In this document: piece after piece, positions 1 to 64,000 of the stretch
Position numbering within the stretch: position 1 is the stretch's first letter
Layout of the letters: each line of letters starts with the position of its first letter
NCBI GenBank assembly: GCA_947643415.1
Contig: CANRWA010000010.1
Span: 1-64,000 of the forward strand
Reading direction: 5' to 3'
DNA: 64,000 nt
From: an uncultured Clostridia bacterium
Lineage (GTDB): Bacteria; Bacillota; Clostridia; Lachnospirales; Lachnospiraceae
The notes under the pieces: model-generated
What the model was told of the DNA's origin: nothing
Seen by the model: the letters and a program-made list of their open reading frames with translations, nothing else
Database searches by the model: none
Program-made: the position numbers and the translations under genes

Positions 1-60
1 CTCTGCTCTGCTCTGCTCTGCTCTGCTCTGCTCTGCTCTGCTCTGCTCTGCTCTGCTCTG
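1..60. repeat. (CTCTG)12 pentanucleotide tandem repeat
   Basis: Twelve perfect CTCTG units run up to the left edge of the window, so the full length of the array is unknown. On the minus strand the units read as in-frame codons of the gene that starts at 85, giving the repeated pentapeptide EQSRA. The unit is 5 bases, not a multiple of 3, so gain or loss of one unit would shift the frame. That is the standard architecture of a slipped-strand phase-variation tract. Confidence 0.95.
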
Positions 61-85
61 ACATATTGTCACCTGCTTTCTTCAT
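1..85 (-). CDS. 5' end of a probably phase-variable gene (runs off the window)
   Basis: The start ATG at 85-83 follows a ribosome site AGAGGGG with 8 bases of spacing. The first codons give MKKAGDN-MSEQSRA and then read through the CTCTG array as repeated EQSRA, with no stop to the window edge. An in-frame ATG at 64-62 is an alternative start. The gene lies about 110 bases after the end of the DAC-fold gene on the same strand, so it is probably the last gene of that cluster. Only 28 codons are visible and the function cannot be told. The array is in frame with the start in this copy. Whether the gene is ON depends on sequence beyond the edge. Confidence 0.7.
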   Translation of the reverse strand, partial: MKKAGDNMSEQSRAEQSRAEQSRAEQSR

Positions 86-192
86 CCTGTCAACCCCTCT
101 TTTGTAATATTTTACCACTTTTCATTTAAGAAAACAACATTAAATATTTCCGTCTATACGGTTGCGATTCATGGCAAGTTTTTGCAAGATGC

Positions 193-1506
193 TCAATCTG
201 ATTCTGGTGTAACAATATTTATCATGCCATCTTCCGAAATAATAATACCAACAAAATATTCACCTTTTTCCTTATGTATCCAGGTAACATAATTTTTAAC
301 AGAATTATATCTGGCACCTCTTCCGGCATCCCCCTACACAAGCGTTTTGCCATCAACAATAACCCCTATTGCATGGCAAACCCCATGCTGATCAATGAAT
401 ACTGCACCGTCAATATTTGTCATCCCTATTTGATACATATAATTCTGATCTGTTTTAGAATTTAGAAAATTATAATCTTTTATGCGAATGCCTTTGTTCA
501 TGTTACATAATCGTTCTATTTCTTTCTCAAGAGGTTTTTTCGCTGATATAATTGCGGCTGTTCCATGTTTCTGTTTTTTCAAAATGTCCACCAATTTTCT
601 TACAATGTCTTGATACTTCGAATGAACATTTTTAATCTCTGTTTCGTATTCTTCCTTTCCATCTCCCAAATTCAATATGTATCGTCCCTTATAAAACTGA
701 AACTTTACTTTTTCGCCCTCCATGAATGACCAGTTCAATTTGCCTTCAAATTTTATGGTTGAATTTGCTTTTGTTGCTTCAGCAGTGCCAACTATAGACC
801 AAATATTATCATCATCTTTTACTGCCAAAAGAGTTAACCCCGATCCTTTTGTAATTTCCATCAGCTTTCTAATCGTCCGGAGATTTTTCTCGAAAAATTC
901 ATATTTCTTGTCAAATTCATATACCAAATCAAACGATTCGGAACAATCTAAAAACATGATTTGAGCATTGCTGTCATTTTTTTCATACTGTTCGGCAGAC
1001 AAAGCAATAAAAAGAGTGTCTGTTGGAAATGCATTGAAAACAAGATAATGATTCACATACATTGCAGTAAGTGTATTTGTGTTTAATAGTTTATAAAAGA
1101 TCCCATTTGTAAAATAATCTTCACTTAAATCAGAAATGTATCCCTTTGATAACCGACCATTATCATACGAACACAATGCAAAAATTACAAAAAAGTAGAA
1201 ATCCTTAAGTGGGTTCAAATTTGCCGGAAAGTCATTTAAGATTTCAATATTTTCATAAACATCTTTTCTGCTATTTTTGACAGCATGGGACTCTAAATAG
1301 GAATCCGGTAAATCAGGCGCAACTACCTTCTCGTTTAACCTGATTATATTGTCAGGTTCAATCTTAATTTTTATCCAGTATATTTTAACCTTATTAAGTT
1401 CTTCTTTCAAATAATCTGGTACAAGCGGTTCTACCATTGAGGTCACAAATGAGGTCAATAATTTCATTGATTGTTGCTTTGTTTCAAAATTTTTATCCTT
1501 CGCCAT
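193..1506 (-). pseudogene. DAC-fold (DisA_N-like) nucleotide sensor/cyclase-like protein, interrupted by in-frame TAG
   Basis: The frame starts at ATG 1506 behind AGGGAGCAG and reads 390 codons to a TAG at 336-334. It then continues in the same frame for 46 more codons to a TGA at 195-193. The C-terminal third has the marks of the diadenylate cyclase fold: HGTAAIIS (314-321), IDGAVFID (365-372) and, after the stop, RGARYNS (396-402) and SEDGMI near the end. True cyclases have RHR where this protein has RGARYNS, so a sensor role (the DACNV-type class described for conflict systems) is as likely as catalysis. The first 210 residues are not recognised. The TAG replaces one residue between the DGA and RGAR blocks, so this is probably a nonsense mutation. 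TAG is an ordinary stop elsewhere in the window. It lies 16 bases after the metallopeptidase gene and is surely cotranscribed with it. Confidence 0.75.
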
Positions 1507-1522
1507 ATTCTGCTCCCTGTCA

Positions 1523-2995
1523 TTAAGTGACTTTTAATTGGTCTTCGTATTCTTGCAAATAACCCTCATGTTCTTCTTCCGTAAAAAATGTTCTTACTTT
1601 TTCTAGACCTTTTAGTTTGGAAGTGTAAAATTTCTTCCTGCACATTGAAAAATACTCAAAAATTTCGTTTAAAATAACTTTATCAAACAATATCATGTAG
1701 ACATTATCATATAATTCATTTATTGCATTTGAGTTTTCAAAATAGGACTTGGGTATTGTGTTATATATAAATTCATATACTGCATTTAAAACTTTGCCTT
1801 CCTCGGTATCAGTACACAATATCTTTATTAATTTTTCATCATCCCACCTATATCCTGTTGGCAAATCATTATCTACATGACTCATTGTATAAACCACCAA
1901 AGCAATGCGCGCACAAATTTTGACCGTATACCGTCTAGGGTTTTTCAATGGATTCTGGGATACAAGGCAGTGTAAATATTGATCAGGAGTCAGTTCCAAT
2001 TCCAAAACACTGACCAAATCAGCATATGATTCTTTCAATATATATTCTATATATGAAAAAGCACTAGAAAAAGAAAAAATGCTATTCTCTGGGTGTGTAT
2101 CAATCAGTATTAACTCAGTACAGTCTTGTATTAGCTTTTCTCTTTTATCATAGTCTAAATTTTCAAAACATTGTGTAATAATAGGTTCAAATATGACGGC
2201 ACTTTTATATTTTATCATATCACGTATAGAATCTTTCATTGTTGAGAGAATAAAGAACATATGCTCCTTATTGTTTTTACTGTATTTTACCAAATCTTCG
2301 TCACACTCATTATATTCATTTATGCATATTTCCTCTACGAATTTGGGGTTCGTTTCCCGTTCATAATATAATTTTATCCATTGAGATAAATTCTGCTCTA
2401 CCTGATCCCATGCCTCATTTTCAAAATCAAAAATTTTTACAGTCCGATCATTTTTCTGTATACGTGTGAATAATGTTTTGATACCAATTATAGTCAGCCT
2501 GCTGTAAATATTATATAATTTGTCTAATCTGTAATTTCTGCACCTTATATCACTACCCACGTAATGAGCTAATTCGTGACATAAAACGATAAACATATCT
2601 TTTCTGTCAGGAATCGTTGTCTCTTTTAGTTCCATCATAAAAACATGTTTATGCTCTTCTTCCTGATAATATATTTCAGATACCCCGCTATCCTCTGTCA
2701 TTGCAGGAAACAACATAAAATGATATTGCGTATCTTTTGTATTTAACGAGCGTTCGACATAAAATACAAACGCATTATAAATCAACAGATCCTCAAAAAC
2801 ACTTCCTATTCCGAACAAATGATTGGTCTGCTCTTCATAGATTAAATTCTGTATATTCTTGCACACTATATCCAGTAATTCAGAATTTATGTTATCTTCA
2901 TTCTGCAAAAGAATATCTAACGATGGCAAATACGGCAGTTGCCATGAAACCTTCCTGTCTTTGATATAGTCAACTATTCGTTTCAATGTATTCAT
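1523..2995 (-). CDS. HExxH metallopeptidase-like protein of a DAC-fold-associated cluster
   Basis: A 490-residue protein without signal peptide or membrane segments. HELAHY at 140-145 sits after a hydrophobic stretch and is a classic zinc-binding HExxH helix. ESYADL at 322-327 could provide the third, glutamate ligand, as in gluzincins. The rest is not recognised. The start ATG at 2995 is preceded by GGAGGTG and AAGGCGAT. The gene follows a hairpin at 3021-3052 and is followed after 16 bases by the DAC-fold gene. Base composition is AT-rich relative to the housekeeping genes further right, which suggests horizontal acquisition. My inference is an effector peptidase paired with a nucleotide-sensing partner. 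Peptidase activity rests only on the motif. Confidence 0.7.
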   Translation of the reverse strand: MNTLKRIVDYIKDRKVSWQLPYLPSLDILLQNEDNINSELLDIVCKNIQNLIYEEQTNHLFGIGSVFEDLLIYNAFVFYVERSLNTKDTQYHFMLFPAMTEDSGVSEIYYQEEEHKHVFMMELKETTIPDRKDMFIVLCHELAHYVGSDIRCRNYRLDKLYNIYSRLTIIGIKTLFTRIQKNDRTVKIFDFENEAWDQVEQNLSQWIKLYYERETNPKFVEEICINEYNECDEDLVKYSKNNKEHMFFILSTMKDSIRDMIKYKSAVIFEPIITQCFENLDYDKREKLIQDCTELILIDTHPENSIFSFSSAFSYIEYILKESYADLVSVLELELTPDQYLHCLVSQNPLKNPRRYTVKICARIALVVYTMSHVDNDLPTGYRWDDEKLIKILCTDTEEGKVLNAVYEFIYNTIPKSYFENSNAINELYDNVYMILFDKVILNEIFEYFSMCRKKFYTSKLKGLEKVRTFFTEEEHEGYLQEYEDQLKVT

Positions 2996-3020
2996 ATCGC
3001 CTTAGGACACCTCCACCACA

Positions 3021-3052
3021 AAAAAGCCTACAACTTTGTTGTAAGCTTTTTT
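3021..3052 (-). terminator. Rho-independent terminator-like hairpin
   Basis: Arms AAAAAGC-x-TACAAC and GTTGTA-x-GCTTTTT form a 13-pair stem with one mismatch around a TTT loop. It directly follows the stop codon of the small gene at 3051-3260 and precedes the peptidase gene, so it may attenuate rather than fully stop leftward transcription. Confidence 0.7.
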
Positions 3053-3260
3053 AAAAATTGATTTTGCTAATTTTCAAGGTTGATTTATCATCTGGCAATT
3101 TTTCCGGGAAATCATAACATGGTCTCAAAGCATCCTTTTTTCGTAAATAACTGCTTCTTTTTTCAGCATAAGGCGCATATAAGCAATCCCGTTTTTCAAT
3201 AATCTTCTCATCCCCTACTGCTGATTTTCCCAATCCCGAAAACCTTTTGAAAACTCCCAT
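3051..3260 (-). CDS. Small hypothetical protein
   Basis: A 69-residue basic protein starting MGVFKRFSGLGKSAVGDEK. This start was chosen because AGAAAGG lies 8 bases upstream. A longer in-frame start at 3293 has no ribosome site. The stop codon abuts the hairpin at 3021-3052, and a strong minus-strand promoter lies about 170 bases upstream, which supports expression. No family is recognised. It could also be the C-terminal remnant of a larger gene, since the region looks like a patchwork. Confidence 0.4.
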   Translation of the reverse strand: MGVFKRFSGLGKSAVGDEKIIEKRDCLYAPYAEKRSSYLRKKDALRPCYDFPEKLPDDKSTLKISKINF

Positions 3261-3301
3261 ATCCGTGCCTTTCTTCATGTGTTCTAATATCAATAATATA
3301 C

Positions 3302-3316
3302 CTCAATATACTCATT
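3302..3316. promoter_or_regulatory. 15-base motif shared with the nifS promoter
   Basis: The sequence CTCAATATACTCATT here is identical to 35616-35630, which overlaps the -10 region of the nifS promoter. Including upstream bases, 19 of 20 positions agree. Both lie upstream of a minus-strand gene. It could be a shared regulator site. The regulator is unknown. Confidence 0.35.
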
Positions 3317-3433
3317 TTATTCAAAATTAGCGACAAAAAAAATGAATTTACCAGAATCCAAATGTCCCCTTTTTGCTTCCCTTAATAGGATTTCTGCATC
3401 AGCCACCTACTGTCTCCGAAACTTTGTGTCCTA

Positions 3434-3462
3434 ACTATAACAGTTAGTTGAAAAGATGTCAA
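3434..3462 (-). promoter_or_regulatory. Strong minus-strand promoter with overlapping dyad
   Basis: TTGACA (3462-3457) and TATAGT (3439-3434) are separated by 17 bases on the minus strand. The -10 box lies inside the palindrome CTAACTGTTATAGTTAG (3431-3447), a plausible repressor operator. It points into the AT-rich cluster at the left end. Between this promoter and the 69-residue gene only very short frames are visible. On the plus strand, TATAAT at 3544-3549 is a probable -10 for the DUF1848 gene. Confidence 0.65.
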
Positions 3463-3588
3463 GAAATTTTTTTGCGGGATACCTTGTTAGGGCAACCGCT
3501 TAAAAATTTGTCTCATCCCGTTTCATTTCATACCACAATCTGTTATAATTAATCATGGGAAAAATAAACATTGAAAGAAGATGATGCT

Positions 3589-4593
3589 ATGATTCTAAGT
3601 GTCAGCCGTAGAACAGATATTCCGAATTATTATTCGGAATGGTTTTATAATAGGATAAAGGACGGTTATTTATATGTCCGTAATCCGATGAATGCACATC
3701 AGATCAGTAAAATCAACCTATCGCCGGAAGTAGTAGATTGTATCGTATTCTGGACCAAGAATCCGGAACCGATGTTTTCAAGACTAGATGAATTGGATGC
3801 CTATACATATTATTTTCAATTTACACTTACCGGATTTGGAAGGGATATAGAATGTAATATCCCACACAAGAAGGAGCATATGATTCCTGTATTCCAAAAA
3901 CTGGCAGGACGGATTGGCAGGGAAAAGGTAATCTGGCGGTATGACCCCATCATTTTTACTGATAAATATACCCCGGAATATCATTTAAAGGCTTTTGGAC
4001 AAATCGCCCATGAATTGAATGGATATACATCGAAATGTGTGATCAGTTTTGTTGATCTATATGCAAAAAACAAAAAAAATATGGATGCACTGAATTCCTA
4101 TTCTTTACCGGAAAGGGAACTGGGTGCATTTGCGGCACAACTTGCGTCGATAGCCGGGGCTAATGATATAAAGGCTGCATCCTGTGCAGAGGCGATTGAT
4201 TTGTCAGCCTGCGGAATAGAACACAATTGCTGCATAGATAAAGAATTAGTGGGGCAATTGACCGGATGTAAGATACAAGCGGTTAAGGATAAGAATCAAC
4301 GAAAAGAATGTGGTTGTGTGGAAAGCATTGAAGTTGGTACATATAACACATGTAAAAACGGCTGTGCCTATTGTTATGCCAATTACAGCCACGAAAGCGT
4401 CCTGCAAAACAGTAAACAATATGATGTAAATTCTCCGCTGTTATGTGGAACCATTGCAGAAGATGATAAAATTACAGAGAGAGCGGTAAAATCATTAAAG
4501 GATCCGCAATTGACCTTGTGGGATAAGTCAAATACCCCGCTGCAGATACCTCAGGACCTGATACGGGTTCACGCTGATCTCTTTCCCATCTAG
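3589..4593 (+). CDS. DUF1848 family iron-sulfur protein
   Basis: The protein begins MILSVSRRTDIPNYYSEWF, the conserved start of DUF1848, and has the motif C-x3-C-x2-C (TCKNGCAYCYA) around residue 265, likely an Fe-S site. The biochemical function of the family is unknown. ATG 3589 was chosen over TTG 3571 because GAAAGAAG lies just upstream and because the family begins at this methionine. The family-like C-terminus ends near QLTLWDKSN. The last 19 residues read through the 3' end of the convergent M23 gene, so the two genes overlap by 66 bases. That suggests the original stop was lost at a junction. Confidence 0.85.
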   Translation: MILSVSRRTDIPNYYSEWFYNRIKDGYLYVRNPMNAHQISKINLSPEVVDCIVFWTKNPEPMFSRLDELDAYTYYFQFTLTGFGRDIECNIPHKKEHMIPVFQKLAGRIGREKVIWRYDPIIFTDKYTPEYHLKAFGQIAHELNGYTSKCVISFVDLYAKNKKNMDALNSYSLPERELGAFAAQLASIAGANDIKAASCAEAIDLSACGIEHNCCIDKELVGQLTGCKIQAVKDKNQRKECGCVESIEVGTYNTCKNGCAYCYANYSHESVLQNSKQYDVNSPLLCGTIAEDDKITERAVKSLKDPQLTLWDKSNTPLQIPQDLIRVHADLFPI

Positions 4594-5337
4594 TGTCAGA
4601 TAGATCCCAAAATGCAGATGTACGGCAAACTTCCCTCTGGTACCCTCTTCCCCATATCCGGTATCCCCCATATACCCAATGATCTGACCCGCCTTTATCT
4701 CCGTCCCCTCTTCTACCCCTTCCGCATAATGGTCCAGATGGGCATAATAAAAATAAGCACCATGTGGCGCCCGGATGCCAAGACGGTATCCACCCAGCTT
4801 CAGCCAGCCCTTCTTCTCCACCACGCCGTCACTGGCACTTACTACAGCAAAGTAACCCCTCTCATTATTGGAGGGCATAATATCGGTACCTTCATGATGT
4901 CTCTCCCCGCCAAAAGAACGCGGTCCCCCCCATGAATCATCAAAATGGAATGTTTCTTTCCCTGCTGGGTCTTTTGGGACAGGAAAATATTCCACATCGG
5001 ATAGAATCATCTCAAAAGCTTTTTTATATGGCTCTTTCTGTTCCTCTGTCATAAGAAAATGATGCCACGAAAAACGGGGACAGTGGCTGCTGTCCCCATT
5101 CAGGCTTCCATTATGATAAAGATAATCCTCTGCCAACTGCCCATAATTTTCCTGTCCTGCCAAATATTCTGCTGCCACGTCAAACTGCCGGAACTTTTCC
5201 CTTCCCTCATCTGAAGATAATTCTGGCAGATTTCTTACGTTCAGGAATTCATTTATAAAACCGGACAGAATCCCTACACTGAGAAATAATATTGTACACA
5301 GGATTGTATATAAGATCGTTTTTTTGTGAATGTGCAT
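4528..5337 (-). CDS. M23 family metallopeptidase, membrane-anchored
   Basis: 269 residues with one N-terminal transmembrane helix (about residues 8-27) and a C-terminal LytM/M23 domain. HHEGTD and HLHFG are the usual zinc and catalytic motifs, so an extracellular peptidoglycan endopeptidase is expected. Start ATG 5337 is set by GGAGGG 8 bases upstream; the frame extends to 5448 without a ribosome site and that extension would overlap murI. The middle (residues 35-130) is not recognised. It lies downstream of murI on the same strand with an 85-base gap. The 3' end overlaps the convergent DUF1848 gene. Confidence 0.85.
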   Translation of the reverse strand: MHIHKKTILYTILCTILFLSVGILSGFINEFLNVRNLPELSSDEGREKFRQFDVAAEYLAGQENYGQLAEDYLYHNGSLNGDSSHCPRFSWHHFLMTEEQKEPYKKAFEMILSDVEYFPVPKDPAGKETFHFDDSWGGPRSFGGERHHEGTDIMPSNNERGYFAVVSASDGVVEKKGWLKLGGYRLGIRAPHGAYFYYAHLDHYAEGVEEGTEIKAGQIIGYMGDTGYGEEGTRGKFAVHLHFGIYLTLDGKEISVNPYQVLRYLQRGI

Positions 5338-5422
5338 AAAAATCCCTCCAAAAAAGGGTATGCACAGATTCGTTAAAAAATAACCACCTGTGTGGTTGGA
5401 TGGCGATTCCTGGCATCCAAAT

Positions 5423-6226
5423 CTAATAAGGCATTTCCAGCAGTTCATAGCTCCGGTCTATCATTGCCTGGCTTCCGGATGAATTCTGTATTGTGACAAT
5501 TCCTTTCCTGTCCTCTTTCCTGAGAAGCCCTTTCACTTTCAGACGCCGTTTCAGTTCCATTGAGGTGCCATAGCTCCCATCAATAAGCTGGATCGGCCTT
5601 TCTCCCAGAAATTCCTGCAGATGGGGACGGAGAAAGGGATAGTGGGTACATCCGAGAACAATAGTCTCTGTATCCTCTGTAATAAAGGGCATCAGATGTT
5701 TCCGAAAGTAGGCATCCAACTGCTCTCCTCCAAATCTTCCCTGTTCCACAAACTCCATCAGCCCGCCACAGGGAACAGAAACAATATCTGCCTGGTCACG
5801 GTATTGTTCCAGAAGGGCCTGGTATTTTTCCTGTTGAATAGTCATAGGTGTTGCCATCACAAGGATCCTGCCTCCATGGCTGGATGTGACTGCCGGCTTT
5901 ATGGCAGGTTCGATCCCCACGATGGGAAGATCCGGATACATGCCACGAAGCAGGCGCACCGCGGCACTGGTTGCTGTGTTGCAGGCAACAGCCAGTCCCT
6001 TGATCCCCTGCTTCAAAAGATTTTCGACGACAGCAAATGTCAATTCCCGGATCACACTCTGCTCCTTTGTCCCATATGGCGCATGCAGTGAATCACCAAA
6101 ATAGATGAAATCCTCCGCCGGCATGATCCGGACCGCTTCGCGGAGCACGCTCAGCCCGCCAAGACCCGAATCCATAAACCCAATGGGTAAATTTTTCCTG
6201 CTGCCGTATAAATCATTACTCATCAT
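5423..6226 (-). CDS. murI: Glutamate racemase
   Basis: 267 residues, the usual length. It converts L- to D-glutamate for peptidoglycan in the cytoplasm. Motifs seen are MDSGLGGLSV near the start, FGDSLHAPYG, the first catalytic cysteine in ACNTATS and the second in GCTHYPF. Two adjacent ATG codons (6226 and 6223) follow GAGAGG; either may be used. The 5' end overlaps the stop of the RND transporter by 11 bases, so translation is probably coupled. Confidence 0.95.
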   Translation of the reverse strand: MMSNDLYGSRKNLPIGFMDSGLGGLSVLREAVRIMPAEDFIYFGDSLHAPYGTKEQSVIRELTFAVVENLLKQGIKGLAVACNTATSAAVRLLRGMYPDLPIVGIEPAIKPAVTSSHGGRILVMATPMTIQQEKYQALLEQYRDQADIVSVPCGGLMEFVEQGRFGGEQLDAYFRKHLMPFITEDTETIVLGCTHYPFLRPHLQEFLGERPIQLIDGSYGTSMELKRRLKVKGLLRKEDRKGIVTIQNSSGSQAMIDRSYELLEMPY

Positions 6227-9200
6227 CCATTGACCTCTCTGTGATATCTTTTTTGCGGTTCAATATATCATAGATACATGGTACCACAAATAAGGTCAGA
6301 AGTGTACCATAAATTAGTCCGCCGATGGTTACGATCGCCATAGGGCGTGTCATCTCTGTACCCATGCTGGTTCCCACTGCCATGGGCACCAGACCAAGGA
6401 CTGTAGTCACTGCTGTCATAAGGATCGGGCGCAGACGGGTCATCCCGGCTTCTATGATGGCCTCCTTCTTCTCTGTTCCGGCACGGCGGAGCTGGTTGGT
6501 ATAATCCACCAGCACGATACCATTGTTCACTATGATACCTGCCAGCATAACAAAGCCGATCATGGCGATGACACTGACATCGCTTCCTGTGACCCACAGT
6601 CCCAGAAAACCACCTGTGAATGCCAGCGGCACAGTAAACAGAATGATAAAGGGCGACAGAAGTGACTGGAACTGCGCTACCATGATCAGATACATCAGGA
6701 CAACACCAAGCAACATCATAAGAAGTACCTGCCCCATTGCCTCAGAAGTAGAATCGTCTTCACCATCATACTCCAAAGTATAGCCATCCGGCATTTTATA
6801 GTCCTCCATGGTTTTCTTCACATTGGCGCTGACATCGCTCACAATATATCCGTCTTTGATGCCTGCTGCCACTGTGACAAACCTCATCTGGCCATCCCGT
6901 GAGATCGTATTCGGTGAATCTGCCGTCGCAAACTCTGCGATCTTACTGAGTTTCACCTTCTTTGTCTTCTGTGTATTCTGATCGGTGTATTCAATCTTCA
7001 TGTTCTTAATATCCTTACGGGTCATTTCCTTATCCGCAGAAGAAGTAACATACACACCCAGATCATCGGTGTCCGTGGATACCGTAGATACGGAAGATGC
7101 CTCTGACAGTTTCCCGGAAATCTGCTGATATACCTGTGCCACAGTCAGAGAATATTTCATTGCCTTTGCCTTATTGATAGAAATGCGGTATTCCTGTCCG
7201 GCATCCTCGAGGCCATTGGATATATTCTCCAGCCCGTCCACGGACCCAAGCTTCTTCATTATATCCTCAGATACACTCTGAAGCGTATCCAGATCTTTTC
7301 CTTTAATGTTCATCCGGACTCCCGATCCCATCAGGGCACTCATATCCATGGCAGAAGAATTGACACTCAGTTCACAGTCAAGATCCTTTGTGCTCTCCTT
7401 AATGCGTTCCCCTACCTCTGCATTTGTTAGTTCCCTGTCCTCTTCCTTCAACAGGACATACATTGTCACACTGTTTCCACCGCTTCCTCCTGTCAGCATA
7501 GACATAGATGAACCGGAACCGGTATAAGCTCCCACTGTCTCTACATCGGAGATCTCCAGTATCTTGCCCATTGCCGCATTCGATATCTCTTTGGTCTGTG
7601 CCAGATCCTTTTCCTCATCCGTAGTCAGGCTCACTGTCATCTGTGTGCTCTCCATCTCTGGCATCATGGACATACCATTCCGCACTGCAAGGGCAGCAAA
7701 TAATATGAGAAATCCCACAGATGCAAGAAGAACAATTGGTTTCCAGCGAAGAGCAACCGCCAGCAGTTTACCATACACACGCTGCATGGCATCACTGAAG
7801 CGTGCCTGTTTCGTCTTCGTCTTACGGATCATGCCTGCTGCCATCGCCGGCACAAGGGTCAGGGCAATGATCAGGCTGGCACCAAGAGTATAGGCCAGTG
7901 TCAGGGCAAGATCCACAAAAAGTTCTTTTGTAATACCCTCTGTAAAAATAATAGGCGCAAATACGCAGACTGTGGTAAGGGTGGAAGCAATGATGGCGCC
8001 GCCAACCTGCCTTGCCCCTTCTACTGCAGCTTTCTTTGTGGAATAACCATGCTGCCGCATACGGAAAATATTCTCAATAACAACAACTGAGTTATCCACC
8101 AGCATACCGACGCCAAGCGCCAGCCCTGACAGGGAAATAATATTGAGGGTCACACCACTGAAATACATCGCCACGATCGCAGCCACAACACTAAGTGGAA
8201 TGGAACATGCCACGATGACCGTCGGGCGGATATCCCATAAGAACAGGAACAGGATAATAATCGCCAATGCCCCACCTACCAGAAGGTTCTGGATCACGGC
8301 ATCCACTACCAGATCGATATAGACCCCCTGATTCATCAGGATCGCAGAATGAAAACCTTCATTGTGCGCTTCCAGTTCCTCCAGCCGTTCCTCCAGATCT
8401 CCTGTCACATCGCCGGTAGAAAATCCAGACTGTTTCTGCAAAGTAACAAGTACCGCAGGATTTCCATCCACAACCGTATAGATATCTTCTTCATTGCTGG
8501 TCTGTGCCACATCTGCCACATCCCCCAGTGTGATGGGCTCCAGCCCATCCAGATCCATATCACAGATCACAAGATCCCGAATGTCCTCTGCAGATTCCAC
8601 TTTGTCACCAACACGGATCAGATAGGAGGCATCTTCCTCTGTCACATAACCGGAAGGCATATCAAAGTTCTCTGCCTTCAATATGTTCTCCACCATTTCC
8701 TTCGTGATGATTTTGTTCAGATCCGCATTCTCTTTCGTTGTCTTCTTTGTCTCCTCCATCTGGCTCTCTGCTTCACTGATCTTCTCTGAACCACTGTTCA
8801 GCTGCGCCTCTGCCACGCTCAACTGGATACCAGACAAGATCTTCTGCTTATTTAACTGCTCCAGCCCTTCTTCTGTGGAGATCTTTCCATCCTGTAGCTG
8901 CTTCTTAGAAGAATTTAATTTCTTCAACCCATCTTCGATCTTCTTCTGCGCATCTGTTACCTTTTTTTGGTTTTCCTTTAATGCCTTCTCCTGTTTCTGC
9001 AGTTCAGCCAGGCCAGCCTGTGCAGACGTAAGCCCATCATTTACTTCTTTCACCTTCACTGCCAGATTTTCCTCTGTAATCCCCTGCTCCTTCAGCGTTC
9101 CAAGAAGAACCTGCTTCTGTGTCTGGAGTGCCGCCAAAGAAGTTTTCAAGGCATCCGGCGCATTGCTGCCAAGTGCATCGATCTGCCCCTGTAATGCGGC

Positions 9201-10169
9201 AATCTGTTTGTTCAGCTTATCCAGCGAATCCTGTAATGTGACAAGCTGAGACTTTGTGCTGGTCAGCGTCTTGATGGCAGCCTCCAGTTTCGTCTTATTG
9301 GCAGCAATCGTAGCAAGACCGCTCTTCACCTGTTTCGCAGAAGTATTCAGCGTCTTCTGCTGCTCCTTCACTTTTGTGATCTGCTCATCAATGGCCTTGA
9401 TGCCATCCTTGATCTTCTCAGACGCATTGTTCAGCTTGGTCTCTCCCTTTGCGATCTGGTCCGCCGCCTTATTCTTCTGGGAGTCCAGTTCACTCTTGCC
9501 GTCTTCAATCTTTTTCTTATTCTTATCCAGCTTCTCTTCGGCATCTTCCAGCTTGCCATCAATGGCATCCTTTACCTTTTTGTTGACTTTATCAATCTTA
9601 TCCTGCTGGATGATGACATCGATCTGATTGGCAACAGCACCAGATTCATTTACCGATGCCACACCATTTACACTCTCAAGCTCTGGTATAATATTCTGCT
9701 CCACCAGTTTGGTCACTTCAGCAGTGTCTTTGTCCTTATAATCAAGAGCTGCCACCATGATGGGCATCATATCCGGATTCAGCTTCATGATCGTAGGGCT
9801 GCCTATCCCATCTGCCCACTGTGCAGTAACCATATCCAGGCTTTCCCGCATATCTACAGTTGTAGAAGCCATATCTGTACCATCATTAAATTCCATCATG
9901 ACGATAGACATGTTGTTGATAGACATAGACTGTATCTCTTTTACATTATTGATCCTTGCCATTGCCTGTTCCACAGGTTCTGACACCGCCCGCTCCACTT
10001 CCTCCGGACTGGCTCCTGCATATGTAGTCATAACGATAGCATATGGCAGTTCCATACTGGGAAGCAGATCCGTACTCATATTCCGGAATGACAGAAATCC
10101 TAATACCAGGACAATTACAACTGCCACCAATACAGTAAGCGGCCGTCTCACACTATATTTTGATAACAC
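6216..10169 (-). CDS. RND (HAE1/AcrB-type) efflux transporter with large coiled-coil insert
   Basis: 1317 residues, about 270 longer than AcrB. It starts with GTG behind GGAGGG. Features of the family are an N-terminal helix followed by FRNMSTDLLPSMELP, the repeated membrane bundles, and GVGMLVDNSVVVIENIFR with the proton-relay aspartate. The extra length is a Lys/Glu/Asp/Gln-rich coiled coil at about residues 195-500, inserted in the first extracytoplasmic loop. No adaptor or outer-membrane partner is encoded nearby, as expected in a monoderm, where SwrC-like pumps act alone. The substrate is unknown. It is followed directly by murI. Confidence 0.92.
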   Translation of the reverse strand: MLSKYSVRRPLTVLVAVVIVLVLGFLSFRNMSTDLLPSMELPYAIVMTTYAGASPEEVERAVSEPVEQAMARINNVKEIQSMSINNMSIVMMEFNDGTDMASTTVDMRESLDMVTAQWADGIGSPTIMKLNPDMMPIMVAALDYKDKDTAEVTKLVEQNIIPELESVNGVASVNESGAVANQIDVIIQQDKIDKVNKKVKDAIDGKLEDAEEKLDKNKKKIEDGKSELDSQKNKAADQIAKGETKLNNASEKIKDGIKAIDEQITKVKEQQKTLNTSAKQVKSGLATIAANKTKLEAAIKTLTSTKSQLVTLQDSLDKLNKQIAALQGQIDALGSNAPDALKTSLAALQTQKQVLLGTLKEQGITEENLAVKVKEVNDGLTSAQAGLAELQKQEKALKENQKKVTDAQKKIEDGLKKLNSSKKQLQDGKISTEEGLEQLNKQKILSGIQLSVAEAQLNSGSEKISEAESQMEETKKTTKENADLNKIITKEMVENILKAENFDMPSGYVTEEDASYLIRVGDKVESAEDIRDLVICDMDLDGLEPITLGDVADVAQTSNEEDIYTVVDGNPAVLVTLQKQSGFSTGDVTGDLEERLEELEAHNEGFHSAILMNQGVYIDLVVDAVIQNLLVGGALAIIILFLFLWDIRPTVIVACSIPLSVVAAIVAMYFSGVTLNIISLSGLALGVGMLVDNSVVVIENIFRMRQHGYSTKKAAVEGARQVGGAIIASTLTTVCVFAPIIFTEGITKELFVDLALTLAYTLGASLIIALTLVPAMAAGMIRKTKTKQARFSDAMQRVYGKLLAVALRWKPIVLLASVGFLILFAALAVRNGMSMMPEMESTQMTVSLTTDEEKDLAQTKEISNAAMGKILEISDVETVGAYTGSGSSMSMLTGGSGGNSVTMYVLLKEEDRELTNAEVGERIKESTKDLDCELSVNSSAMDMSALMGSGVRMNIKGKDLDTLQSVSEDIMKKLGSVDGLENISNGLEDAGQEYRISINKAKAMKYSLTVAQVYQQISGKLSEASSVSTVSTDTDDLGVYVTSSADKEMTRKDIKNMKIEYTDQNTQKTKKVKLSKIAEFATADSPNTISRDGQMRFVTVAAGIKDGYIVSDVSANVKKTMEDYKMPDGYTLEYDGEDDSTSEAMGQVLLMMLLGVVLMYLIMVAQFQSLLSPFIILFTVPLAFTGGFLGLWVTGSDVSVIAMIGFVMLAGIIVNNGIVLVDYTNQLRRAGTEKKEAIIEAGMTRLRPILMTAVTTVLGLVPMAVGTSMGTEMTRPMAIVTIGGLIYGTLLTLFVVPCIYDILNRKKDITERSMDDE

Positions 10170-10249
10170 GAAAGAATCCCTCCTTCATTCCCTATCCGCC
10201 TGCTGCGGGGGATTTGACTCTGTATCACTACACAGATTTTATTCTGTTT

Positions 10250-10520
10250 AGCTCAATGGCGCCAATTTGAACCCGTTTCTATCACTGCTATTTTGTGAAT
10301 GCGTGCGTTAGTTTCAATCGCCGTAGCCACCGCTACGACTCATTCAACTGCCTTCGCATTCGCAAAATAACAGTTTAGAAATCTCCGACCGTGGATGGTG
10401 GATTTTGGCGAAATACAAGGCTGGAGGACGCAGTCTTGCTGACGCAAGACAAGGACGAAAAACACAGTAGTTCGCCAAAATACGCCGTCCACGGCGGGTT
10501 CAAATTGGTGCCGTTGAGCT
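10250..10520. mobile_element. Repeat A, full copy: MITE-like element with 26-base inverted ends
   Basis: The left end 10250-10275 and right end 10495-10520 are inverted repeats matching at 24 of 26 positions, beginning AGCTCAAYGGC. Inside are two long imperfect hairpins: one with arms around TGCTATTTTGTGAATGCG and CGCATTCGCAAAATAACA, and one with arms CCGTGGATGGTGGATTTT and the complement near 10480. No protein is encoded. End sequences recur at 35671-35706 and 58492-58540. It fills most of the gap between the RND gene and the XRE gene (10170-10786). Confidence 0.7.
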
Positions 10521-10695
10521 AGCTCAACGTTGCTGATTCATTATACCACGCAGCCATGAATATGTCATTTATAAGTCTGTGATTTTTTTGTGAACAATTA
10601 CTGGAACACTACTAGCCAGGATATAAAGAAGCAAAAAATAGAAAAATTTACAGCTATATGCTAAAATGATACGGAAAGTGACAAAAACACTTCTC

Positions 10696-10732
10696 AACCA
10701 ATGGTTGAATCACCCCAATCCAACCGTTGGTT
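10696..10732 (+). promoter_or_regulatory. Twin palindromic operator upstream of XRE regulator
   Basis: Two 11-base palindromes, AACCAATGGTT (10696-10706) and AACCGTTGGTT (10722-10732), also form a larger inverted repeat with each other. They lie 55-90 bases before the start of the XRE-family gene, a typical place for an autoregulatory operator. Confidence 0.45.
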
Positions 10733-10786
10733 CATGTAAAAAACATATTATCAAGTATATCATTCAAGGCGGAAGGAGAAAAAAAA

Positions 10787-11596
10787 ATGAACCAGACAGA
10801 GATTGGAAAATTTATTGCCAAATGCCGTAGAGAGAAAAAACTTACTCAGGCGCAGTTGGCAGAAAAACTGAACATTACCGATAGAGCTGTATCCAAATGG
10901 GAAACAGGAAAAAGCATGCCCGATTCATCTATACTGTTAGAACTTTGCGAAATACTGGGGATCACAGTAAACGAGTTGTTAAGCGGGGAGGAAATCGACA
11001 TAGAGAGTTCTGAAAAAAGGGCTGATGAAAATTTGGCTGCTTTGAAAAGGAAAGATGAAAATAATATGACAAAGAATGCCATTATTGCAATTGCTTTTTC
11101 AGTAACACTTTTGACAGGAATTATGGTATGCCTTATTTGCAATATCGCAATATCCGGCAATCTAACATGGTCACTAATTCCTGCCAGCTCTATTGTTTTT
11201 GCATGGGTAATATCTTTTCCAAGTATTATATTGGGAAAAAGGGGGATTATTGTAAGTTTCATATCATTCAGCGTTTTTATCCTTCCCTATTTGTTCTTAT
11301 TGGGCAGTTTAGTAAAAGTGAAAGAGGTATTTTCAATTGGCGCAGGGATGGCGTTGGTTTCAATCGTATTCTTGTGGATAATAGCCGCAGTTTTTATCCG
11401 CATGGGAAAAGAAAGAAAATTAATTGCGTTAGGAATAACTTTTTTGTTATCCATTCCATTTTTATTAATTGTTAATGTAATATTATCAAAAATCATAGAT
11501 GAGCCTGTTTTTGATATATGGGATATGCTGTCTGTCTTTCTATTGTTGATATTTGCATTTGTTTCCTTTCTTTGTGGACACGCTAAGAAAAAATAA
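10787..11596 (+). CDS. XRE-family regulator fused to a membrane domain
   Basis: 269 residues from ATG 10787, behind GGAAGGAG. Residues 1-65 form a Cro/CI-type helix-turn-helix (TQAQLAEKLNITDRAVSKWE). After a charged linker the C-terminal part has about seven hydrophobic helices. Such HTH-plus-membrane proteins are common in Clostridia and are thought to respond to membrane or antimicrobial stress, but the signal for this one is unknown. It is a single gene with the twin dyad upstream. Codon use and AT content differ from its neighbours, so recent transfer is possible. Confidence 0.8.
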   Translation: MNQTEIGKFIAKCRREKKLTQAQLAEKLNITDRAVSKWETGKSMPDSSILLELCEILGITVNELLSGEEIDIESSEKRADENLAALKRKDENNMTKNAIIAIAFSVTLLTGIMVCLICNIAISGNLTWSLIPASSIVFAWVISFPSIILGKRGIIVSFISFSVFILPYLFLLGSLVKVKEVFSIGAGMALVSIVFLWIIAAVFIRMGKERKLIALGITFLLSIPFLLIVNVILSKIIDEPVFDIWDMLSVFLLLIFAFVSFLCGHAKKK

Positions 11597-11743
11597 CTTG
11601 TTTCCTCCAGCGGCAGCAGCATTAAGCTTCCTATTTTCATATCGCCGGATTTATGATAAGATATAGATACAGAGCCATATATGCCAGACAGACAGGTTCT
11701 GACTGGCATCATCCGGCCGTCTATGAAAGGAAGGATACTATAT

Positions 11744-13639
11744 ATGCATATACAGATACAGTGTTGCGGTATCGTCCTGATGCTGGTACTTTTTTATTTC
11801 TATATGCGTCAGAAACGGATCTCCCTAAATACCCAAAAGGCCTTTTTAAGTGTGTTCTGGGCAACCTTTATTTGCATTGCTGTTGACATACTCTCCATTG
11901 AAACCATTAAATACCAACATATTTTCCCGGAATTATTTGTAAAATTCGCAGCGAAAAGTTATCTGGTAACTCTTCTCGGCGTGGCACTCAGTGCACTTGC
12001 CTATATGTATGTGGATATCTATACCCGGGAAGATATTCATCGGCAGAAAATGAGAAAATATCTGATATTGGCAGGGATCGCAGTACTTGGTACCTATGCC
12101 GTGCCAATTCATTTCCACTATGCTGAAGATGGGAAAAGCGTGATGTACACCCATGGACCCAGCCTCTATGTGACCTACGGAATGGCGCTGGTATTTTTTG
12201 TCACTATATTCTATCTTCTGAAAAAAGAAAAAGCAAAGATTAATCCCAGACGAAGAGAAGCAGTATGTATCTGGCTCCTGGTCTGGATCGCCTCCTCACA
12301 GATCCAGTTTATGTATACCGAAATCCTGATCGTGGGATATGCCGGTTCCATAGGGATCATGGTTCTCTATCTGAAATTAGAAAACCCTGAGACGAATCTT
12401 GATAGGAGTACCGGACTGTTCAACAGTGGCGCACTATATCAGTATACACGCCAGCTTTATGCCATGGACGAAGATTTCTCTACACTGGTGATCCTGTTTG
12501 AAAATAATGCCTATCAGAATGTCCCTCTGAAAAAAAGGGACAGGATACGAATGGAGATCGCTGAATACCTGTTGAAACTGCCAGATACCCTCACCTTTAA
12601 AGCTGCCGAAGATGAGTTTTTTATCCTCTTTCCTGATACCAGGTCGGCAGAAGAAAAAACAAGTGAGATCCGAAAAAGATTTCAGTCCGGATGGGGAGAA
12701 GGCAGCACCTGTCTTGTCCAGCCCTGCTGGCTGTATCTGCCCCATTCCAATGTAGTAGATCAGGCAGAAGACCTGCTGTATCTGGTCCGATATCACCGCC
12801 AGGGCAGTAAAGAGTTTTCTGACAGTGATTTCCTATCCATCGGAGAAGACAGTGTCGCCCAGATGAATCAGGAAAGAGAAACCGAGCAATTGATCCTGGA
12901 GGCAATGGAAAATAACCGTGTTGAGGTATATTACCAGCCAATCTTCTCCACCTGTGAGCAGCGTTTCACATCTGCGGAGGCACTGACCCGCATTCGGGAC
13001 AAGGAGGGAAATATCATACCTCCCGGCGTATTTATCGATATTGCCGAAGAGAACGGCATGATCTTGCGGTTTGGCGAGATCGTATTTGAAAAGGTATGCC
13101 TCTTTATCCAGAAACATCCCCCGGAACAATATGGATTACACTATATAGAGGTAAACCTCTCTGTGGTACAATGTGCCTATGAGCATCTTGCCCAGGACTA
13201 TATCAGCATTATGGAGAAACACAGCATCGATCCCCGGTACATCAATCTGGAGATCACCGAGTCCGCATCCACAAATGCAAAAAGGACACTTCTAGACAAT
13301 ATGGAAACTCTTATAAAATATGGGGTACATTTTTCTCTTGATGATTTTGGAACCGGTCAGTCCAATCTGAATTATATCGTAGATATGCCTGTGGAACTTG
13401 TTAAATTTGACAGAAGCATGACAAATGCTTACTTTGAGAACCAAAAGGCAAAATATGTTATGGATGCCGCAATACATATGATCCATGGGATGAACCTGCA
13501 GATCGTGTCAGAAGGGATTGAAACGGCAGAACAGTACCAGACTATGGAGGATCTTGAGATCAGCTACATACAGGGATACTATTTCTCAAAACCGCTGCCA
13601 GAAAATGATTTCATTCATTTTCTGGAAAACAGGCACTAG
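11744..13639 (+). CDS. Membrane-bound EAL protein with degenerate GGDEF (c-di-GMP phosphodiesterase)
   Basis: About 631 residues: seven hydrophobic helices (to about residue 210), a GGDEF-like domain in which the signature reads AEDEF, and a C-terminal EAL domain. The EAL motifs are intact: SAEAL, LEITES, DDFGTGQSNL, KFDRS, SEGIET and the QGYYFSKPL end. It should hydrolyse c-di-GMP and not make it. ATG 11744 was chosen because GGAAGG lies about 9 bases upstream. Further upstream in-frame starts lack this. It converges with the S41 peptidase gene; a shared hairpin lies between them. Confidence 0.88.
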   Translation: MHIQIQCCGIVLMLVLFYFYMRQKRISLNTQKAFLSVFWATFICIAVDILSIETIKYQHIFPELFVKFAAKSYLVTLLGVALSALAYMYVDIYTREDIHRQKMRKYLILAGIAVLGTYAVPIHFHYAEDGKSVMYTHGPSLYVTYGMALVFFVTIFYLLKKEKAKINPRRREAVCIWLLVWIASSQIQFMYTEILIVGYAGSIGIMVLYLKLENPETNLDRSTGLFNSGALYQYTRQLYAMDEDFSTLVILFENNAYQNVPLKKRDRIRMEIAEYLLKLPDTLTFKAAEDEFFILFPDTRSAEEKTSEIRKRFQSGWGEGSTCLVQPCWLYLPHSNVVDQAEDLLYLVRYHRQGSKEFSDSDFLSIGEDSVAQMNQERETEQLILEAMENNRVEVYYQPIFSTCEQRFTSAEALTRIRDKEGNIIPPGVFIDIAEENGMILRFGEIVFEKVCLFIQKHPPEQYGLHYIEVNLSVVQCAYEHLAQDYISIMEKHSIDPRYINLEITESASTNAKRTLLDNMETLIKYGVHFSLDDFGTGQSNLNYIVDMPVELVKFDRSMTNAYFENQKAKYVMDAAIHMIHGMNLQIVSEGIETAEQYQTMEDLEISYIQGYYFSKPLPENDFIHFLENRH

Positions 13640-13673
13640 AAGGCGCATCGGTCATCCCTCGATCTGCGCCTTC
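13639..13673. terminator. Hairpin between convergent genes
   Basis: GAAGGCGCA (13639-13647) pairs with TGCGCCTTC (13665-13673). It overlaps the last base of the EAL stop codon and the final codons of the S41 gene. There is no long T-run, so function as a bidirectional terminator is only probable. Confidence 0.45.
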
Positions 13674-14878
13674 AATATCTCCTGTGCCTTCGTCATCTGG
13701 TTATCGTCTTCTGCTCCCAATTTCTTTGTCGTCCCTTCATATTCCACTTCCACATCCGGAGTCAGCCCTACTTCATGAATGGAACGCCCACTGGGAAGCA
13801 GATATTCTCCTGTTGTCAGCTTAATCCCGCCGCCACAGGAATTCTCCAGGGAATAGATCGTCTGTACGATTCCCTTACCGAAGCTTTTTACCCCTGTAAT
13901 GACAGCCGCCCCACGATCCTGCAAGGTACCTGCAAACACCTCTGACGCACTTGCACTGTTCCCATTGATCAATACGACAATGGGTTTGTCAAAATGTTCT
14001 TTGTCTGTAGAGGTATACACCTTATCCCCGGATCCCTTTGATTTTTCCGTGATCAGCTTTCCTTCCGGAAGTATCTGGTCAAGGATCGCCACACAGGATT
14101 CCAGGGAACCGCCGCCATTGTCCCGGACATCCACGATGAGCCCTTTCTGCCCCTGTTTCTCCAGGGAAGCCAGAGCGCTTTTAAACTGATCTGCCGTCAC
14201 CTTCTCAAACCGCTCAATCTGAATATAACCAAGCTCTCCCTCCAGCATCCGGCTGTTCACTGACTGGCTGACGATGGTTTCAATCTTTATGGAAATATCC
14301 TTCTGTACCACTGTACCGTTCTCTGTCCGGCTGATGGTCAGTACAACGGTCTCTCCTTCTTTCTTCTGGATCATCTGCACCAGTTCTGACAACGTTTTAT
14401 CCGTGGTCTCCTGCCCATCTACTTTCAGCAGTTCATCCCCTGCCTTTACCCCTGCCCGGGCCGCCGGTTTTCCCTCCTGCACTGAATCAATATATTTCCG
14501 CTTTGTCTCTGTGTCCATCCGGATAGAGGCACCAATTCCAGGATACTCGCCTTCCACGCTGTTCATGGTATCATTGTATTCGCTTTCCGTATAATAGGCG
14601 GAATATTTGTCCCCCAGTGCTGATATCATACCCTTGGCAGCATATTCTGACATTTCCTGCTCTGACACATCATCTTTCCAATAATATTTGTCAACATATT
14701 GCTGCACGACACCAGCACGCTCAGATACATCTTTCACAAAATCTGTATTCCACCATTTCGGTATCACCCCAAAGATCTGGAGAAGCAAGATTACGATCAG
14801 GCACAGAAAGATTCCTGAGATGATGCCTGAGATATAGATATGTTTCATTTCTCTGTTACTGTTATTACTATGATCCAT
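13652..14878 (-). CDS. S41 family carboxyl-terminal processing peptidase
   Basis: 408 residues: a short cytoplasmic tail, one membrane anchor (about 12-35), a PDZ domain (about 115-200, with GIGASI and AGVKAGDELLKVDG) and the S41 protease core. The nucleophile is in NGNSASASE and the general-base lysine in SFGKGIVQT. It probably acts outside the membrane. It is the last gene of the ftsEX operon, 20 bases after the LytM-domain gene, which suggests it trims or activates a cell-wall hydrolase or other envelope protein. Confidence 0.93.
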   Translation of the reverse strand: MDHSNNSNREMKHIYISGIISGIFLCLIVILLLQIFGVIPKWWNTDFVKDVSERAGVVQQYVDKYYWKDDVSEQEMSEYAAKGMISALGDKYSAYYTESEYNDTMNSVEGEYPGIGASIRMDTETKRKYIDSVQEGKPAARAGVKAGDELLKVDGQETTDKTLSELVQMIQKKEGETVVLTISRTENGTVVQKDISIKIETIVSQSVNSRMLEGELGYIQIERFEKVTADQFKSALASLEKQGQKGLIVDVRDNGGGSLESCVAILDQILPEGKLITEKSKGSGDKVYTSTDKEHFDKPIVVLINGNSASASEVFAGTLQDRGAAVITGVKSFGKGIVQTIYSLENSCGGGIKLTTGEYLLPSGRSIHEVGLTPDVEVEYEGTTKKLGAEDDNQMTKAQEILKAQIEG

Positions 14879-14898
14879 TCTGACCTCCCTAATTTAAC

Positions 14899-16116
14899 TT
14901 ATTTCTGACTGACATATATCTTTGGATCTACATAAGAACCATTCTTTGATACACCGAAGTGAAGGTGCGCACCAGTGGAAATCCCGGTGGATCCCACATA
15001 GGCAATAACCTGCCCGGCATTCACATTATCGCCTTCTTTCACGGCAAGGCGGGAGCAGTGCATATAAACCGTATACAGGCTGTTGCCATGTGCGATCATA
15101 ACATAGTTGCCCGCACTGGAACTGTATGCAGCAGTAACGACTTTTCCTTCTGCCGCCGCAACAATGGGAGTTCCTGATGGCGCTGCGATATCAAGTCCTT
15201 TGTGATATGTGCTGGCTCCTGCTGTAGGGCTTTTTCGTCTGCCAAACCCTGAAGAGATCCGGCCTGATATCATTAACGGCCAACGAAGGGAACCATCCCC
15301 TTCCCCGGAATTACCATATCCCACTGCATTTTGCCGGTCAATCTCCTTCTGCCTCTCCTGCAGCAGTTTTTCCACCTCTGCTTCTGCCTCAGCCGCCTGT
15401 CTGGCATATTCATCCGCTTTTTCCTGTGAAATATCCATCTGCTCGTTATATCTCTTCAATTCTTCCTTTTTCTTCTCTCTCAGATCCGTAAGCGTCTCTT
15501 TCTCTGCAGTCTCCTCTGCCTGCATATCCTTCAGTTCAGACAACTGTACCTCAATCTCACCCTTCTTCTGCGAGATCTGCCGCTTTGTCTCTTTATATTT
15601 TTCAAATATGCCCTGGTCATAGGAACTTATCTTCTCAATATATTCAGTGCGGTTTAAAAGGTCACTGATATCTTTTGAACTGAATAATATTTCCAGATAA
15701 TCCTGCGACCCATTCTCATACATATATTTTATGCGCTTCTTCATGGTAGTGTACTGCTTTTGTTCCGTGGCCTCCGCCTCTTTCAGCTCCTTATTTGCCG
15801 TATCCAGCCCTTTCGTGGCAGTCTGGATCTGCCCTTTCAGGTCCTCTAAGCTCTCTTCCAGTGCAGCGCTCTTTTTGTCCAGTTTCTCGATATAGACAAG
15901 TGTCTCATCTTTGCTCTTCTCAATCTCTTCCATCTCTTTCTGAAGCTCTTTTGTCTTCTTTGCAAGGCTTTTCTGCTCCTGTTTTGCATCTGATATCTGT
16001 TGGTCATATTTCCTGACAGCATCCGATTCCTCTGCCCAGCTTTGTTCCCCCGCCAGAACAAAAATGACCGCACACAGGGAAAATAAAAGATAGAAATAAT
16101 ATTTTTTCTGAACCAT
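14899..16116 (-). CDS. FtsEX-associated murein hydrolase (EnvC/PcsB-like, M23)
   Basis: 405 residues with a signal peptide (about 1-28), a long coiled coil (about 35-255) and a C-terminal LytM/M23 domain. YHKGLDIAAPSG and HLHFGVS retain the zinc residues, so it should be catalytically active, unlike EnvC itself. Coiled-coil proteins of this layout are controlled by FtsEX during division. It follows ftsX by 11 bases, which fits that role. The start ATG 16116 follows GGGGTG. Confidence 0.92.
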   Translation of the reverse strand: MVQKKYYFYLLFSLCAVIFVLAGEQSWAEESDAVRKYDQQISDAKQEQKSLAKKTKELQKEMEEIEKSKDETLVYIEKLDKKSAALEESLEDLKGQIQTATKGLDTANKELKEAEATEQKQYTTMKKRIKYMYENGSQDYLEILFSSKDISDLLNRTEYIEKISSYDQGIFEKYKETKRQISQKKGEIEVQLSELKDMQAEETAEKETLTDLREKKKEELKRYNEQMDISQEKADEYARQAAEAEAEVEKLLQERQKEIDRQNAVGYGNSGEGDGSLRWPLMISGRISSGFGRRKSPTAGASTYHKGLDIAAPSGTPIVAAAEGKVVTAAYSSSAGNYVMIAHGNSLYTVYMHCSRLAVKEGDNVNAGQVIAYVGSTGISTGAHLHFGVSKNGSYVDPKIYVSQK

Positions 16117-16127
16117 TCCAGCACCCC

Positions 16128-17039
16128 TTATATATACAAATTTCTGCGCACATTGATATAGCTTCCCACCAGTCCAATACCTACCCCAATCAAAAGCGAT
16201 GCCGGGATCAGAACTGCGAACACCTGTCCGGTGGAAAGGAACGACAGGCTATGGGCAAATATGGCAAAACGGTGTTCCACATAATCAATGATCCTGCCAT
16301 ACAATACAGAGAGAATGATCAGCGGAACCGCAGAACCAGTGAGGCCGATCACAATGCCTTCCACGATAAAAGGCGACCAGATAAAATAATCCGATGCCCC
16401 CATAAGACGCATCAGTGCGATCTCAGGTTTCCGCACTGTGATACCTGTGGCGATGGTGGAATGAATCAGAAAAATGGATACGAGAACCAGTACCAGGATC
16501 AACACCACGGAAGCGATACCCACCAGATTTCCCACATTGGAAAGACTCTCTGCCACCTCGGCAGAGCGTTTTACATCCCTTACTCCCTCCACCGTCTCCA
16601 GATATTCTACAAGCGCGTCCTGACTCTCGATCTCTTTGAGGTACACCTCATATGAGGCAGAGTCTTCCAATGGATTATCTTCACTGAAACTCTCCACCAG
16701 TTCCGGGGAGTCCTTGAAATTCTCCTCTTTGAACTGTTCCCACGCCGTCTCGGCTGAGACATATTCCACATGATCCACTTCGGGACGCTGCCGGATCACA
16801 TCACCAATGCCCTGAACCGCCTCCTGGCTGATCCCCTGCTCAAAAAACACGGACACTCCCACAGAACTTTCCGCTGACCGTATTATATTCCTGAAATTCC
16901 CCAATGCAAAATAAAATATCCCAAACAAGAACAGACAGGCTGTCACCGTTCCCACCGATGCCAGTGTGAACATACGATTTCTCTTTAGATTCTGAAGTCC
17001 CTGTTTCAGGCTGTATCGTACAACATTAAATTCCCTCAT
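16128..17039 (-). CDS. ftsX: Cell division ABC transporter permease FtsX
   Basis: 303 residues from ATG 17039, which overlaps the end of ftsE by 14 bases. A longer frame to 17066 lies inside ftsE. Four membrane helices are visible, with the large extracellular loop (about residues 45-160) between the first and second, as in the family. The C-terminal half is the typical FtsX permease domain. With FtsE it transmits ATP hydrolysis to the peptidoglycan hydrolase encoded next. Confidence 0.95.
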   Translation of the reverse strand: MREFNVVRYSLKQGLQNLKRNRMFTLASVGTVTACLFLFGIFYFALGNFRNIIRSAESSVGVSVFFEQGISQEAVQGIGDVIRQRPEVDHVEYVSAETAWEQFKEENFKDSPELVESFSEDNPLEDSASYEVYLKEIESQDALVEYLETVEGVRDVKRSAEVAESLSNVGNLVGIASVVLILVLVLVSIFLIHSTIATGITVRKPEIALMRLMGASDYFIWSPFIVEGIVIGLTGSAVPLIILSVLYGRIIDYVEHRFAIFAHSLSFLSTGQVFAVLIPASLLIGVGIGLVGSYINVRRNLYI

Positions 17040-17742
17040 AAAGATAACCGCCCTTTTTCTCATCATGAACCAGAATCCCCTGGTCCAGTGTGATGACTCT
17101 CTTCTGCATCACATCCACGATATCATTATTGTGTGTCACAACAACGACGGTAGTCCCTGTCTGACTGACCTCCTGCAGGAGCATCATGATATCCCATGCC
17201 GTCTGCGGGTCCAGATTTCCCGTGGGCTCATCTGCCAGCAGTATCGTCGGCCGGTTGATCAGCGCCCTTGCGATCGCCACACGCTGCTGCTCACCGCCAG
17301 ACAGTTCATTGGGATATACTTTTTCCTTGCCCGCCAGTCCCACCATATCCATAATGATCGCCACATTCCTTTCTGTCTCACGGCGGGACATCCCAATGAT
17401 CTGCTGGGCAAAAGCAATATTCTCAAATACCGTTTTATTCTTCAGCAGCCGGAAATCCTGAAAGACCACACCGATCTGGCGCCGGTAGAGAGAAACCTGT
17501 TTGCGTTTCAGCCTGGTGACCTGCCGCCCCCCGACAAAAAGCCTGCCCTCTGTGGGATCCAGTTCCTTTAATAACAATTTAATAAAAGTGGATTTTCCCG
17601 ATCCACTTTTACCTACGACAAATACAAACTCACCCTTATCAATGCGAAGGCTGATGTCCTGCAGCGCATCCACCCCCGTAGAGTATTGTTTTGATATATG
17701 TTCCAATGCAATGATCGGAATCTTACGCTTTACCTCCTGCAT
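17026..17742 (-). CDS. ftsE: Cell division ATP-binding protein FtsE
   Basis: 238 residues. Walker A GKSGSGKST, Q-loop VFQDFRLL, ABC signature LSGGEQQRVAIARAL and Walker B ILLADEPTGNLD are all present, and the D-loop and switch histidine (VVVVTHN) follow. The start ATG is behind GAGGTG. The partner ftsX overlaps its 3' end. It lies 37 bases after the cdaR-like gene, in the same operon. Confidence 0.97.
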   Translation of the reverse strand: MQEVKRKIPIIALEHISKQYSTGVDALQDISLRIDKGEFVFVVGKSGSGKSTFIKLLLKELDPTEGRLFVGGRQVTRLKRKQVSLYRRQIGVVFQDFRLLKNKTVFENIAFAQQIIGMSRRETERNVAIIMDMVGLAGKEKVYPNELSGGEQQRVAIARALINRPTILLADEPTGNLDPQTAWDIMMLLQEVSQTGTTVVVVTHNNDIVDVMQKRVITLDQGILVHDEKKGGYLYEGI

Positions 17743-17779
17743 CTCTCTAACACCTCGCCTGCCTCTGCACGTCTCTGCC

Positions 17780-18871
17780 TTAATAATCTGTTGATTCCAG
17801 ATAATTCATATATTTGACTACCATAAGTGAGATATGGAATGTGATGGCATCATCAAATGTCCGAATATCCAGCCCTGTGCTTTTCTGCAGCTTATCGAGA
17901 CGGTACACCAGCGTATTGCGGTGTATATAGAGTTGCCGGGAAGTTTCCGAAACATTCAGGTTATTCTCGAAAAATTTGTAGATCGTACTCAGCGTCTCTT
18001 CATCAAAATGATCTGGTGGATTGTCCCCGAATATCTCACTAATGAACATTTTGCACAGCTGCATGGGAAGCTGGTAGATCAGACGCCCGATTCCCAGATT
18101 GCTGTATGCCATAACATTGCGGTCATTGTAAAAGATCTTTCCTACATCCAGCGCCATTTTTGCCTCTTTATAAGAACGTGAAACTTCTTTGATATCATCT
18201 ATAATGGTCCCATATGCCACATGCACACGCGCCATCGCCTCAGTATTCAGCATGTCTACAATGACCTGTGCCGTCTTCTCCAGATCATCATAATCCTCAT
18301 TCTGTGTCAGTTCCTTCACCAGAATGATATTTTTCTCATCCACTGCTGTGATAAAATCCTTATTGCCACCCCCGGCAAACATGCCGCGGACTGTCTCCAG
18401 TGCCCCGGTATCCTTTTCTTTACTGGTCTCAATGATGTAAACAACCCTCCGCGCCACCATCTCTATGTGAAGTTTCTTAGACCGGTTAAATATATCGACA
18501 AGAAGGAGGTTGTCAAGAAGAAGGTTTTTGATGAAATTATCCTTGTCATAGCGTTCTTTGTAAGCCACTAACAGAGTCTGTATCTGGAAAGCAACGATCT
18601 TGCCAACCGTGTATACTTCCTCTGAATCTCCTTTTGCTACCACAATATACTCAAGCTGGCCCTCATCATAGATCTTGAAGAACTGATACCCCTGTAAAAC
18701 CTGGCTGTCAGCCGGAGAATCCACGAAAGACTGAATGGAATCCCCATACCGTATGGCATCTGCCGAGGTCTCTGCCAAAACATTTCCATCCGTATCCATA
18801 ACATATAATTCAATCTTTGTGATCCCCTTTATCCCCTCAATGGTATTCTGCAAAATCTGATTTGAAATCAT
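17780..18871 (-). CDS. CdaR/PucR-type transcriptional regulator
   Basis: 363 residues. The N-terminal part (about 5-130) matches a sugar-diacid-recognition type sensor domain (IEGIKGITKIELYVMDTDG). The C-terminus carries the PucR-type helix-turn-helix, NVSETSRQLYIHRNTLVYRL, followed by an LDIRTFDDAITF tail. The usual role is ligand-responsive control of uptake or catabolism of diacids such as glucarate. Here it is the first gene of the ftsEX operon with its own strong promoter, so a cell-envelope signal is possible. RBS GGAGG precedes ATG 18871. Confidence 0.88.
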   Translation of the reverse strand: MISNQILQNTIEGIKGITKIELYVMDTDGNVLAETSADAIRYGDSIQSFVDSPADSQVLQGYQFFKIYDEGQLEYIVVAKGDSEEVYTVGKIVAFQIQTLLVAYKERYDKDNFIKNLLLDNLLLVDIFNRSKKLHIEMVARRVVYIIETSKEKDTGALETVRGMFAGGGNKDFITAVDEKNIILVKELTQNEDYDDLEKTAQVIVDMLNTEAMARVHVAYGTIIDDIKEVSRSYKEAKMALDVGKIFYNDRNVMAYSNLGIGRLIYQLPMQLCKMFISEIFGDNPPDHFDEETLSTIYKFFENNLNVSETSRQLYIHRNTLVYRLDKLQKSTGLDIRTFDDAITFHISLMVVKYMNYLESTDY

Positions 18872-18912
18872 CGCTATGCCTCCTCTCTTCCTGATATTGT
18901 GCTTTGATGGTT

Positions 18913-18941
18913 ATTGTAACATCTTTTGGGTGTGTTGTCAA
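18913..18941 (-). promoter_or_regulatory. Promoter of the cdaR-like/ftsEX operon
   Basis: TTGACA (18941-18936) and TACAAT (18918-18913) with 17-base spacing on the minus strand, 42 bases before the start codon. The T-run of the terminator at 18949-18966 overlaps the -35 box. Confidence 0.75.
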
Positions 18942-18966
18942 AAAAAGCCCAGAATGGCAATTCTGG
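18940..18966 (-). terminator. Terminator upstream of the ftsEX operon promoter
   Basis: CCAGAAT-GGCA-ATTCTGG hairpin (18949-18966) followed, on the minus strand, by GGGC and seven T residues. It would stop leftward transcription coming from the toxin-antitoxin locus. Confidence 0.6.
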
Positions 18967-19014
18967 ATTTATTTTTTAGCTCACTGCATTCTGCAAACCA
19001 GATAAATAAGGCTC

Positions 19015-19142
19015 TTGCAATCAAACCCAAGGTATGCTATAGTATAGATACAAATAAAAAGCAACCGCCCACAAGGGGTTGACCGATTGATAAGATAGCA
19101 ATGCCACCCTAACCTGACCAAAGTACAAGGGTGGCTTTTGCT
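19015..19142 (+). ncRNA. Probable antisense antitoxin RNA of a type I toxin-antitoxin pair
   Basis: A consensus-like promoter, TTGCAA (19015-19020) and TATAGT (19038-19043) with 17-base spacing, faces the toxin gene. A transcript starting near 19050 would end at the hairpin GCCACCCT/AGGGTGGC (19103-19135) followed by TTTTGCT. It would overlap the 3' untranslated part of the toxin mRNA, the geometry of RatA/TxpA-type pairs. On the minus strand the segment 19057-19081 forms the toxin mRNA's own terminator (stem closing GGTTGC, then TTTTT). Direct evidence is promoter and hairpin sequence only. Confidence 0.65.
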
Positions 19143-19150
19143 ATGTAAGG

Positions 19151-19255
19151 TTACCTACAGAACGTAAACACGAATGTAAGTAATGCCAGAAGGAATATGC
19201 CAAATGTCAGCAATTCCATAAGAGAACTATTATTCTTACGTTTTCTCTTTTTCAT
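19151..19255 (-). CDS. Holin-like type I toxin peptide
   Basis: A 34-residue peptide, MKKRKRKNNSSLMELLTFG followed by a single hydrophobic helix ending TFVFTFCR. A basic N-terminus plus one helix with the LMxLLTFGxFLLALLTF pattern fits the putative holin-like toxin family of small membrane-damaging toxins. GGGGGTG lies 6 bases before ATG 19255. An upstream in-frame ATG at 19261 is too close to that site. It has its own promoter and an antisense transcript opposes its mRNA. It was too short for a usual ORF cut-off. Confidence 0.75.
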   Translation of the reverse strand: MKKRKRKNNSSLMELLTFGIFLLALLTFVFTFCR

Positions 19256-19320
19256 AAGCATCACCCCCATTCTCTTTAGAATGAGGTCAACGCACCCCGT
19301 AACACGATTGCTCTTTTGAG

Positions 19321-19349
19321 ATTATAACATATCTTTTGACACTTCTCAA
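19321..19349 (-). promoter_or_regulatory. Toxin promoter
   Basis: TTGAGA (19349-19344) and TATAAT (19326-19321) with 17-base spacing on the minus strand, about 60 bases before the toxin ribosome site. The long leader could fold and limit translation, as in other type I toxins. Confidence 0.7.
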
Positions 19350-19459
19350 CAATATTTTTCATCACACAAAATAAGTCTCATTTTGTATGTTTAAGACCAG
19401 ACGGCTGTCTTGAAACGCCGAGTACATTAAGTATCATCTATCGGACGCCCGCATAGAAA

Positions 19460-19720
19460 CTATTTCCCCAATTTCTTAATATCATATGCTTCAACATTTG
19501 CCAGGAAATCTACGGTAAAAGCCGTATGTTGTCCATGCTTTTTTGTCACACTGACAAATTTTCCGATTACTTCACATTTATTACAGGCTGCAAATTCATC
19601 TATTTCAGGCTCCATAAAAAGCATTACAGCTTTCTGCGGAAAATTAAAATCTGAATGATGTCGCGGCATTATAACTGCACTTTGCTCTGTATCAAACTCT
19701 AATGCAACGATTAGATACAT
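19460..19720 (-). CDS. Doubtful small ORF or gene remnant
   Basis: An 86-codon frame, MYLIVALEFDTEQSAVIMP and on, with protein-like composition. No ribosome site precedes the first ATG, which lies 3 bases past the T-run of the terminator at 19723-19762. MPRHHSDF (residue 18) is an alternative start, also without a clear ribosome site. No family is recognised. It could be the end of a decayed gene. Confidence 0.25.
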   Translation of the reverse strand: MYLIVALEFDTEQSAVIMPRHHSDFNFPQKAVMLFMEPEIDEFAACNKCEVIGKFVSVTKKHGQHTAFTVDFLANVEAYDIKKLGK

Positions 19721-19722
19721 TC

Positions 19723-19762
19723 AAAAAAACTGCTGCCAGAGCAGAAAACTCATGCAGCAGTT
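19723..19762 (-). terminator. Terminator of the MsmK-type ATPase gene
   Basis: Perfect 9-base arms AACTGCTGC and GCAGCAGTT (19728-19736 and 19754-19762), followed on the minus strand by seven T residues. It lies about 40 bases after the stop of the ATPase gene. Confidence 0.85.
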
Positions 19763-19799
19763 CTTCATTATGTATAGAACAATTTCAAAACCTTTCAGA

Positions 19800-20912
19800 T
19801 CAGTTACAGATCGTCTCCTGTGTCTCTTTGTCAAACAGGTGGATCTTTGTTCCATCCATCGCCATCTTGATGGTATCACCAGGACGGGCTGTCGTGCGAG
19901 GATTTACACGTACTGTGATATCAAATGTATCCACTGTGAAATACAGGAATACTTCGGCACCGAGCATCTCATAAACCTTCACGGTTGCTTCGAATGCTGT
20001 GTCTGGGGAACTGTTGATAAATGACTCTTCATCTTTAATATCCTCTGGACGGATACCGAAAGTAACTGTCTTATCCTGATAACCGCCATCCAGAAGGATC
20101 TTTGCCTTATTCTCTGGCAGTTTTACAGAATTGGAACCGAACATGAGCATTACGTCAGAACCAGATACAACAACTTTTGCATCAATAAAGTTCATCTGCG
20201 GAGAACCAATAAATCCGGCAACGAACTGATTGTTTGGCCTCATATACAGATCAAGCGGGGAGGATACCTGCTGTACAATACCATCTTTCATAACTACGAT
20301 ACGGGTACCAAGTGTCAGCGCCTCGGTCTGGTCATGTGTTACATAGATAATCGTGGTCTCCAGTCTCTGATGAAGTTTGGAGATCTCAACACGCATCTGT
20401 ACGCGAAGCTTGGCATCCAGGTTGGAAAGCGGCTCATCCATCAGGAATACTTTAGGGTTACGCACGATGGCACGTCCCATCGCCACACGCTGTCTCTGAC
20501 CACCGGACAGCGCCTTCGGCTTACGGTCAAGAAGGTGCTCAATATCCAGGATCTTAGCTGCCTCATGTACAAGGCGGTCAATCTGGTCTTTCGGTGTCTT
20601 TCTCAGTTTCAGGCCAAATGCCATATTGTCATATACTGACATATGTGGGTACAGAGCGTAGTTCTGGAATACCATCGCAATATCCCTGTCTTTCGGCTCT
20701 ACATCATTGACCAGCTTGTCACCGATCCATAACTCACCACTGGAAATTTCCTCAAGACCTGCAACCATACGGAGTGTTGTGGACTTACCACATCCGGAAG
20801 GACCTACAAAGATGATAAATTCTTTGTCCTCAATCTCTAAGTTAAAGTCCCGAACAGCATGAAAACCATTGGGGTAAACCTTGTTGATGTTCTTTAAAGA
20901 TAAACTTGCCAT
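19800..20912 (-). CDS. msmK: MsmK/UgpC-type sugar ABC transporter ATPase
   Basis: 370 residues from ATG 20912, directly behind AGGAGGAATAGAA. Walker A GPSGCGKST, signature LSGGQRQRVAMGRAI, Walker B VFLMDEPLSNLD, and a C-terminal regulatory (TOBE-like) domain with the GIRPEDI motif. It is a stand-alone gene with its own terminator and no permease or binding protein beside it. In Firmicutes such an ATPase commonly energises several carbohydrate importers encoded elsewhere, and that is the likely role. Confidence 0.93.
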   Translation of the reverse strand: MASLSLKNINKVYPNGFHAVRDFNLEIEDKEFIIFVGPSGCGKSTTLRMVAGLEEISSGELWIGDKLVNDVEPKDRDIAMVFQNYALYPHMSVYDNMAFGLKLRKTPKDQIDRLVHEAAKILDIEHLLDRKPKALSGGQRQRVAMGRAIVRNPKVFLMDEPLSNLDAKLRVQMRVEISKLHQRLETTIIYVTHDQTEALTLGTRIVVMKDGIVQQVSSPLDLYMRPNNQFVAGFIGSPQMNFIDAKVVVSGSDVMLMFGSNSVKLPENKAKILLDGGYQDKTVTFGIRPEDIKDEESFINSSPDTAFEATVKVYEMLGAEVFLYFTVDTFDITVRVNPRTTARPGDTIKMAMDGTKIHLFDKETQETICN

Positions 20913-21051
20913 TTCTATTCCTCCTAAAGATATTATTGTCATAAACATCTAAAAATAACTATACACTATTTTGATTCAAAACACTATATCTAATATTCAT
21001 AAAATAAAAAAAAAGATTTGTGTAAATTGCATAAACCACTTTAGACTTATT

Positions 21052-21903
21052 TTACAACTGTACCGAGTCAAACCCCTCGCCTCTCACCTCCCTGACATCC
21101 GATACAATGACAAAAGCAGCCGGATCAAGTTCTTTCACCAGCCTCAGGACACTTACTGTCTCTTTCCTGGAAACAGCGCACATCAGTACATTTTTACTAT
21201 TTCCAGAGTACATTCCCCTGCCATCCAGGGCTGTTACCCCCCTCTCTAGTTCCTGCATCACGGATCCGGCGATTGTCTCTGGCACTTCCGATATGATATA
21301 CAAAAGCTTTGCGAATTTCAGGCCCTCTAAGATCCGGTCCATAACCCGTGAAGTCACAAATACTGCCACAATGGAATACAGACCGATGCGCATGCCAAAG
21401 ACAAGCATCCCTGCCACTACAATCAGCCCGTCCACGACTCCCAGTATCCTTGCTGTACTGGCAGAAGGAACATATTCTTTCACAAGCGTACTGAGCAGGT
21501 CGGTACCTCCTGTAGATGCCCGCCTTCCAAATACCAGAGCAAGCCCGGTTCCGTTCAGTGTGCCTCCGAGCAGGGCCGCCATAAGATAATCCTCATGTGC
21601 CACCGGCAACTGCGGTACCACGGCCAGCGCCAAAGTGAAGCACAGCGTTGCATAACATGTCTTGCCTACAAATCCCATTCCAAACTTCTTTGCTGCGATG
21701 ATGAACAATGGAATATTCAGTGCGATGTTCACAGTCCACAGGGGAACAGGGACAAAGTGCCGTAAAATAATGCCGATACCGGCAAAGCCGCCTGTCACCA
21801 TTGATAAAGGCTCATAAACCATATTGGTTCCCAGAGCCATAAAAAAAGTTCCCAGCGTGATCAGCGCGTAGGAACCTATCGTCTTTCTGGATGAAGTTAT
21901 CAT
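21052..21903 (-). CDS. YitT family membrane protein
   Basis: 283 residues: five to six hydrophobic helices (residues about 10-200) including the conserved YEPLSMVTGGFAGIGIIL and GRRASTGGTDLLSTL segments, then a cytoplasmic DUF2179 domain (LERGVTALDGRGMYSG, LDPAAFVIVSDVREV). The family is widespread in Firmicutes and its transport role is not settled. The start overlaps the stop of the TagA-like gene by 4 bases (ATGA), so the two are translationally coupled. Confidence 0.9.
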   Translation of the reverse strand: MITSSRKTIGSYALITLGTFFMALGTNMVYEPLSMVTGGFAGIGIILRHFVPVPLWTVNIALNIPLFIIAAKKFGMGFVGKTCYATLCFTLALAVVPQLPVAHEDYLMAALLGGTLNGTGLALVFGRRASTGGTDLLSTLVKEYVPSASTARILGVVDGLIVVAGMLVFGMRIGLYSIVAVFVTSRVMDRILEGLKFAKLLYIISEVPETIAGSVMQELERGVTALDGRGMYSGNSKNVLMCAVSRKETVSVLRLVKELDPAAFVIVSDVREVRGEGFDSVQL

Positions 21904-22646
21904 TTTTGATTTCCCCGCAATTTCTTTTTAGTATTATAATCGTCCATTTTACGGTTAAATATACGTCTGCGGAAGAAATGCGAATAGGGGATCCGGACGA
22001 TCCATTGAAAGATACCGCTCAGATGAAGCCGGCGGATCCAGACGGGGATATAAACATTGTCCCGGATAATGAGCGGAAGGATACTGCCCCCCACAACACA
22101 TAATTTGGTATTTACCTTTCCCTTATTTTTCTCCAGCCACTCCTCCTGCCCTGTGCTGTCCATGGACAGCAGGAGAATGTCTGGAAGTTTTATATTTATA
22201 TCATTTACCAATGTCTCCTCTGACACATTCCCATCTGAGACATAGACACCAAGTATATTATCCTTTGGAAAATACTTTGTCAGATAACGGTACATTGCCT
22301 TTGCCTCTTTCTCGTTGCGGAGTACCAGATAAAAAGTCCGTTCTGCCAGATTCAGTGGTTTTACCAGATTCAGCAGGCAGTGATAATCAACCACCATGCC
22401 CCCCGTCTCAAGAACATCTACATGATGTGCTGACAGGATCGCCTTCTCTCCCGGCAGGACCATATCCGCCCGGTCCAGAACCTGCTGCACCAGTTCATTT
22501 TTGTCATACGTGTCAATATAGTCAAGAGAGATCATATGAACTACATTGGTATAATCATTTTCAAGATATCCTGCCATCTCTCTCTGAAGGCTCTCTTCGG
22601 ACAACAGATCCACTTCCAGATCCATGATCCGTATCCTGGTTCCCAT
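21900..22646 (-). CDS. WecG/TagA/CpsF-like glycosyltransferase family protein, divergent
   Basis: 248 residues of the TagA fold: VVHMISLDYIDTYD near the N-terminus, DMVLPGEKAI where the family usually has the aspartate of an LPDG motif, and VWIRRLHLSGIFQWIVRIPY at the end, matching the C-terminal appendage. TagA adds ManNAc during wall teichoic acid linkage. The usual catalytic aspartate is not at its expected place here, so the activity may be altered or lost. RBS AGGAGG. It is flanked by an LCP/LytR_C gene and overlaps yitT, a small envelope operon. Confidence 0.8.
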   Translation of the reverse strand: MGTRIRIMDLEVDLLSEESLQREMAGYLENDYTNVVHMISLDYIDTYDKNELVQQVLDRADMVLPGEKAILSAHHVDVLETGGMVVDYHCLLNLVKPLNLAERTFYLVLRNEKEAKAMYRYLTKYFPKDNILGVYVSDGNVSEETLVNDINIKLPDILLLSMDSTGQEEWLEKNKGKVNTKLCVVGGSILPLIIRDNVYIPVWIRRLHLSGIFQWIVRIPYSHFFRRRIFNRKMDDYNTKKKLRGNQK

Positions 22647-22720
22647 GTATATTCAACCTCCTTCTCTCTTCTGAATCGGTATTTCTATTCATTCCCTGCC
22701 ATCATTGGCAAAAGATCGGT

Positions 22721-23845
22721 CTATGACAGTTTGGCATCTGTTCCAAGGAGAATTTCTATATCGGCACCATTCGTCAGGTCTTCCCTCTCCACGATACTTG
22801 CTGACGGAAAATATTTTTTCAGCTCCTGGCCCCACTTTTTCTTCTTTGCATATATGACTGTACTGCTTCTCTTCTGCCCGGTATAATTACCCAATCCTTT
22901 TATCTTCAGGCTTTCCGCCTCCAGTTTTGTCTTGTAAGCAGCCGCCAGTCCATCAATCCCGCTGCCATTTGTGATCTGGATGGTATGGCCGCTGGCCGCT
23001 GCTGATGAGTCAGTGCTGCTACTGCTTTTCTGTGAACCCGTATAGCTCTCGGACTCCCATATGCGGTTCACCAGTTTCTTATTTTTTGTTTTATCCAAAA
23101 GATAGACATTTCCGTTCTTTGCACCATATGCATGGTACAGGCGGATATTCTCCTGTTTAACCTTTGTCAGGGGTTCGGCATACCCCTGTTTCTGTGAAAG
23201 TGTTATATCCGTGATCAGATTATCCCATTCATCCTCAATAAGGTCCTCCATCTCCCCACCAGAAGAACATGCCGCAGCACGGTCCAGCAGAGCCTTTGCC
23301 GGCTTGTATTTCGGTTTTTTCTTTGATCCGGCATTTTCAAAATATGTGTCAAATTTATCTGAAGAGATTGCCGTAAAGTAGCCAATATCTGCCTTTAAAT
23401 CCTCCTGAAGGATGAGAATCCCATACTCGTATGCCACATCCCCGCTGAAATAATCATTGATATCTGACATTTTGGAAAGCTGGGGCAGTTTCTGGCTGAC
23501 CTGAATCAGGTCTGAATAGGTGTCAGCCGAAATGGTAATCTGTGTGTCTACAGGTATGGTAATGTAATTCATATTCCCGGAAACAGAATCAAATAATTCA
23601 AGGACCATGGCCTTTATCTTCTTTGATTTTGGATCATAGCTGTATATCAGATTGCTGGACTCATTACCAGTATTAACGGTTATCACATGCTTATACGTCG
23701 TACTCCTCTCCGTCCTTCCTGTCTGGTCAAAATAGAGCATCGTAAGATAATAGCTCAGTACCCCCACGGCGGCCAGCAGTAAGATGATCCCTATTGTCTT
23801 AAAAAAATTTAAGGCAATAATGCCTGCTACGCTTTTTTTCTTCAT
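22721..23845 (-). CDS. LCP-like/LytR_C domain cell-envelope protein
   Basis: 374 residues: one N-terminal membrane helix (about 12-35), an extracellular region resembling the LytR-CpsA-Psr fold but with IPVDT in place of the phosphate-binding R-D motif, a Ser-rich linker near 275-290, and a C-terminal LytR_C domain (IQITNGSGIDGLAAAYK). LCP enzymes attach glycopolymers to peptidoglycan. The missing arginine argues for a non-catalytic or divergent member. It precedes the TagA-like gene by 74 bases. RBS AAGGGAGAA. Confidence 0.75.
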   Translation of the reverse strand: MKKKSVAGIIALNFFKTIGIILLLAAVGVLSYYLTMLYFDQTGRTERSTTYKHVITVNTGNESSNLIYSYDPKSKKIKAMVLELFDSVSGNMNYITIPVDTQITISADTYSDLIQVSQKLPQLSKMSDINDYFSGDVAYEYGILILQEDLKADIGYFTAISSDKFDTYFENAGSKKKPKYKPAKALLDRAAACSSGGEMEDLIEDEWDNLITDITLSQKQGYAEPLTKVKQENIRLYHAYGAKNGNVYLLDKTKNKKLVNRIWESESYTGSQKSSSSTDSSAAASGHTIQITNGSGIDGLAAAYKTKLEAESLKIKGLGNYTGQKRSSTVIYAKKKKWGQELKKYFPSASIVEREDLTNGADIEILLGTDAKLS

Positions 23846-23991
23846 TAATAATTCTCCCTTAAATCAGATTACAACGATGGATTTTTACAAACGTTCTTGT
23901 TATTATATCAGATAAGGAAAAAATATACAACTTTTTTTCATTTTATGGTATGATGGAATCAAAACAGATTATTTATAAGGGGGAATTAAGG

Positions 23992-24783
23992 ATGAAATAT
24001 GATGTAACACCTGTGGAACTGATCCATCTGCTGACAGAAAATGGGATGTATGAACCTCCAAATGTGGAACAATATCTGAAAGACTATGAAAAAGAACATA
24101 ATATTACCATACCTGCCCGCCTGAAAGAGTTTATGGCTGCAGCATACATGAATCCTCTCCTGGAGACATCGGATGTCTGGGTACAGGAGGAGGGACCGAA
24201 ATGGTTTTCCCTATATGAGGAGATCCAGGAGATGCTAGATGAAGACCGGGAAGAATATTTGGAAAATGAAGAAAGTGATTTTCATATATTTGCCAAAACC
24301 CCAAGGGAAAAATGGGGCGAACTGACTCCTGACTATCTGAACATAGGCAGCGATTATGCTGCAGGTGTTGTATCTTATGGGATCCAGGCAAAAGATCTGG
24401 ACACCGAAAACCCACCTGTGTATCTACAACATGAAGCCGATCCTCTCACACAATGGAATATGCTTTTCAAAAGTGTGTCAGACTATCTATTGTATGTGAT
24501 CAGTGATGTCCTTCTTGGCACCTTTTATAACACAGCACGAAACATATTGGAATACTATGGCTGGAGATTTGAGGACTATGAATACAACACTCTGGAGAAT
24601 GCCACAGACTTGTTTGGAAAATATGACATAGATCCCTCCAGATTATATAAGATCCAGACAATCTTCCCGGAAGACTGGCAGTCAGAGCGCATTGTATGCT
24701 GCCGGGAAGATCTGGTAATCGTCATAAAACTGGAAAATTCTGAAGTTGAAGCAGTGGTCATTTCAAAGGAGAGTGCCACATGA
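23992..24783 (+). CDS. SUKH (SMI1/KNR4)-like protein
   Basis: 263 residues from ATG 23992, behind AAGGGGG. Residues 15-50 carry the KDYEKEHNITIPARLKEFM pattern typical of SUKH domains, and the acidic composition fits. Many SUKH proteins are immunity proteins against polymorphic toxins; others have housekeeping roles. No toxin gene is adjacent. Its stop overlaps the SDR gene by 4 bases (ATGA), so it belongs to the long plus-strand gene row. A weak TATGAT -10 lies near 23950. Confidence 0.55.
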   Translation: MKYDVTPVELIHLLTENGMYEPPNVEQYLKDYEKEHNITIPARLKEFMAAAYMNPLLETSDVWVQEEGPKWFSLYEEIQEMLDEDREEYLENEESDFHIFAKTPREKWGELTPDYLNIGSDYAAGVVSYGIQAKDLDTENPPVYLQHEADPLTQWNMLFKSVSDYLLYVISDVLLGTFYNTARNILEYYGWRFEDYEYNTLENATDLFGKYDIDPSRLYKIQTIFPEDWQSERIVCCREDLVIVIKLENSEVEAVVISKESAT

Positions 24784-25544
24784 ACCAATATGCTATTGTT
24801 ACAGGCGCCTCTGGCAGCATCGGAGGTGCCATCGCCATGAAGCTTGCAAAAGAAGGCTATGATCTCCTGCTCATAGGCGGCAGGCAGGCAGAGAGATTAT
24901 CGGAAACCTGCTCCCTCTGCCGCCGGGAGGGAGTCTCCGCAGCCGGCCTGCAGATCGACTTTTCAGATCCCCATAAAGCAGAACAGATCCTGGCTGGCCA
25001 CACTGGCCCCTGTGGTTCCAGTGCGGATAACCGGACTGCCTCCTGCAGGGAAGCCCAGCTTCTTGTGAACTGTGCCGGAGTCTCCCACATCGGGCTTCTG
25101 CAGGATATGAGTACAGAAGAATGGCTTCGGATCATAAATATTAACCTCACTTCTGCATTTACCATGTGCCGTTATGTGATCCCATCTATGGTTCAGGCAA
25201 AACAAGGGCATATCCTGAATATCTCGTCTGTCTGGGGGAGTGTGGGAGCCTCCTGCGAAACTGCCTACTCTGCCACGAAGGGCGGCATCCATGCCCTGAC
25301 GAAAGCCCTTGCCAAAGAACTGGCACCCAGCGGCATCGCTGTCAATGCCATTGCCTGTGGTATGGTCAATACTCCTATGAACGCCTGCTTTACAAAGGAA
25401 GAGATCGCAGATATCTGTGAAGAGATTCCCGCCGGACATATGGGAACACCAGAAGAGATCGCAGATACTGTGTCACTTCTTGCCAAAGCGCCTGCGTATC
25501 TCACCGGACAGATCATTGGTGTAGATGGCGGTTGGAAAGTGTGA
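24780..25544 (+). CDS. SDR oxidoreductase, EF-P 5-aminopentanone reductase (YmfI)-like
   Basis: 254 residues. TGASGSIGGAIA is the nucleotide loop, NISSVWGS holds the catalytic serine and YSATKGG the Tyr/Lys pair. The GASCETAYSATKGG and VNAIACGMVNTPMN wording resembles YmfI-type reductases that act in 5-aminopentanol modification of elongation factor P. General FabG-like roles remain possible. An extra 20 or so residues (about 75-95) precede VNCAG, where most members read NNAG. The start overlaps the SUKH-like gene. Confidence 0.75.
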   Translation: MNQYAIVTGASGSIGGAIAMKLAKEGYDLLLIGGRQAERLSETCSLCRREGVSAAGLQIDFSDPHKAEQILAGHTGPCGSSADNRTASCREAQLLVNCAGVSHIGLLQDMSTEEWLRIININLTSAFTMCRYVIPSMVQAKQGHILNISSVWGSVGASCETAYSATKGGIHALTKALAKELAPSGIAVNAIACGMVNTPMNACFTKEEIADICEEIPAGHMGTPEEIADTVSLLAKAPAYLTGQIIGVDGGWKV

Positions 25545-25586
25545 AGGAAATTGATGGTTCGTAAAAACCTACAACAGGAGGAAGAA

Positions 25587-27389
25587 ATGAGGAAAAAGGA
25601 CTACATAAAAACTACAATTATTACGATATTTATTATGATAGCATCCATAGGCTTTCATTTTCTGGGAGCGGCAGGATCATGGGATGTCAGGATTTCGGAC
25701 TGGCTGAACCAAAAAGAGACAGTCACAGATAAGAAAATATACATAATTGGAATTGATGATAAGACTCTTGAAAAATACGGTCCTGTAAATACCTGGAGCA
25801 GGGAGATCCCTGCAAGATTAGTAGAACTACTGAATGCCGACGGTAAGACACATCCGGCAGTGATCGGTTTCGATGTGATCTACAGCGAAAATGTGGATGA
25901 AACAGCCGATAACCATTTTGCCAAAGCCTGCCAAAAGGCTGGGAATGTGGTGGCTGCCATGAGTTTTTCCTTTAAAGAACAGCCTGAAACGGAGGAAGAT
26001 GGAACGGTTATTTACAACCCATATCATGTAGAGGATGTGATCACACCCTACAAGAGCCTCAGGGATAGTGTGGACTGCGGATTTGCCAATACTACCATTG
26101 ATGCGGATGGGTGTGTGCGCCAGGCAATGGCATACGTTGACCACAATGGGGAGCCTGTATACAGCCTGTCCTTCCAGTGCTACAAAAAATATCGGAAAAG
26201 CCAGGGGAAAGAAGCAGAACTTCCTGAAACATATGGAAGGAACAACAGCTTCTATTTTTCCTATTCCGGCAAACCCGGTGGGTATAACCTTGTCTCCATG
26301 GCAGATGTACTGGATGGAACTGTAGATGCAGGAATCTTTCAGGATGCCATTGTGCTGGTGGGTGCTTATGCTGTAGGAATGCAGGATGCCTATCCTCCTG
26401 CCGTGAGCCATAACAGCCAGATGTATGGAGTCGAGATCCATGCCAATATCATAGAGGCATTGCTGGAAGGGAAGACACAGCTCCCCGTCTCCCCTCTCCT
26501 TTATGCCATTGCAGCAGGACTGATCTGCGGAATATTCTTTCTGCTGGTGAGAAAGGCAAAGATTGTGATCTCTTCCCTCCTGCTTGCTGCTTTCGTCATT
26601 CTGGATCTAATCCTGGCAAAAGTATTTTATACCAGAGGTATAGTCACTCCTGTGATACTGCTGCCTGTGGTCCTTGCCCTCATCTATCTTGTCCGGCTGA
26701 TACAGGGGTATCTTGTGGAGATACACCGCCGGCGGCATGTACTCAATGTATTTAAACAATATGTGGCGCCCCAGGTAGTGGATAAGATCAGCAAAGACAG
26801 GGATTTTAAACTTGTACTGGGCGGGGAGACCCGTCATGTCGCCGTACTGTTTGTGGATATCCGGGGCTTTACTACCATGTCAGAAAGTCTCCGCCCAGAT
26901 GAAGTAGTGGAGATCCTCAATGAATATCTGAGCCTTACTACCAAATCTATCTTTGATAATGGGGGAACCTTGGATAAATTTGTGGGGGATGCCACTATGG
27001 CAGTATTTAACGCACCATTTGATCTGGACGACTATATTTTCCGCGCCGTCTGTACCGCCTGGGATATGAAAGCCGGGGCAGACGCCATCGCCGATCAATT
27101 CGAGAAACGGTTTGGGAAACGCGTTGCCTTCGGAATCGGTATCAACTGTGGCGAAGCCGTCGTTGGAAATATCGGCTGTGATTTCCGTATGGACTATACA
27201 GCCATTGGAGATACAGTGAACACCGCCGCGCGTTTGGAGAGCAATGCGGAGCGCGGACAGATCCTGATCAGCGAGCAGGTATATGAGGCAGTAAAAGACC
27301 GCACCGAAGTAACACCTATTGGCGAGATCCCGCTTAAGGGAAAGAGCAATGGGGTTTTTGTATATCAGTTAGATAAGGTGATGAAATAA
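25587..27389 (+). CDS. CHASE2-domain class III adenylate cyclase
   Basis: 600 residues from ATG 25587 behind AGGAGG. One membrane helix, an extracellular CHASE2 sensor (about 25-290: IIGIDDKTLEKYGPVNTWSR), three more helices (about 300-375), then the cyclase domain. VAVLFVDIRGFT and KFVGDATMAVF supply metal-binding aspartates and the adenine-selecting lysine. YTAIGDTVNTAARLES holds the transition-state residues. It should be an active adenylate cyclase responding to an outside signal. It leads a five-gene group with a TIM-barrel protein, an HD-GYP protein, a secreted protein and a FecR protein. Confidence 0.93.
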   Translation: MRKKDYIKTTIITIFIMIASIGFHFLGAAGSWDVRISDWLNQKETVTDKKIYIIGIDDKTLEKYGPVNTWSREIPARLVELLNADGKTHPAVIGFDVIYSENVDETADNHFAKACQKAGNVVAAMSFSFKEQPETEEDGTVIYNPYHVEDVITPYKSLRDSVDCGFANTTIDADGCVRQAMAYVDHNGEPVYSLSFQCYKKYRKSQGKEAELPETYGRNNSFYFSYSGKPGGYNLVSMADVLDGTVDAGIFQDAIVLVGAYAVGMQDAYPPAVSHNSQMYGVEIHANIIEALLEGKTQLPVSPLLYAIAAGLICGIFFLLVRKAKIVISSLLLAAFVILDLILAKVFYTRGIVTPVILLPVVLALIYLVRLIQGYLVEIHRRRHVLNVFKQYVAPQVVDKISKDRDFKLVLGGETRHVAVLFVDIRGFTTMSESLRPDEVVEILNEYLSLTTKSIFDNGGTLDKFVGDATMAVFNAPFDLDDYIFRAVCTAWDMKAGADAIADQFEKRFGKRVAFGIGINCGEAVVGNIGCDFRMDYTAIGDTVNTAARLESNAERGQILISEQVYEAVKDRTEVTPIGEIPLKGKSNGVFVYQLDKVMK

Positions 27390-28184
27390 ATGAACCAATT
27401 ATATTTAGTTCCGGACATCCAGGATACAGAACATTCTGTCCGGCTTGCAGAGGAGTATGGCTGTGCATTTGAATATAATGACTTCTATTCCCCTGCAGTT
27501 CTGGATGCCCCGGAGAAACAGGAAGAGATAATCGCACATTACCGGAAATACCGCAGTGACTTTTCTAAAGATACTATGCATGGCGCTTTTCTGGATGTGA
27601 CCATACACAGCAGTGATTCCCGGATACGGGAGATTTCTATGCTGCGGATACGCCAGTCTATGGAGATCGCAAAAAAACTCGGACTGAGAGGCGTCGTATT
27701 TCATACGGGACGGCTGGCAGGTTTCCGGGTAGACTATTATTTAACACAATGGAAAGAACAGAATGCTGCCTTTTTCCGGAAACTATCAGAAGAATACCCG
27801 GAACAGCAGATCTATATGGAAAACATGTTTGATGAAGCCCCCGACGTTCTCGCCAGACTGGCAGAGGAATTGAACGATGTCAGAAATTTCGGAGTCTGCC
27901 TGGATTATGCCCACGCAGCACTTACCAGTTGTCCGGGAAAGGAATGGGTGGACGCGCTGGCTGGCTATATCCGCCATATACATATTAATGATAATGATCT
28001 GAAGAATGACCTGCATCTCCCTCTGGGGGAAGGGCAGATTGACTGGAACGATTTTAACCATCTGCTCTGTAGGCATGAAGTGGATGCCAGTGTCCTCATC
28101 GAGGTAAATGGCTATGAGGCACAGAAAAGATCCCTTACCTATATGGTGCAGCACGGAATCTACCCTGTGAAAAACTGTGAATAA
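27390..28184 (+). CDS. Sugar phosphate isomerase/epimerase-like TIM-barrel protein
   Basis: 264 residues of the xylose isomerase-like/AP endonuclease 2 superfamily. Likely metal ligands are the Glu in YMENMFD, Asp/His in CLDYAHA, His in HIHINDND and Glu in LIEVNG. The substrate is unknown. It starts at the base after the cyclase stop codon, so it is translationally coupled, which is an odd partner for a signalling gene. Confidence 0.85.
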   Translation: MNQLYLVPDIQDTEHSVRLAEEYGCAFEYNDFYSPAVLDAPEKQEEIIAHYRKYRSDFSKDTMHGAFLDVTIHSSDSRIREISMLRIRQSMEIAKKLGLRGVVFHTGRLAGFRVDYYLTQWKEQNAAFFRKLSEEYPEQQIYMENMFDEAPDVLARLAEELNDVRNFGVCLDYAHAALTSCPGKEWVDALAGYIRHIHINDNDLKNDLHLPLGEGQIDWNDFNHLLCRHEVDASVLIEVNGYEAQKRSLTYMVQHGIYPVKNCE

Positions 28185-28194
28185 GGAGATAGGC

Positions 28195-29664
28195 ATGTGT
28201 TTTACATATAACGACTTTAAAAAGATACTGAATATCGGCATCGGGCTGACAACAGAAAAAAACCAGAACCGGCTTTTGACCGCAATTCTTGAAAATGCAA
28301 TGGAAATTACGAATTGCGATGCAAGCACACTATATTTATATGAAAATAACTGTCTGAATTTTAAGATCATGAAAACCCTTTCCATGGGAGTCAGCCGGGG
28401 TACAGATGGGGAATTTATTGATGATATGCCGCCAGTGCCAATGGATGAACAGAACATATGTTCCTATGCGGCGATCCACCGGGAGATCGTAAATGTGCCG
28501 GATGTAGACAACAGCGGCCGGTTTGATTTCTCAGGGCCAAAAAGATATGATGCCCTGACCGGATACCATACCCGGTCCCAGCTTGTCATACCACTTGAGA
28601 ACAATGAAAATGAATTGATCGGTGTACTGCAGCTCATCAATGCCATGGATCTGGATGGAACCGTCATCCCATTTGATGAACAATATGATATTATCATCCG
28701 TTCCCTTGGTTCCATGGCGGCCATCGAGCTTACCAACCTGCTGCATATGGAAGAAATGAAGGCACAGCTATACTCTTTCGTGGAGGCGCTGACCATGGCA
28801 CTGGATGAGAGAACTCCCTATAACGCCTCCCATACGGAACATGTAGAAAAATATGCCGGTCTTCTCGCCGATCATATTTCCAAAATGTATGAGGAAGGGA
28901 AAAGCACTGAGTTCTTTGATCAGGACCGGAAGGAGAAATTACAGTTGGCAGCACTTCTTCATGATATTGGCAAGATAACTATTCCCCGCGGCGTGATGAA
29001 CCGGGCAACACGGCTGGACCGCGATATCTGTATGGTGGATATGCGGTTTGAGCTTCTGAAGTCCCTGTATGAGACGGATATGCTTCGGGGACGGATCTCC
29101 CAGAAGGAATATGAAAGGCTGCAGGAAGAACTGGATTCTGAACTGGCATTTATCCATAAGATCGATGGCGCACCATTTCTGAATGATGAAAATTATGAAC
29201 ATGTATGCCGCCTTGCCAGGAAATACCACCAGAAAGAGGATGGTACAGTAACAAAGTACCTCACAGAACAGGAAGCCGAACATCTGAGTATCCGAAGGGG
29301 AACTCTTTCCCTGGAGGAGAGAAAAGAGATGGAGAACCATGTGGTAATGACAGATAAAATACTCCACAAGGTCCGTTTCAATAAAAACTACAGAATTATA
29401 ATGAAATGGGCATCTTCCCATCATGAATTCTTAGATGGAAGCGGATATCCCAGACATCTGACTGAGGAATCGCTGGATCTTGAGACCAGGATATTAACGG
29501 TTGCCGATATCTATGATGCCCTGACTGCTACCGACCGCCCTTACAAAAAACCAGTTCCAAAAGAAAAGGCACTGGACATCCTGAGAAGTATGGCAGAGGA
29601 AGGAAAAATTGACCGCCAGCTGGTAGAATGGCTTGCTGAGGCATTAGAATCACAGGAAGAATGA
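28195..29664 (+). CDS. GAF-HD-GYP phosphodiesterase
   Basis: 489 residues: an N-terminal GAF domain (about 10-185) and a C-terminal HD-GYP domain. LLHDIGKI is the HD motif and HHEFLDGSGYP the GYP motif. About 150 residues separate the two, roughly 90 more than in typical members, so there is a large insert of unknown role. It should degrade c-di-GMP or a related cyclic dinucleotide. ATG 28195 was chosen because AAGGAGAT precedes it. The GTG at 28177 lies inside the previous gene. No membrane segment, so a cytoplasmic sensor. Confidence 0.9.
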   Translation: MCFTYNDFKKILNIGIGLTTEKNQNRLLTAILENAMEITNCDASTLYLYENNCLNFKIMKTLSMGVSRGTDGEFIDDMPPVPMDEQNICSYAAIHREIVNVPDVDNSGRFDFSGPKRYDALTGYHTRSQLVIPLENNENELIGVLQLINAMDLDGTVIPFDEQYDIIIRSLGSMAAIELTNLLHMEEMKAQLYSFVEALTMALDERTPYNASHTEHVEKYAGLLADHISKMYEEGKSTEFFDQDRKEKLQLAALLHDIGKITIPRGVMNRATRLDRDICMVDMRFELLKSLYETDMLRGRISQKEYERLQEELDSELAFIHKIDGAPFLNDENYEHVCRLARKYHQKEDGTVTKYLTEQEAEHLSIRRGTLSLEERKEMENHVVMTDKILHKVRFNKNYRIIMKWASSHHEFLDGSGYPRHLTEESLDLETRILTVADIYDALTATDRPYKKPVPKEKALDILRSMAEEGKIDRQLVEWLAEALESQEE

Positions 29665-29721
29665 AAGACATCAAAATAGCCTGAAAAGGTTTTACATATA
29701 TAAAATAAGGAGGGAATTTCA

Positions 29722-31644
29722 ATGGAAAAAAGGAAAAAAAGTAACCTTGCCTTATGGCTCGCATTTATGCTCATAATTGTTTCTGTCCTACAGACAGTAC
29801 CAGTACAGGCAGAGGGAAATGCGGCGCAGGAATCCCATATCACCCATCAGCCGACTGCAAAGGAACCCTATGTAAAGCTCAGCAAGGAAGGCGCCACCTT
29901 TGCATGGTACGAGGCAGAACCGACACTCTGTCAGGTAGTGCCAGAAAAGAACCAGGAGAATCAGATCGAAGCATCTACAACTGAAAACTCCTATAACAAA
30001 ACGATAGAAGGATGGGAAGCCCCGAACAGTAAACTTGAGATTGACGTCATAGTAAAGAAAGACGACCTCATCACAATAACTCCCTGCCCTGATTTCTCCG
30101 GTACGGTAAAAGATGCATCCGAAAACCCTTTTACCAATGAGGGAAACGGAACATATACAAAAAAAATAACGGCAGATGGCAAACTTTCTATCCGTGTGGC
30201 AGAAACAGATAACCGCTCTTTCTGGGCACGGGTTGAAATTACCAGGCAAATGCCGGTTGACAGGGTTACCACCCAAAATTCAGATACCTTTACCGGATCA
30301 CCTGGAACCTATATCTGTGTCGCATCTTTTGCCGATGGCAGTACTGTGGCCAGCGATCCGCTGGAGGTTCCCGGTTATGACATTACCACTTCTTCCGCTG
30401 GAAATGGAAACTGCCGTATTCAGGTCGACGGGAGGGAAATCTCCTCTGCTGCCCCCGGTCAAAAAGTCACGGTAAAACCAGAGCCGGCCGATACTTATGA
30501 ACTGGATGCCATCACGGTTACCAAGAAGGACGACAGCAGTACAAAGATTACCGTTACCGATCACAGTTTTATTATGCCAGACTATCCGGTTGAGGTTCAT
30601 ATAACATTCCGGAGGCCATCCTGTCATATCACACTGCCATCGGGAACCGGATATACGGCTGCAGCACAACAGCCATCTACCATAGAATACGGCACCGATC
30701 ACACTTTCACCATAACATTGGACGATGGTTACGAGGCATCGGAAGATTTTTCTGTCACAGCCAATGACATTGTGCTGGCACCGACAAACAGCGAGGGCAA
30801 TAAATATACATATACCCTTTACCACATCACAAAAGACCAGACCGTTAAAGTAAACGGCGTAAAGAAGAAAGACGTATCTGATGTGAAAGATGAAAATCCG
30901 CCGGAAATTACCATTACCCTTGATGAAAATAATTTCTGGAAAGATTTTATGCATCGGATCACCTTCGGTACATTTTTCAGGGAAAATAAAAAGCTGACAA
31001 TCTCCGTATCTGATTCAGAAAGCGGTGTCAGGGAACAATCAATAAAATATTATCTGACCGATCAGGATCTTTTTGCTGAAAATAAAGTCTATCCTTCCCA
31101 GGAGATCGAAGAAAAGATCCCTTCCTGGACAGAGTACAGAGACCCCATCGTGCTGCCTGGTGGCAACACATATGTATTGTATGCAAAGGCAGAGGACAAT
31201 AATGGCAATGTATCCTATGCCAGCACGACAGGTATCATCATTGACACAACGGCACCTTATATTGACCATATGGAAAATGGAAAGACCTATTATGGAGATT
31301 CATCCTTTACGGTCAGGGATGACTATCTGGAAACAGTAACAGTAGATGGAAAGACAATAAAACCAGCCAGCAATGCTTATACCTTTACCATCCAGGCGGA
31401 CAACAAACTCCATACCGTTGATGCGGCTGACCGGGCAGGGAATCCTGTTTCTTACAGATTTTATGTAAATGAGACCTGGCTGCGGGATGGAATATCCAGT
31501 AACGGACTGTATCCGCTAAGTCCGGACAATTCCTATAAATTATGCTCAGGAAAATGGAAAGTAGCTGGTGACAGCACCATATATGAAGGCAATCGTACAA
31601 TCTATGTTTCCGAAAACGGTAACTTTGACTTTCAGAAACAATAA
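29722..31644 (+). CDS. Secreted multi-domain surface protein with Ig-like repeats
   Basis: 640 residues with a clear signal peptide cut after VPVQA (about residue 30). The remainder is rich in Thr, Ser and Asp, and has beta-sandwich character: a region around 245-295 resembling a Bacterial_repeat type domain (AAPGQKVTVKPEPADTYE), and Ig-like segments near 430-590 (SVSDSESGVREQSIKYY, YIDHMENGKTYYGD). No LPXTG motif or membrane anchor, so release or non-covalent binding is expected. AGGAGG precedes ATG 29722. It lies between the HD-GYP and FecR genes. Confidence 0.75.
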   Translation: MEKRKKSNLALWLAFMLIIVSVLQTVPVQAEGNAAQESHITHQPTAKEPYVKLSKEGATFAWYEAEPTLCQVVPEKNQENQIEASTTENSYNKTIEGWEAPNSKLEIDVIVKKDDLITITPCPDFSGTVKDASENPFTNEGNGTYTKKITADGKLSIRVAETDNRSFWARVEITRQMPVDRVTTQNSDTFTGSPGTYICVASFADGSTVASDPLEVPGYDITTSSAGNGNCRIQVDGREISSAAPGQKVTVKPEPADTYELDAITVTKKDDSSTKITVTDHSFIMPDYPVEVHITFRRPSCHITLPSGTGYTAAAQQPSTIEYGTDHTFTITLDDGYEASEDFSVTANDIVLAPTNSEGNKYTYTLYHITKDQTVKVNGVKKKDVSDVKDENPPEITITLDENNFWKDFMHRITFGTFFRENKKLTISVSDSESGVREQSIKYYLTDQDLFAENKVYPSQEIEEKIPSWTEYRDPIVLPGGNTYVLYAKAEDNNGNVSYASTTGIIIDTTAPYIDHMENGKTYYGDSSFTVRDDYLETVTVDGKTIKPASNAYTFTIQADNKLHTVDAADRAGNPVSYRFYVNETWLRDGISSNGLYPLSPDNSYKLCSGKWKVAGDSTIYEGNRTIYVSENGNFDFQKQ

Positions 31645-31656
31645 AGGAGGTTCAGT

Positions 31657-32835
31657 ATGCAGAAAAAAATAGCGATCATCCTGACCGGAATTATAGTCCT
31701 TGCGGCAGGAATCTTCCTGACGGTCCACTTTCTCTCCAAAAAGACAGACTCCTACCGTTCCATTCTGATCTACCAGTTAGAAGGAAAAGCAGAAATTGAA
31801 CGGGAAGGTGCCGGAACCATTACTGCCGCCAATAATCTTTATCTTGAATCCGGGGACAAAGTCAGGCTGGACAGCGGCAGTTCCATGCGTCTCAGGCTGG
31901 ATGATGACAAGTATATCATGGTAGAGGAAAATTCGGTTCTCTCCATTCAGGCAGAAGGCTCAGATCAGGACTCCAAAACAACCATTAACCTTGAACAGGG
32001 AGCCATCACCAACGAGATACAAAATAAACTGACGGAACAGTCTGCCTATGAAGTAAACAGTCCCAATTCCATTATGGCAGTCCGCGGAACGATCTTCCGG
32101 GCAGAGGGGTACATAGATCAGAACGGAGTGAAACAAACAAAAATATCCACCTTTAACGGTACAGTAGGATTTCAACCCATCGCACCAGATGGTACAAAAC
32201 AGGAAGAGGTCCTAATTGAGGCAGGAAAAGAAGCTGTGCTCCAAAGTACATCCGATGGCATCCAGTATCTGAAAGAGCCCTCTGATATCTCATTTTCAGA
32301 ACTTCCACTCCAGGCACTTCATTTCCTGCAGGACCTTCTGGAAAACGGCGCTCCCATCACCTGCCTCTCACTGGACGACCTGCAGAAACTGATCCGGGAA
32401 TCAGAAAACAAGAACGAAACCAATTCGGATCCGCAATCCAGTTCAGCCCCGCAGGCCAATTCTGACCCACAAGCCAGTTCTGAAGATAGGGAACCAGCCG
32501 GACAGGACAGCACACCAGATCCGGATTCATCGAATCCTGAATCCACGGATAACGAATCGGATTCGGATTCCGGCCAGCAATCCCCGGATAACGATACACC
32601 TTCCGGACAGGACTCCCCGAAGAAAACTCCTTCCGGGCAGGAGGCCGATAAAAAAGAAAATAAAACATATACGGTTACATTTAAATATAAGGGAACGACT
32701 TTTGGCGTACAGACCGTAAAAGATGGACATACTGCTTCTGAGCCTAAACTGAGCCCGGAATCCAAGGGTAAATGGAACTTTGATTTTTCACAGAAAATTA
32801 ATAAGAATATTGTTATTAATTGGATAACTGAATAG
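31657..32835 (+). CDS. FecR-domain protein, membrane-anchored
   Basis: 392 residues: an N-terminal anchor (about 5-25), a FecR domain (about 45-195, with YEVNSPNSIMAVRGTIFRAE), a Ser/Asp/Pro-rich linker (about 250-330) and a C-terminal module resembling one Listeria-Bacteroides (InlB B-type) repeat. FecR domains sense or transmit envelope signals. FecR and CHASE2/cyclase domains occur together in other bacteria, which supports a joint role with the cyclase upstream. AAAGGAGG precedes the start. It is the last gene of the row and is followed by a strong terminator. Confidence 0.85.
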   Translation: MQKKIAIILTGIIVLAAGIFLTVHFLSKKTDSYRSILIYQLEGKAEIEREGAGTITAANNLYLESGDKVRLDSGSSMRLRLDDDKYIMVEENSVLSIQAEGSDQDSKTTINLEQGAITNEIQNKLTEQSAYEVNSPNSIMAVRGTIFRAEGYIDQNGVKQTKISTFNGTVGFQPIAPDGTKQEEVLIEAGKEAVLQSTSDGIQYLKEPSDISFSELPLQALHFLQDLLENGAPITCLSLDDLQKLIRESENKNETNSDPQSSSAPQANSDPQASSEDREPAGQDSTPDPDSSNPESTDNESDSDSGQQSPDNDTPSGQDSPKKTPSGQEADKKENKTYTVTFKYKGTTFGVQTVKDGHTASEPKLSPESKGKWNFDFSQKINKNIVINWITE

Positions 32836-32850
32836 GATACGATCCGTTTA

Positions 32851-32878
32851 AAAGGCATCTGCTCCTGCAGATGCCTTT
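32851..32878. terminator. Bidirectional terminator
   Basis: Perfect 12-base arms AAAGGCATCTGC and GCAGATGCCTTT with a TCCT loop, between the convergent FecR and mnmA genes. Confidence 0.9.
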
Positions 32879-32891
32879 CTTGAAAAGTACA

Positions 32892-33974
32892 TCAGCTTAC
32901 TATCGTCCCCCCACCCAGCACATTTTCCTCATCATAGAGCACCACTGCCTGCCCCGGTGTCACCGCCCTCACTGGTTCTTTAAAGAAGAGTTCAAAGAAA
33001 TCCTTCCCCACAGACCGGATCACCGCTGACGCTCCCCCATGGTTATACCGGATCTTCGCAGTCACTTCCTGTCCCTCCTCAAAGTGGCCTGCTGCCATAT
33101 AATTTACCATATGCGCCCTCAGATGGTCCGTGTATACATCGGTTCCTTTCCCCAGGACAACCTCATTGGTATCCGGACAGACCCTTACTACAAACACAGG
33201 CTCCCCAAAAGCGATGCCAAGCCCCTTGCGCTGTCCCACAGTATAATGGCTGATTCCTTTATGCTGTCCCAGTACCCTGCCGTCCAGATCAATAAAATTT
33301 CCCGGCTGCTCCGGCTCTCCTGTCTCCCTCTCAATAAAAGAGGCATAATCCCCATCTGGCACAAAGCAGATCTCCTGGCTGTCCGGCTTATGTGCCACCT
33401 GCAGGCCAGCCTGCTCTGCCATCTCCCGGACTTTTGCCTTTTCATATTCTCCCAGTGGAAACAGTGTACGGGCAAGCTGTTCCTGGGTGAGATTGTAGAG
33501 GGCATAACTCTGGTCCTTGCAGAGCGAATCGGAACGGCAGATGGTATAACGCCCATTTGCCAGCCGCCGGATCTTCGCATAATGTCCCGTGGCAATATAG
33601 TCTGCACCGATGGCCAGGCTTTTTCGCAAAAGAGACTCCCATTTGACATAACGGTTACAGGCAATACACGGATTCGGGGTTCTTCCCTCCCTGTATTCCC
33701 GGACAAAATAATCAATCACAGCCTTCTGGAATTCACCCCTGAAATTCATAACATAATACGGAATGTCCAACTGATGCGCCACCCTTCTGGCATCATTTAC
33801 GGCGCTGAGTCCACAGCAGCCCCCGTCCAGCTCAGTGTGGGAGGGATCTTCTTCCTGCCAGATCTGCATCGTAACTCCAATGACATCATATCCCTGTGAT
33901 TTTAAAAGGCAGGCAGCCACCGAGGAATCTACCCCGCCTGACATGCCTACCACAACGGTCTTATTCTTCATCAT
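32892..33974 (-). CDS. mnmA: tRNA 2-thiouridylase MnmA
   Basis: 360 residues. It thiolates U34 of Lys, Glu and Gln tRNAs. GMSGGVDSSVAA is the PP-loop. The catalytic cysteines are in NPCIACN and SQEICFV. The start ATG 33974 (or the adjacent 33971) overlaps the end of nifU by 14 bases, behind AAGGCGG. A longer frame to 34049 lies wholly inside nifU and is rejected. Cotranscription with nifS and nifU gives a sulfur-relay operon. Confidence 0.96.
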   Translation of the reverse strand: MMKNKTVVVGMSGGVDSSVAACLLKSQGYDVIGVTMQIWQEEDPSHTELDGGCCGLSAVNDARRVAHQLDIPYYVMNFRGEFQKAVIDYFVREYREGRTPNPCIACNRYVKWESLLRKSLAIGADYIATGHYAKIRRLANGRYTICRSDSLCKDQSYALYNLTQEQLARTLFPLGEYEKAKVREMAEQAGLQVAHKPDSQEICFVPDGDYASFIERETGEPEQPGNFIDLDGRVLGQHKGISHYTVGQRKGLGIAFGEPVFVVRVCPDTNEVVLGKGTDVYTDHLRAHMVNYMAAGHFEEGQEVTAKIRYNHGGASAVIRSVGKDFFELFFKEPVRAVTPGQAVVLYDEENVLGGGTIVS

Positions 33975-34389
33975 TAATATCCGCCTTAGGTTTCTCCAGC
34001 CCCTCAATGACAATACCATTCTTCTCTGCATAGTCCCAGAGAGCCGCATGGATCGCCTCTTCTGCCAGCAGGGAACAGTGTACTTTTACCGGCGGCAATC
34101 CATCCAATGCCTCCATCACAGCCTTGTTCGTCACCTGCAGTGCCTCATAAATCGTCTTTCCTATAACAAGCTCTGTCGCCATACTGCTTGTCGCTACCGC
34201 AGCACCACAGCCAAATGTCTTGAACTTACAGTCTTTTATAATCTTTGTCTCTTCATCAATATCCAGATACATCCTCATAATATCGCCACACTTGGCATTT
34301 CCCACTGTTCCAACACCACTGGCATCATCAATCTCTCCAACATTTCTCGGATTGGAGAAATGATCCATCACCTTTTCACTATATTCCAT
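33961..34389 (-). CDS. nifU: Fe-S cluster scaffold protein NifU/IscU
   Basis: 142 residues. The three cluster cysteines are in NAKCGD, FGCGAAVATSS and VHCS. It receives sulfur from the desulfurase encoded upstream. Start ATG 34389 was taken because AAGGAAG precedes it at normal spacing. A TTG at 34395 overlaps the nifS stop. The C-terminus has a short acidic tail. Confidence 0.95.
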   Translation of the reverse strand: MEYSEKVMDHFSNPRNVGEIDDASGVGTVGNAKCGDIMRMYLDIDEETKIIKDCKFKTFGCGAAVATSSMATELVIGKTIYEALQVTNKAVMEALDGLPPVKVHCSLLAEEAIHAALWDYAEKNGIVIEGLEKPKADINDEE

Positions 34390-34391
34390 TG

Positions 34392-35576
34392 TCAATCTTC
34401 CTTTCTTTTCATATAATCATCATAAAGCGGAGACATGCTGCGCATCCGCTCCACGGTCAATTTCAGATTATCCACTACATAGTCCGCTTCTTCCATCGTC
34501 GTTGTATCAGACAATGTGAGCCTGACTGAACCATGAGCGATCTCATGTGGCAGCCCGATAGCAAGAAGTACATGGGACGGATCCAGGGAACCCGATGTGC
34601 AGGCAGAACCACTGGAAGCACAGATTCCTTTCTGGTCCAGCATGATCAAGAGGGACTCACCTTCTACAAAACGGAAACATACATTGACATTGTTCGGAAG
34701 TCTTTTCTCTCTGTCACCATTCACCCGGACAAAGGGAATCTCTTTCTCAATCCGGTCGATAAGATGATCCCTGATCTCTGTCTCTTTCTTTACCTTCTCT
34801 TCCATTCCGGCAATAGCAAGTTCCGCTGCCTTTGCCATACCAACGATCCCAGGTACATTATGGGTACCGGCACGGCGGGAACGCTCCTGTGCACCGCCAT
34901 GGATCAGAGGACCGATCTTAAGTCCATTTTTAATATATAGAAATCCGATGCCCTTCGGACCATAGAATTTATGTCCACTGGCACTGAACAGATCAATATT
35001 CATTTCCTCCACATTGATCGGCACATGGGCAAATGCCTGTACTGCATCCGTATGGAACAGTACACCATGTTTCCTGGCAATCTCACCGATCTCCTTTACC
35101 GGCTCTATCGTACCAATCTCATTATTTGCGAACATAATGGTGATCAGAATAGTATCGGGGCGAATCGCCTTCTCCAGTTCATCAAGAGAAACAAAGCCAT
35201 TTTCATCTACATCGAGCCAGGTCACTTCATATCCATTTTTCTCCAGCCATTCACAGGTATGAAGAACCGCATGGTGCTCAATCTTTGATGTGATAATATG
35301 CTTTCCTTTCTCTTTATAACTCTCCGCCACTGCCTTGATCGCCCAATTATCCGACTCACTTCCGCCGCCGGTAAAGTAGATCTCTGCCGCTTTGGCGCCC
35401 ACAGTCCCAGCGATCTGTTCTCTGGCATCTTCCATGGCTTTCTTTGCCTTCCCGGCAAAACTGTACACACTGGATGGATTACTGTAAATCTCAGTAAAAT
35501 ATGGCATCATTGCTTCTGCCACTTCTGGTTTCATAGCCGTTGTAGCGGCATTATCCAGATATATAAACTCACTCAT
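34392..35576 (-). CDS. nifS: Cysteine desulfurase NifS/IscS
   Basis: 394 residues from ATG 35576, with GGAGG upstream. IYLDNAATT at the start, PLP lysine in SASGHKFYGPKG, and the mobile catalytic cysteine loop SSGSACTSGS of the IscS-type. It supplies persulfide sulfur to NifU and MnmA, whose genes follow directly. Confidence 0.96.
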   Translation of the reverse strand: MSEFIYLDNAATTAMKPEVAEAMMPYFTEIYSNPSSVYSFAGKAKKAMEDAREQIAGTVGAKAAEIYFTGGGSESDNWAIKAVAESYKEKGKHIITSKIEHHAVLHTCEWLEKNGYEVTWLDVDENGFVSLDELEKAIRPDTILITIMFANNEIGTIEPVKEIGEIARKHGVLFHTDAVQAFAHVPINVEEMNIDLFSASGHKFYGPKGIGFLYIKNGLKIGPLIHGGAQERSRRAGTHNVPGIVGMAKAAELAIAGMEEKVKKETEIRDHLIDRIEKEIPFVRVNGDREKRLPNNVNVCFRFVEGESLLIMLDQKGICASSGSACTSGSLDPSHVLLAIGLPHEIAHGSVRLTLSDTTTMEEADYVVDNLKLTVERMRSMSPLYDDYMKRKED

Positions 35577-35615
35577 GAATGCAACCTCCATTTCCTATAA
35601 TTCTGATAGGATATA

Positions 35616-35655
35616 CTCAATATACTCATTATAGCAAGTTTCTATTTTATGTCAA
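35616..35655 (-). promoter_or_regulatory. nifS promoter with possible operator
   Basis: TTGACA (35655-35650) and TATAAT (35633-35628) with 16-base spacing on the minus strand. Downstream are the tandem ATACTCA units (35613-35627) shared with 3297-3316, and the dyad CCTAT-N7-ATAGG (35594-35610). A regulator site for an Rrf2-type Fe-S sensor is possible; none is encoded here. Confidence 0.6.
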
Positions 35656-35670
35656 GAGTACAAAAAAATT

Positions 35671-35706
35671 AGCTCAACGGCGGATTCAAATTGACGCCGT
35701 TGAGCT
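35671..35706 (-). terminator. Repeat A, solo hairpin acting as terminator
   Basis: Perfect 12-base arms AGCTCAACGGCG and CGCCGTTGAGCT, followed on the minus strand by AA and seven T residues. It lies 18 bases after the stop of the AAA-ATPase gene. The sequence is an end-to-end version of the ends of the element at 10250-10520. Confidence 0.75.
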
Positions 35707-35724
35707 ATGCTGCAAAAAGGTAAG

Positions 35725-37425
35725 TTACCCGATCAGCACTTCTTTTCCACGGAAAGCAAAGCCATATTTACGGATCTGTTCTTCCCCAATCCCCTGGGAA
35801 AGAAGTACCTGTTCATATTTCTTTTCCTCGATCTGGTCCAGTGCTGCCTGTACGGTTTCCTCCAGTGAGGATTCTTCTTTGGGGTCATGTACCTTAAACT
35901 CCAATATAATGCCATCTTCCCCCTGCCGCAGCGGTCTCAGCATCACATCATATCTTCCAAACCCACTCTCCCTGTTGGAAGTAACCTCATACCTCCCGGC
36001 AAGTTCGACTAACAGCCCCAATACAAACCCATGATAGAATTTCTCCGGCATTGTATATTCTGAGGGATGTTTTCCTCCATCAAAAGAACTGAACATGGAC
36101 AGTGAGATTCTATTCATATAGGCGTTCATCTCCTTTCGGTCGCCTCTTAGGAGGGCCTTAATAAAATCATTGTAATCGCCGGCACTCTCATCAAACCAAT
36201 CCCGTACCATATCTTCAAATGTCAGCCTCACCTCATAATTAGTCAGGGCAAGTTCGTATTCTTTTCCCCGAATTCCTGTTATTTTCAGGTATCCCGCTGC
36301 CACCAGCAGGCTCCAGACAGCCTTTTCACTTCCTGAGAGCTGGTTAAATACCATTTCTTCATGGATCCTGGCCCGGATCGTTTTGCCTGCCAGAAGGAGT
36401 TCAAACTGCATCTTAATATCCCGGTTCCCCTCCCGGATCAGGCGGCTCACCAGTCCGTTGGAGCTTGTGTTCGCCCAGTATGGCTTTAACTGCTTTTTAT
36501 CCAAAAAACAGATAACCGACCACGGGTTATAGATATCCTTCAGATCCCCTATTGTGAAACCATCATACCACTGTTTAACCTCACCTTTATCTGTTATCTG
36601 AAACTCATCCAATGCTGTAAACACTTCCCTCTCAGTAAAGCCAAAACAGGATGCATACTCATTTGATGTCATAGTCACAACATTCAGGTTATTCATATCA
36701 GAGAACATGGACTCTTTGCTAACCCTCGTAATCCCAGTCATAACAGCCCGTTCCAGATAAGGATTGGTTTTAAAAGTGGCATTAAATAAAGATCTTGTAA
36801 AACCAACGATCTCATCCCAGTACCCGCTTAAAAATGCCTCCTGCAGGGGAGTATCATATTCATCCAGCAGGATAATTACCTTTCTGCCATAATATCGGTA
36901 CAGATAATCTGTCAATACATGCAGTGCCATTGGAGCATACCGTTCTGGCATTTCTGCTGTCATTGTCCTGTATTCTTTCTTCTCTTCTTCTGTCAGCACC
37001 TCCGATTCTGTCAGAAATAAATATTTCTTATACAGCATCTTTATCAATTGGCACATCCGGTATACTGCCGACTCATAATTGGTTTCCTTGAGGCTGGCAA
37101 AGGAAAGAAAGATCACAGGATATGTCCCCTGCAGTTCCCTGTATTTATAATTCCCACCTGGGAATTTTTCCCCGTTAGGGGATTTTTCTTCCCAGATCTT
37201 TAGCCCCTCAAAAACCTCTCCCTGTCCTTTATAGTCCACACTGAAAAACCGCTCCAGCATATTCATGTTCAGCGTCTTGCCAAAACGGCGCGGCCTTGTG
37301 ATCAGGGTAACCTTATCCTCGCTCTCCCACCATTCTTTAATAAAAAACGTTTTATCAATATAAAAACAATTTTTACTAATCAGTTCTTCAAAATCCTGCG
37401 CACCGATTGATACTGTCCTTGCCAT
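35725..37425 (-). CDS. AAA-ATPase with C-terminal PD-(D/E)XK-like nuclease domain (DUF1703 type)
   Basis: 566 residues from ATG 37425 behind GGAGGGAG. The N-terminal AAA-ATPase_like part (FYIDKTFFIKEWW, RPRRFGKTLNMNML as P-loop variant, VIILLDEYDTPL as Walker B) is followed by a C-terminal nuclease-like domain (FGRYDVMLRP, GIILEFKVH). Such genes are found in many copies in gut Firmicutes and Bacteroidetes. The function is unsettled, with mobile or selfish behaviour suspected. It ends at a Repeat A hairpin. Confidence 0.88.
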   Translation of the reverse strand: MARTVSIGAQDFEELISKNCFYIDKTFFIKEWWESEDKVTLITRPRRFGKTLNMNMLERFFSVDYKGQGEVFEGLKIWEEKSPNGEKFPGGNYKYRELQGTYPVIFLSFASLKETNYESAVYRMCQLIKMLYKKYLFLTESEVLTEEEKKEYRTMTAEMPERYAPMALHVLTDYLYRYYGRKVIILLDEYDTPLQEAFLSGYWDEIVGFTRSLFNATFKTNPYLERAVMTGITRVSKESMFSDMNNLNVVTMTSNEYASCFGFTEREVFTALDEFQITDKGEVKQWYDGFTIGDLKDIYNPWSVICFLDKKQLKPYWANTSSNGLVSRLIREGNRDIKMQFELLLAGKTIRARIHEEMVFNQLSGSEKAVWSLLVAAGYLKITGIRGKEYELALTNYEVRLTFEDMVRDWFDESAGDYNDFIKALLRGDRKEMNAYMNRISLSMFSSFDGGKHPSEYTMPEKFYHGFVLGLLVELAGRYEVTSNRESGFGRYDVMLRPLRQGEDGIILEFKVHDPKEESSLEETVQAALDQIEEKKYEQVLLSQGIGEEQIRKYGFAFRGKEVLIG

Positions 37426-37469
37426 TGCACTCTCCCTCCATTCCACACTTTCCTTTTCTCATATTGTCC

Positions 37470-38174
37470 CTATGCATGATTCATACTTCTCTTCACCTCA
37501 CGCCATTTTGGATAAAACTCATCCACCAATCCCCAGAACCGCTTATTATGCCCAGCTTCATGCAGATGTGTCAGTTCATGCACAATGACATACTCCAGGC
37601 ATTCCACTGGCATCTGGGCGAGCTGAATATTCAGGCAGATCCGTTTTTTCTGTATATTACAGCTTCCCCACCTTGTCTTCATGCGTCGGAAATGCCACTC
37701 AGATGCATGCTGTCCCACTATCTGCTCATATTTTCCTACAAGTCCCGGCAGCACCCCCGCAATCTGTTCCTGATACCACTTATCTAATTGTCTGCGACGC
37801 TCCTCCCGTGTAGAATGGGCAGTAACACGCATATAGATCTTATCCTCCCGCATTTCAGTCAATGGCTTTTTAAGGGAACGCTCCACAGTAAGTTCATATG
37901 GCATACCCCATAGATCATGAACTTCACCTGATATATATTGTCTCCCTCCTGCTCTGTTTTCCGTTCTCTCTGTATCAAGGATCTCCTTTCGTTTCTTTCT
38001 GATCCAGTCCCATTGCTTTGAAATAAATTCCTTTACATAAGCATCTGGCATGGAAACAGGAACAGACACCATCACTTTCGCTTCTGGTGCCTTAATCCTG
38101 ATATACAGGTTCTTTATCTTCTTTCTGGTGAGAAAGATAGGAATATCATTTATCATCCACTGAATCTCTGTCAT
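37470..38174 (-). CDS. YgjP-like (DUF45) metal-dependent hydrolase
   Basis: 234 residues. HELTHLHEAGHNKRFW is the zinc motif of the family, which resembles WSS1/SprT-type proteases. KTRWGSCN precedes it as usual. The substrate is unknown. Its start overlaps the TPR gene by 4 bases. Confidence 0.9.
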   Translation of the reverse strand: MTEIQWMINDIPIFLTRKKIKNLYIRIKAPEAKVMVSVPVSMPDAYVKEFISKQWDWIRKKRKEILDTERTENRAGGRQYISGEVHDLWGMPYELTVERSLKKPLTEMREDKIYMRVTAHSTREERRRQLDKWYQEQIAGVLPGLVGKYEQIVGQHASEWHFRRMKTRWGSCNIQKKRICLNIQLAQMPVECLEYVIVHELTHLHEAGHNKRFWGLVDEFYPKWREVKRSMNHA

Positions 38175-38983
38175 GATGTCTTCACCACAAAATCACCCTT
38201 CCAGTCCTTCAGCTCTTCTTCAGTTCCTCCATTTACGATAAACATCTCATGATAACGCTCCGCATTCCGACTGTCTCCCAGCCGCTCACAAGCAAGATGT
38301 CCCATCGCCATAGCCTCCAGGCTGTTAGCATCCAGTTTCAGAGCCGCCTGGGCATAATAAAGAGAACGCTCCCAATCCGCCTGTGTCTCATAACACTGCC
38401 CAAGATTGACATATGCCATGGCACACTTTGGATCATAGACCAGAACATCTTCAAATGTGTGAATCGCTCTCTCCAGATCACCCTTCATCTTATAGCAGAC
38501 TCCCAGATTATTTCTGGCATCTGCCAGAGCCGGGTTCTCCTTCAGGGTGGTCTCCAATACCTCCGCCGCATCATTATACAACCCGGCATCCATGGCGCTG
38601 CAGGCAACAAAATACCGGACGACAGCACGCTCTTTCACAGTCTCACAGTCGTCCAGCAGGGCAGAGAGCCTGCGGATGGCGGAATTCAGATGATCTGTAT
38701 TATACAGATCAATTCCCTTCATCAGTTTCCTGTACTGATTTGGTCTGTCCGCAAATATATCCCCCAGTATATGGCCATAAGCATCCTTATAAATCTGCTC
38801 CGCAGACGCTTTCTGCTTATGCAGTGCGCTGGTAGTGGATAATAGCCAGACCAGCAGAACACCCATGATTCTTGCCACATGCTTCCAGTTTGGCTGTGGG
38901 GCAAAAAGAAGGTTGTACACTACCAGAACAATGCTGAGAATAACAAAAACCATATTCAGAAAAGTTATGATCTTCCCCCTCAT
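38171..38983 (-). CDS. Membrane-anchored TPR protein
   Basis: 270 residues. Two hydrophobic helices at about 5-25 and 33-50, then tetratricopeptide repeats (clear units around 135-235, such as NLGVCYKMKGDLERAIHTFE and NLGQCYETQADWERSLYYAQ). Likely a protein-protein scaffold at the membrane. It overlaps both neighbours by 4 bases, so it is a coupled middle gene of the EAL-TPR-YgjP operon. Confidence 0.85.
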   Translation of the reverse strand: MRGKIITFLNMVFVILSIVLVVYNLLFAPQPNWKHVARIMGVLLVWLLSTTSALHKQKASAEQIYKDAYGHILGDIFADRPNQYRKLMKGIDLYNTDHLNSAIRRLSALLDDCETVKERAVVRYFVACSAMDAGLYNDAAEVLETTLKENPALADARNNLGVCYKMKGDLERAIHTFEDVLVYDPKCAMAYVNLGQCYETQADWERSLYYAQAALKLDANSLEAMAMGHLACERLGDSRNAERYHEMFIVNGGTEEELKDWKGDFVVKTS

Positions 38984-40725
38984 GCCTTCTTTCCTCCAAG
39001 CAGTTCAAAAAACTCCTCTTCCGGCATCGGTTTGGCATAATAATATCCCTGTACCTGGTCACATCCAATGCTCTGCAGCAGCTCTACCTGCTCTTTTGTC
39101 TCCACCCCTTCGGCAAGCAGGCCCAGATCCAGCTTATTCGCCATGGATACCACCTGTTCCAGGATCAGCCGCCCCTTATCCGATACCATCATATTCTCCA
39201 TAAATTTCTTGTCCAGTTTGATGACATCAAATGGTGTCTCCAGAAGGATATTCAGCGAGGAATAACCACTTCCGAAGTCATCCATCAGCAGTGTGTATCC
39301 TTCCTCCTTCAGCTCCATAGCTTTCATGCTCACCTGCTGGTCACCCGCTGTCTCTGTAATCTCCAGCTCCAGCAGTTTTCTGTCAATATTACAATCCCTG
39401 ATCAGTTCTGAAAGCACCCGGATACATTCGTTATCTCCCAGATGAACCCGGGATACATTGACAGAAATAGGGCAGGGCGGGATTCCGGCATCTTGGCATT
39501 TCCTGATAAAACGGCATGCTTCTCCCCATATATAATAATCCACTTTCTTTACAAACCCATTCTCTTCAATAATAGGAATAAACTGATCCGGATAGATCAT
39601 GCCACGCTGCGGATGACGCCACCGCACCAACGCCTCCGCCCCGATGATCTCGTTCTTTGCAATACTGTATTTGGGCTGCAGATACATCATAAACTGTCTT
39701 TCTGCTACGGCAGCCTGCATATTTTCTTCAATAAACTTGCGGTTATATAAAGACTCCTTGAACTGCTCCCGGTAAAACAGAATATTCGAGAGTATATTGT
39801 TTTTGGCCGCCTTGCGCGCCATAGCTGCCCGATCCTCCATCTGCCGCATTTCCATCCTCTTATCCTCCACCGGATATACGCCATATGTCATCTGAAGCTT
39901 CACATCCCGGTATGTGCTGACCCTGGCATCTAAGTCATGAATCAGCTCCAGCAGCTCCTCTTCGCTGTCATATTCAGTGACTACCATATACACATCGCTG
40001 CGCAAATTCAGAAAATACTGATCCTCGCGGCAGCATTCCACCAACTGCCTCTTGACAAATGCCAGAACCTCATCCCCAAATTTCTCACCATACAGGTCAT
40101 TAATGATCTTAAATTTACGGATATCAAACTGGATAAATGCAATGTTTTTGTCTGAGGAAAACAGAAGATTATTGACATTTCTCCGAAACCTGCGGTTTCT
40201 GGCAAGCCCTTTCATAAGAACCTGTATCTCATCATTTTCCGGCAGGTCCTCTGGTTTGATGGTGGTATCCGTAATATGCCTGAAATGATCTGCCAGCATG
40301 TCGTCCAAAATATCAATACTGATCTCGATGGCCTTCGGGCATTTCTTCATGATCAGCCCCTCTTTGCGGATCTCTGCCATTCCATCCGGCATAGATATAT
40401 CCTGGCCCAGAATATCACGGCAATTTATAACACCATCCATCTCTTTCGTAAAACGCCGTATAAACTCTTCTGTCTTTATATTGCCATATACCTCCTGCTC
40501 CCGGTCCTGACTGTCATAAAATCCAAGAGCCATTCCCAGCACAAGCAGTGCGGCTGTAATACAGCCGCAGGTCCCCCCCTGACGCATTCCCCCGCCAAAA
40601 CAGGTACTGATCTTAAATGCTGTCTTCAGATCCAGCCCAAAATCCTTCGCATATGCCCCAAACAGAGCCTGCGTACAATGATACTGCTGGCTTAACAGTT
40701 GTTTTGCCTTCTCCTTGTGCGTCAT
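38980..40725 (-). CDS. C_GCAxxG_C_C - degenerate GGDEF - EAL fusion protein
   Basis: 581 residues. Residues about 35-140 match the C_GCAxxG_C_C redox family (CFGGGMRQGGTCGC, with further cysteines near 102 and 128). Next is a GGDEF-type domain whose signature is RSDVY, hence inactive. The C-terminal EAL domain is intact (GAEALVRW, LEITET, DDFGSGYSSL, KLDKKF, AEGVET, QGYYYAKPM). A c-di-GMP phosphodiesterase with a putative redox or metal-responsive input is inferred. Soluble, no membrane helix of note. GGGGGG precedes ATG 40725. It is the first gene of the operon with the TPR and YgjP genes. Confidence 0.85.
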   Translation of the reverse strand: MTHKEKAKQLLSQQYHCTQALFGAYAKDFGLDLKTAFKISTCFGGGMRQGGTCGCITAALLVLGMALGFYDSQDREQEVYGNIKTEEFIRRFTKEMDGVINCRDILGQDISMPDGMAEIRKEGLIMKKCPKAIEISIDILDDMLADHFRHITDTTIKPEDLPENDEIQVLMKGLARNRRFRRNVNNLLFSSDKNIAFIQFDIRKFKIINDLYGEKFGDEVLAFVKRQLVECCREDQYFLNLRSDVYMVVTEYDSEEELLELIHDLDARVSTYRDVKLQMTYGVYPVEDKRMEMRQMEDRAAMARKAAKNNILSNILFYREQFKESLYNRKFIEENMQAAVAERQFMMYLQPKYSIAKNEIIGAEALVRWRHPQRGMIYPDQFIPIIEENGFVKKVDYYIWGEACRFIRKCQDAGIPPCPISVNVSRVHLGDNECIRVLSELIRDCNIDRKLLELEITETAGDQQVSMKAMELKEEGYTLLMDDFGSGYSSLNILLETPFDVIKLDKKFMENMMVSDKGRLILEQVVSMANKLDLGLLAEGVETKEQVELLQSIGCDQVQGYYYAKPMPEEEFFELLGGKKA

Positions 40726-40776
40726 TGATTATCCCCCCAATGATTCTAATTTACTCAAATCTGGTTCATGCGGAGC

Positions 40777-40795
40777 AAAACCGCATTGCGGTTTT
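40777..40795. terminator. glgB terminator
   Basis: AAAACCGCA-TTGCGGTTTT hairpin, with a second GC-rich hairpin-like stretch (GCGGCGCG/GCCGGCGC) between it and the glgB stop. Placed between glgB and the EAL-fusion gene. Confidence 0.65.
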
Positions 40796-40811
40796 TCAAG
40801 CGGCGCGTATC

Positions 40812-43067
40812 TCAGCCGGCGCTTTTTTTACTGCTTTTCTGTGGTGTCTTCGTACAGTTGAAAATCTGAATAGACAATGGTGCCAGTTTACACTCCAGTG
40901 AATTTGGCCTTCCATCACATTTCACCTTCTTTGACTGCTTCACTCTCGGATTTACAAAACCAGTACCGCCATATTCCACAGCATCGCTATTGAATATTTC
41001 TTTGTATTTTCCTGCAAATGGAACTCCCACACAGAAGTCCTCATAAGAAACAGGTGTAAAATTGCAGAGGACAAGAAGTGTCTCCGCCTTACACTTCCTC
41101 ACAAATGCGATCACGCTCCGGTCGGCATCCAATGTACTGATCCAGTCAAAGCCGGCAGGACGCGAATCATCCACATACATGGCAGGGTGCGCCATGTAAA
41201 AGGAATTCAGTATGCTCACATACTGCCTCAGCCGTTCATTATCTGACATCTCGCCATCCACAGGCTCCAGAAGGTTCCAATCCAATTCCCTCTCTTCGCT
41301 CCACTCCCGTTCCTGCCCAAACTCCTGCCCCATAAACAGAAGCTGCTTTCCCGGATGTGCTGCCATATAACCATATGTCAGGCGCAGGCTGGCAAATTTA
41401 TCCTTTCTGTCCCCTGGCATCTTCGTGTACATGGAACCTTTCATATGAACGACTTCATCATGGCTCAGGACAAGGACAAATTCTTCTGAATACTGATATA
41501 CCATACTGAAGGTCAGCATACCATGCCTTCCCTTGCGGAATAACGGATCCGTACGGATATATTCAAGATAATCGTTCATCCAGCCCATATTCCATTTCAG
41601 GTCAAAACCAAGTCCCTCATCCGATGTGCGGCCTGTGACCTGCGGCCACGCCGTAGATTCCTCCGCAATGGAAAGAGTTCCATCCTTCCTTGCATGGATC
41701 TTATCATTGACTCTCTGTATAAATGAGATTGCCTCCAGATTCTCATTGCCCCCATATATATTCGCAATCCATTCACCGTCATTTTTGCCATAATCCAAAT
41801 ATAGCATAGAAGCCACTGCGTCCATGCGGAGTCCGTCTGCATGGAATTCCTCCAGCCAGTAGAGGGCATTGGCAACGAGGAAATTCACCACCTGCGGCCT
41901 GCCATAATTATAGATCAGCGTCCCCCAGTGCGGATGCTCTCCCTGTCTTGGGTCAAAATGTTCGAAAAGGCAGGTGCCATCGAATCTGGCCAGTCCATGT
42001 TCATCCTTTGGAAAATGTGCCGGCACCCAGTCTAAAATGACGCCAATCCCATGACGGTGCATATGATCCACAAAATAACGGAAATCATCCGGGGTCCCAT
42101 AACGTGACGTAGGGGCATAATATCCTGTTACCTGATAGCCCCATGAGCCATCAAAAGGATATTCCATCACTGGCATGAGCTCCACATGGGTATACCCCAT
42201 CTCTTCACAGTACTTGGACAGTGCCGGGGCAATATCCCGGTAGTTGCAGAATGCCTCCTTCTCTTCCACATCTGTATCCTTAGGTTTACAGAATCCCGCC
42301 AGGGATACTTCATAGATGAGCATTGCCTCCTTCTTCACTTTCCATTTCTTACGGGCTTCCATCCATTTCTTATCATCCCATTTATAATCACTGTCCCAGA
42401 CAATACTTGCTGTCCTGGGACGAAATTCGGCATAACTGGCAAAAGGATCTGCTTTCAGCACCTCTTTACCTGTACTGTCCAGTATCCGAAACTTATAGAT
42501 CTCCCCTCTGCCGACACCTGGAACAAATAGTTCATAGATGCCTGCATCTGGCAGAAAGCGCATAGGATGTGAGACAGCATCCCACGCATTGAAATCTCCC
42601 ACAACGCTGACTGCCCTGGCATTGGGAGCCCATACAGCAAAGTATGTTCCCTTCACCCCTCCCACTGCCATGGGATGTGCTCCCAGCTTCCGGTAAATGG
42701 TATCATGAATCCCATTATTGAACCGATTCATATCCAGACCATCTATCTGATGTTCAATGGCATAAGGATCGGGGATCTCTTCCTGTTTCTTTCCCTTTTT
42801 CACGACAAAATGGTAATCCGGAATTTTCTTTGCCGGTATAAGTACTGCATAATATCCGATCTCATCCATTTTCTCCATCTTATACTCTTTCTCCGTGTCA
42901 GAAACCTTCACTTTCACGGAATCGGCATCTCTTAAAAGAGCTGTCACCAATACATGGCTGCGCCCGATCATCCTCGGTCCCAGTACTGTCTCCGGGCTGC
43001 CGCATTCTGCATACTCCAGTGCCTCAATCTCTGGCCACTGCATGTAATCTTCCACTCGTAAAGCCAT
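40812..43067 (-). CDS. glgB: 1,4-alpha-glucan branching enzyme
   Basis: 751 residues: an N-terminal extra domain, a CBM48 domain (about 120-220) and a GH13 barrel. The nucleophile is in DGLRMDAVASMLY, the acid/base in SIAEESTAWP, and the third acid in LVLSHDEVVH. It introduces alpha-1,6 branches into glycogen. GAGGAGG precedes ATG 43067. No other glycogen genes are adjacent. Confidence 0.96.
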   Translation of the reverse strand: MALRVEDYMQWPEIEALEYAECGSPETVLGPRMIGRSHVLVTALLRDADSVKVKVSDTEKEYKMEKMDEIGYYAVLIPAKKIPDYHFVVKKGKKQEEIPDPYAIEHQIDGLDMNRFNNGIHDTIYRKLGAHPMAVGGVKGTYFAVWAPNARAVSVVGDFNAWDAVSHPMRFLPDAGIYELFVPGVGRGEIYKFRILDSTGKEVLKADPFASYAEFRPRTASIVWDSDYKWDDKKWMEARKKWKVKKEAMLIYEVSLAGFCKPKDTDVEEKEAFCNYRDIAPALSKYCEEMGYTHVELMPVMEYPFDGSWGYQVTGYYAPTSRYGTPDDFRYFVDHMHRHGIGVILDWVPAHFPKDEHGLARFDGTCLFEHFDPRQGEHPHWGTLIYNYGRPQVVNFLVANALYWLEEFHADGLRMDAVASMLYLDYGKNDGEWIANIYGGNENLEAISFIQRVNDKIHARKDGTLSIAEESTAWPQVTGRTSDEGLGFDLKWNMGWMNDYLEYIRTDPLFRKGRHGMLTFSMVYQYSEEFVLVLSHDEVVHMKGSMYTKMPGDRKDKFASLRLTYGYMAAHPGKQLLFMGQEFGQEREWSEERELDWNLLEPVDGEMSDNERLRQYVSILNSFYMAHPAMYVDDSRPAGFDWISTLDADRSVIAFVRKCKAETLLVLCNFTPVSYEDFCVGVPFAGKYKEIFNSDAVEYGGTGFVNPRVKQSKKVKCDGRPNSLECKLAPLSIQIFNCTKTPQKSSKKSAG

Positions 43068-43114
43068 AATTAACCTCCTCTATACACATTCTCTGTGCTT
43101 TATTATATAATGTT

Positions 43115-43306
43115 GAGGTCAAAAAGAATTTTGACCCCAACTGATGCCATACGCACAACTACATTGCTTCGCAATTCCCGTCGTGCTAAAAACATTCGCA
43201 TTTCGCTGATTTTCGAAGAAAATCGCTACATGCTCATGTTTTAACGGTCCTCAGGTAAAATTGCGCTTTCGTGCAAGCACGAGCACAATTTATACCTTTT
43301 GACCTT
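43115..43306. repeat. Repeat B: multi-hairpin intergenic cassette
   Basis: GGTCAAAA at the left end (43117-43124) is complementary both to 43129-43136 (short hairpin) and to TTTTGACC at the right end (43297-43304). Between them are further palindromes, such as GCGATTTTC-TTC-GAAAATC and TCGTGC-TT-GCACGA. No ORF. It fills the gap between the DUF1015 and glgB genes on the minus strand and could act as a terminator or a folded RNA. Confidence 0.55.
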
Positions 43307-43313
43307 GGCATCA

Positions 43314-44549
43314 TCATATTTCATGTATAAACAACCCGCTGCGAAGTTTTGGTTCAAACCAGGTCGACTTCGGCGGCATTAAAAGTTTCTGGTCTGCCAC
43401 ATCAAAAAGTTCCGTAATAGAAGTCGGATACAGGGAAAAAGATACTTTCATATCTTCCTCTGCCCTTCGCTCCAGTTCCTCCAGCCCCCGGATCCCTCCG
43501 ACAAAATCAATCCTTGTATCTGTCCTTGGATCACCGATGCCAAGAACCGGCGCAAGAAGATAATCCTGTAATACGGATACATCCAGAGATCCTACGGCAT
43601 CTTTTCCCTCAAAGAGGGCATCCTGTGCTGTCAGGCAATACCACTGTCCTTCCAGATACATGCCAAAAGTTCCCTTCCTCCCTGGCCTTACCGGTTTCAT
43701 ACTCTTTTCCATATGAAAATGTTCGGATACTTTCTGGAAAAACTCTTCCTTCGTCAGTCCATTCAGATCCTTCACCGTGCGGTTGTAATCCATGATCATC
43801 AACTGGTCATGGGGAAACAATACAGAGAGAAAATAATTAAACTCTTCTGTTCCATCATATCCAATATGTTCCTCTCTCCGTTTCACACCTACCTTCACGG
43901 CGGATGCCGCCCTGTGGTGCCCGTCTGCGATATAGATCTGCTCAATCTGCGCAAATGCCTGCTGTACCGCTTCCACTTTCGCAGAGTCACTTATCTTCCA
44001 TACCCTGTGCCCAATCCCATCCGATGCCGTAAAATCATATAACGGTTCCTCCTGTTTCACCTGTCCTACTACTCTGTTTACTATTTCGTTGGAACGGTAG
44101 GCAAGAAAGATCGGACCTGTCTGGGCATTACAGGTATCCACATGGGTGATACGGTCCTGTTCCTTGTCCTCCCTTGTATTTTCATGCTTCTTTATCACAT
44201 TATTTAAGTAATCATCTACTGCAGCGCATGCCGCCAGCCCTGTCTGGGCGCGTCCATCCATCGTCAGCTCATATACATAATAAGCAGAATCCTCATCTCT
44301 GGTGTAGATGCCATCCGCAATCTCTTTCTGCAGAAGTTCCCTTGCCCTCTGATAAACTTCCGGTGCATAAGGATCAACAGAATCCGGAAATCCTGTCTCT
44401 GCACGGTCAATCTTCAGAAAAGACAAAGGTTCTTTCTGCACCTCTGCTTTTGCCTCCTGCCTATTGTAAACATCATAGGGTAATGCTGCCACCCTGCCCG
44501 CCACATCTGCTGTCGGGCGCACACACCGAAACGGTCTGATCGTTGCCAT
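43314..44549 (-). CDS. DUF1015 family protein
   Basis: 411 residues from ATG 44549, behind GGAGG. ATIRPFRCVRPTADVAGRVA, LPYDVYNRQEA and IADGHHRAASA are family hallmarks. The family includes archaeal SerK, an ADP-dependent serine kinase; in many bacteria the gene accompanies serine biosynthesis, but serA and serC are not next to it here. A serine-kinase function is therefore a guess. Confidence 0.9.
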   Translation of the reverse strand: MATIRPFRCVRPTADVAGRVAALPYDVYNRQEAKAEVQKEPLSFLKIDRAETGFPDSVDPYAPEVYQRARELLQKEIADGIYTRDEDSAYYVYELTMDGRAQTGLAACAAVDDYLNNVIKKHENTREDKEQDRITHVDTCNAQTGPIFLAYRSNEIVNRVVGQVKQEEPLYDFTASDGIGHRVWKISDSAKVEAVQQAFAQIEQIYIADGHHRAASAVKVGVKRREEHIGYDGTEEFNYFLSVLFPHDQLMIMDYNRTVKDLNGLTKEEFFQKVSEHFHMEKSMKPVRPGRKGTFGMYLEGQWYCLTAQDALFEGKDAVGSLDVSVLQDYLLAPVLGIGDPRTDTRIDFVGGIRGLEELERRAEEDMKVSFSLYPTSITELFDVADQKLLMPPKSTWFEPKLRSGLFIHEI

Positions 44550-44660
44550 AATATCCTCCATTCCCTTCATCGTTTGCTCATAAAGTTATAAATATGTTTT
44601 TAGTATAACAGATTTGGAATTACTTAGCAATGATTTGGGTATACTACCTTCACAAAAAGA

Positions 44661-45224
44661 AAGGCATAGGGCAACCGCTTATTGATCTGTGGCATTCAAG
44701 GCAGCAGATATCACACTGTCCCCTGTCCTTGTATCACACCCTGAAAAATCATTGTTTCCTTTGGTTGCAAATACGCCGCCCAAGCATTGTCCGAGATGTT
44801 GGCTGTCCGTTTTCCCACCTTTCTACAGCACGTTTGCACTAGAAGCCGCCACGCAGCGGTACTAATGCACCACCCGGACAATGTCTGATTCTACTGCGGA
44901 CAGATGCGAAGCATCTGTTCAGGGGGGAAAGATGCCAGAAAATAAATATATTTATTTTCTGGCATCCTCCCTCCCTGAATCCGCACCTTCGGTGCTACCC
45001 GCAGTGATAATTCACAAGAGGCGGTGCATAAGGACCGGCGAGCGGCTATGCTGTAAAAGGCGGGGAAAACGACACGCCAACATTGAGTTTTGTGAAGGGC
45101 GGCGTAATGCTTTTGCAGACAAAGGAAACAATTTATTTTTCGTCGGGTGTGATATGCCGGACAGAGGACAGTGTGATACCGCCACATTGCCACAGGTCAA
45201 TAAGCGGTTGCCCTAAGAAAGGCA
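44661..45224. mobile_element. Repeat C, full element: MITE with long inverted ends
   Basis: Imperfect inverted repeats of about 160 bases, 44667-44830 and 45055-45215, with outer ends GGGCAACCGCTTATTGA, surround a core that holds a perfect 36-base palindrome (44931-44966). No transposase or credible gene is inside. Short frames in it are palindrome artefacts. A related copy is at 54735-54987. The right end stops 12 bases before the start codon of the next gene. Confidence 0.75.
44931..44966. repeat. Perfect 36-base palindrome in the core of Repeat C
   Basis: GATGCCAGAAAATAAATA followed by its exact reverse complement, with no spacer. The flanks (CAGGGGGG and CCTCCCTG) extend the symmetry imperfectly. 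Confidence 0.9.
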
Positions 45225-45235
45225 GGATTATCAGT

Positions 45236-45646
45236 ATGAAACACAAACTGAAAAAACAGGCAGAACAGTTTATGAAATGCGGACTGACAGGCTGGGGGCT
45301 GGAATGTTTCTGGACAGGACTCGGCTCCGTCTGTTTTGAGAAAAATAAAAAAATGGAATGCGCCACTTCCATCTGGATGTTTCCCATCTATGGCATGGCA
45401 TCCATTATGTCCCCACTCTGCCACAAGCTGGAGGGAAAAAATATTATGCTGCGGGGCTCCATCTATACATTCTTTATCTTTCTGACCGAATTCGGGACCG
45501 GAAGCCTCCTGAAAAGGAAGGACTGCTGCCCATGGGACTACAGTGATGCCAAAAGCAACTACAAGGGCATTGTCCGTTTTGATTATGCCCCCCTGTGGTT
45601 TCTTGTGGGGCTCTTATACGAAAAAATACTGACAAAGGAAAGCTAA
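45236..45646 (+). CDS. CmpB-type putative ABC transporter permease (PF06541-like) membrane protein
   Basis: 136 residues from ATG 45236. About four hydrophobic segments. WMFPIYGMAS, a glutamate in a hydrophobic helix (FLTEFGTGSLL), CCPWDYSDAKSNYKG and APLWFLVGLLYEK match the family pattern. Function is not established. The ribosome site is weak (AAAGGCAGG), and Repeat C lies immediately upstream, so promoter and translation start may derive from the element. The 3' end contains one arm of a terminator used by the convergent gene. Confidence 0.75.
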   Translation: MKHKLKKQAEQFMKCGLTGWGLECFWTGLGSVCFEKNKKMECATSIWMFPIYGMASIMSPLCHKLEGKNIMLRGSIYTFFIFLTEFGTGSLLKRKDCCPWDYSDAKSNYKGIVRFDYAPLWFLVGLLYEKILTKES

Positions 45647-45661
45647 CTCCTTGTCAGTATC
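45627..45661. terminator. Bidirectional terminator
   Basis: ATACTGACAAAGGA pairs with TCCTTGTCAGTAT (one bulge). On the minus strand it is followed by TTTTTT, a good terminator for the gene at 45669. The left arm is within the last codons of the CmpB-like gene. Confidence 0.8.
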
Positions 45662-45668
45662 ATCCGTT

Positions 45669-46184
45669 TCATTTTTTTCTGCTGCGGCGTATGATCCAAC
45701 GGACCACCGGCGATCTTTCCCACTGATCTGGGAAGAGTCCGAGATTCGTACACAGGTCGAGGACCAGCAGTATCGTTCCCACGATCAGAAGTGGTGTGGC
45801 ATATTGGGGTCTTAGGGTTATCTCCCCCACAGTGAAAAAGCAGAGCAAAAAGATAAGGATAGCATAGTCAACTATGACCAGAATTACATTCGGCGCCTTT
45901 TTCTGAAAAAACCGCGCCAGGCCATTCTCCTTTTTCCTTGTAAACTGTACCACAGCATAGAGCAGAAATAGTATGCCAAACAAAAGTATAACTGCCATAA
46001 CCACTATGACCAGTGTTTCTGCACCTTCCACCAGAGGCAGATATACCTGGAGAGATGATAAAGATCTCCACAACTGATATGCCGCGAACAGGCATCCCAG
46101 CCCGGCCACTCCCCATACCAGGCTGCAGAGCCTCTGGACGATAAGGGAACTGTTTGCCCAAAAATTTTCAAAAAAGTTCTTCAC
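45669..46184 (-). CDS. Hypothetical membrane protein
   Basis: 171 residues starting with GTG 46184 (VKNFFENFWANSS), chosen because AAGGGGG is 7 bases upstream and the codon overlaps the nth stop (GTGA). Four hydrophobic helices (about 18-40, 55-80, 98-120, 128-150) with a basic C-terminus. No family recognised. It is coupled to nth but probably unrelated in function. Confidence 0.7.
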   Translation of the reverse strand: MKNFFENFWANSSLIVQRLCSLVWGVAGLGCLFAAYQLWRSLSSLQVYLPLVEGAETLVIVVMAVILLFGILFLLYAVVQFTRKKENGLARFFQKKAPNVILVIVDYAILIFLLCFFTVGEITLRPQYATPLLIVGTILLVLDLCTNLGLFPDQWERSPVVRWIIRRSRKK

Positions 46185-46813
46185 TTGATTACCCCCTTGC
46201 AGATATCTTTGAGAACACACTTCTCACAGTATGCCTTCCTTGCCGTGCAGACTTCCCTGCCATGATGCACCAGGCGGTGGCAGAAATCACTGCCTTTGTC
46301 TCCTGGTATGATCTTCCACAGTGCCATTTCCACTTTTTTAGGTTCCTTTATGCCATCTACCAGCCCCATCCGGTTCACCAGACGAATGCAATGGGTATCT
46401 GTCACAATAGCAGGTTTGCCAAAAACATCCCCCATAATCAGGTTTGCACTCTTTCTTCCTACTCCGGGAAGTGCTAACAAGGCATCAAAATCCTCTGGCA
46501 CCCTGCCATCGTATTGTTCTACCAGGACATTCATACATTTATGTATATCCCTCGCCTTGCTGTGTCCCAGCCCACAGGGCTTTACAATTTCTTCGATCTC
46601 CTCCACAGAGGCCGCTGCCAGTGCTGCCGGGGAAGGATATTTTTCATAGAGCTCTTTCACTACCACATTGACCCTGGCATCTGTACATTGTGCTGCCAGC
46701 CTCACACTGACGAGCAGTTTCCATGCCTCGTCATAGTCCAGGGTGCAGTCTGCCAGCGGATACTCCTGTTCCAGCAATGCGATGATCTCTGCTGCCCGCT
46801 GCTTCTTTGTCAT
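46181..46813 (-). CDS. nth: Endonuclease III
   Basis: 210 residues. Helix-hairpin-helix with catalytic lysine LPGVGRKSANL, aspartate in VTDTHCIRL, and a C-terminal 4Fe-4S site C-x6-C-x2-C-x5-C (CTARKAYCEKCVLKDIC). It removes oxidised pyrimidines in base-excision repair. The start overlaps the ysxC stop. Confidence 0.96.
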   Translation of the reverse strand: MTKKQRAAEIIALLEQEYPLADCTLDYDEAWKLLVSVRLAAQCTDARVNVVVKELYEKYPSPAALAAASVEEIEEIVKPCGLGHSKARDIHKCMNVLVEQYDGRVPEDFDALLALPGVGRKSANLIMGDVFGKPAIVTDTHCIRLVNRMGLVDGIKEPKKVEMALWKIIPGDKGSDFCHRLVHHGREVCTARKAYCEKCVLKDICKGVIK

Positions 46814-47415
46814 ATTTCCTCCAATGTAATCTCCTGCACAAAATAGTCAATATATTCCCATATCTCTTCCTTTCCCTCTTTATTCAAGGCAGAGAAAGGA
46901 AGTATGGGAGTGTCCGGATCAGCACCAAGTGCCTTGCTGATACCAGACAATTTCCGTTTCTTCTCATTCTTGCTCAACTTATCTGTCTTTGTAGCAATGA
47001 TCAGAGGATTAAACCCCTTTCCATACAGCATATGGTACATCTCCACATCCTGCTTTGATGGTTCATGGCGGCTGTCGACCAGCAGAAATACCACCCGCAG
47101 CGCCTTTGACGTGTCCAGATATCTTTCGATCATCTTCATCCATTTCCCCGCCAGCTCCCTGGACACCTTCGCATAGCCATAACCTGGCAAATCAACCATA
47201 TAACAAATATCATTTACATTATAATAATTGATGGTCTGTGTCTTTCCCGGCTGTGCTGATATCCTGGCCATGGATCTGCGGTTCCACAAAGTATTCAACA
47301 GTGAGGATTTCCCCACATTGGAGCGTCCCCAGAATGCCATCTCAATCTTGTCATGCTGCGGCAGTTTACTGGTAATGCCACACACGGTCTCCAACTCTAA
47401 TGATCTGATCACCAT
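46810..47415 (-). CDS. ysxC: Ribosome biogenesis GTPase YsxC/EngB
   Basis: 201 residues. G1 GRSNVGKSS, G3 DLPGYG, G4 TKTDK. Needed for large ribosomal subunit assembly. It lies 14 bases after lon, the usual Firmicutes order. Confidence 0.96.
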   Translation of the reverse strand: MVIRSLELETVCGITSKLPQHDKIEMAFWGRSNVGKSSLLNTLWNRRSMARISAQPGKTQTINYYNVNDICYMVDLPGYGYAKVSRELAGKWMKMIERYLDTSKALRVVFLLVDSRHEPSKQDVEMYHMLYGKGFNPLIIATKTDKLSKNEKKRKLSGISKALGADPDTPILPFSALNKEGKEEIWEYIDYFVQEITLEEI

Positions 47416-47429
47416 TATGATCCACCTCT

Positions 47430-49745
47430 TTACACCAGTGCTGTCTTCAGCACATCCTGTATCTTCTCAGCAAATACAACCGACATGCCCTCTGTAATCT
47501 CTTCTTCCAGTTCTTCTACATCTGGCTTATTTTCAATCGGAACGAGCACTGTCCCTATCCCTGCAATGCGGGCAGCCAGAAGTTTTTCTTTCAGCCCGCC
47601 GATGGGCAGCACACGCCCCCTCAATGTAATCTCACCCGTCATCGCCACCTTACTGGCAACCTTCTGTCCTGTGACAGCAGAATAAAGTGCTGTGGTCATC
47701 GCCACCCCGGCAGATGGACCGTCCTTTGGCACTGCCCCTTCCGGCACATGGAGATGAAAATCATTTTCCTTGAAGAAGTCTTGCTTCTTCGGCAGAAGAG
47801 AGCGCACCAGGCTTAATGCGATCTGTGCTGATTCTTTCATAACATCACCAAGCTGTCCGGTAAGATTGAGATTTCCCTCTCCCGGCATGGTGTTAACTTC
47901 GATCTCCAATGTATCACCACCGACCTCTGTCCAGGCAAGACCCCTTACGATGCCGACATCATCTTTTTTATTTGCCTCATTGACACGGTATTTCCGCTTG
48001 CCCAGAAACTCCTCCACATTCCGGGAATTGATACGGATAGCACCTTCTTCACCCTCCAGTATCTTTCTGGCACTTTTCCGGCAGATCCTTCCAATCTGGC
48101 GTTCCAGTTCCCGGACACCCGCCTCTTTCGTATAATGGGAAATAATGGTGCGCAGCCCGGCATCGCCGATGGCTACCTGTTTTTTCTTCAGCCCATTCTT
48201 CTTAAGCTGCTTCGGAATCAGGTAATCCTTTCCGATATGAAATCTCTCATTCTCGGTATAGCCGGCAATGGAGATCAGTTCCATCCGGTCTAAGAGCGGA
48301 CGTGGAATCGTATCTGTGGCGTTCGCCGTACAGATAAACAAAGCTTCTGACAGATCCACCGGCATCTCCACATAATGATCCACAAAATTCCTGTTCTGCT
48401 CCGGATCAAGTACTTCCAGAAGCGCGGAAGAGGTATCCCCCCGGTAATCACTGCTCACCTTGTCAATCTCATCCAGCAGGATCAAGGGATTTTTCACCCC
48501 TGCTTTTTTCAGGCCATCGATAAACCGTCCCGGCATGGCACCGACATAAGTCCTCCTATGTCCACGGATCTCTGCTTCATCCCGTACCCCGCCAAGACAG
48601 ATACGGATATATTTCTTATCCAGCGCCCTTGCCACGGATCTGGCAATGGAAGTCTTACCAGTTCCCGGCGGTCCCACCAGGCAGATAATGGGGGATTCCC
48701 CCTTGTCCGTAAGGGAACGCACCGCAAGAAATTCAAGTATCCTGTCTTTCACTTTTGCAAGGCCATAATGATCTTCATTCAGTATCTTCTCTGCATTTTT
48801 AATATCGTTATTATCTTCCGACATCTTATCCCAGGGAAGGGCAAGTACATTCTCGATATAGTCCCTCGCCACCACATGTTCGGAAGAACTCACCGGAATA
48901 TGCTGGAGACGGCGGATCTCACCAGCAATGCTCTCCCTCACCTCTTCTCCACACTGCAGCTTTTCCAATTCCGCTGTATACTTCTCCGCATAATCCTCTG
49001 AATCACCTTCGTCACCCAGTTCATTGCGGATAACCTTCATCTGCTCACGCAGGAAGTATTCTTTCTGGTTCTTATCCACTTCCTCTTTTACTTTATTCCG
49101 GTATGCCTCACGGATCCGTGAAATATTGACCTCTTCCATCAACACGGCAGATACGAGTTCGTATCTCCGCTCCAGATCCAGGCACTCCAGTATCTCCTGA
49201 CGTTTCTCATACCCCATATTGATATGCATCGCAATAAGATCTGTCAATTTGGACAGATTATCTGATTTCTGGATTTTATCCAGGGCGCTGCGTCCCGCCC
49301 TTGGATTCTCATTCAGGTAAATATTATATATCTCTTTCAAGTTCCGGCACATGGCCGCTTTCTCACTCTCGCCGATAAAGTCCTCCGCCTCATCCCAACT
49401 GTAGGGAACGACATCTCCTACGAGAAAAGGTTTTGTCTGATTCAGGCTCAGCAGATTACCGCGCTCACGGGTAGAGATCATGACGCGCACAATATTATCC
49501 TTTAGTTTCACTTCCTGGCGGACTTTTGCAATGACACCGATCTCGTGCAGATCATAAAATGATGGCGCCTCCACGGACTCATCGCGCTGAACGGTAAGAA
49601 ACAGCATACCATCCATTTTCATCGCTTCCTCAATTGCCCGCTTGGTGATCTCCCTGCTTATATCTAAATGAACCAGCATTCCCGGTAATACCGCCATACC
49701 ACGCAGAGCAAGAATTGGCATCGTTTTCATTTGCTGTTCACTCAT
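47430..49745 (-). CDS. lon: ATP-dependent protease Lon
   Basis: 771 residues from ATG 49745, behind GGAGGATGAC. N-terminal substrate domain (PILALRGMAVLPGML), AAA module GPPGTGKTS and LDEID, and C-terminal protease with Ser in KDGPSAGVAM and Lys in ASKVAMTGE. It degrades misfolded and regulatory proteins. It lies 25 bases after clpX. Confidence 0.97.
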   Translation of the reverse strand: MSEQQMKTMPILALRGMAVLPGMLVHLDISREITKRAIEEAMKMDGMLFLTVQRDESVEAPSFYDLHEIGVIAKVRQEVKLKDNIVRVMISTRERGNLLSLNQTKPFLVGDVVPYSWDEAEDFIGESEKAAMCRNLKEIYNIYLNENPRAGRSALDKIQKSDNLSKLTDLIAMHINMGYEKRQEILECLDLERRYELVSAVLMEEVNISRIREAYRNKVKEEVDKNQKEYFLREQMKVIRNELGDEGDSEDYAEKYTAELEKLQCGEEVRESIAGEIRRLQHIPVSSSEHVVARDYIENVLALPWDKMSEDNNDIKNAEKILNEDHYGLAKVKDRILEFLAVRSLTDKGESPIICLVGPPGTGKTSIARSVARALDKKYIRICLGGVRDEAEIRGHRRTYVGAMPGRFIDGLKKAGVKNPLILLDEIDKVSSDYRGDTSSALLEVLDPEQNRNFVDHYVEMPVDLSEALFICTANATDTIPRPLLDRMELISIAGYTENERFHIGKDYLIPKQLKKNGLKKKQVAIGDAGLRTIISHYTKEAGVRELERQIGRICRKSARKILEGEEGAIRINSRNVEEFLGKRKYRVNEANKKDDVGIVRGLAWTEVGGDTLEIEVNTMPGEGNLNLTGQLGDVMKESAQIALSLVRSLLPKKQDFFKENDFHLHVPEGAVPKDGPSAGVAMTTALYSAVTGQKVASKVAMTGEITLRGRVLPIGGLKEKLLAARIAGIGTVLVPIENKPDVEELEEEITEGMSVVFAEKIQDVLKTALV

Positions 49746-49770
49746 GTCATCCTCCATTTTGTCTCAATAC

Positions 49771-51081
49771 TTATGCACTTTCTTCTGAAGTTTCTGCCCC
49801 TGCCGGATGCATCTTAGGATCCTCCAGAAGAACAACGCCACCCGGTCCACTGAGGCGGGGCACTCCATCCCCCTCGATAACGCCTTTCGTTATTACACAT
49901 TCTGTCACATCATCCCGTGATGGCAGGTCAAACATATAGTCCATCATACTGCTCTCCAGGATTGCCCGCAATCCACGGGCCCCGGTCTTTCTCTCTGTAG
50001 AGAGACGTGCCACTGCCCCCAGGGCATCCTCCTCAAAGGATAGTTTCACGCCATCCAGTTCCAGTAATTTCTGGTACTGTTTTGTTATAGCATTTTTCGG
50101 ACGCACCAGGATCTCCTTCAGCGCCTCCTCATCCAGAAGATCCAGGGATACTGTCACCGGCACACGTCCAATGAATTCCGGTATCAATCCAAATTTCACA
50201 AAATCCTGCGGCAGCGCCTGTTTAAAAAGTTCCCCCACATTCTGCTGTGTCGGATCTGAAATATCGGCGCCAAATCCAATGGATTTTTTGTCAATGCGGG
50301 AGCTGATAATCTTATCCAGGCCATCAAACGCACCACCACAGATAAACAAGATATTAGTGGTATCAATGTGGAAAAATTCCTGCTGTGGATGTTTTCTTCC
50401 GCCCTGTGGCGGAACACTCGCCTCTGTTCCCTCCAATATCTTCAAAAGCGCCTGCTGCACTCCCTCACCAGACACATCCCTGGTAATGGATACATTTTCT
50501 GCTTTCTTCGTAATCTTATCAATCTCATCCAGATAAATGATCCCCCTCTCTGCACGGGCAATATCATAATCGGCTGCCTGAATGATCTTCAGCAGGATAT
50601 TCTCTACATCCTCCCCAACATAACCAGCTTCTGTCAGGGTAGTAGCATCTGCTATGGCAAAAGGAACATTCAGTATTTTTGCAAGTGTCTGGGCAAGATA
50701 GGTCTTGCCGGAACCAGTAGGCCCCACCATAAGGATATTACTCTTCTGCAGCTCCACATTCATATCCCGTCCCGCCTGTATCCTCTTATAATGGTTATAG
50801 ACTGCCACTGAAAGGGCACGTTTTGCGTCCTCCTGTCCCACTACATATTCATCCAGGAACTGTTTGATCTCCCTTGGTTTCAGGAGATTGATCTCTTCCT
50901 CATCTTTATCCTCATAATTTTCCTGATACTCTTCTTCCAGAATCTCATCACACAGATCCACACACTCATCACATATATAAACACCACTTGGTCCCGCAAT
51001 GAGCTTGCGCACCTGCTGCTCTGTCCTGCCGCAGAAAGAACAGCGCAGCCGCGGCATGTTATCACTATTTTTTCCTGCCAT
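49771..51081 (-). CDS. clpX: ClpX unfoldase subunit
   Basis: 436 residues from ATG 51081 behind AGGAGG. N-terminal zinc domain with C-x2-C (RCSFCGR) and C-x2-C (ICDEC), Walker A GPTGSGKT, Walker [10 protein letters not shown], and the IGF-type loop region (SIGFGAD) that docks to ClpP, whose gene is 99 bases upstream. Confidence 0.97.
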
Positions 51082-51180
51082 GTCAGCCTCCTGTCTCAAT
51101 TCATCATCTTATATGAACATATGGCAAAATGGTACCAGTACATTCCGGCACCATTCCCCCATATCACAAGACATCTGGCA

Positions 51181-51795
51181 TTATGCCTCTGTCTTCTCTT
51201 CACTTGTATCTTTACGGTTCAATACGATATCATCCACAAGCCCATATTCCTTTGCCTCCTCTGCGCTCATGAAGTTATCACGCTCTGTATCCTGTGCGAT
51301 CTTCTCTACCGTCTGCCCCGTATTTGCTGCCAGAATCTCATTCAGCTTTTTCTTTGTCTTCAAAATATTCTCTGCCACGATCTGGATCTCGGTAGCCTGT
51401 CCCTTAGCACCGCCGGAAGGCTGATGGATCATCACTTCCGCATTCGGCAGGGCATAACGCTTGCCCTTAGCACCACTGGAGAGGAGAAACGCTCCCATAC
51501 TGGCTGCCAGTCCGATACAGATTGTGGACACATCACATTTTACATAATTCATCGTATCATAGATCGCCATACCCGCAGTCACGGAGCCGCCGGGACTGTT
51601 GATATACAACTGGATGTCCTTATTGGGATCTTCTGATTCAAGGAACAAAAGCTGAGCCACAACAAGGCTCGCTGTCTGATCATTGACCTCGTCTGAGAGA
51701 AAAATGATACGCTCCTTTAATAATCTTGAATAAATGTCGTATGAGCGCTCGCCGCCACGGCTGGTCTGCTCAACGACGTAAGGTACTAATGCCAT
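51181..51795 (-). CDS. clpP: ClpP protease subunit
   Basis: 204 residues. Nucleophile in [11 protein letters not shown], histidine in MIHQPSGG, and the Asp further on, the usual triad. GGAGG precedes ATG 51795. Works with ClpX encoded downstream. Confidence 0.97.
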
Positions 51796-51832
51796 CTGTC
51801 ACGCCTCCACATCTCAAAATCCACTTTTTTCA

Positions 51833-53149
51833 CTATTCTTCTGCTGCCTCTTCTTCTGCTGTTTCTACCTCTACTGCATTTTCAGCAAGGAACTCCACTG
51901 CCTTCTGGACAGCCATATCCTCTGCTACCTGTTCTCTCTCATCATCGCCCATGGCATCTTTGAGTTTATCCACTTCCATCCCATACATAGATGCGATGTT
52001 TTCAATCTCGTCTTCAATATCCTTCTCTGTTGCTTTAATGTTCTCTGCCTTTACGATCTCCTCCAATGTAAGCCTTGTCTTAATGCGTTTCTCTGCCTCC
52101 GGCCTCATCTGTGCCATCAAAGTATCTGGAGTCATGCCTGTCATCTGCATATACTGCTCAAAATTCATTCCCTGCTGCTGAATACGCCCGGCAAAATCCT
52201 GAACCATCTGGCGCACATGCTCGTCTATCATTGGTTCCGGGATCTCTATTGTAACATTTTCCACAGCCTTCTCTACAACTGCCGCTTCTTTCTCTTTCTT
52301 TGCCTCTTCTTTTCTTCTCTCTGTGAGGTTTTTCTTCACACTTGCCTTATAATCTTTCAGTGTCTCAAATTCAGACACCTCGCTGGCAAATTCATCATCC
52401 AGATCCGGCAGCTCCTTTACTTTAATTGCTTTTATCCTGACTTTGAACAGTGCGGGTTTACCCTGTAAGGATTCCTGATGATAATCTTCTGGGAAAGTTA
52501 CATTCACCTCTACCTCATCACCTGTATTTTTGCCCACCAGCTGATCCTCGAAATTGTCAATAAATGAGTGGCTGCCAATCACCAGTGAATAGTCGTCTCC
52601 CTTTCCTCCCTGGAATGGCTCGCCATCCACAAATCCCTCAAAGTCAATGACTGCTGTATCGTCCTGCTGAATTCCCCGGTCCTCAATGGTCACCATACGG
52701 CTGTTCTGCTCGCGGACACGTTCCAGCTCTGCATTGACATCTGCCGCCATGACCTTAACTTCTTTTTTGTCGACTTCCAGGCCCTTGTAATCACCCAGCG
52801 TTACCTCCGGCCTTACCGCTACGGTAGCTGTAAACACAAACTCTTTGCCACTTTCAATGTCTACCACATCAATCTCTGGTCTTGACACGATTTCCAGTTC
52901 ACACTCTTTGGCCACCTCTTCATATGCATCTGGAATTGCAAAATTCGCTGCATCTTCATAGAAAATCTCTGGTCCATACATCTTCTCGATCATTTTGCGC
53001 GGTGCCTTACCACGGCGAAATCCCTGGATGCTGATACTCTTCTTATTCTTATTGTAAGCTTTCACCATAGCCGCCTCAAAATCCTCTGCACTGACGGTAA
53101 TCGTGATCTTTGCCATACTTTTCTCTAAATTCTCAACTGTGTAACTCAT
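51833..53149 (-). CDS. tig: Trigger factor
   Basis: 438 residues from ATG 53149 behind AAGGAGG. Ribosome-binding signature FRRGKAPRKMIEKMYG in the N-terminal domain, a central FKBP-type PPIase domain (IDFEGFVDGEPFQGG) and a long helical C-terminal domain ending in a Glu/Ala-rich tail. Cotranslational chaperone. First of the tig-clpP-clpX-lon-ysxC group. Confidence 0.97.
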   Translation of the reverse strand: MSYTVENLEKSMAKITITVSAEDFEAAMVKAYNKNKKSISIQGFRRGKAPRKMIEKMYGPEIFYEDAANFAIPDAYEEVAKECELEIVSRPEIDVVDIESGKEFVFTATVAVRPEVTLGDYKGLEVDKKEVKVMAADVNAELERVREQNSRMVTIEDRGIQQDDTAVIDFEGFVDGEPFQGGKGDDYSLVIGSHSFIDNFEDQLVGKNTGDEVEVNVTFPEDYHQESLQGKPALFKVRIKAIKVKELPDLDDEFASEVSEFETLKDYKASVKKNLTERRKEEAKKEKEAAVVEKAVENVTIEIPEPMIDEHVRQMVQDFAGRIQQQGMNFEQYMQMTGMTPDTLMAQMRPEAEKRIKTRLTLEEIVKAENIKATEKDIEDEIENIASMYGMEVDKLKDAMGDDEREQVAEDMAVQKAVEFLAENAVEVETAEEEAAEE

Positions 53150-53159
53150 GTTATCCTCC

Positions 53160-54506
53160 TTATTCTGCAACGTGTCCTTTATCCTTCAGCACCTGAACGA
53201 TATGATCCACATTTTTCCTACATAATTCGTCGCTCTCCGCCTCTACCATAACACGGATCAGCGGTTCTGTACCGCTTTCCCTCAAAAGCAGGCGCCCGGC
53301 ATCTCCAAGAGCCTCTGCCGTTTCCTTTTCAGCCCTCTTTACATCTTCATCCTCTCTGGCAGCTATTTTATCCTTCACCTTCACATTTACCAGAAGCTGC
53401 GGATAAATCACCAGATCTTTCGTCAGCATAGACAATGGCTTGCCATAGTTCAGATATGCTTCCATGATCATCAGGGACGTCAGGATGCCATCTCCTGTCA
53501 CAGCGTGTTCCCTGAAGATAATGTGTCCGGACTGCTCTCCACCAAGGGAATAGCCATGCTGCATCATATTCTCGCAGACATATTTGTCCCCTACTGCCGT
53601 TTGTTCATAGCGGATTCCCAGTTTGTCAAAAGCTTTATATAAACCCATATTGGACATAACCGTTGTCACAACTGTGTCCTCATGGAGTTTTCCCTGTTCT
53701 TTCAAATACTTTCCACACAGATACAGAATATGGTCACCATCCACCACTTTGCCATCATCATCCACAGCAAGGCACCGGTCAGCATCTCCATCATAGGCAA
53801 ATCCCACATCTGCGCCAGTATCATATACCAGTCCCTGCAATGCCTCAATATGCGTTGAACCACACTCTCTGTTGATGTTCGTCCCATTCGGCTGATCATG
53901 GCGGACGATCACCTGTGCCCCCATATCTTCAAATATATCTTTTGCAATAGAAGAGGCAGCTCCATTCGCAAGATCCAGTGCGACCGTCTTTCCCTCAAAA
54001 CGCCGTTTCACAAGATCCTTGAGATACTGGGTATACTGATCTCTTCCCTTTACATAATCAAAGCAGCGGCCTATCTTTTCCCTCTTTGCCAGCGGAATCT
54101 CCTCTGCCTCTCCATCAATGTATCTCTCTATCTGTTCTTCCACATCTGGTTCAAGTTTATGCCCTTCACCATTGATCACTTTGATTCCATTATCAAAATA
54201 TGGATTATGGCTGGCACTGATCATAATACCACAGTCAAACTTCTCTTTCCTAATGAGATATGAGACACTGGGGGTTGTTGTCACATGCAGTTCATAGACA
54301 TCCGCCCCGCTGGCTGTAATCCCGGAAACAAGAGCTGTCTCGAACATATAACCAGACAATCTCGTATCCTTTCCTATTACAATCCGGACATTATGATCCT
54401 CTTTCTGAAAATACCATCCCAGAAACCGTCCCACTTTGTAAGCATGCTCCACTGTCAGCGATACATTCGCTTCACCGCGGAAACCATCCGTCCCAAAGTA
54501 CTTCAT
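53160..54506 (-). CDS. glmM: Phosphoglucosamine mutase
   Basis: 448 residues from ATG 54506, behind GGGG. MKYFGTDGFRGEAN, the phosphoserine loop MISASHNPYFDNG, the metal loop DGDADRC and the sugar loop GGEQSGH. It makes glucosamine-1-phosphate for peptidoglycan. Longer upstream start codons lie in the hairpin-rich leader and are rejected. It lies 10 bases before tig. Confidence 0.97.
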   Translation of the reverse strand: MKYFGTDGFRGEANVSLTVEHAYKVGRFLGWYFQKEDHNVRIVIGKDTRLSGYMFETALVSGITASGADVYELHVTTTPSVSYLIRKEKFDCGIMISASHNPYFDNGIKVINGEGHKLEPDVEEQIERYIDGEAEEIPLAKREKIGRCFDYVKGRDQYTQYLKDLVKRRFEGKTVALDLANGAASSIAKDIFEDMGAQVIVRHDQPNGTNINRECGSTHIEALQGLVYDTGADVGFAYDGDADRCLAVDDDGKVVDGDHILYLCGKYLKEQGKLHEDTVVTTVMSNMGLYKAFDKLGIRYEQTAVGDKYVCENMMQHGYSLGGEQSGHIIFREHAVTGDGILTSLMIMEAYLNYGKPLSMLTKDLVIYPQLLVNVKVKDKIAAREDEDVKRAEKETAEALGDAGRLLLRESGTEPLIRVMVEAESDELCRKNVDHIVQVLKDKGHVAE

Positions 54507-54550
54507 AATAATCCCCATTTCTGCGCTGCTTTTTTGCGCATGAAGCAACT

Positions 54551-54606
54551 TTGTGTCAAGCAGCGCGCGGACACAAATTGCCGTGTGAAAAATTTATTTT
54601 TCACAC
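54551..54606. promoter_or_regulatory. Stacked hairpins in the glmM leader
   Basis: TTGTGTC-GACACAA (54551-54576) and the palindrome GTGTGAAAAA-TTTA-TTTTTCACAC (54583-54606) lie 45-100 bases before glmM. They could terminate incoming transcription from recA-recX or form a leader structure. No known riboswitch or ribozyme pattern was recognised. Confidence 0.4.
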
Positions 54607-54734
54607 TATTCTCCTATCCACCGGCAAAACCGGCAAACAATCTCCCATGGACATACTCTGCCCAAAACTCCATATGTACTACATTATACACAAGAGCAAT
54701 AGAAAAGGCAACTTTTTTTTGCAGAATCGTGTTT

Positions 54735-54987
54735 TGGCGTTACTTTTCATACTGTAAGCCAGAGCAGCGGTTTTGTACTGTCTGCTGCCTAGTACATCAC
54801 ACCCCGCGAAAAATATCTTGTTTTCCCGGCTGCAAAAGCATTACGCTGCCTTTCGCAAAACTCGCTGTCTGCTGGCATTTTCCTGCCTTTTTGCAGCCGA
54901 AGAAAACAATATTTTTCGGAGTGTGATATAAGGACAGCAGACAGTACAGAATCCGCCGCCCTGGCTGGGGAAAGTAACGTAATGCCA
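54735..54987. repeat. Repeat C relative: palindromic intergenic element
   Basis: Arms 54774-54840 and 54875-54949 are inverted copies (outer TGTACTGTCTGCTG). Segments such as CTGCAAAAGCATTACG and AAAACTCGCTGTCTGC align to the inverted arms of 44661-45224. It fills the space between the recX stop codon and the glmM leader. No gene inside. Confidence 0.65.
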
Positions 54988-55518
54988 TTACTTTTCATCC
55001 CATTCCCGCATTACAGAACGAATCGCCGGCAGCGCGTATCCTTTGCGGGCAAGATATGCTGCTGCTTTTTCTCTTGCCGGATAATCTAGCTCGGAAAGGC
55101 TTTTTCCCTTAAGCTTTTTCCCCAGCATCTTTTTCAACGCCTCATATTCCGCTTCCTCCTCATACCCAGAAAACGCTTCGGCTATAATCTCCGGCGGAAC
55201 TCCTCTTTCCATCAGTTTATACCGCAATTCTTTCCGGCTGCGTTCTCCCTTATGATATGATATATAATTCTGTGCATAACGCAGATCATCCACATATCCA
55301 AAATGCATCACATACTGAAGTGCATATGCAGAAGCCTTTTCTGAGAATCCGGCACGGTATAGCCGGTCCTGCAGATTCTTTTTTGTTCTGTCCTGCTGCA
55401 GCAAAAGACTCATTGCCTTCTCCGCGGCTTTTCTATATTCCTCATCTTTTTCTGTTTTGAAGAAATCGGCGGAATCCTCTGGATTCCGCCATGATAATAT
55501 ATATCTGTCTTCACTCAT
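54988..55518 (-). CDS. recX: Regulatory protein RecX
   Basis: 176 residues of three-helix repeats (LLLQQDRTKKNLQDRLYRAGF, KGERSRKELRYKLMERGVP, DYPAREKAAAYLARKGY). It inhibits RecA filaments. It follows recA by 26 bases, the standard arrangement. The last codons abut the palindromic element. Confidence 0.93.
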   Translation of the reverse strand: MSEDRYILSWRNPEDSADFFKTEKDEEYRKAAEKAMSLLLQQDRTKKNLQDRLYRAGFSEKASAYALQYVMHFGYVDDLRYAQNYISYHKGERSRKELRYKLMERGVPPEIIAEAFSGYEEEAEYEALKKMLGKKLKGKSLSELDYPAREKAAAYLARKGYALPAIRSVMREWDEK

Positions 55519-55544
55519 AGTATTTCCATCTCAGCCTTCACATC

Positions 55545-56654
55545 CTATTTCCCCTCTGATTCACTCTTTGCCGCCTTCTTTGCTGGCGCTTTTTTCCCCT
55601 TTGATTCCGGAACTGCCTGTTCTGCCGGCTCCTTCTCTGCCGTCTCTTCTTTTTCCTCATCTCCAGCCATCAGTTTGGCACGGACAGCCTGATCCACTTC
55701 ATCAAAAATCGCCGGATGTTCTGCCAGATATGTTTTAACATTCTCACGCCCTTGTCCGATACGCTCTCCTTTGTAGGAATACCATGCACCACTTTTCTTT
55801 ATAATATCATTTTTGGCGGCAAGATCCAGCACATCCCCTTCACGCGAGATCCCCTTTCCGAACATAATATCAAACTCAGCCTCCTGAAATGGCGGTGCCA
55901 CTTTATTCTTTACTACTTTAACACGGACATGGTTGCCGACCTTCTCCCCCGCCTGGGATAAAGTTTCTACCCTCCTGACATCAAGCCGGACAGAGGCATA
56001 GAACTTTAGGGCGCGCCCACCAGTAGTCGTCTCCGGATTTCCAAACATAACACCAATCTTCTCCCTGAGCTGGTTGATAAAAATAACAGTACAGTTTGAT
56101 TTATTGATCACCGAAGTCAGCTTCCTCAGTGCCTGGCTCATGAGACGTGCCTGCAGTCCCACATGGGAATCCCCCATATCACCATCAATCTCTGCCTTTG
56201 GCACCAACGCCGCTACAGAATCCACAATAACGATATCAACTGCTCCAGAACGCACCATTGTCTCTGTGATCTCCATTGCCTGCTCCCCGCTGTCTGGCTG
56301 GGAAATATACAATTCATCAATATTAACACCGATATTTTTGGCATAAACGGGATCCAATGCATGTTCTGCATCAATAAACCCGGCAATCCCTCCCCGCTTC
56401 TGTACCTCTGCTACCATATGTAACGCCACTGTCGTCTTACCACTGGATTCCGGTCCATATACTTCTATAATACGTCCTTTCGGAATCCCCCCTACTCCCA
56501 GTGCAATATCCAGGCTCAGGGAGCCTGTAGGCACACTCTCCACTTTCATCCTTGTGGTGTCGCCCAGTTTCATGATAGAGCCCTGCCCATATGCTTTCTC
56601 AATCTGTGCAATGGCAGATTCCAGCGCCTTTAATTTATTCTGATCCTTTTCCAT
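55545..56654 (-). CDS. recA: Recombinase A
   Basis: 369 residues from ATG 56654. Walker [21 protein letters not shown], the [20 protein letters not shown] core, and a Lys/Glu/Ala-rich C-terminal tail. The second ATG is used because AGGAGG is 8 bases before it and only 2 before the first. Homologous recombination and SOS induction. Promoter and SOS box lie just upstream. Confidence 0.98.
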
Positions 56655-56673
56655 TCTCATATCCTCCTGTGTC

Positions 56674-56685
56674 GAACGAGTGTTC
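56674..56685. promoter_or_regulatory. LexA (SOS) box of recA
   Basis: GAAC-GAGT-GTTC matches the Gram-positive LexA/DinR consensus (GAAC-N4-GTTC) exactly and lies just downstream of the recA -10 box. Confidence 0.9.
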
Positions 56686-56696
56686 TGTATGCATCT

Positions 56697-56725
56697 ATAG
56701 TATACTATTTTTTTCCTGTTGTCAA
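56697..56725 (-). promoter_or_regulatory. recA promoter
   Basis: TTGACA (56725-56720) and TACTAT (56702-56697) with 17-base spacing, about 45 bases before the recA start codon and next to the SOS box. Confidence 0.8.
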
Positions 56726-56759
56726 CAACATTTTCAATCATAATTCAATTATACATAAG

Positions 56760-56797
56760 AAAAATCCGGCTGTCCATTGTTGTTCAGACGGATTTTT
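56760..56797 (-). terminator. Terminator of the C39-like secreted protein gene
   Basis: AAAAATCCG and CGGATTTTT arms enclose an internal partial stem. It lies about 50 bases after the gene at 56845 on the minus strand. Confidence 0.75.
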
Positions 56798-56844
56798 CGG
56801 CGTAATACGCTGTGGGTTTCTTTTCGCTCCCGCCCAGCGCACAT

Positions 56845-58437
56845 TTAAGAATTTTTATATGCAAGGCGGTATGTGCCCCTGACCTGATAGCTTTCTGAAA
56901 CAATGACGTTCTCCCCGCTCCAGGGATCAATGGCGACAAAGTTTGCCGCCGTCAGAGCCGTTCCTGCTGTAACATTTCTGTAACCGATCAGTGTTAGCCA
57001 ATGCTGGTTCCCAGACTTTCCTGTAACATGAAGGATACATGGTTTTTCTGCCAGAAGCTGGCCATATGCTGCCTGCAGCACTTCCTGTTCTGATCCATAT
57101 GCACTGGTAATATAGCCGCCCTTACTCCACACACAGTCCACATTTGTACTGCTGCTCCAATATATATGCGGGTTCACTGCCACACCAGTGAGGATCGCAT
57201 TGCAGTATGCCAATGCATAAGAAGCACATGCCTTTTTCTCCAGGTCGTTCCCTGTGGACTGGTGGCCGCAGGCCGCCACGGCATCCGCATTATAGATCAG
57301 CGTTTTGGCAATGGCCCCTCCTGGCACATAGACCACAAAAATCCGGTTCACCGCCACTGCTGACCTTCCCGCAGCATCCTGGACCAACACCTGATAAATA
57401 TAACTGCCGGCGGCCAGCTTTCCAAATGTCATCGCTGCATCTACGCCTGCCAGATCATACTGGCATGCCATGGGGACGACTGTTTTCTGGATACAGACCC
57501 TGCCCTGGCTGTCCACGATCTGGGCAGTCAGGCTCCTCATCGTATAAACCGATGTAACGGTTCCTCTCAGGGAAAAGGCGCTGCCACACACAAGTGAAAC
57601 TGGGTAAGTTTCCCCTGTCACACGAATCTGCGATTTCGGCTGTGCTGCCTCCACAAACCGGAATTTCCACGCCTTATCATTATGACGGGAACCTCCGCTG
57701 AGGACTCCCCCTTCAATATTCAGATATTCCTTTGTTAGTACATTTTTTATGTAATACCATGCACCACCTGCTGAATAGCATCGGTATAACTGACCCTGGT
57801 CCGATGAGTTCATCTTCTTCTGTGTTACCATGGTTTTCTGTCTCGTTTTCTTCCCTGTCAGGTACAGTCCACTGTTTGTATTTTTCAGGCGGAATTTGCT
57901 GCCGCCCGCCGGTTCTAGCTGCCAGAACCCCGCCGCATTCTGTCCCCTGGACTGCAGTACAATCTCACTTCCTCTCAGTAGTGAGGATTCTCTTGTGCCA
58001 AGTGCATTGGCCTGGCTGCTCTTTGGAACAAGGAGATAATTTCCTTTTTTCTGTTTAACAGATGTATTAACAGTAATGCCGTAGGTTTTCTTCTTTAGGC
58101 GGAGCGTAAAAAATTTATACTTTCCGGAAGTCTTTGTGATCCGGAAAGTATAGGTTCCCTTCTTTCCAATCTTCAATTTGGAAGCTGACCGGGATATCTT
58201 CTTCGCACTGCGCCAAAAATGTCTCCCCACAGAGTTCACTTTCCCCACACGGTACTGGATCTTCTTTGTGGTGGATGACACCATCGCTTTTTCCAACTGG
58301 TCTAATGATGATGTTTTACTTCCTGCTGCAGCAGAAGAAATCCCTGCCTGCAGAGGGGAGATTCCCGCCAGCAGACAGATTCCCACCATGATTTTCCAGG
58401 ATCTTGTGCTTTTATACTTTTGTACCTTACTGTGCAT
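56845..58437 (-). CDS. Secreted protein with ricin-type trefoil and C39-like peptidase domain
   Basis: 530 residues with a signal peptide (about 1-37). A basic region (55-135) is followed by a ricin-type beta-trefoil-like domain (about 140-265: GFWQLEPAGGSKFRLKNTNS, WYYIKNVLTKEYLNI), a beta-rich linker and a C-terminal papain-like domain. KKACASYALAYC (Cys), QHWLTLIGYR (His) and IDPWSG (Asp) fit a C39-like triad. A carbohydrate-binding extracellular peptidase is the inference. No cell-wall anchor seen. It stands alone with its own terminator. Confidence 0.7.
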   Translation of the reverse strand: MHSKVQKYKSTRSWKIMVGICLLAGISPLQAGISSAAAGSKTSSLDQLEKAMVSSTTKKIQYRVGKVNSVGRHFWRSAKKISRSASKLKIGKKGTYTFRITKTSGKYKFFTLRLKKKTYGITVNTSVKQKKGNYLLVPKSSQANALGTRESSLLRGSEIVLQSRGQNAAGFWQLEPAGGSKFRLKNTNSGLYLTGKKTRQKTMVTQKKMNSSDQGQLYRCYSAGGAWYYIKNVLTKEYLNIEGGVLSGGSRHNDKAWKFRFVEAAQPKSQIRVTGETYPVSLVCGSAFSLRGTVTSVYTMRSLTAQIVDSQGRVCIQKTVVPMACQYDLAGVDAAMTFGKLAAGSYIYQVLVQDAAGRSAVAVNRIFVVYVPGGAIAKTLIYNADAVAACGHQSTGNDLEKKACASYALAYCNAILTGVAVNPHIYWSSSTNVDCVWSKGGYITSAYGSEQEVLQAAYGQLLAEKPCILHVTGKSGNQHWLTLIGYRNVTAGTALTAANFVAIDPWSGENVIVSESYQVRGTYRLAYKNS

Positions 58438-58491
58438 TTATCTACTCATCTCTTTTCTCAATCTGATGACGTCCGAATGACCATAAGATTA

Positions 58492-58540
58492 GTGCCATTG
58501 AGCTAGCTCAACGGCGGGTTCAAATTAATGCTGTTGAGCT
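58492..58540. repeat. Repeat A fragments
   Basis: A right-end fragment (58492-58504) abuts a solo inverted pair, AGCTCAACGGCGG at 58505-58517 and CTGTTGAGCT at 58531-58540. The TAG stop of the M18 gene (58541-58539) includes the last two bases of this repeat, so the repeat appears to define the end of that gene. Confidence 0.7.
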
Positions 58541-59924
58541 ACCCAAAGATCTTTTGGAGAAATACAACATACCCTTTCTTTACTTCATACACATCTGCCT
58601 TACTGGTGATCTCCCAGGGGGCATGCATATTCAGTACTGCTACGCCACAATCAATAACATCCATGCCATATAATGCCATGATATAGGCGATAGTCCCGCC
58701 GCCGCCAATATCCACTTTGCCCAGCTCGGCAGTCTGGTATGCCACTCCTGCATTATCAAGGATACCACGGATCTGTGCCATAAATTCGGCATTTGCATCA
58801 TTGCTGCCGGATTTCCCCCGGGATCCGGTAAATTTATTAAATACCATGCCCCGCCCAAAATAAGCAGCATTCTTCTTTTCATAAGCAGCGGCATAGGTAG
58901 GATCGAAGGCTGCGCTGACATCAGAAGAAAGCATCTTTGAATTCATAAGACAGCGGCGCAGCGCAAGATCCGAATACTGTCCCAATCGGTCCATCACTTC
59001 TGCCACCATATTTTCAAAGAAATTCGACCTCATGCCAGTTGCCCCCACGCTGCCGATCTCTTCCTTGTCCACCAGAAGACAACAGGTGGTGTACTCGGTA
59101 TCTTCCACCTCCAGCATGGCTGCCAGCGAAGTATAAGCACATACCCGGTCGTCCTGCCCATATGCCATAATCATGCTGGTATCAATTCCAGATTCCCTTG
59201 CCTTCCCCGCTGGTACGACTTCCAGCTCAGCAGAAAGGAAATCCTCTTCCTCGATCTCATATTTATCCTTCAGTATCTGAAGTACATTTGCCATAACGGC
59301 ATCCTTTTCCGCCCCTTTCAGCGGCTGGCTGCCAAAGAGGATATCCAACGCCTCCCCCTCAATGACCTTATCTGCCTTTTTCTCCATCCTCTCATGGGCG
59401 AGATGGATCAGCAGATCCGTCACACAGAACACAGGGTCTTTCTCATCCTCTCCAATACAGACCTCTGTCACCTCGCCGTTTTTCCTGGCAAATACCCCAT
59501 GGATTGCCAGCGGCAGCGTCACCCACTGGTATTTCTTGATACCGCCGTAATAATGGGTATCGAGATAGGCAAGCTCTGTATCTTCATATAGCGGATTCTG
59601 CTTTATATCCATACGGGGTGAATCAATATGCGCACCCAAGATCGCCATCCCCTTCTCCAGAGGCTGTCTTCCGATCTGGAAAAGGACAACTGTCTTTTTC
59701 ATATTTACCGCATATACTTTATCGCCAGCTTTCAAAGCTTCACCACCAGCTATAATCTCTTTTAGATTGCGATATCCGGATTTTTCTGCCATCTCCACCG
59801 ACTGCAGGGCACATTCCCTCTCTGTCTTACCGGCGTCCAAAAATCCCCGATAATCCTTATTGAGTTTCTCCAGCTCTTTCAATTCTTTTTTGGTATACTC
59901 TTTCCATACATTTTTGCGTTCCAT
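58539..59924 (-). CDS. M18 family aminopeptidase
   Basis: 461 residues of the aspartyl-aminopeptidase family. LGAHIDSPR, DKEEIGSVGATG and a late histidine (VLNMHAPWE) are expected zinc and catalytic sites. It trims N-terminal residues from cytoplasmic peptides. Length is normal for the M18 group. The stop codon overlaps a Repeat A fragment. Confidence 0.93.
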   Translation of the reverse strand: MERKNVWKEYTKKELKELEKLNKDYRGFLDAGKTERECALQSVEMAEKSGYRNLKEIIAGGEALKAGDKVYAVNMKKTVVLFQIGRQPLEKGMAILGAHIDSPRMDIKQNPLYEDTELAYLDTHYYGGIKKYQWVTLPLAIHGVFARKNGEVTEVCIGEDEKDPVFCVTDLLIHLAHERMEKKADKVIEGEALDILFGSQPLKGAEKDAVMANVLQILKDKYEIEEEDFLSAELEVVPAGKARESGIDTSMIMAYGQDDRVCAYTSLAAMLEVEDTEYTTCCLLVDKEEIGSVGATGMRSNFFENMVAEVMDRLGQYSDLALRRCLMNSKMLSSDVSAAFDPTYAAAYEKKNAAYFGRGMVFNKFTGSRGKSGSNDANAEFMAQIRGILDNAGVAYQTAELGKVDIGGGGTIAYIMALYGMDVIDCGVAVLNMHAPWEITSKADVYEVKKGYVVFLQKIFG

Positions 59925-59957
59925 ATCTGGTTTCCTTTCTTTTCTATCCTTTTAAAA

Positions 59958-60024
59958 AGGGCTGGCTGAGAACCGCAGCCCTCTAAGAACCGCAAAGCGA
60001 ATCAATTCGTTATAGCGGTTCTTG
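59958..60024 (-). terminator. Terminator plus second hairpin
   Basis: AGGGCTG-CAGCCCT (59958-59982) is followed on the minus strand by a run of T residues. AAGAACCGC and GCGGTTCTT (59985-60024) form a second stem just before it. Together they end the truA operon. Confidence 0.75.
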
Positions 60025-60054
60025 CTCCGCACATGGCGAGATTTTATAACCAGG

Positions 60055-60285
60055 TCACTCATCAAATTCCACAACGACATAATACCCCTTATCATTGTGC
60101 TTGATCTCCCGGACAATGCCATGATCCGATTTCAGCCTCTCCCGGAACACATAATTCCCAGACATCGCCACAGCAGGATTGATCGTGTAATAATATGCAC
60201 TGGGCAGGATCCCTTCTGTGATAGTGACCTCATCTCCCTCACTCACAAGATTTTCCCGCTCCATTTTAAATTCCATCTGACGCAT
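60055..60285 (-). CDS. Small conserved-looking hypothetical protein
   Basis: A 76-residue, acidic protein (MRQMEFKMERENLVSEGDEV) with beta-strand character. GGGAGGGG precedes the ATG at good spacing, it follows truA by 24 bases, and it is followed by a terminator, all of which support a real gene. No function recognised. Confidence 0.65.
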   Translation of the reverse strand: MRQMEFKMERENLVSEGDEVTITEGILPSAYYYTINPAVAMSGNYVFRERLKSDHGIVREIKHNDKGYYVVVEFDE

Positions 60286-60309
60286 GCTGCCCCTCCCTCT
60301 GCCAATACA

Positions 60310-61050
60310 CTAGTCATATCTGACCTCTAACAATGTCAGTCCCTGTGCCGGGGCAGTCTCACCCGCCAGGGCACGGCTGCCTTTCTCAAGTATCTCGCAG
60401 ATATTGTCTGTATCCCGTTCTCCGGCACCGATCTCCACCAATGTTCCAGTCAGAATCCGGACCATATTATACAAAAATCCATTTCCCTCAAAGCGAAGAA
60501 AAATGCTATTCTCTGTCTCCCGGATATCCACATGGTCAATCCTTCTAATGGTGGACTTTTTCTTCGGTACTTTTGTACAGAAACCTCTGAAATCGTGCTG
60601 CCCCATCAGATGAGCTGCCGCCGTTCTCATACGCTGTACATCCAACGCCCTGGCCATCTGCCAGCTATACTTTCTGGCAAACACATCAAAACAGTCCTTC
60701 TTCAGCAAATGGTACTCATATACCTTGGCAGTAGCATTCAGCCGGCTGTGAAACCGCCCTCCCGCCTCTGCTATATCCAGTATCCGTATGTCTTCGGGTA
60801 AATATTCATTCAGTTTTCCCTTCAACTCCTCCGGCGTCCACATTTCATCCATATGCACATTCGCCACCTGGCATCTGGCATGCACACCAGCATCCGTGCG
60901 CCCGGCACCATCAATGCCCACAGGTGCACCATGCAGACGCGTCAGCACAGTCTCGATCTTCCCCTGAATGGTATCATCTCTGCCAGACTGCCGCTGCCAG
61001 CCCCGGTACCGCGTTCCATCATATTGTATCTTCATCCGGTAATTTTTCAA
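60310..61050 (-). CDS. truA: tRNA pseudouridine synthase TruA
   Basis: 246 residues. The catalytic aspartate is in DGAGRTDAGVHA. It modifies positions 38-40 of tRNA. The start is probably TTG 61050, which overlaps the previous stop (TTGA) and has GGGGAG 7 bases upstream. ATG 61035 is an alternative. Confidence 0.95.
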   Translation of the reverse strand: MKNYRMKIQYDGTRYRGWQRQSGRDDTIQGKIETVLTRLHGAPVGIDGAGRTDAGVHARCQVANVHMDEMWTPEELKGKLNEYLPEDIRILDIAEAGGRFHSRLNATAKVYEYHLLKKDCFDVFARKYSWQMARALDVQRMRTAAAHLMGQHDFRGFCTKVPKKKSTIRRIDHVDIRETENSIFLRFEGNGFLYNMVRILTGTLVEIGAGERDTDNICEILEKGSRALAGETAPAQGLTLLEVRYD

Positions 61051-61574
61051 AGCCTTTCTCCCCTGCTGCTCTCATAACGGCTGCGAATGCGCAGTTCAGA
61101 CATAATAAATCCAAAACCGTCTACACCGTCCTCAATGGATAGGTCCAGGCTCACAGCTATGTTATTCAACATAAAGTCATCCAGTTCATCCTTCATGTCT
61201 TCCAATAACTTAATCTTCTCTTTATATGTGTCTGCATCAAAAAAAGCAACCAGCTTCCTTATCCTTGGATCAGCTTCCTTATCCTGTCCCTGGATTTCTT
61301 CTTCCTGACCGCTGATCTCACCTTTCGAAATCAGGGGGCGTTTATCCGGCAGGTCATCCCGCTTATCAAGCTGCTTTCTCCCTACCAGAGGCAATTCCTC
61401 AAACTTCTTGACATACTCTGCAAAAAACTGTGTCTTCTCCATTACATAATGGTCATAGGGCATCGTCAATTCCTGATAGCAGATAACCTCCTGAAAAGTG
61501 GGTTTTGTCTGTGCGCGTGCAATGATCTGTACAGGCTCACCTGTTCTTTTGTGATAAAATATTCCGGCTTTCAT
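61047..61574 (-). CDS. DUF1653 domain protein
   Basis: 175 residues from ATG 61574, behind AAAGGAAG. MKAGIFYHKRTGEPVQIIAR and VICYQELTMPYDHYVM match DUF1653, then a charged linker and an acidic helical C-terminus. The open frame extends to 61712 but that part lies over the terminator of the FN3 gene and is rejected. Function unknown. Coupled to truA. Confidence 0.8.
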   Translation of the reverse strand: MKAGIFYHKRTGEPVQIIARAQTKPTFQEVICYQELTMPYDHYVMEKTQFFAEYVKKFEELPLVGRKQLDKRDDLPDKRPLISKGEISGQEEEIQGQDKEADPRIRKLVAFFDADTYKEKIKLLEDMKDELDDFMLNNIAVSLDLSIEDGVDGFGFIMSELRIRSRYESSRGERL

Positions 61575-61660
61575 TACAAACACTTCCTTTTCTATAGATT
61601 GATCCGGGCATACGGACCATAAGATTGTCTCCATTCTACCACAATCTTCCACAAAAGAAA

Positions 61661-61689
61661 AGGTCGCTGCCAAAAAAGCAGCGGCCTTC
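61661..61689 (-). terminator. Terminator of the FN3 gene
   Basis: AAGGTCGCTGC and GCAGCGGCCTT arms with a T-rich loop, followed on the minus strand by TTCTTTTG. Confidence 0.8.
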
Positions 61690-61711
61690 GCATTCAATTC
61701 TTTATTATCCA

Positions 61712-62947
61712 TTAAATTCCATTTATATTACCTGTCGAAATCTGGCTGGTAACTGTCTTTTTCCCTGATTTCGTAAGATATTCTACTTTAACATAATATC
61801 TTTTATTTTTCTTCAGCTTCTTCTTGCCATATTTCGTAATAGTAATGGAACTCTTCTTCTTGCTGAGAGTTTTTACTTTCTTATATGATCCATTTGACTT
61901 CGTTGCGATCGACACCTTATATCCGGTGGCTCCCGTGACTTTCTTCCATTTTACAGTGATCTTCTTTTTATTGGCAGAACGTGTTACGGTAAGCTTCTTT
62001 GTAGCGGCATCATATTTGTAACTGGACCATGCCCCATACTTCTTTTTGCCATCCACTGTAATGTAAGCCCTTACACGCGCTTTGACAAATACACTTTTCG
62101 GAAATGGTTTTAAACTGATAGAAGTAGATGTCACTTCCTTTGTCAGTTTTTTCTTGCCATATCTCAGTTCAAACTGATACCCGGATACAGCATTCATCTG
62201 AGACCAGCCATAGACTGCCTCATTTAATGAACTCCAGTAATTTGTAATAGCAAGCAAAGGTACCTTTGCAGACATGGTACGCATAGTAGCCAGTTCAGAA
62301 GTATAGCTGGGCATCTCACTCTGTCCTACAATGGAAGTACCTGCTACTGCCTGTTTGGCAAGGACAAAGTAACGGATCTCCATATTTGTCTGAAGTCCGG
62401 TCGTATCCTTAAACGATGTAGCCTGGATATCCGAACCTACCTTTGTAAAATCATTGTAGCCATTGTAACGGTATACATCATAACTGGTAGCACCAGCCAC
62501 AGCATTCCATGACATGGATATCGAATTGGTGGAAGCATCTGTCTGTTTCAGGCCAGATACTTTCGCTACATCCGGCACAGTTACAATAGCAGCCGCCGGA
62601 TCACTGGCAGCAACAACATCCCCGTCAGAGTCTACAGCTTCTATACGGACATAATAGACCTTGCCTGCTGCCAGGCCGCTGATCGTTGTTGTTGTCTGAC
62701 TATAGTAAACCCGGTCCTTAGGAGAGACGACATTATTCGCAGAATCTCCGATATAAATATGATAATATCTAAATTCTTCTGCTCCCATATACGGGCTCCA
62801 GGATATCGCCACCCGGCTTTTGTCTTGATTTGTCTGTTTGATATCAGCATTCCATGTTGCTGCTGCCTTACTTGTGCTCCCCGACACAAGCAGTACGCCA
62901 AATGCTACAGCAAATACCATAAGTAACATTTTAATACTCTTTTTCAT
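61712..62947 (-). CDS. Secreted fibronectin type III domain protein
   Basis: 411 residues from ATG 62947, behind GGAGG, with a signal peptide (about 1-27). At least three FN3-like units are visible: SWSPYMGAEEFRYYHIYIGD, SWNAVAGATSYDVYRYNGYN and KWKKVTGATGYKVSIATKSN near the C-terminus, with a Lys-rich end. No catalytic domain and no LPXTG. Likely an extracellular adhesin or matrix-type protein held by charge. Confidence 0.85.
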   Translation of the reverse strand: MKKSIKMLLMVFAVAFGVLLVSGSTSKAAATWNADIKQTNQDKSRVAISWSPYMGAEEFRYYHIYIGDSANNVVSPKDRVYYSQTTTTISGLAAGKVYYVRIEAVDSDGDVVAASDPAAAIVTVPDVAKVSGLKQTDASTNSISMSWNAVAGATSYDVYRYNGYNDFTKVGSDIQATSFKDTTGLQTNMEIRYFVLAKQAVAGTSIVGQSEMPSYTSELATMRTMSAKVPLLAITNYWSSLNEAVYGWSQMNAVSGYQFELRYGKKKLTKEVTSTSISLKPFPKSVFVKARVRAYITVDGKKKYGAWSSYKYDAATKKLTVTRSANKKKITVKWKKVTGATGYKVSIATKSNGSYKKVKTLSKKKSSITITKYGKKKLKKNKRYYVKVEYLTKSGKKTVTSQISTGNINGI

Positions 62948-63009
62948 TTTTTTCCTCCATTCGCGCATATTTCCTGCGCACGATTATGAAAAATAACAGT
63001 TACGTATTC

Positions 63010-63038
63010 AGTATAGGAATTTTTTACAGATCTGTCAA
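63010..63038 (-). promoter_or_regulatory. Promoter of the FN3 gene
   Basis: TTGACA (63038-63033) and TATACT (63015-63010) with 17-base spacing. The -35 box contains the stop codon of the upstream gene. Confidence 0.75.
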
Positions 63039-64000
63039 CAATTTTTTTCTTTAATCAGCCTTACCAGTTTATGGCGGAAAGCTTTTTCATACACATTTCC
63101 CTGGTCAAAAGCATATTTATTGAAATCAAAACGGCTGTCTGCGATCATATCCCTTGTATAAAATTTGTCCTCGCCCCCCTGGAATGTCACCCAGACAGCT
63201 CCCATCAGTTCCTCCTTCGTGTAATCCGACATTTCCATCAGGATCGGAATTGCCTTCTTATCCAGGATAAACACATGGGCATATGTGCCAATGGTCTCTG
63301 CCAGCCGGTTGACATTGATCTGTCGGTCAGCATCTTCTTCCTCCACTGCCAGGATCACAGGAAGGTTCCTGCTGTGGTCAGCAGTAAAAGCGCTGATCTC
63401 CTCCAATTCTCTCATCGTCTTAATCTTTCTCGGTTTCAAAGACATAGGAATCACATCTTCGTAACCAATCTTACGAAATATCTCATCTACAAACCGGGGT
63501 TTCGTAAAACTGTCTCTCACAAGCCGGTCCGGCGTATGGCAGTAATCACAGGATACATTCATCCGGATCCGCTCACTGAGTTCCAGGCTGACATTCGTCC
63601 GCCAAACAACCCCCTTCCGTGTCGTATCCACATGGTCCATAGACATTCTATAAAATCCAAGGGACAGATTCCCCAGTATCTTTATATTAAATCCTGGCAC
63701 ATGAAGCTCATAGTCCACCGGAGTAGTTGGTATGTCACTGGCTATATTGCGGAAACGTCCCTGCGCCCATGCACCGATAAGCTGCACCGCCTCCATAAAT
63801 TCCTGATGTACATCCTTCAGGGGATTATGCATCAATGTGACATTCAACTGAAAGGATGGCGTGATATCCAGCGGCCGCAGGTCCAGGCGTTCCACCTTTG
63901 CCGGCCGGTCCCTGCCGATCACCTGATGGCATAACTTAGTCAGCCGTCTCTGCGTCTTTGTTTCATAAGAAGCCACCGATTCATTCGCCGCCTTCACCAC
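63035..64000 (-). CDS. Unrecognised cytoplasmic protein, 5' end outside the window
   Basis: 321 codons are open to the right edge, so the true start is probably beyond it. No signal peptide or membrane helix within the visible part. A cysteine pair (VSCDYCHTPDRLV) could bind metal. The C-terminal 150 residues have alternating hydrophobic and charged segments (NLPVILAVEEEDADRQINV, THVF-like strand AHVFILDKKAIPIL) that look like a Rossmann-type domain. I do not recognise a family. Confidence 0.65.
   Translation of the reverse strand: MVKAANESVASYETKTQRRLTKLCHQVIGRDRPAKVERLDLRPLDITPSFQLNVTLMHNPLKDVHQEFMEAVQLIGAWAQGRFRNIASDIPTTPVDYELHVPGFNIKILGNLSLGFYRMSMDHVDTTRKGVVWRTNVSLELSERIRMNVSCDYCHTPDRLVRDSFTKPRFVDEIFRKIGYEDVIPMSLKPRKIKTMRELEEISAFTADHSRNLPVILAVEEEDADRQINVNRLAETIGTYAHVFILDKKAIPILMEMSDYTKEELMGAVWVTFQGGEDKFYTRDMIADSRFDFNKYAFDQGNVYEKAFRHKLVRLIKEKNC

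Follow-up and report, generated by a model that had tools for sequence, protein, structure and literature searches.

What does a long, perfect pentanucleotide array control when it stands at the very edge of a contig? The window (the whole 64,000-nucleotide stretch analysed) opens with such an array, which a first-pass annotation took for the 5′ end of a phase-variable gene, an interpretation that our results partly support. We argue that the array probably supplies the hypermutable segment of a pil1-like attenuator, one that makes transcription phase-variable, placed before a probable diversity-generating retroelement (DGR) operon.

Array and leader at the contig end

Positions 1-60 consist of 12 perfect CTCTG units, the number first annotated. 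The sequence CTCTGCTCTGCTCTG has 10 matches in the window against 0.00 expected from 100 shuffled windows, and the chance expectation for three consecutive units is 0.00. Base 1 of the window is also base 1 of its contig, C10 of assembly G000 (230 contigs). The contig end therefore truncates the array, and 12 units is a lower bound. On the minus strand the array reads (GAGCA)n from base 58 downward, within a leader open reading frame, MKKAGDNMSEQSRA(EQSRA)..., at 1-85. This frame starts at ATG 85-83, with an alternative in-frame ATG at 64-62, translates as MKKAGDNMSEQSRAEQSRA... and runs out of the window. A ribosome-site-like AGAGGGG (94-100, minus strand) lies 8 nt ahead of ATG 85-83, bearing out the earlier description of a translated-looking minus strand with a good ribosome site and EQSRA repeats.

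The same strand carries TTGACA at 88-93 and, 17 nt past it, a −10-like hexamer of unexplained function, GACAAT (65-70), which the first full GAGCA follows after 6 nt. TTGACA-17-GACAAT lies very near the array and makes a better promoter-like pair than the leader promoter that we propose farther upstream; it is unlikely to be the switch promoter because its transcript would miss the leader start. The proposed leader promoter, read by eye, would consist of an extended −10, TGGTAAAAT (109-117, minus strand; TGATAAAAT in the decayed copy on contig C30 described below), and a weak −35, TTGTTT (132-137, minus strand; 3 of 6 consensus bases), 17 nt before TAAAAT. A consensus promoter scan made no call on TTGTTT-17-TGGTAAAAT.

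Two genes precede the array on the same strand, a DAC-like gene (334-1506) and a peptidase-like gene (1523-2995), in agreement with the neighbours first named as a DAC-fold protein and a metallopeptidase. The DAC-like frame (minus strand) has a Pfam DACNH match and scores 72.7 bits with NCBIfam DS2_3_antiphage, far under the cut-off of 630; its in-frame TAG at 336-334 falls in the middle of the conserved end, and the frame is then open until TGA 195-193. The peptidase-like frame (minus strand) shows a HELAH motif by eye, and searches of it against Pfam and NCBIfam gave zero matches. The two genes are perhaps a defence pair. Upstream of the leader, at about 126-183, lies a short dispersed repeat (ACTTGCCATGAATCGCAACCG...) with six other places, on C16, C31, C24 and C18 of G000 and on C2 and C10 of genome G044. 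Two short imperfect tandem repeats, with periods of 18 and 21, occur farther into the window at 32434-32483 and 50944-50984.

The probable other end of the array

A whole-genome pattern search found only one other site in G000 with four consecutive units, C52:26939-26988. Contig C52 ends at 26991, and its final 53 bases are array, with the same unit and orientation as on C10. The array head on C10 and the array tail on C52 are each typical of such arrays. Because G000 has only two array ends, both at contig ends and in equal orientation, we infer that C52 joins C10 and that the leader frame continues from the window into C52.

A decayed second copy of the locus, at C30:40091-40190, contains head, two GAGCA units, tail, terminator and an avd fragment in one contiguous piece, the avd fragment stopping after 19 codons. 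Its tail is 79% identical to that of C52 over 98 of the 98 nt searched. Its 67-nt head, which begins AGAAGGGGTTGACAGAATGAAAAG... and carries GGGGTTGACAGAATGAA, scores 55.5 against the C10 head, above 1000 of 1000 shuffles (shuffle maximum 44.5), and outranks all 116 other array heads compared with that of C10; since the runner-up (L174) reaches 54.0, a small margin, the likeness is partly a motif common to these arrays. A BLAST search with the C10 head within the genus did not have C30 among its matches, which fell in G000 (4 other places) and G044 (2), all to the short repeat at about 126-183 and none to the array head. Gene order in G023 and G001, two genomes with DGR-type loci, gives no support for the join, as other genes precede avd there.

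Predicted terminator and leader frames

Given the join, the 27-nt C10 head and the C52 tail define in silico where a leader of n units would end: at +3 after the array if n is 0 (modulo 3), at +82 if it is 1 and at +26 if it is 2. A predicted intrinsic terminator (-14.3 kcal/mol) occupies +61 to +91 after the array on C52 and would lie between the array and the first gene. After the short tail (locus L009, minus strand) comes its hairpin, AACCATGGATT...AATCCATGGTT, and then TTTTTT; in a 45-nt piece the hairpin reaches -16.3 kcal/mol (z = -4.7, with 0 of 200 shuffles equally stable). The n=0 and n=2 frames end 58 and 35 nt before the hairpin, respectively, and the n=1 frame enters it. The avd frame starts at ATG +86 according to the gene-finding tool; GTG +119, behind AAGGAG, is the likelier start. 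Rfam gave zero matches in the three loci L259, L214 and L202.

A probable pil1-type switch

The closest described system is the pil1 pilus operon of Streptococcus gallolyticus. According to Danne et al. 2014 (PMC3894217), the pil1 leader peptide contains 22 GCAGA repeats, a cyclic form of GAGCA, and expression is low when the peptide stops 49 bp before the terminator (39 in the figure legend) and high when it stops 4 bp before it or inside it. Chloramphenicol reduces read-through, removal of the leader start makes expression low and removal of the terminator makes it high; an equivalent switch is described for pil3, which makes two pilus operons of one Streptococcus species (PMC3894217).

C10-C52 shares with pil1 and pil3 the cyclic unit, a short leader frame with a ribosome site and a terminator tens of bases on, and, as in pil1, one frame stops well ahead of the terminator and another inside it (PMC3894217). 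The mapped pil1 promoter, TTGTGT/AATAAT, lies upstream of the leader frame, like the position proposed for C10. The two differ in cargo and polarity: pil1 drives Streptococcus pili, as measured, whereas the C10-C52 switch, predicted from sequence, would control a probable DGR operon in a genome of Lachnospiraceae type, and pil1 has one low and two high frames, whereas the prediction for C10-C52 is reversed, with two low and one high (PMC3894217).

In Streptococcus suis modS (PMC8125046), a GAGCA(n) tract switches within the gene's own reading frame. C10 shares its unit and slippage logic, but no long frame follows the C10-C52 array. Many array heads in our set resemble CTTGACAGCC, part of a PCR primer used on the modS tract (PMC8125046). 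With the cyclic unit switching both modS and pil1 (PMC8125046 and PMC3894217), the phase variation suggested at first pass is probable, and the part that fails is the long gene whose 5′ end the array was thought to be. The parallel then drawn with Neisseria and Haemophilus captured a known mechanism of repeat switching, and the nearest precedents are instead these Gram-positive streptococcal loci.

The observed anatomy, frames, predicted terminator and family similarity suggest the following course, in which the join, the promoter, the switching, the ribosome-driven read-through and DGR activity are inferred. Transcription, initiated upstream of base 109 or reading through from the preceding genes, would yield a leader RNA that carries a ribosome site followed by a short frame through (GAGCA)n. 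Replication slippage would alter n, and n modulo 3 would determine whether the ribosome stops at +3, +82 or +26. At n=1 (modulo 3) the ribosome would enter the hairpin and block the terminator, letting polymerase proceed into avd, the template repeat, the reverse transcriptase and the target (ON); at other n the leader would end 58 or 35 nt short of the hairpin and most transcription would stop (OFF). A population would then be a mixture of cells able and unable to express, and perhaps diversify, the DUF6273 target protein.

The operon behind the predicted terminator

Past the terminator, C52 carries in order an Avd-like gene, a template repeat (TR), a reverse transcriptase (RT) and a DUF6273 protein, an arrangement that probably constitutes a DGR. 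The target protein contains two DUF6273 stretches and begins with what looks by eye like a signal sequence; it is predicted to be secreted. Avd matches PHROG 3206 ‘Avd protein of DGR’ (E = 2.9e-16); its best models in Pfam and NCBIfam, bAvd (36.7 of 40) and DivGenRetAVD (38.3 of 80), stay under the curated cut-offs. The RT matches RVT_1 (60.3 bits) and PHROG 1423 ‘Reverse transcriptase’ (E = 1.9e-109). In NCBIfam its best models were a group II intron RT (100 of 300 bits) and Drt3a (81 of 200), both below cut-off, and no DGR RT model matched. We tentatively assign the RT to the DGR type because Avd, TR and VR adjoin it and because it has a GNQTSQ motif, which we take to be a mark of that type. 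Both RT and avd are open frames, and the RT retains YMDD.

The TR matches two places in the target. Adenine is the base most often changed in the first pair, but not the only one (A 16/39, C 9/28, G 8/41, T 1/27), and the second pair, which has gaps, is similar (A 20/48, C 12/32, G 8/51, T 6/42). By their sequences TR and VR have drifted apart, and recent DGR activity seems doubtful because the mismatches are not limited to adenine. DGR-type loci in G023, G001 and L214 resemble C52 in their avd-TR-RT-target order, with RTs 51-66% identical, and the G023 and G001 targets have DUF6273 as in C52. Mismatches in G023 (A 25/57; C 4/29, G 6/43, T 7/44) and G001 (A 14/33; C 1/20, G 2/27, T 3/21) are more clearly biased to adenine than those of C52. 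Unlike C52, these two DGRs have no repeat leader; L214 has one. A second RT in G000, on contig C1 (L218 2000-3100, minus strand), is 65% identical over residues 102-372, lacks the N-terminal part and directly precedes what looks by eye like the start of a secreted protein.

L214, a 3654-base contig of the metagenome-assembled genome Ruminococcaceae bacterium RUG11259, holds array, terminator and DGR in one contiguous piece: GGGAAAGGA, TTGACA, ATG, (GAGCA)8 at 116-155, a terminator to about 279, avd, TR, RT at 1081-2100 and a target with VR. Identity to the C52 proteins is 53% for the RT and 49% for Avd, its avd carries an in-frame TAG at 531, and its TR/VR changes peak at adenine (26/41, against 12/43, 15/54 and 13/37 at the other bases). 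Arrays are no regular component of DGRs: among 140 array loci, of 8-15 kb at most each, L214 alone had RT and Avd matches, and only L136 and L116 besides it had target-like matches. Conversely, in a set of 63 locus records that match RT or Avd (1.5-4 kb of flank each, some covering one same element), a long array occurs only at the G000 locus, and L272 has two units. The pairing of attenuator and DGR is rare, with L214 as its second case.

GAGCA arrays in other genomes

A contig-wide pattern scan for TTGACA, 12-40 bases and five units returned at least 117 stretches, mainly from Firmicutes, with some Deltaproteobacteria, Fusobacteria, Synergistales and others, as judged uncounted from record titles. 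A five-unit pattern that did not ask for TTGACA matched 12 of the 392 genomes in the order of G000, against 0 for the reversed pattern; in its genus the array occurs in 2 of 39. The matches listed (at least 117) and 8 more loci gave, with 3 duplicates dropped, 128 arrays with distinct flanks. Among these, 53 are leader-type, meaning that a hairpin with a T run occurs no more than 110 nt away, 17 continue as open frames of 100 codons or longer, 37 lie near a contig or locus end and 21 are other.

The frame test was run on the 53 leader-type arrays, sorted into 18 groups by shared tail words, leaving out the 37 end-near, 17 coding-type and 21 other arrays. Among the matches listed, 17 of the 18 groups combine at least one frame entering the hairpin with at least one ending no less than 15 nt short of it, where shuffling of the spacer gives an expectation of 9.8 (p = 5.6e-5; p = 8.1e-5 with random representatives); the idea for the test arose from much the same loci, so this p-value is not independent confirmation, and the pil1 paper was found afterwards. 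An earlier run on 80 of the at least 117 loci had given 17 of 19 against 10.0 expected. The earliest stop falls within 10 nt of the array in 14 of the 18 groups against 9.2 expected (p = 0.016, same matches). Assembled leaders are mixed in state, 18 being ON-like and 22 OFF-like among the 40 scored from the 53 in the matches listed; of the remainder, 11 lack a clear start and 2 an exact count of units. Complementarity between head and tail as the switch was also considered and found weak (mean 5.26 against 4.66 for swapped pairs, the maximum of 200 swaps being 5.07). The head-tail counts, like the TTGACA gap, purine-tract and start-codon counts given below, come from 80 of the at least 117 loci, whereas the frame test, the search of array loci for RT, Avd and target matches and the ranking of the C30 head used all 117 listed.

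Pfam was run on 20 chosen proteins downstream of arrays, from 33 loci. SLH, LRR_5, LPXTG/SpaA, Big_2, Flg_new or beta-helix matches appeared in 7 of the 20 (L099, L108, L111, L117, L120, L140 and L182), and single matches to AbiH (L180), a histidine kinase (L172), PP2C (L197), TetR (L199) and RCC1 (L109), with a CS match in L131. The three coding-type proteins tested, L184, L189 and L206, all have Acyl_transf_3; the downstream proteins of L100, L226, L203 and L149 had no Pfam match. L149 (7562-7680, plus strand), from Streptococcus intermedius SK54, has its array within a leader of which the one open frame ends at TAATG, overlapping the start of a mod-like gene that follows a hairpin holding its ribosome site. 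By eye that gene looks like a type III mod, 109 codons of it having been examined, and L149 is perhaps a translational form of the switch.

Other arrays lie in the middle of genes of viral contigs and bacteria: C5 methylase genes (L061, L128), PAPS reductase genes (L069, L073) and an EcoRI-type methylase gene (L124). The L073 and L124 genes are split out of frame, and those of L069 and L061 remain in frame. Three genomes matching termite-gut Firmicutes records, G235, G250 and G302, have 14, 12 and 8 array places, many at contig ends, and L107 of Lactococcus chungangensis DSM 22330 has 66 consecutive GAGCA units on the minus strand.

Promoter-like sequence at arrays and other readings of the locus

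The spacing of TTGACA before arrays is regular. The gap is 23-29 nt at 103 of the 105 sites that have the hexamer within 45 nt, many of which were preselected for TTGACA 12-40 nt before the array. A promoter-like pair (at least 9 of 12) stands just before 24 of 28 order-level arrays, including 18 from three termite-gut genomes, against 49 of 1860 random positions, in a search that did not require TTGACA; for viral arrays located likewise the counts are 11 of 21 against 25 of 1380. The spacing is seen in leaders and at gene starts, and in viral contigs it persists even within genes, those for C5 methyltransferase and PAPS reductase, where TTGACA occupies two reading frames. Ahead of TTGACA, 36 of 68 array sites show a ribosome-site-like purine tract, as do 0 of 66 background promoters; within 2-4 nt after TTGACA there is a start codon at 46 of 68 against 7 of 66, many of the 68 sites being homologous copies. 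Translation start and promoter would thus overlap at arrays, and our unproven proposal is that the array owes its continued instability to transcription that begins there. An extension of this idea, which we hold tentatively and consider rather unlikely, is that GAGCA arrays are portable hypermutable cassettes with a built-in promoter, whose transcription drives their instability; before a DGR, such a cassette would form a two-tier diversifier, a slippage switch acting on a targeted mutator.

The same promoter-like pair, with its enrichment over random positions in both array sets, would also suit a working TTGACA-17-GACAAT promoter whose RNA starts at the array, leaving an untranslated (GAGCA)n leader to tune expression, for example by TRAP-like binding of GAGNN repeats. 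The ideal TRAP target consists of GAG triplets spaced by two bases. C10-C52 has this spacing ahead of a terminator, as in TRAP attenuation of Bacillus subtilis, but differs in that its leader is proposed to be translated and that G000 has no match to TrpBP (PF02081). Searches for this protein gave no match in G000 (94.64% complete) or G002, while 2 of 41 genomes had one, as did the B. subtilis control, and we reject TRAP attenuation on the absence from G000 and G002. An untranslated leader more generally fails to explain the start codons and ribosome-site-like tracts at TTGACA, or the frame pattern of the leader groups, and we judge it quite improbable.

The locus could instead be a relic or a neutral microsatellite, with both DGR and leader non-working. 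TR and VR differ at C and G besides A, the C30 copy has decayed to 2 units and a truncated avd, and the L214 avd has its in-frame TAG; against these stand the open RT and avd frames of C52 and the intact YMDD, and a long perfect array would be unexpected without recent slippage or selection. We regard such decay as very unlikely.

Highly improbable is the modS-like coding switch of the first-pass annotation, with the array in the first codons of a long gene, readable at every third value of n: the ribosome site, the ATG and the stop-free array would fit it, as would the 17 of 128 arrays (among the matches listed) that enter open frames, the three tested being Acyl_transf_3, but all frames read on into C52 close within 82 nt of the array, before avd, which rules out such a gene given C52 as neighbour and comes close to the stop shortly after the array in all frames that the annotation itself had named beforehand as refuting. 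The pil1-type attenuator remains the reading that we prefer.

Implications

The kind of switch is already known. Its use on a DGR, or its spread beyond streptococci, was not found in the literature searched, whose coverage was partial and leaves absence unproven. If the attenuator reading is true, a bacterial mutator, the DGR, would be under stochastic on/off control, and the cost and use of targeted diversification, here of a surface protein, would fall to only part of the population. The pil1-type switch would recur in other Firmicutes before genes with S-layer, LPXTG, leucine-rich-repeat and abortive-infection domains, and the ON and OFF repeat numbers at such loci would be predictable.
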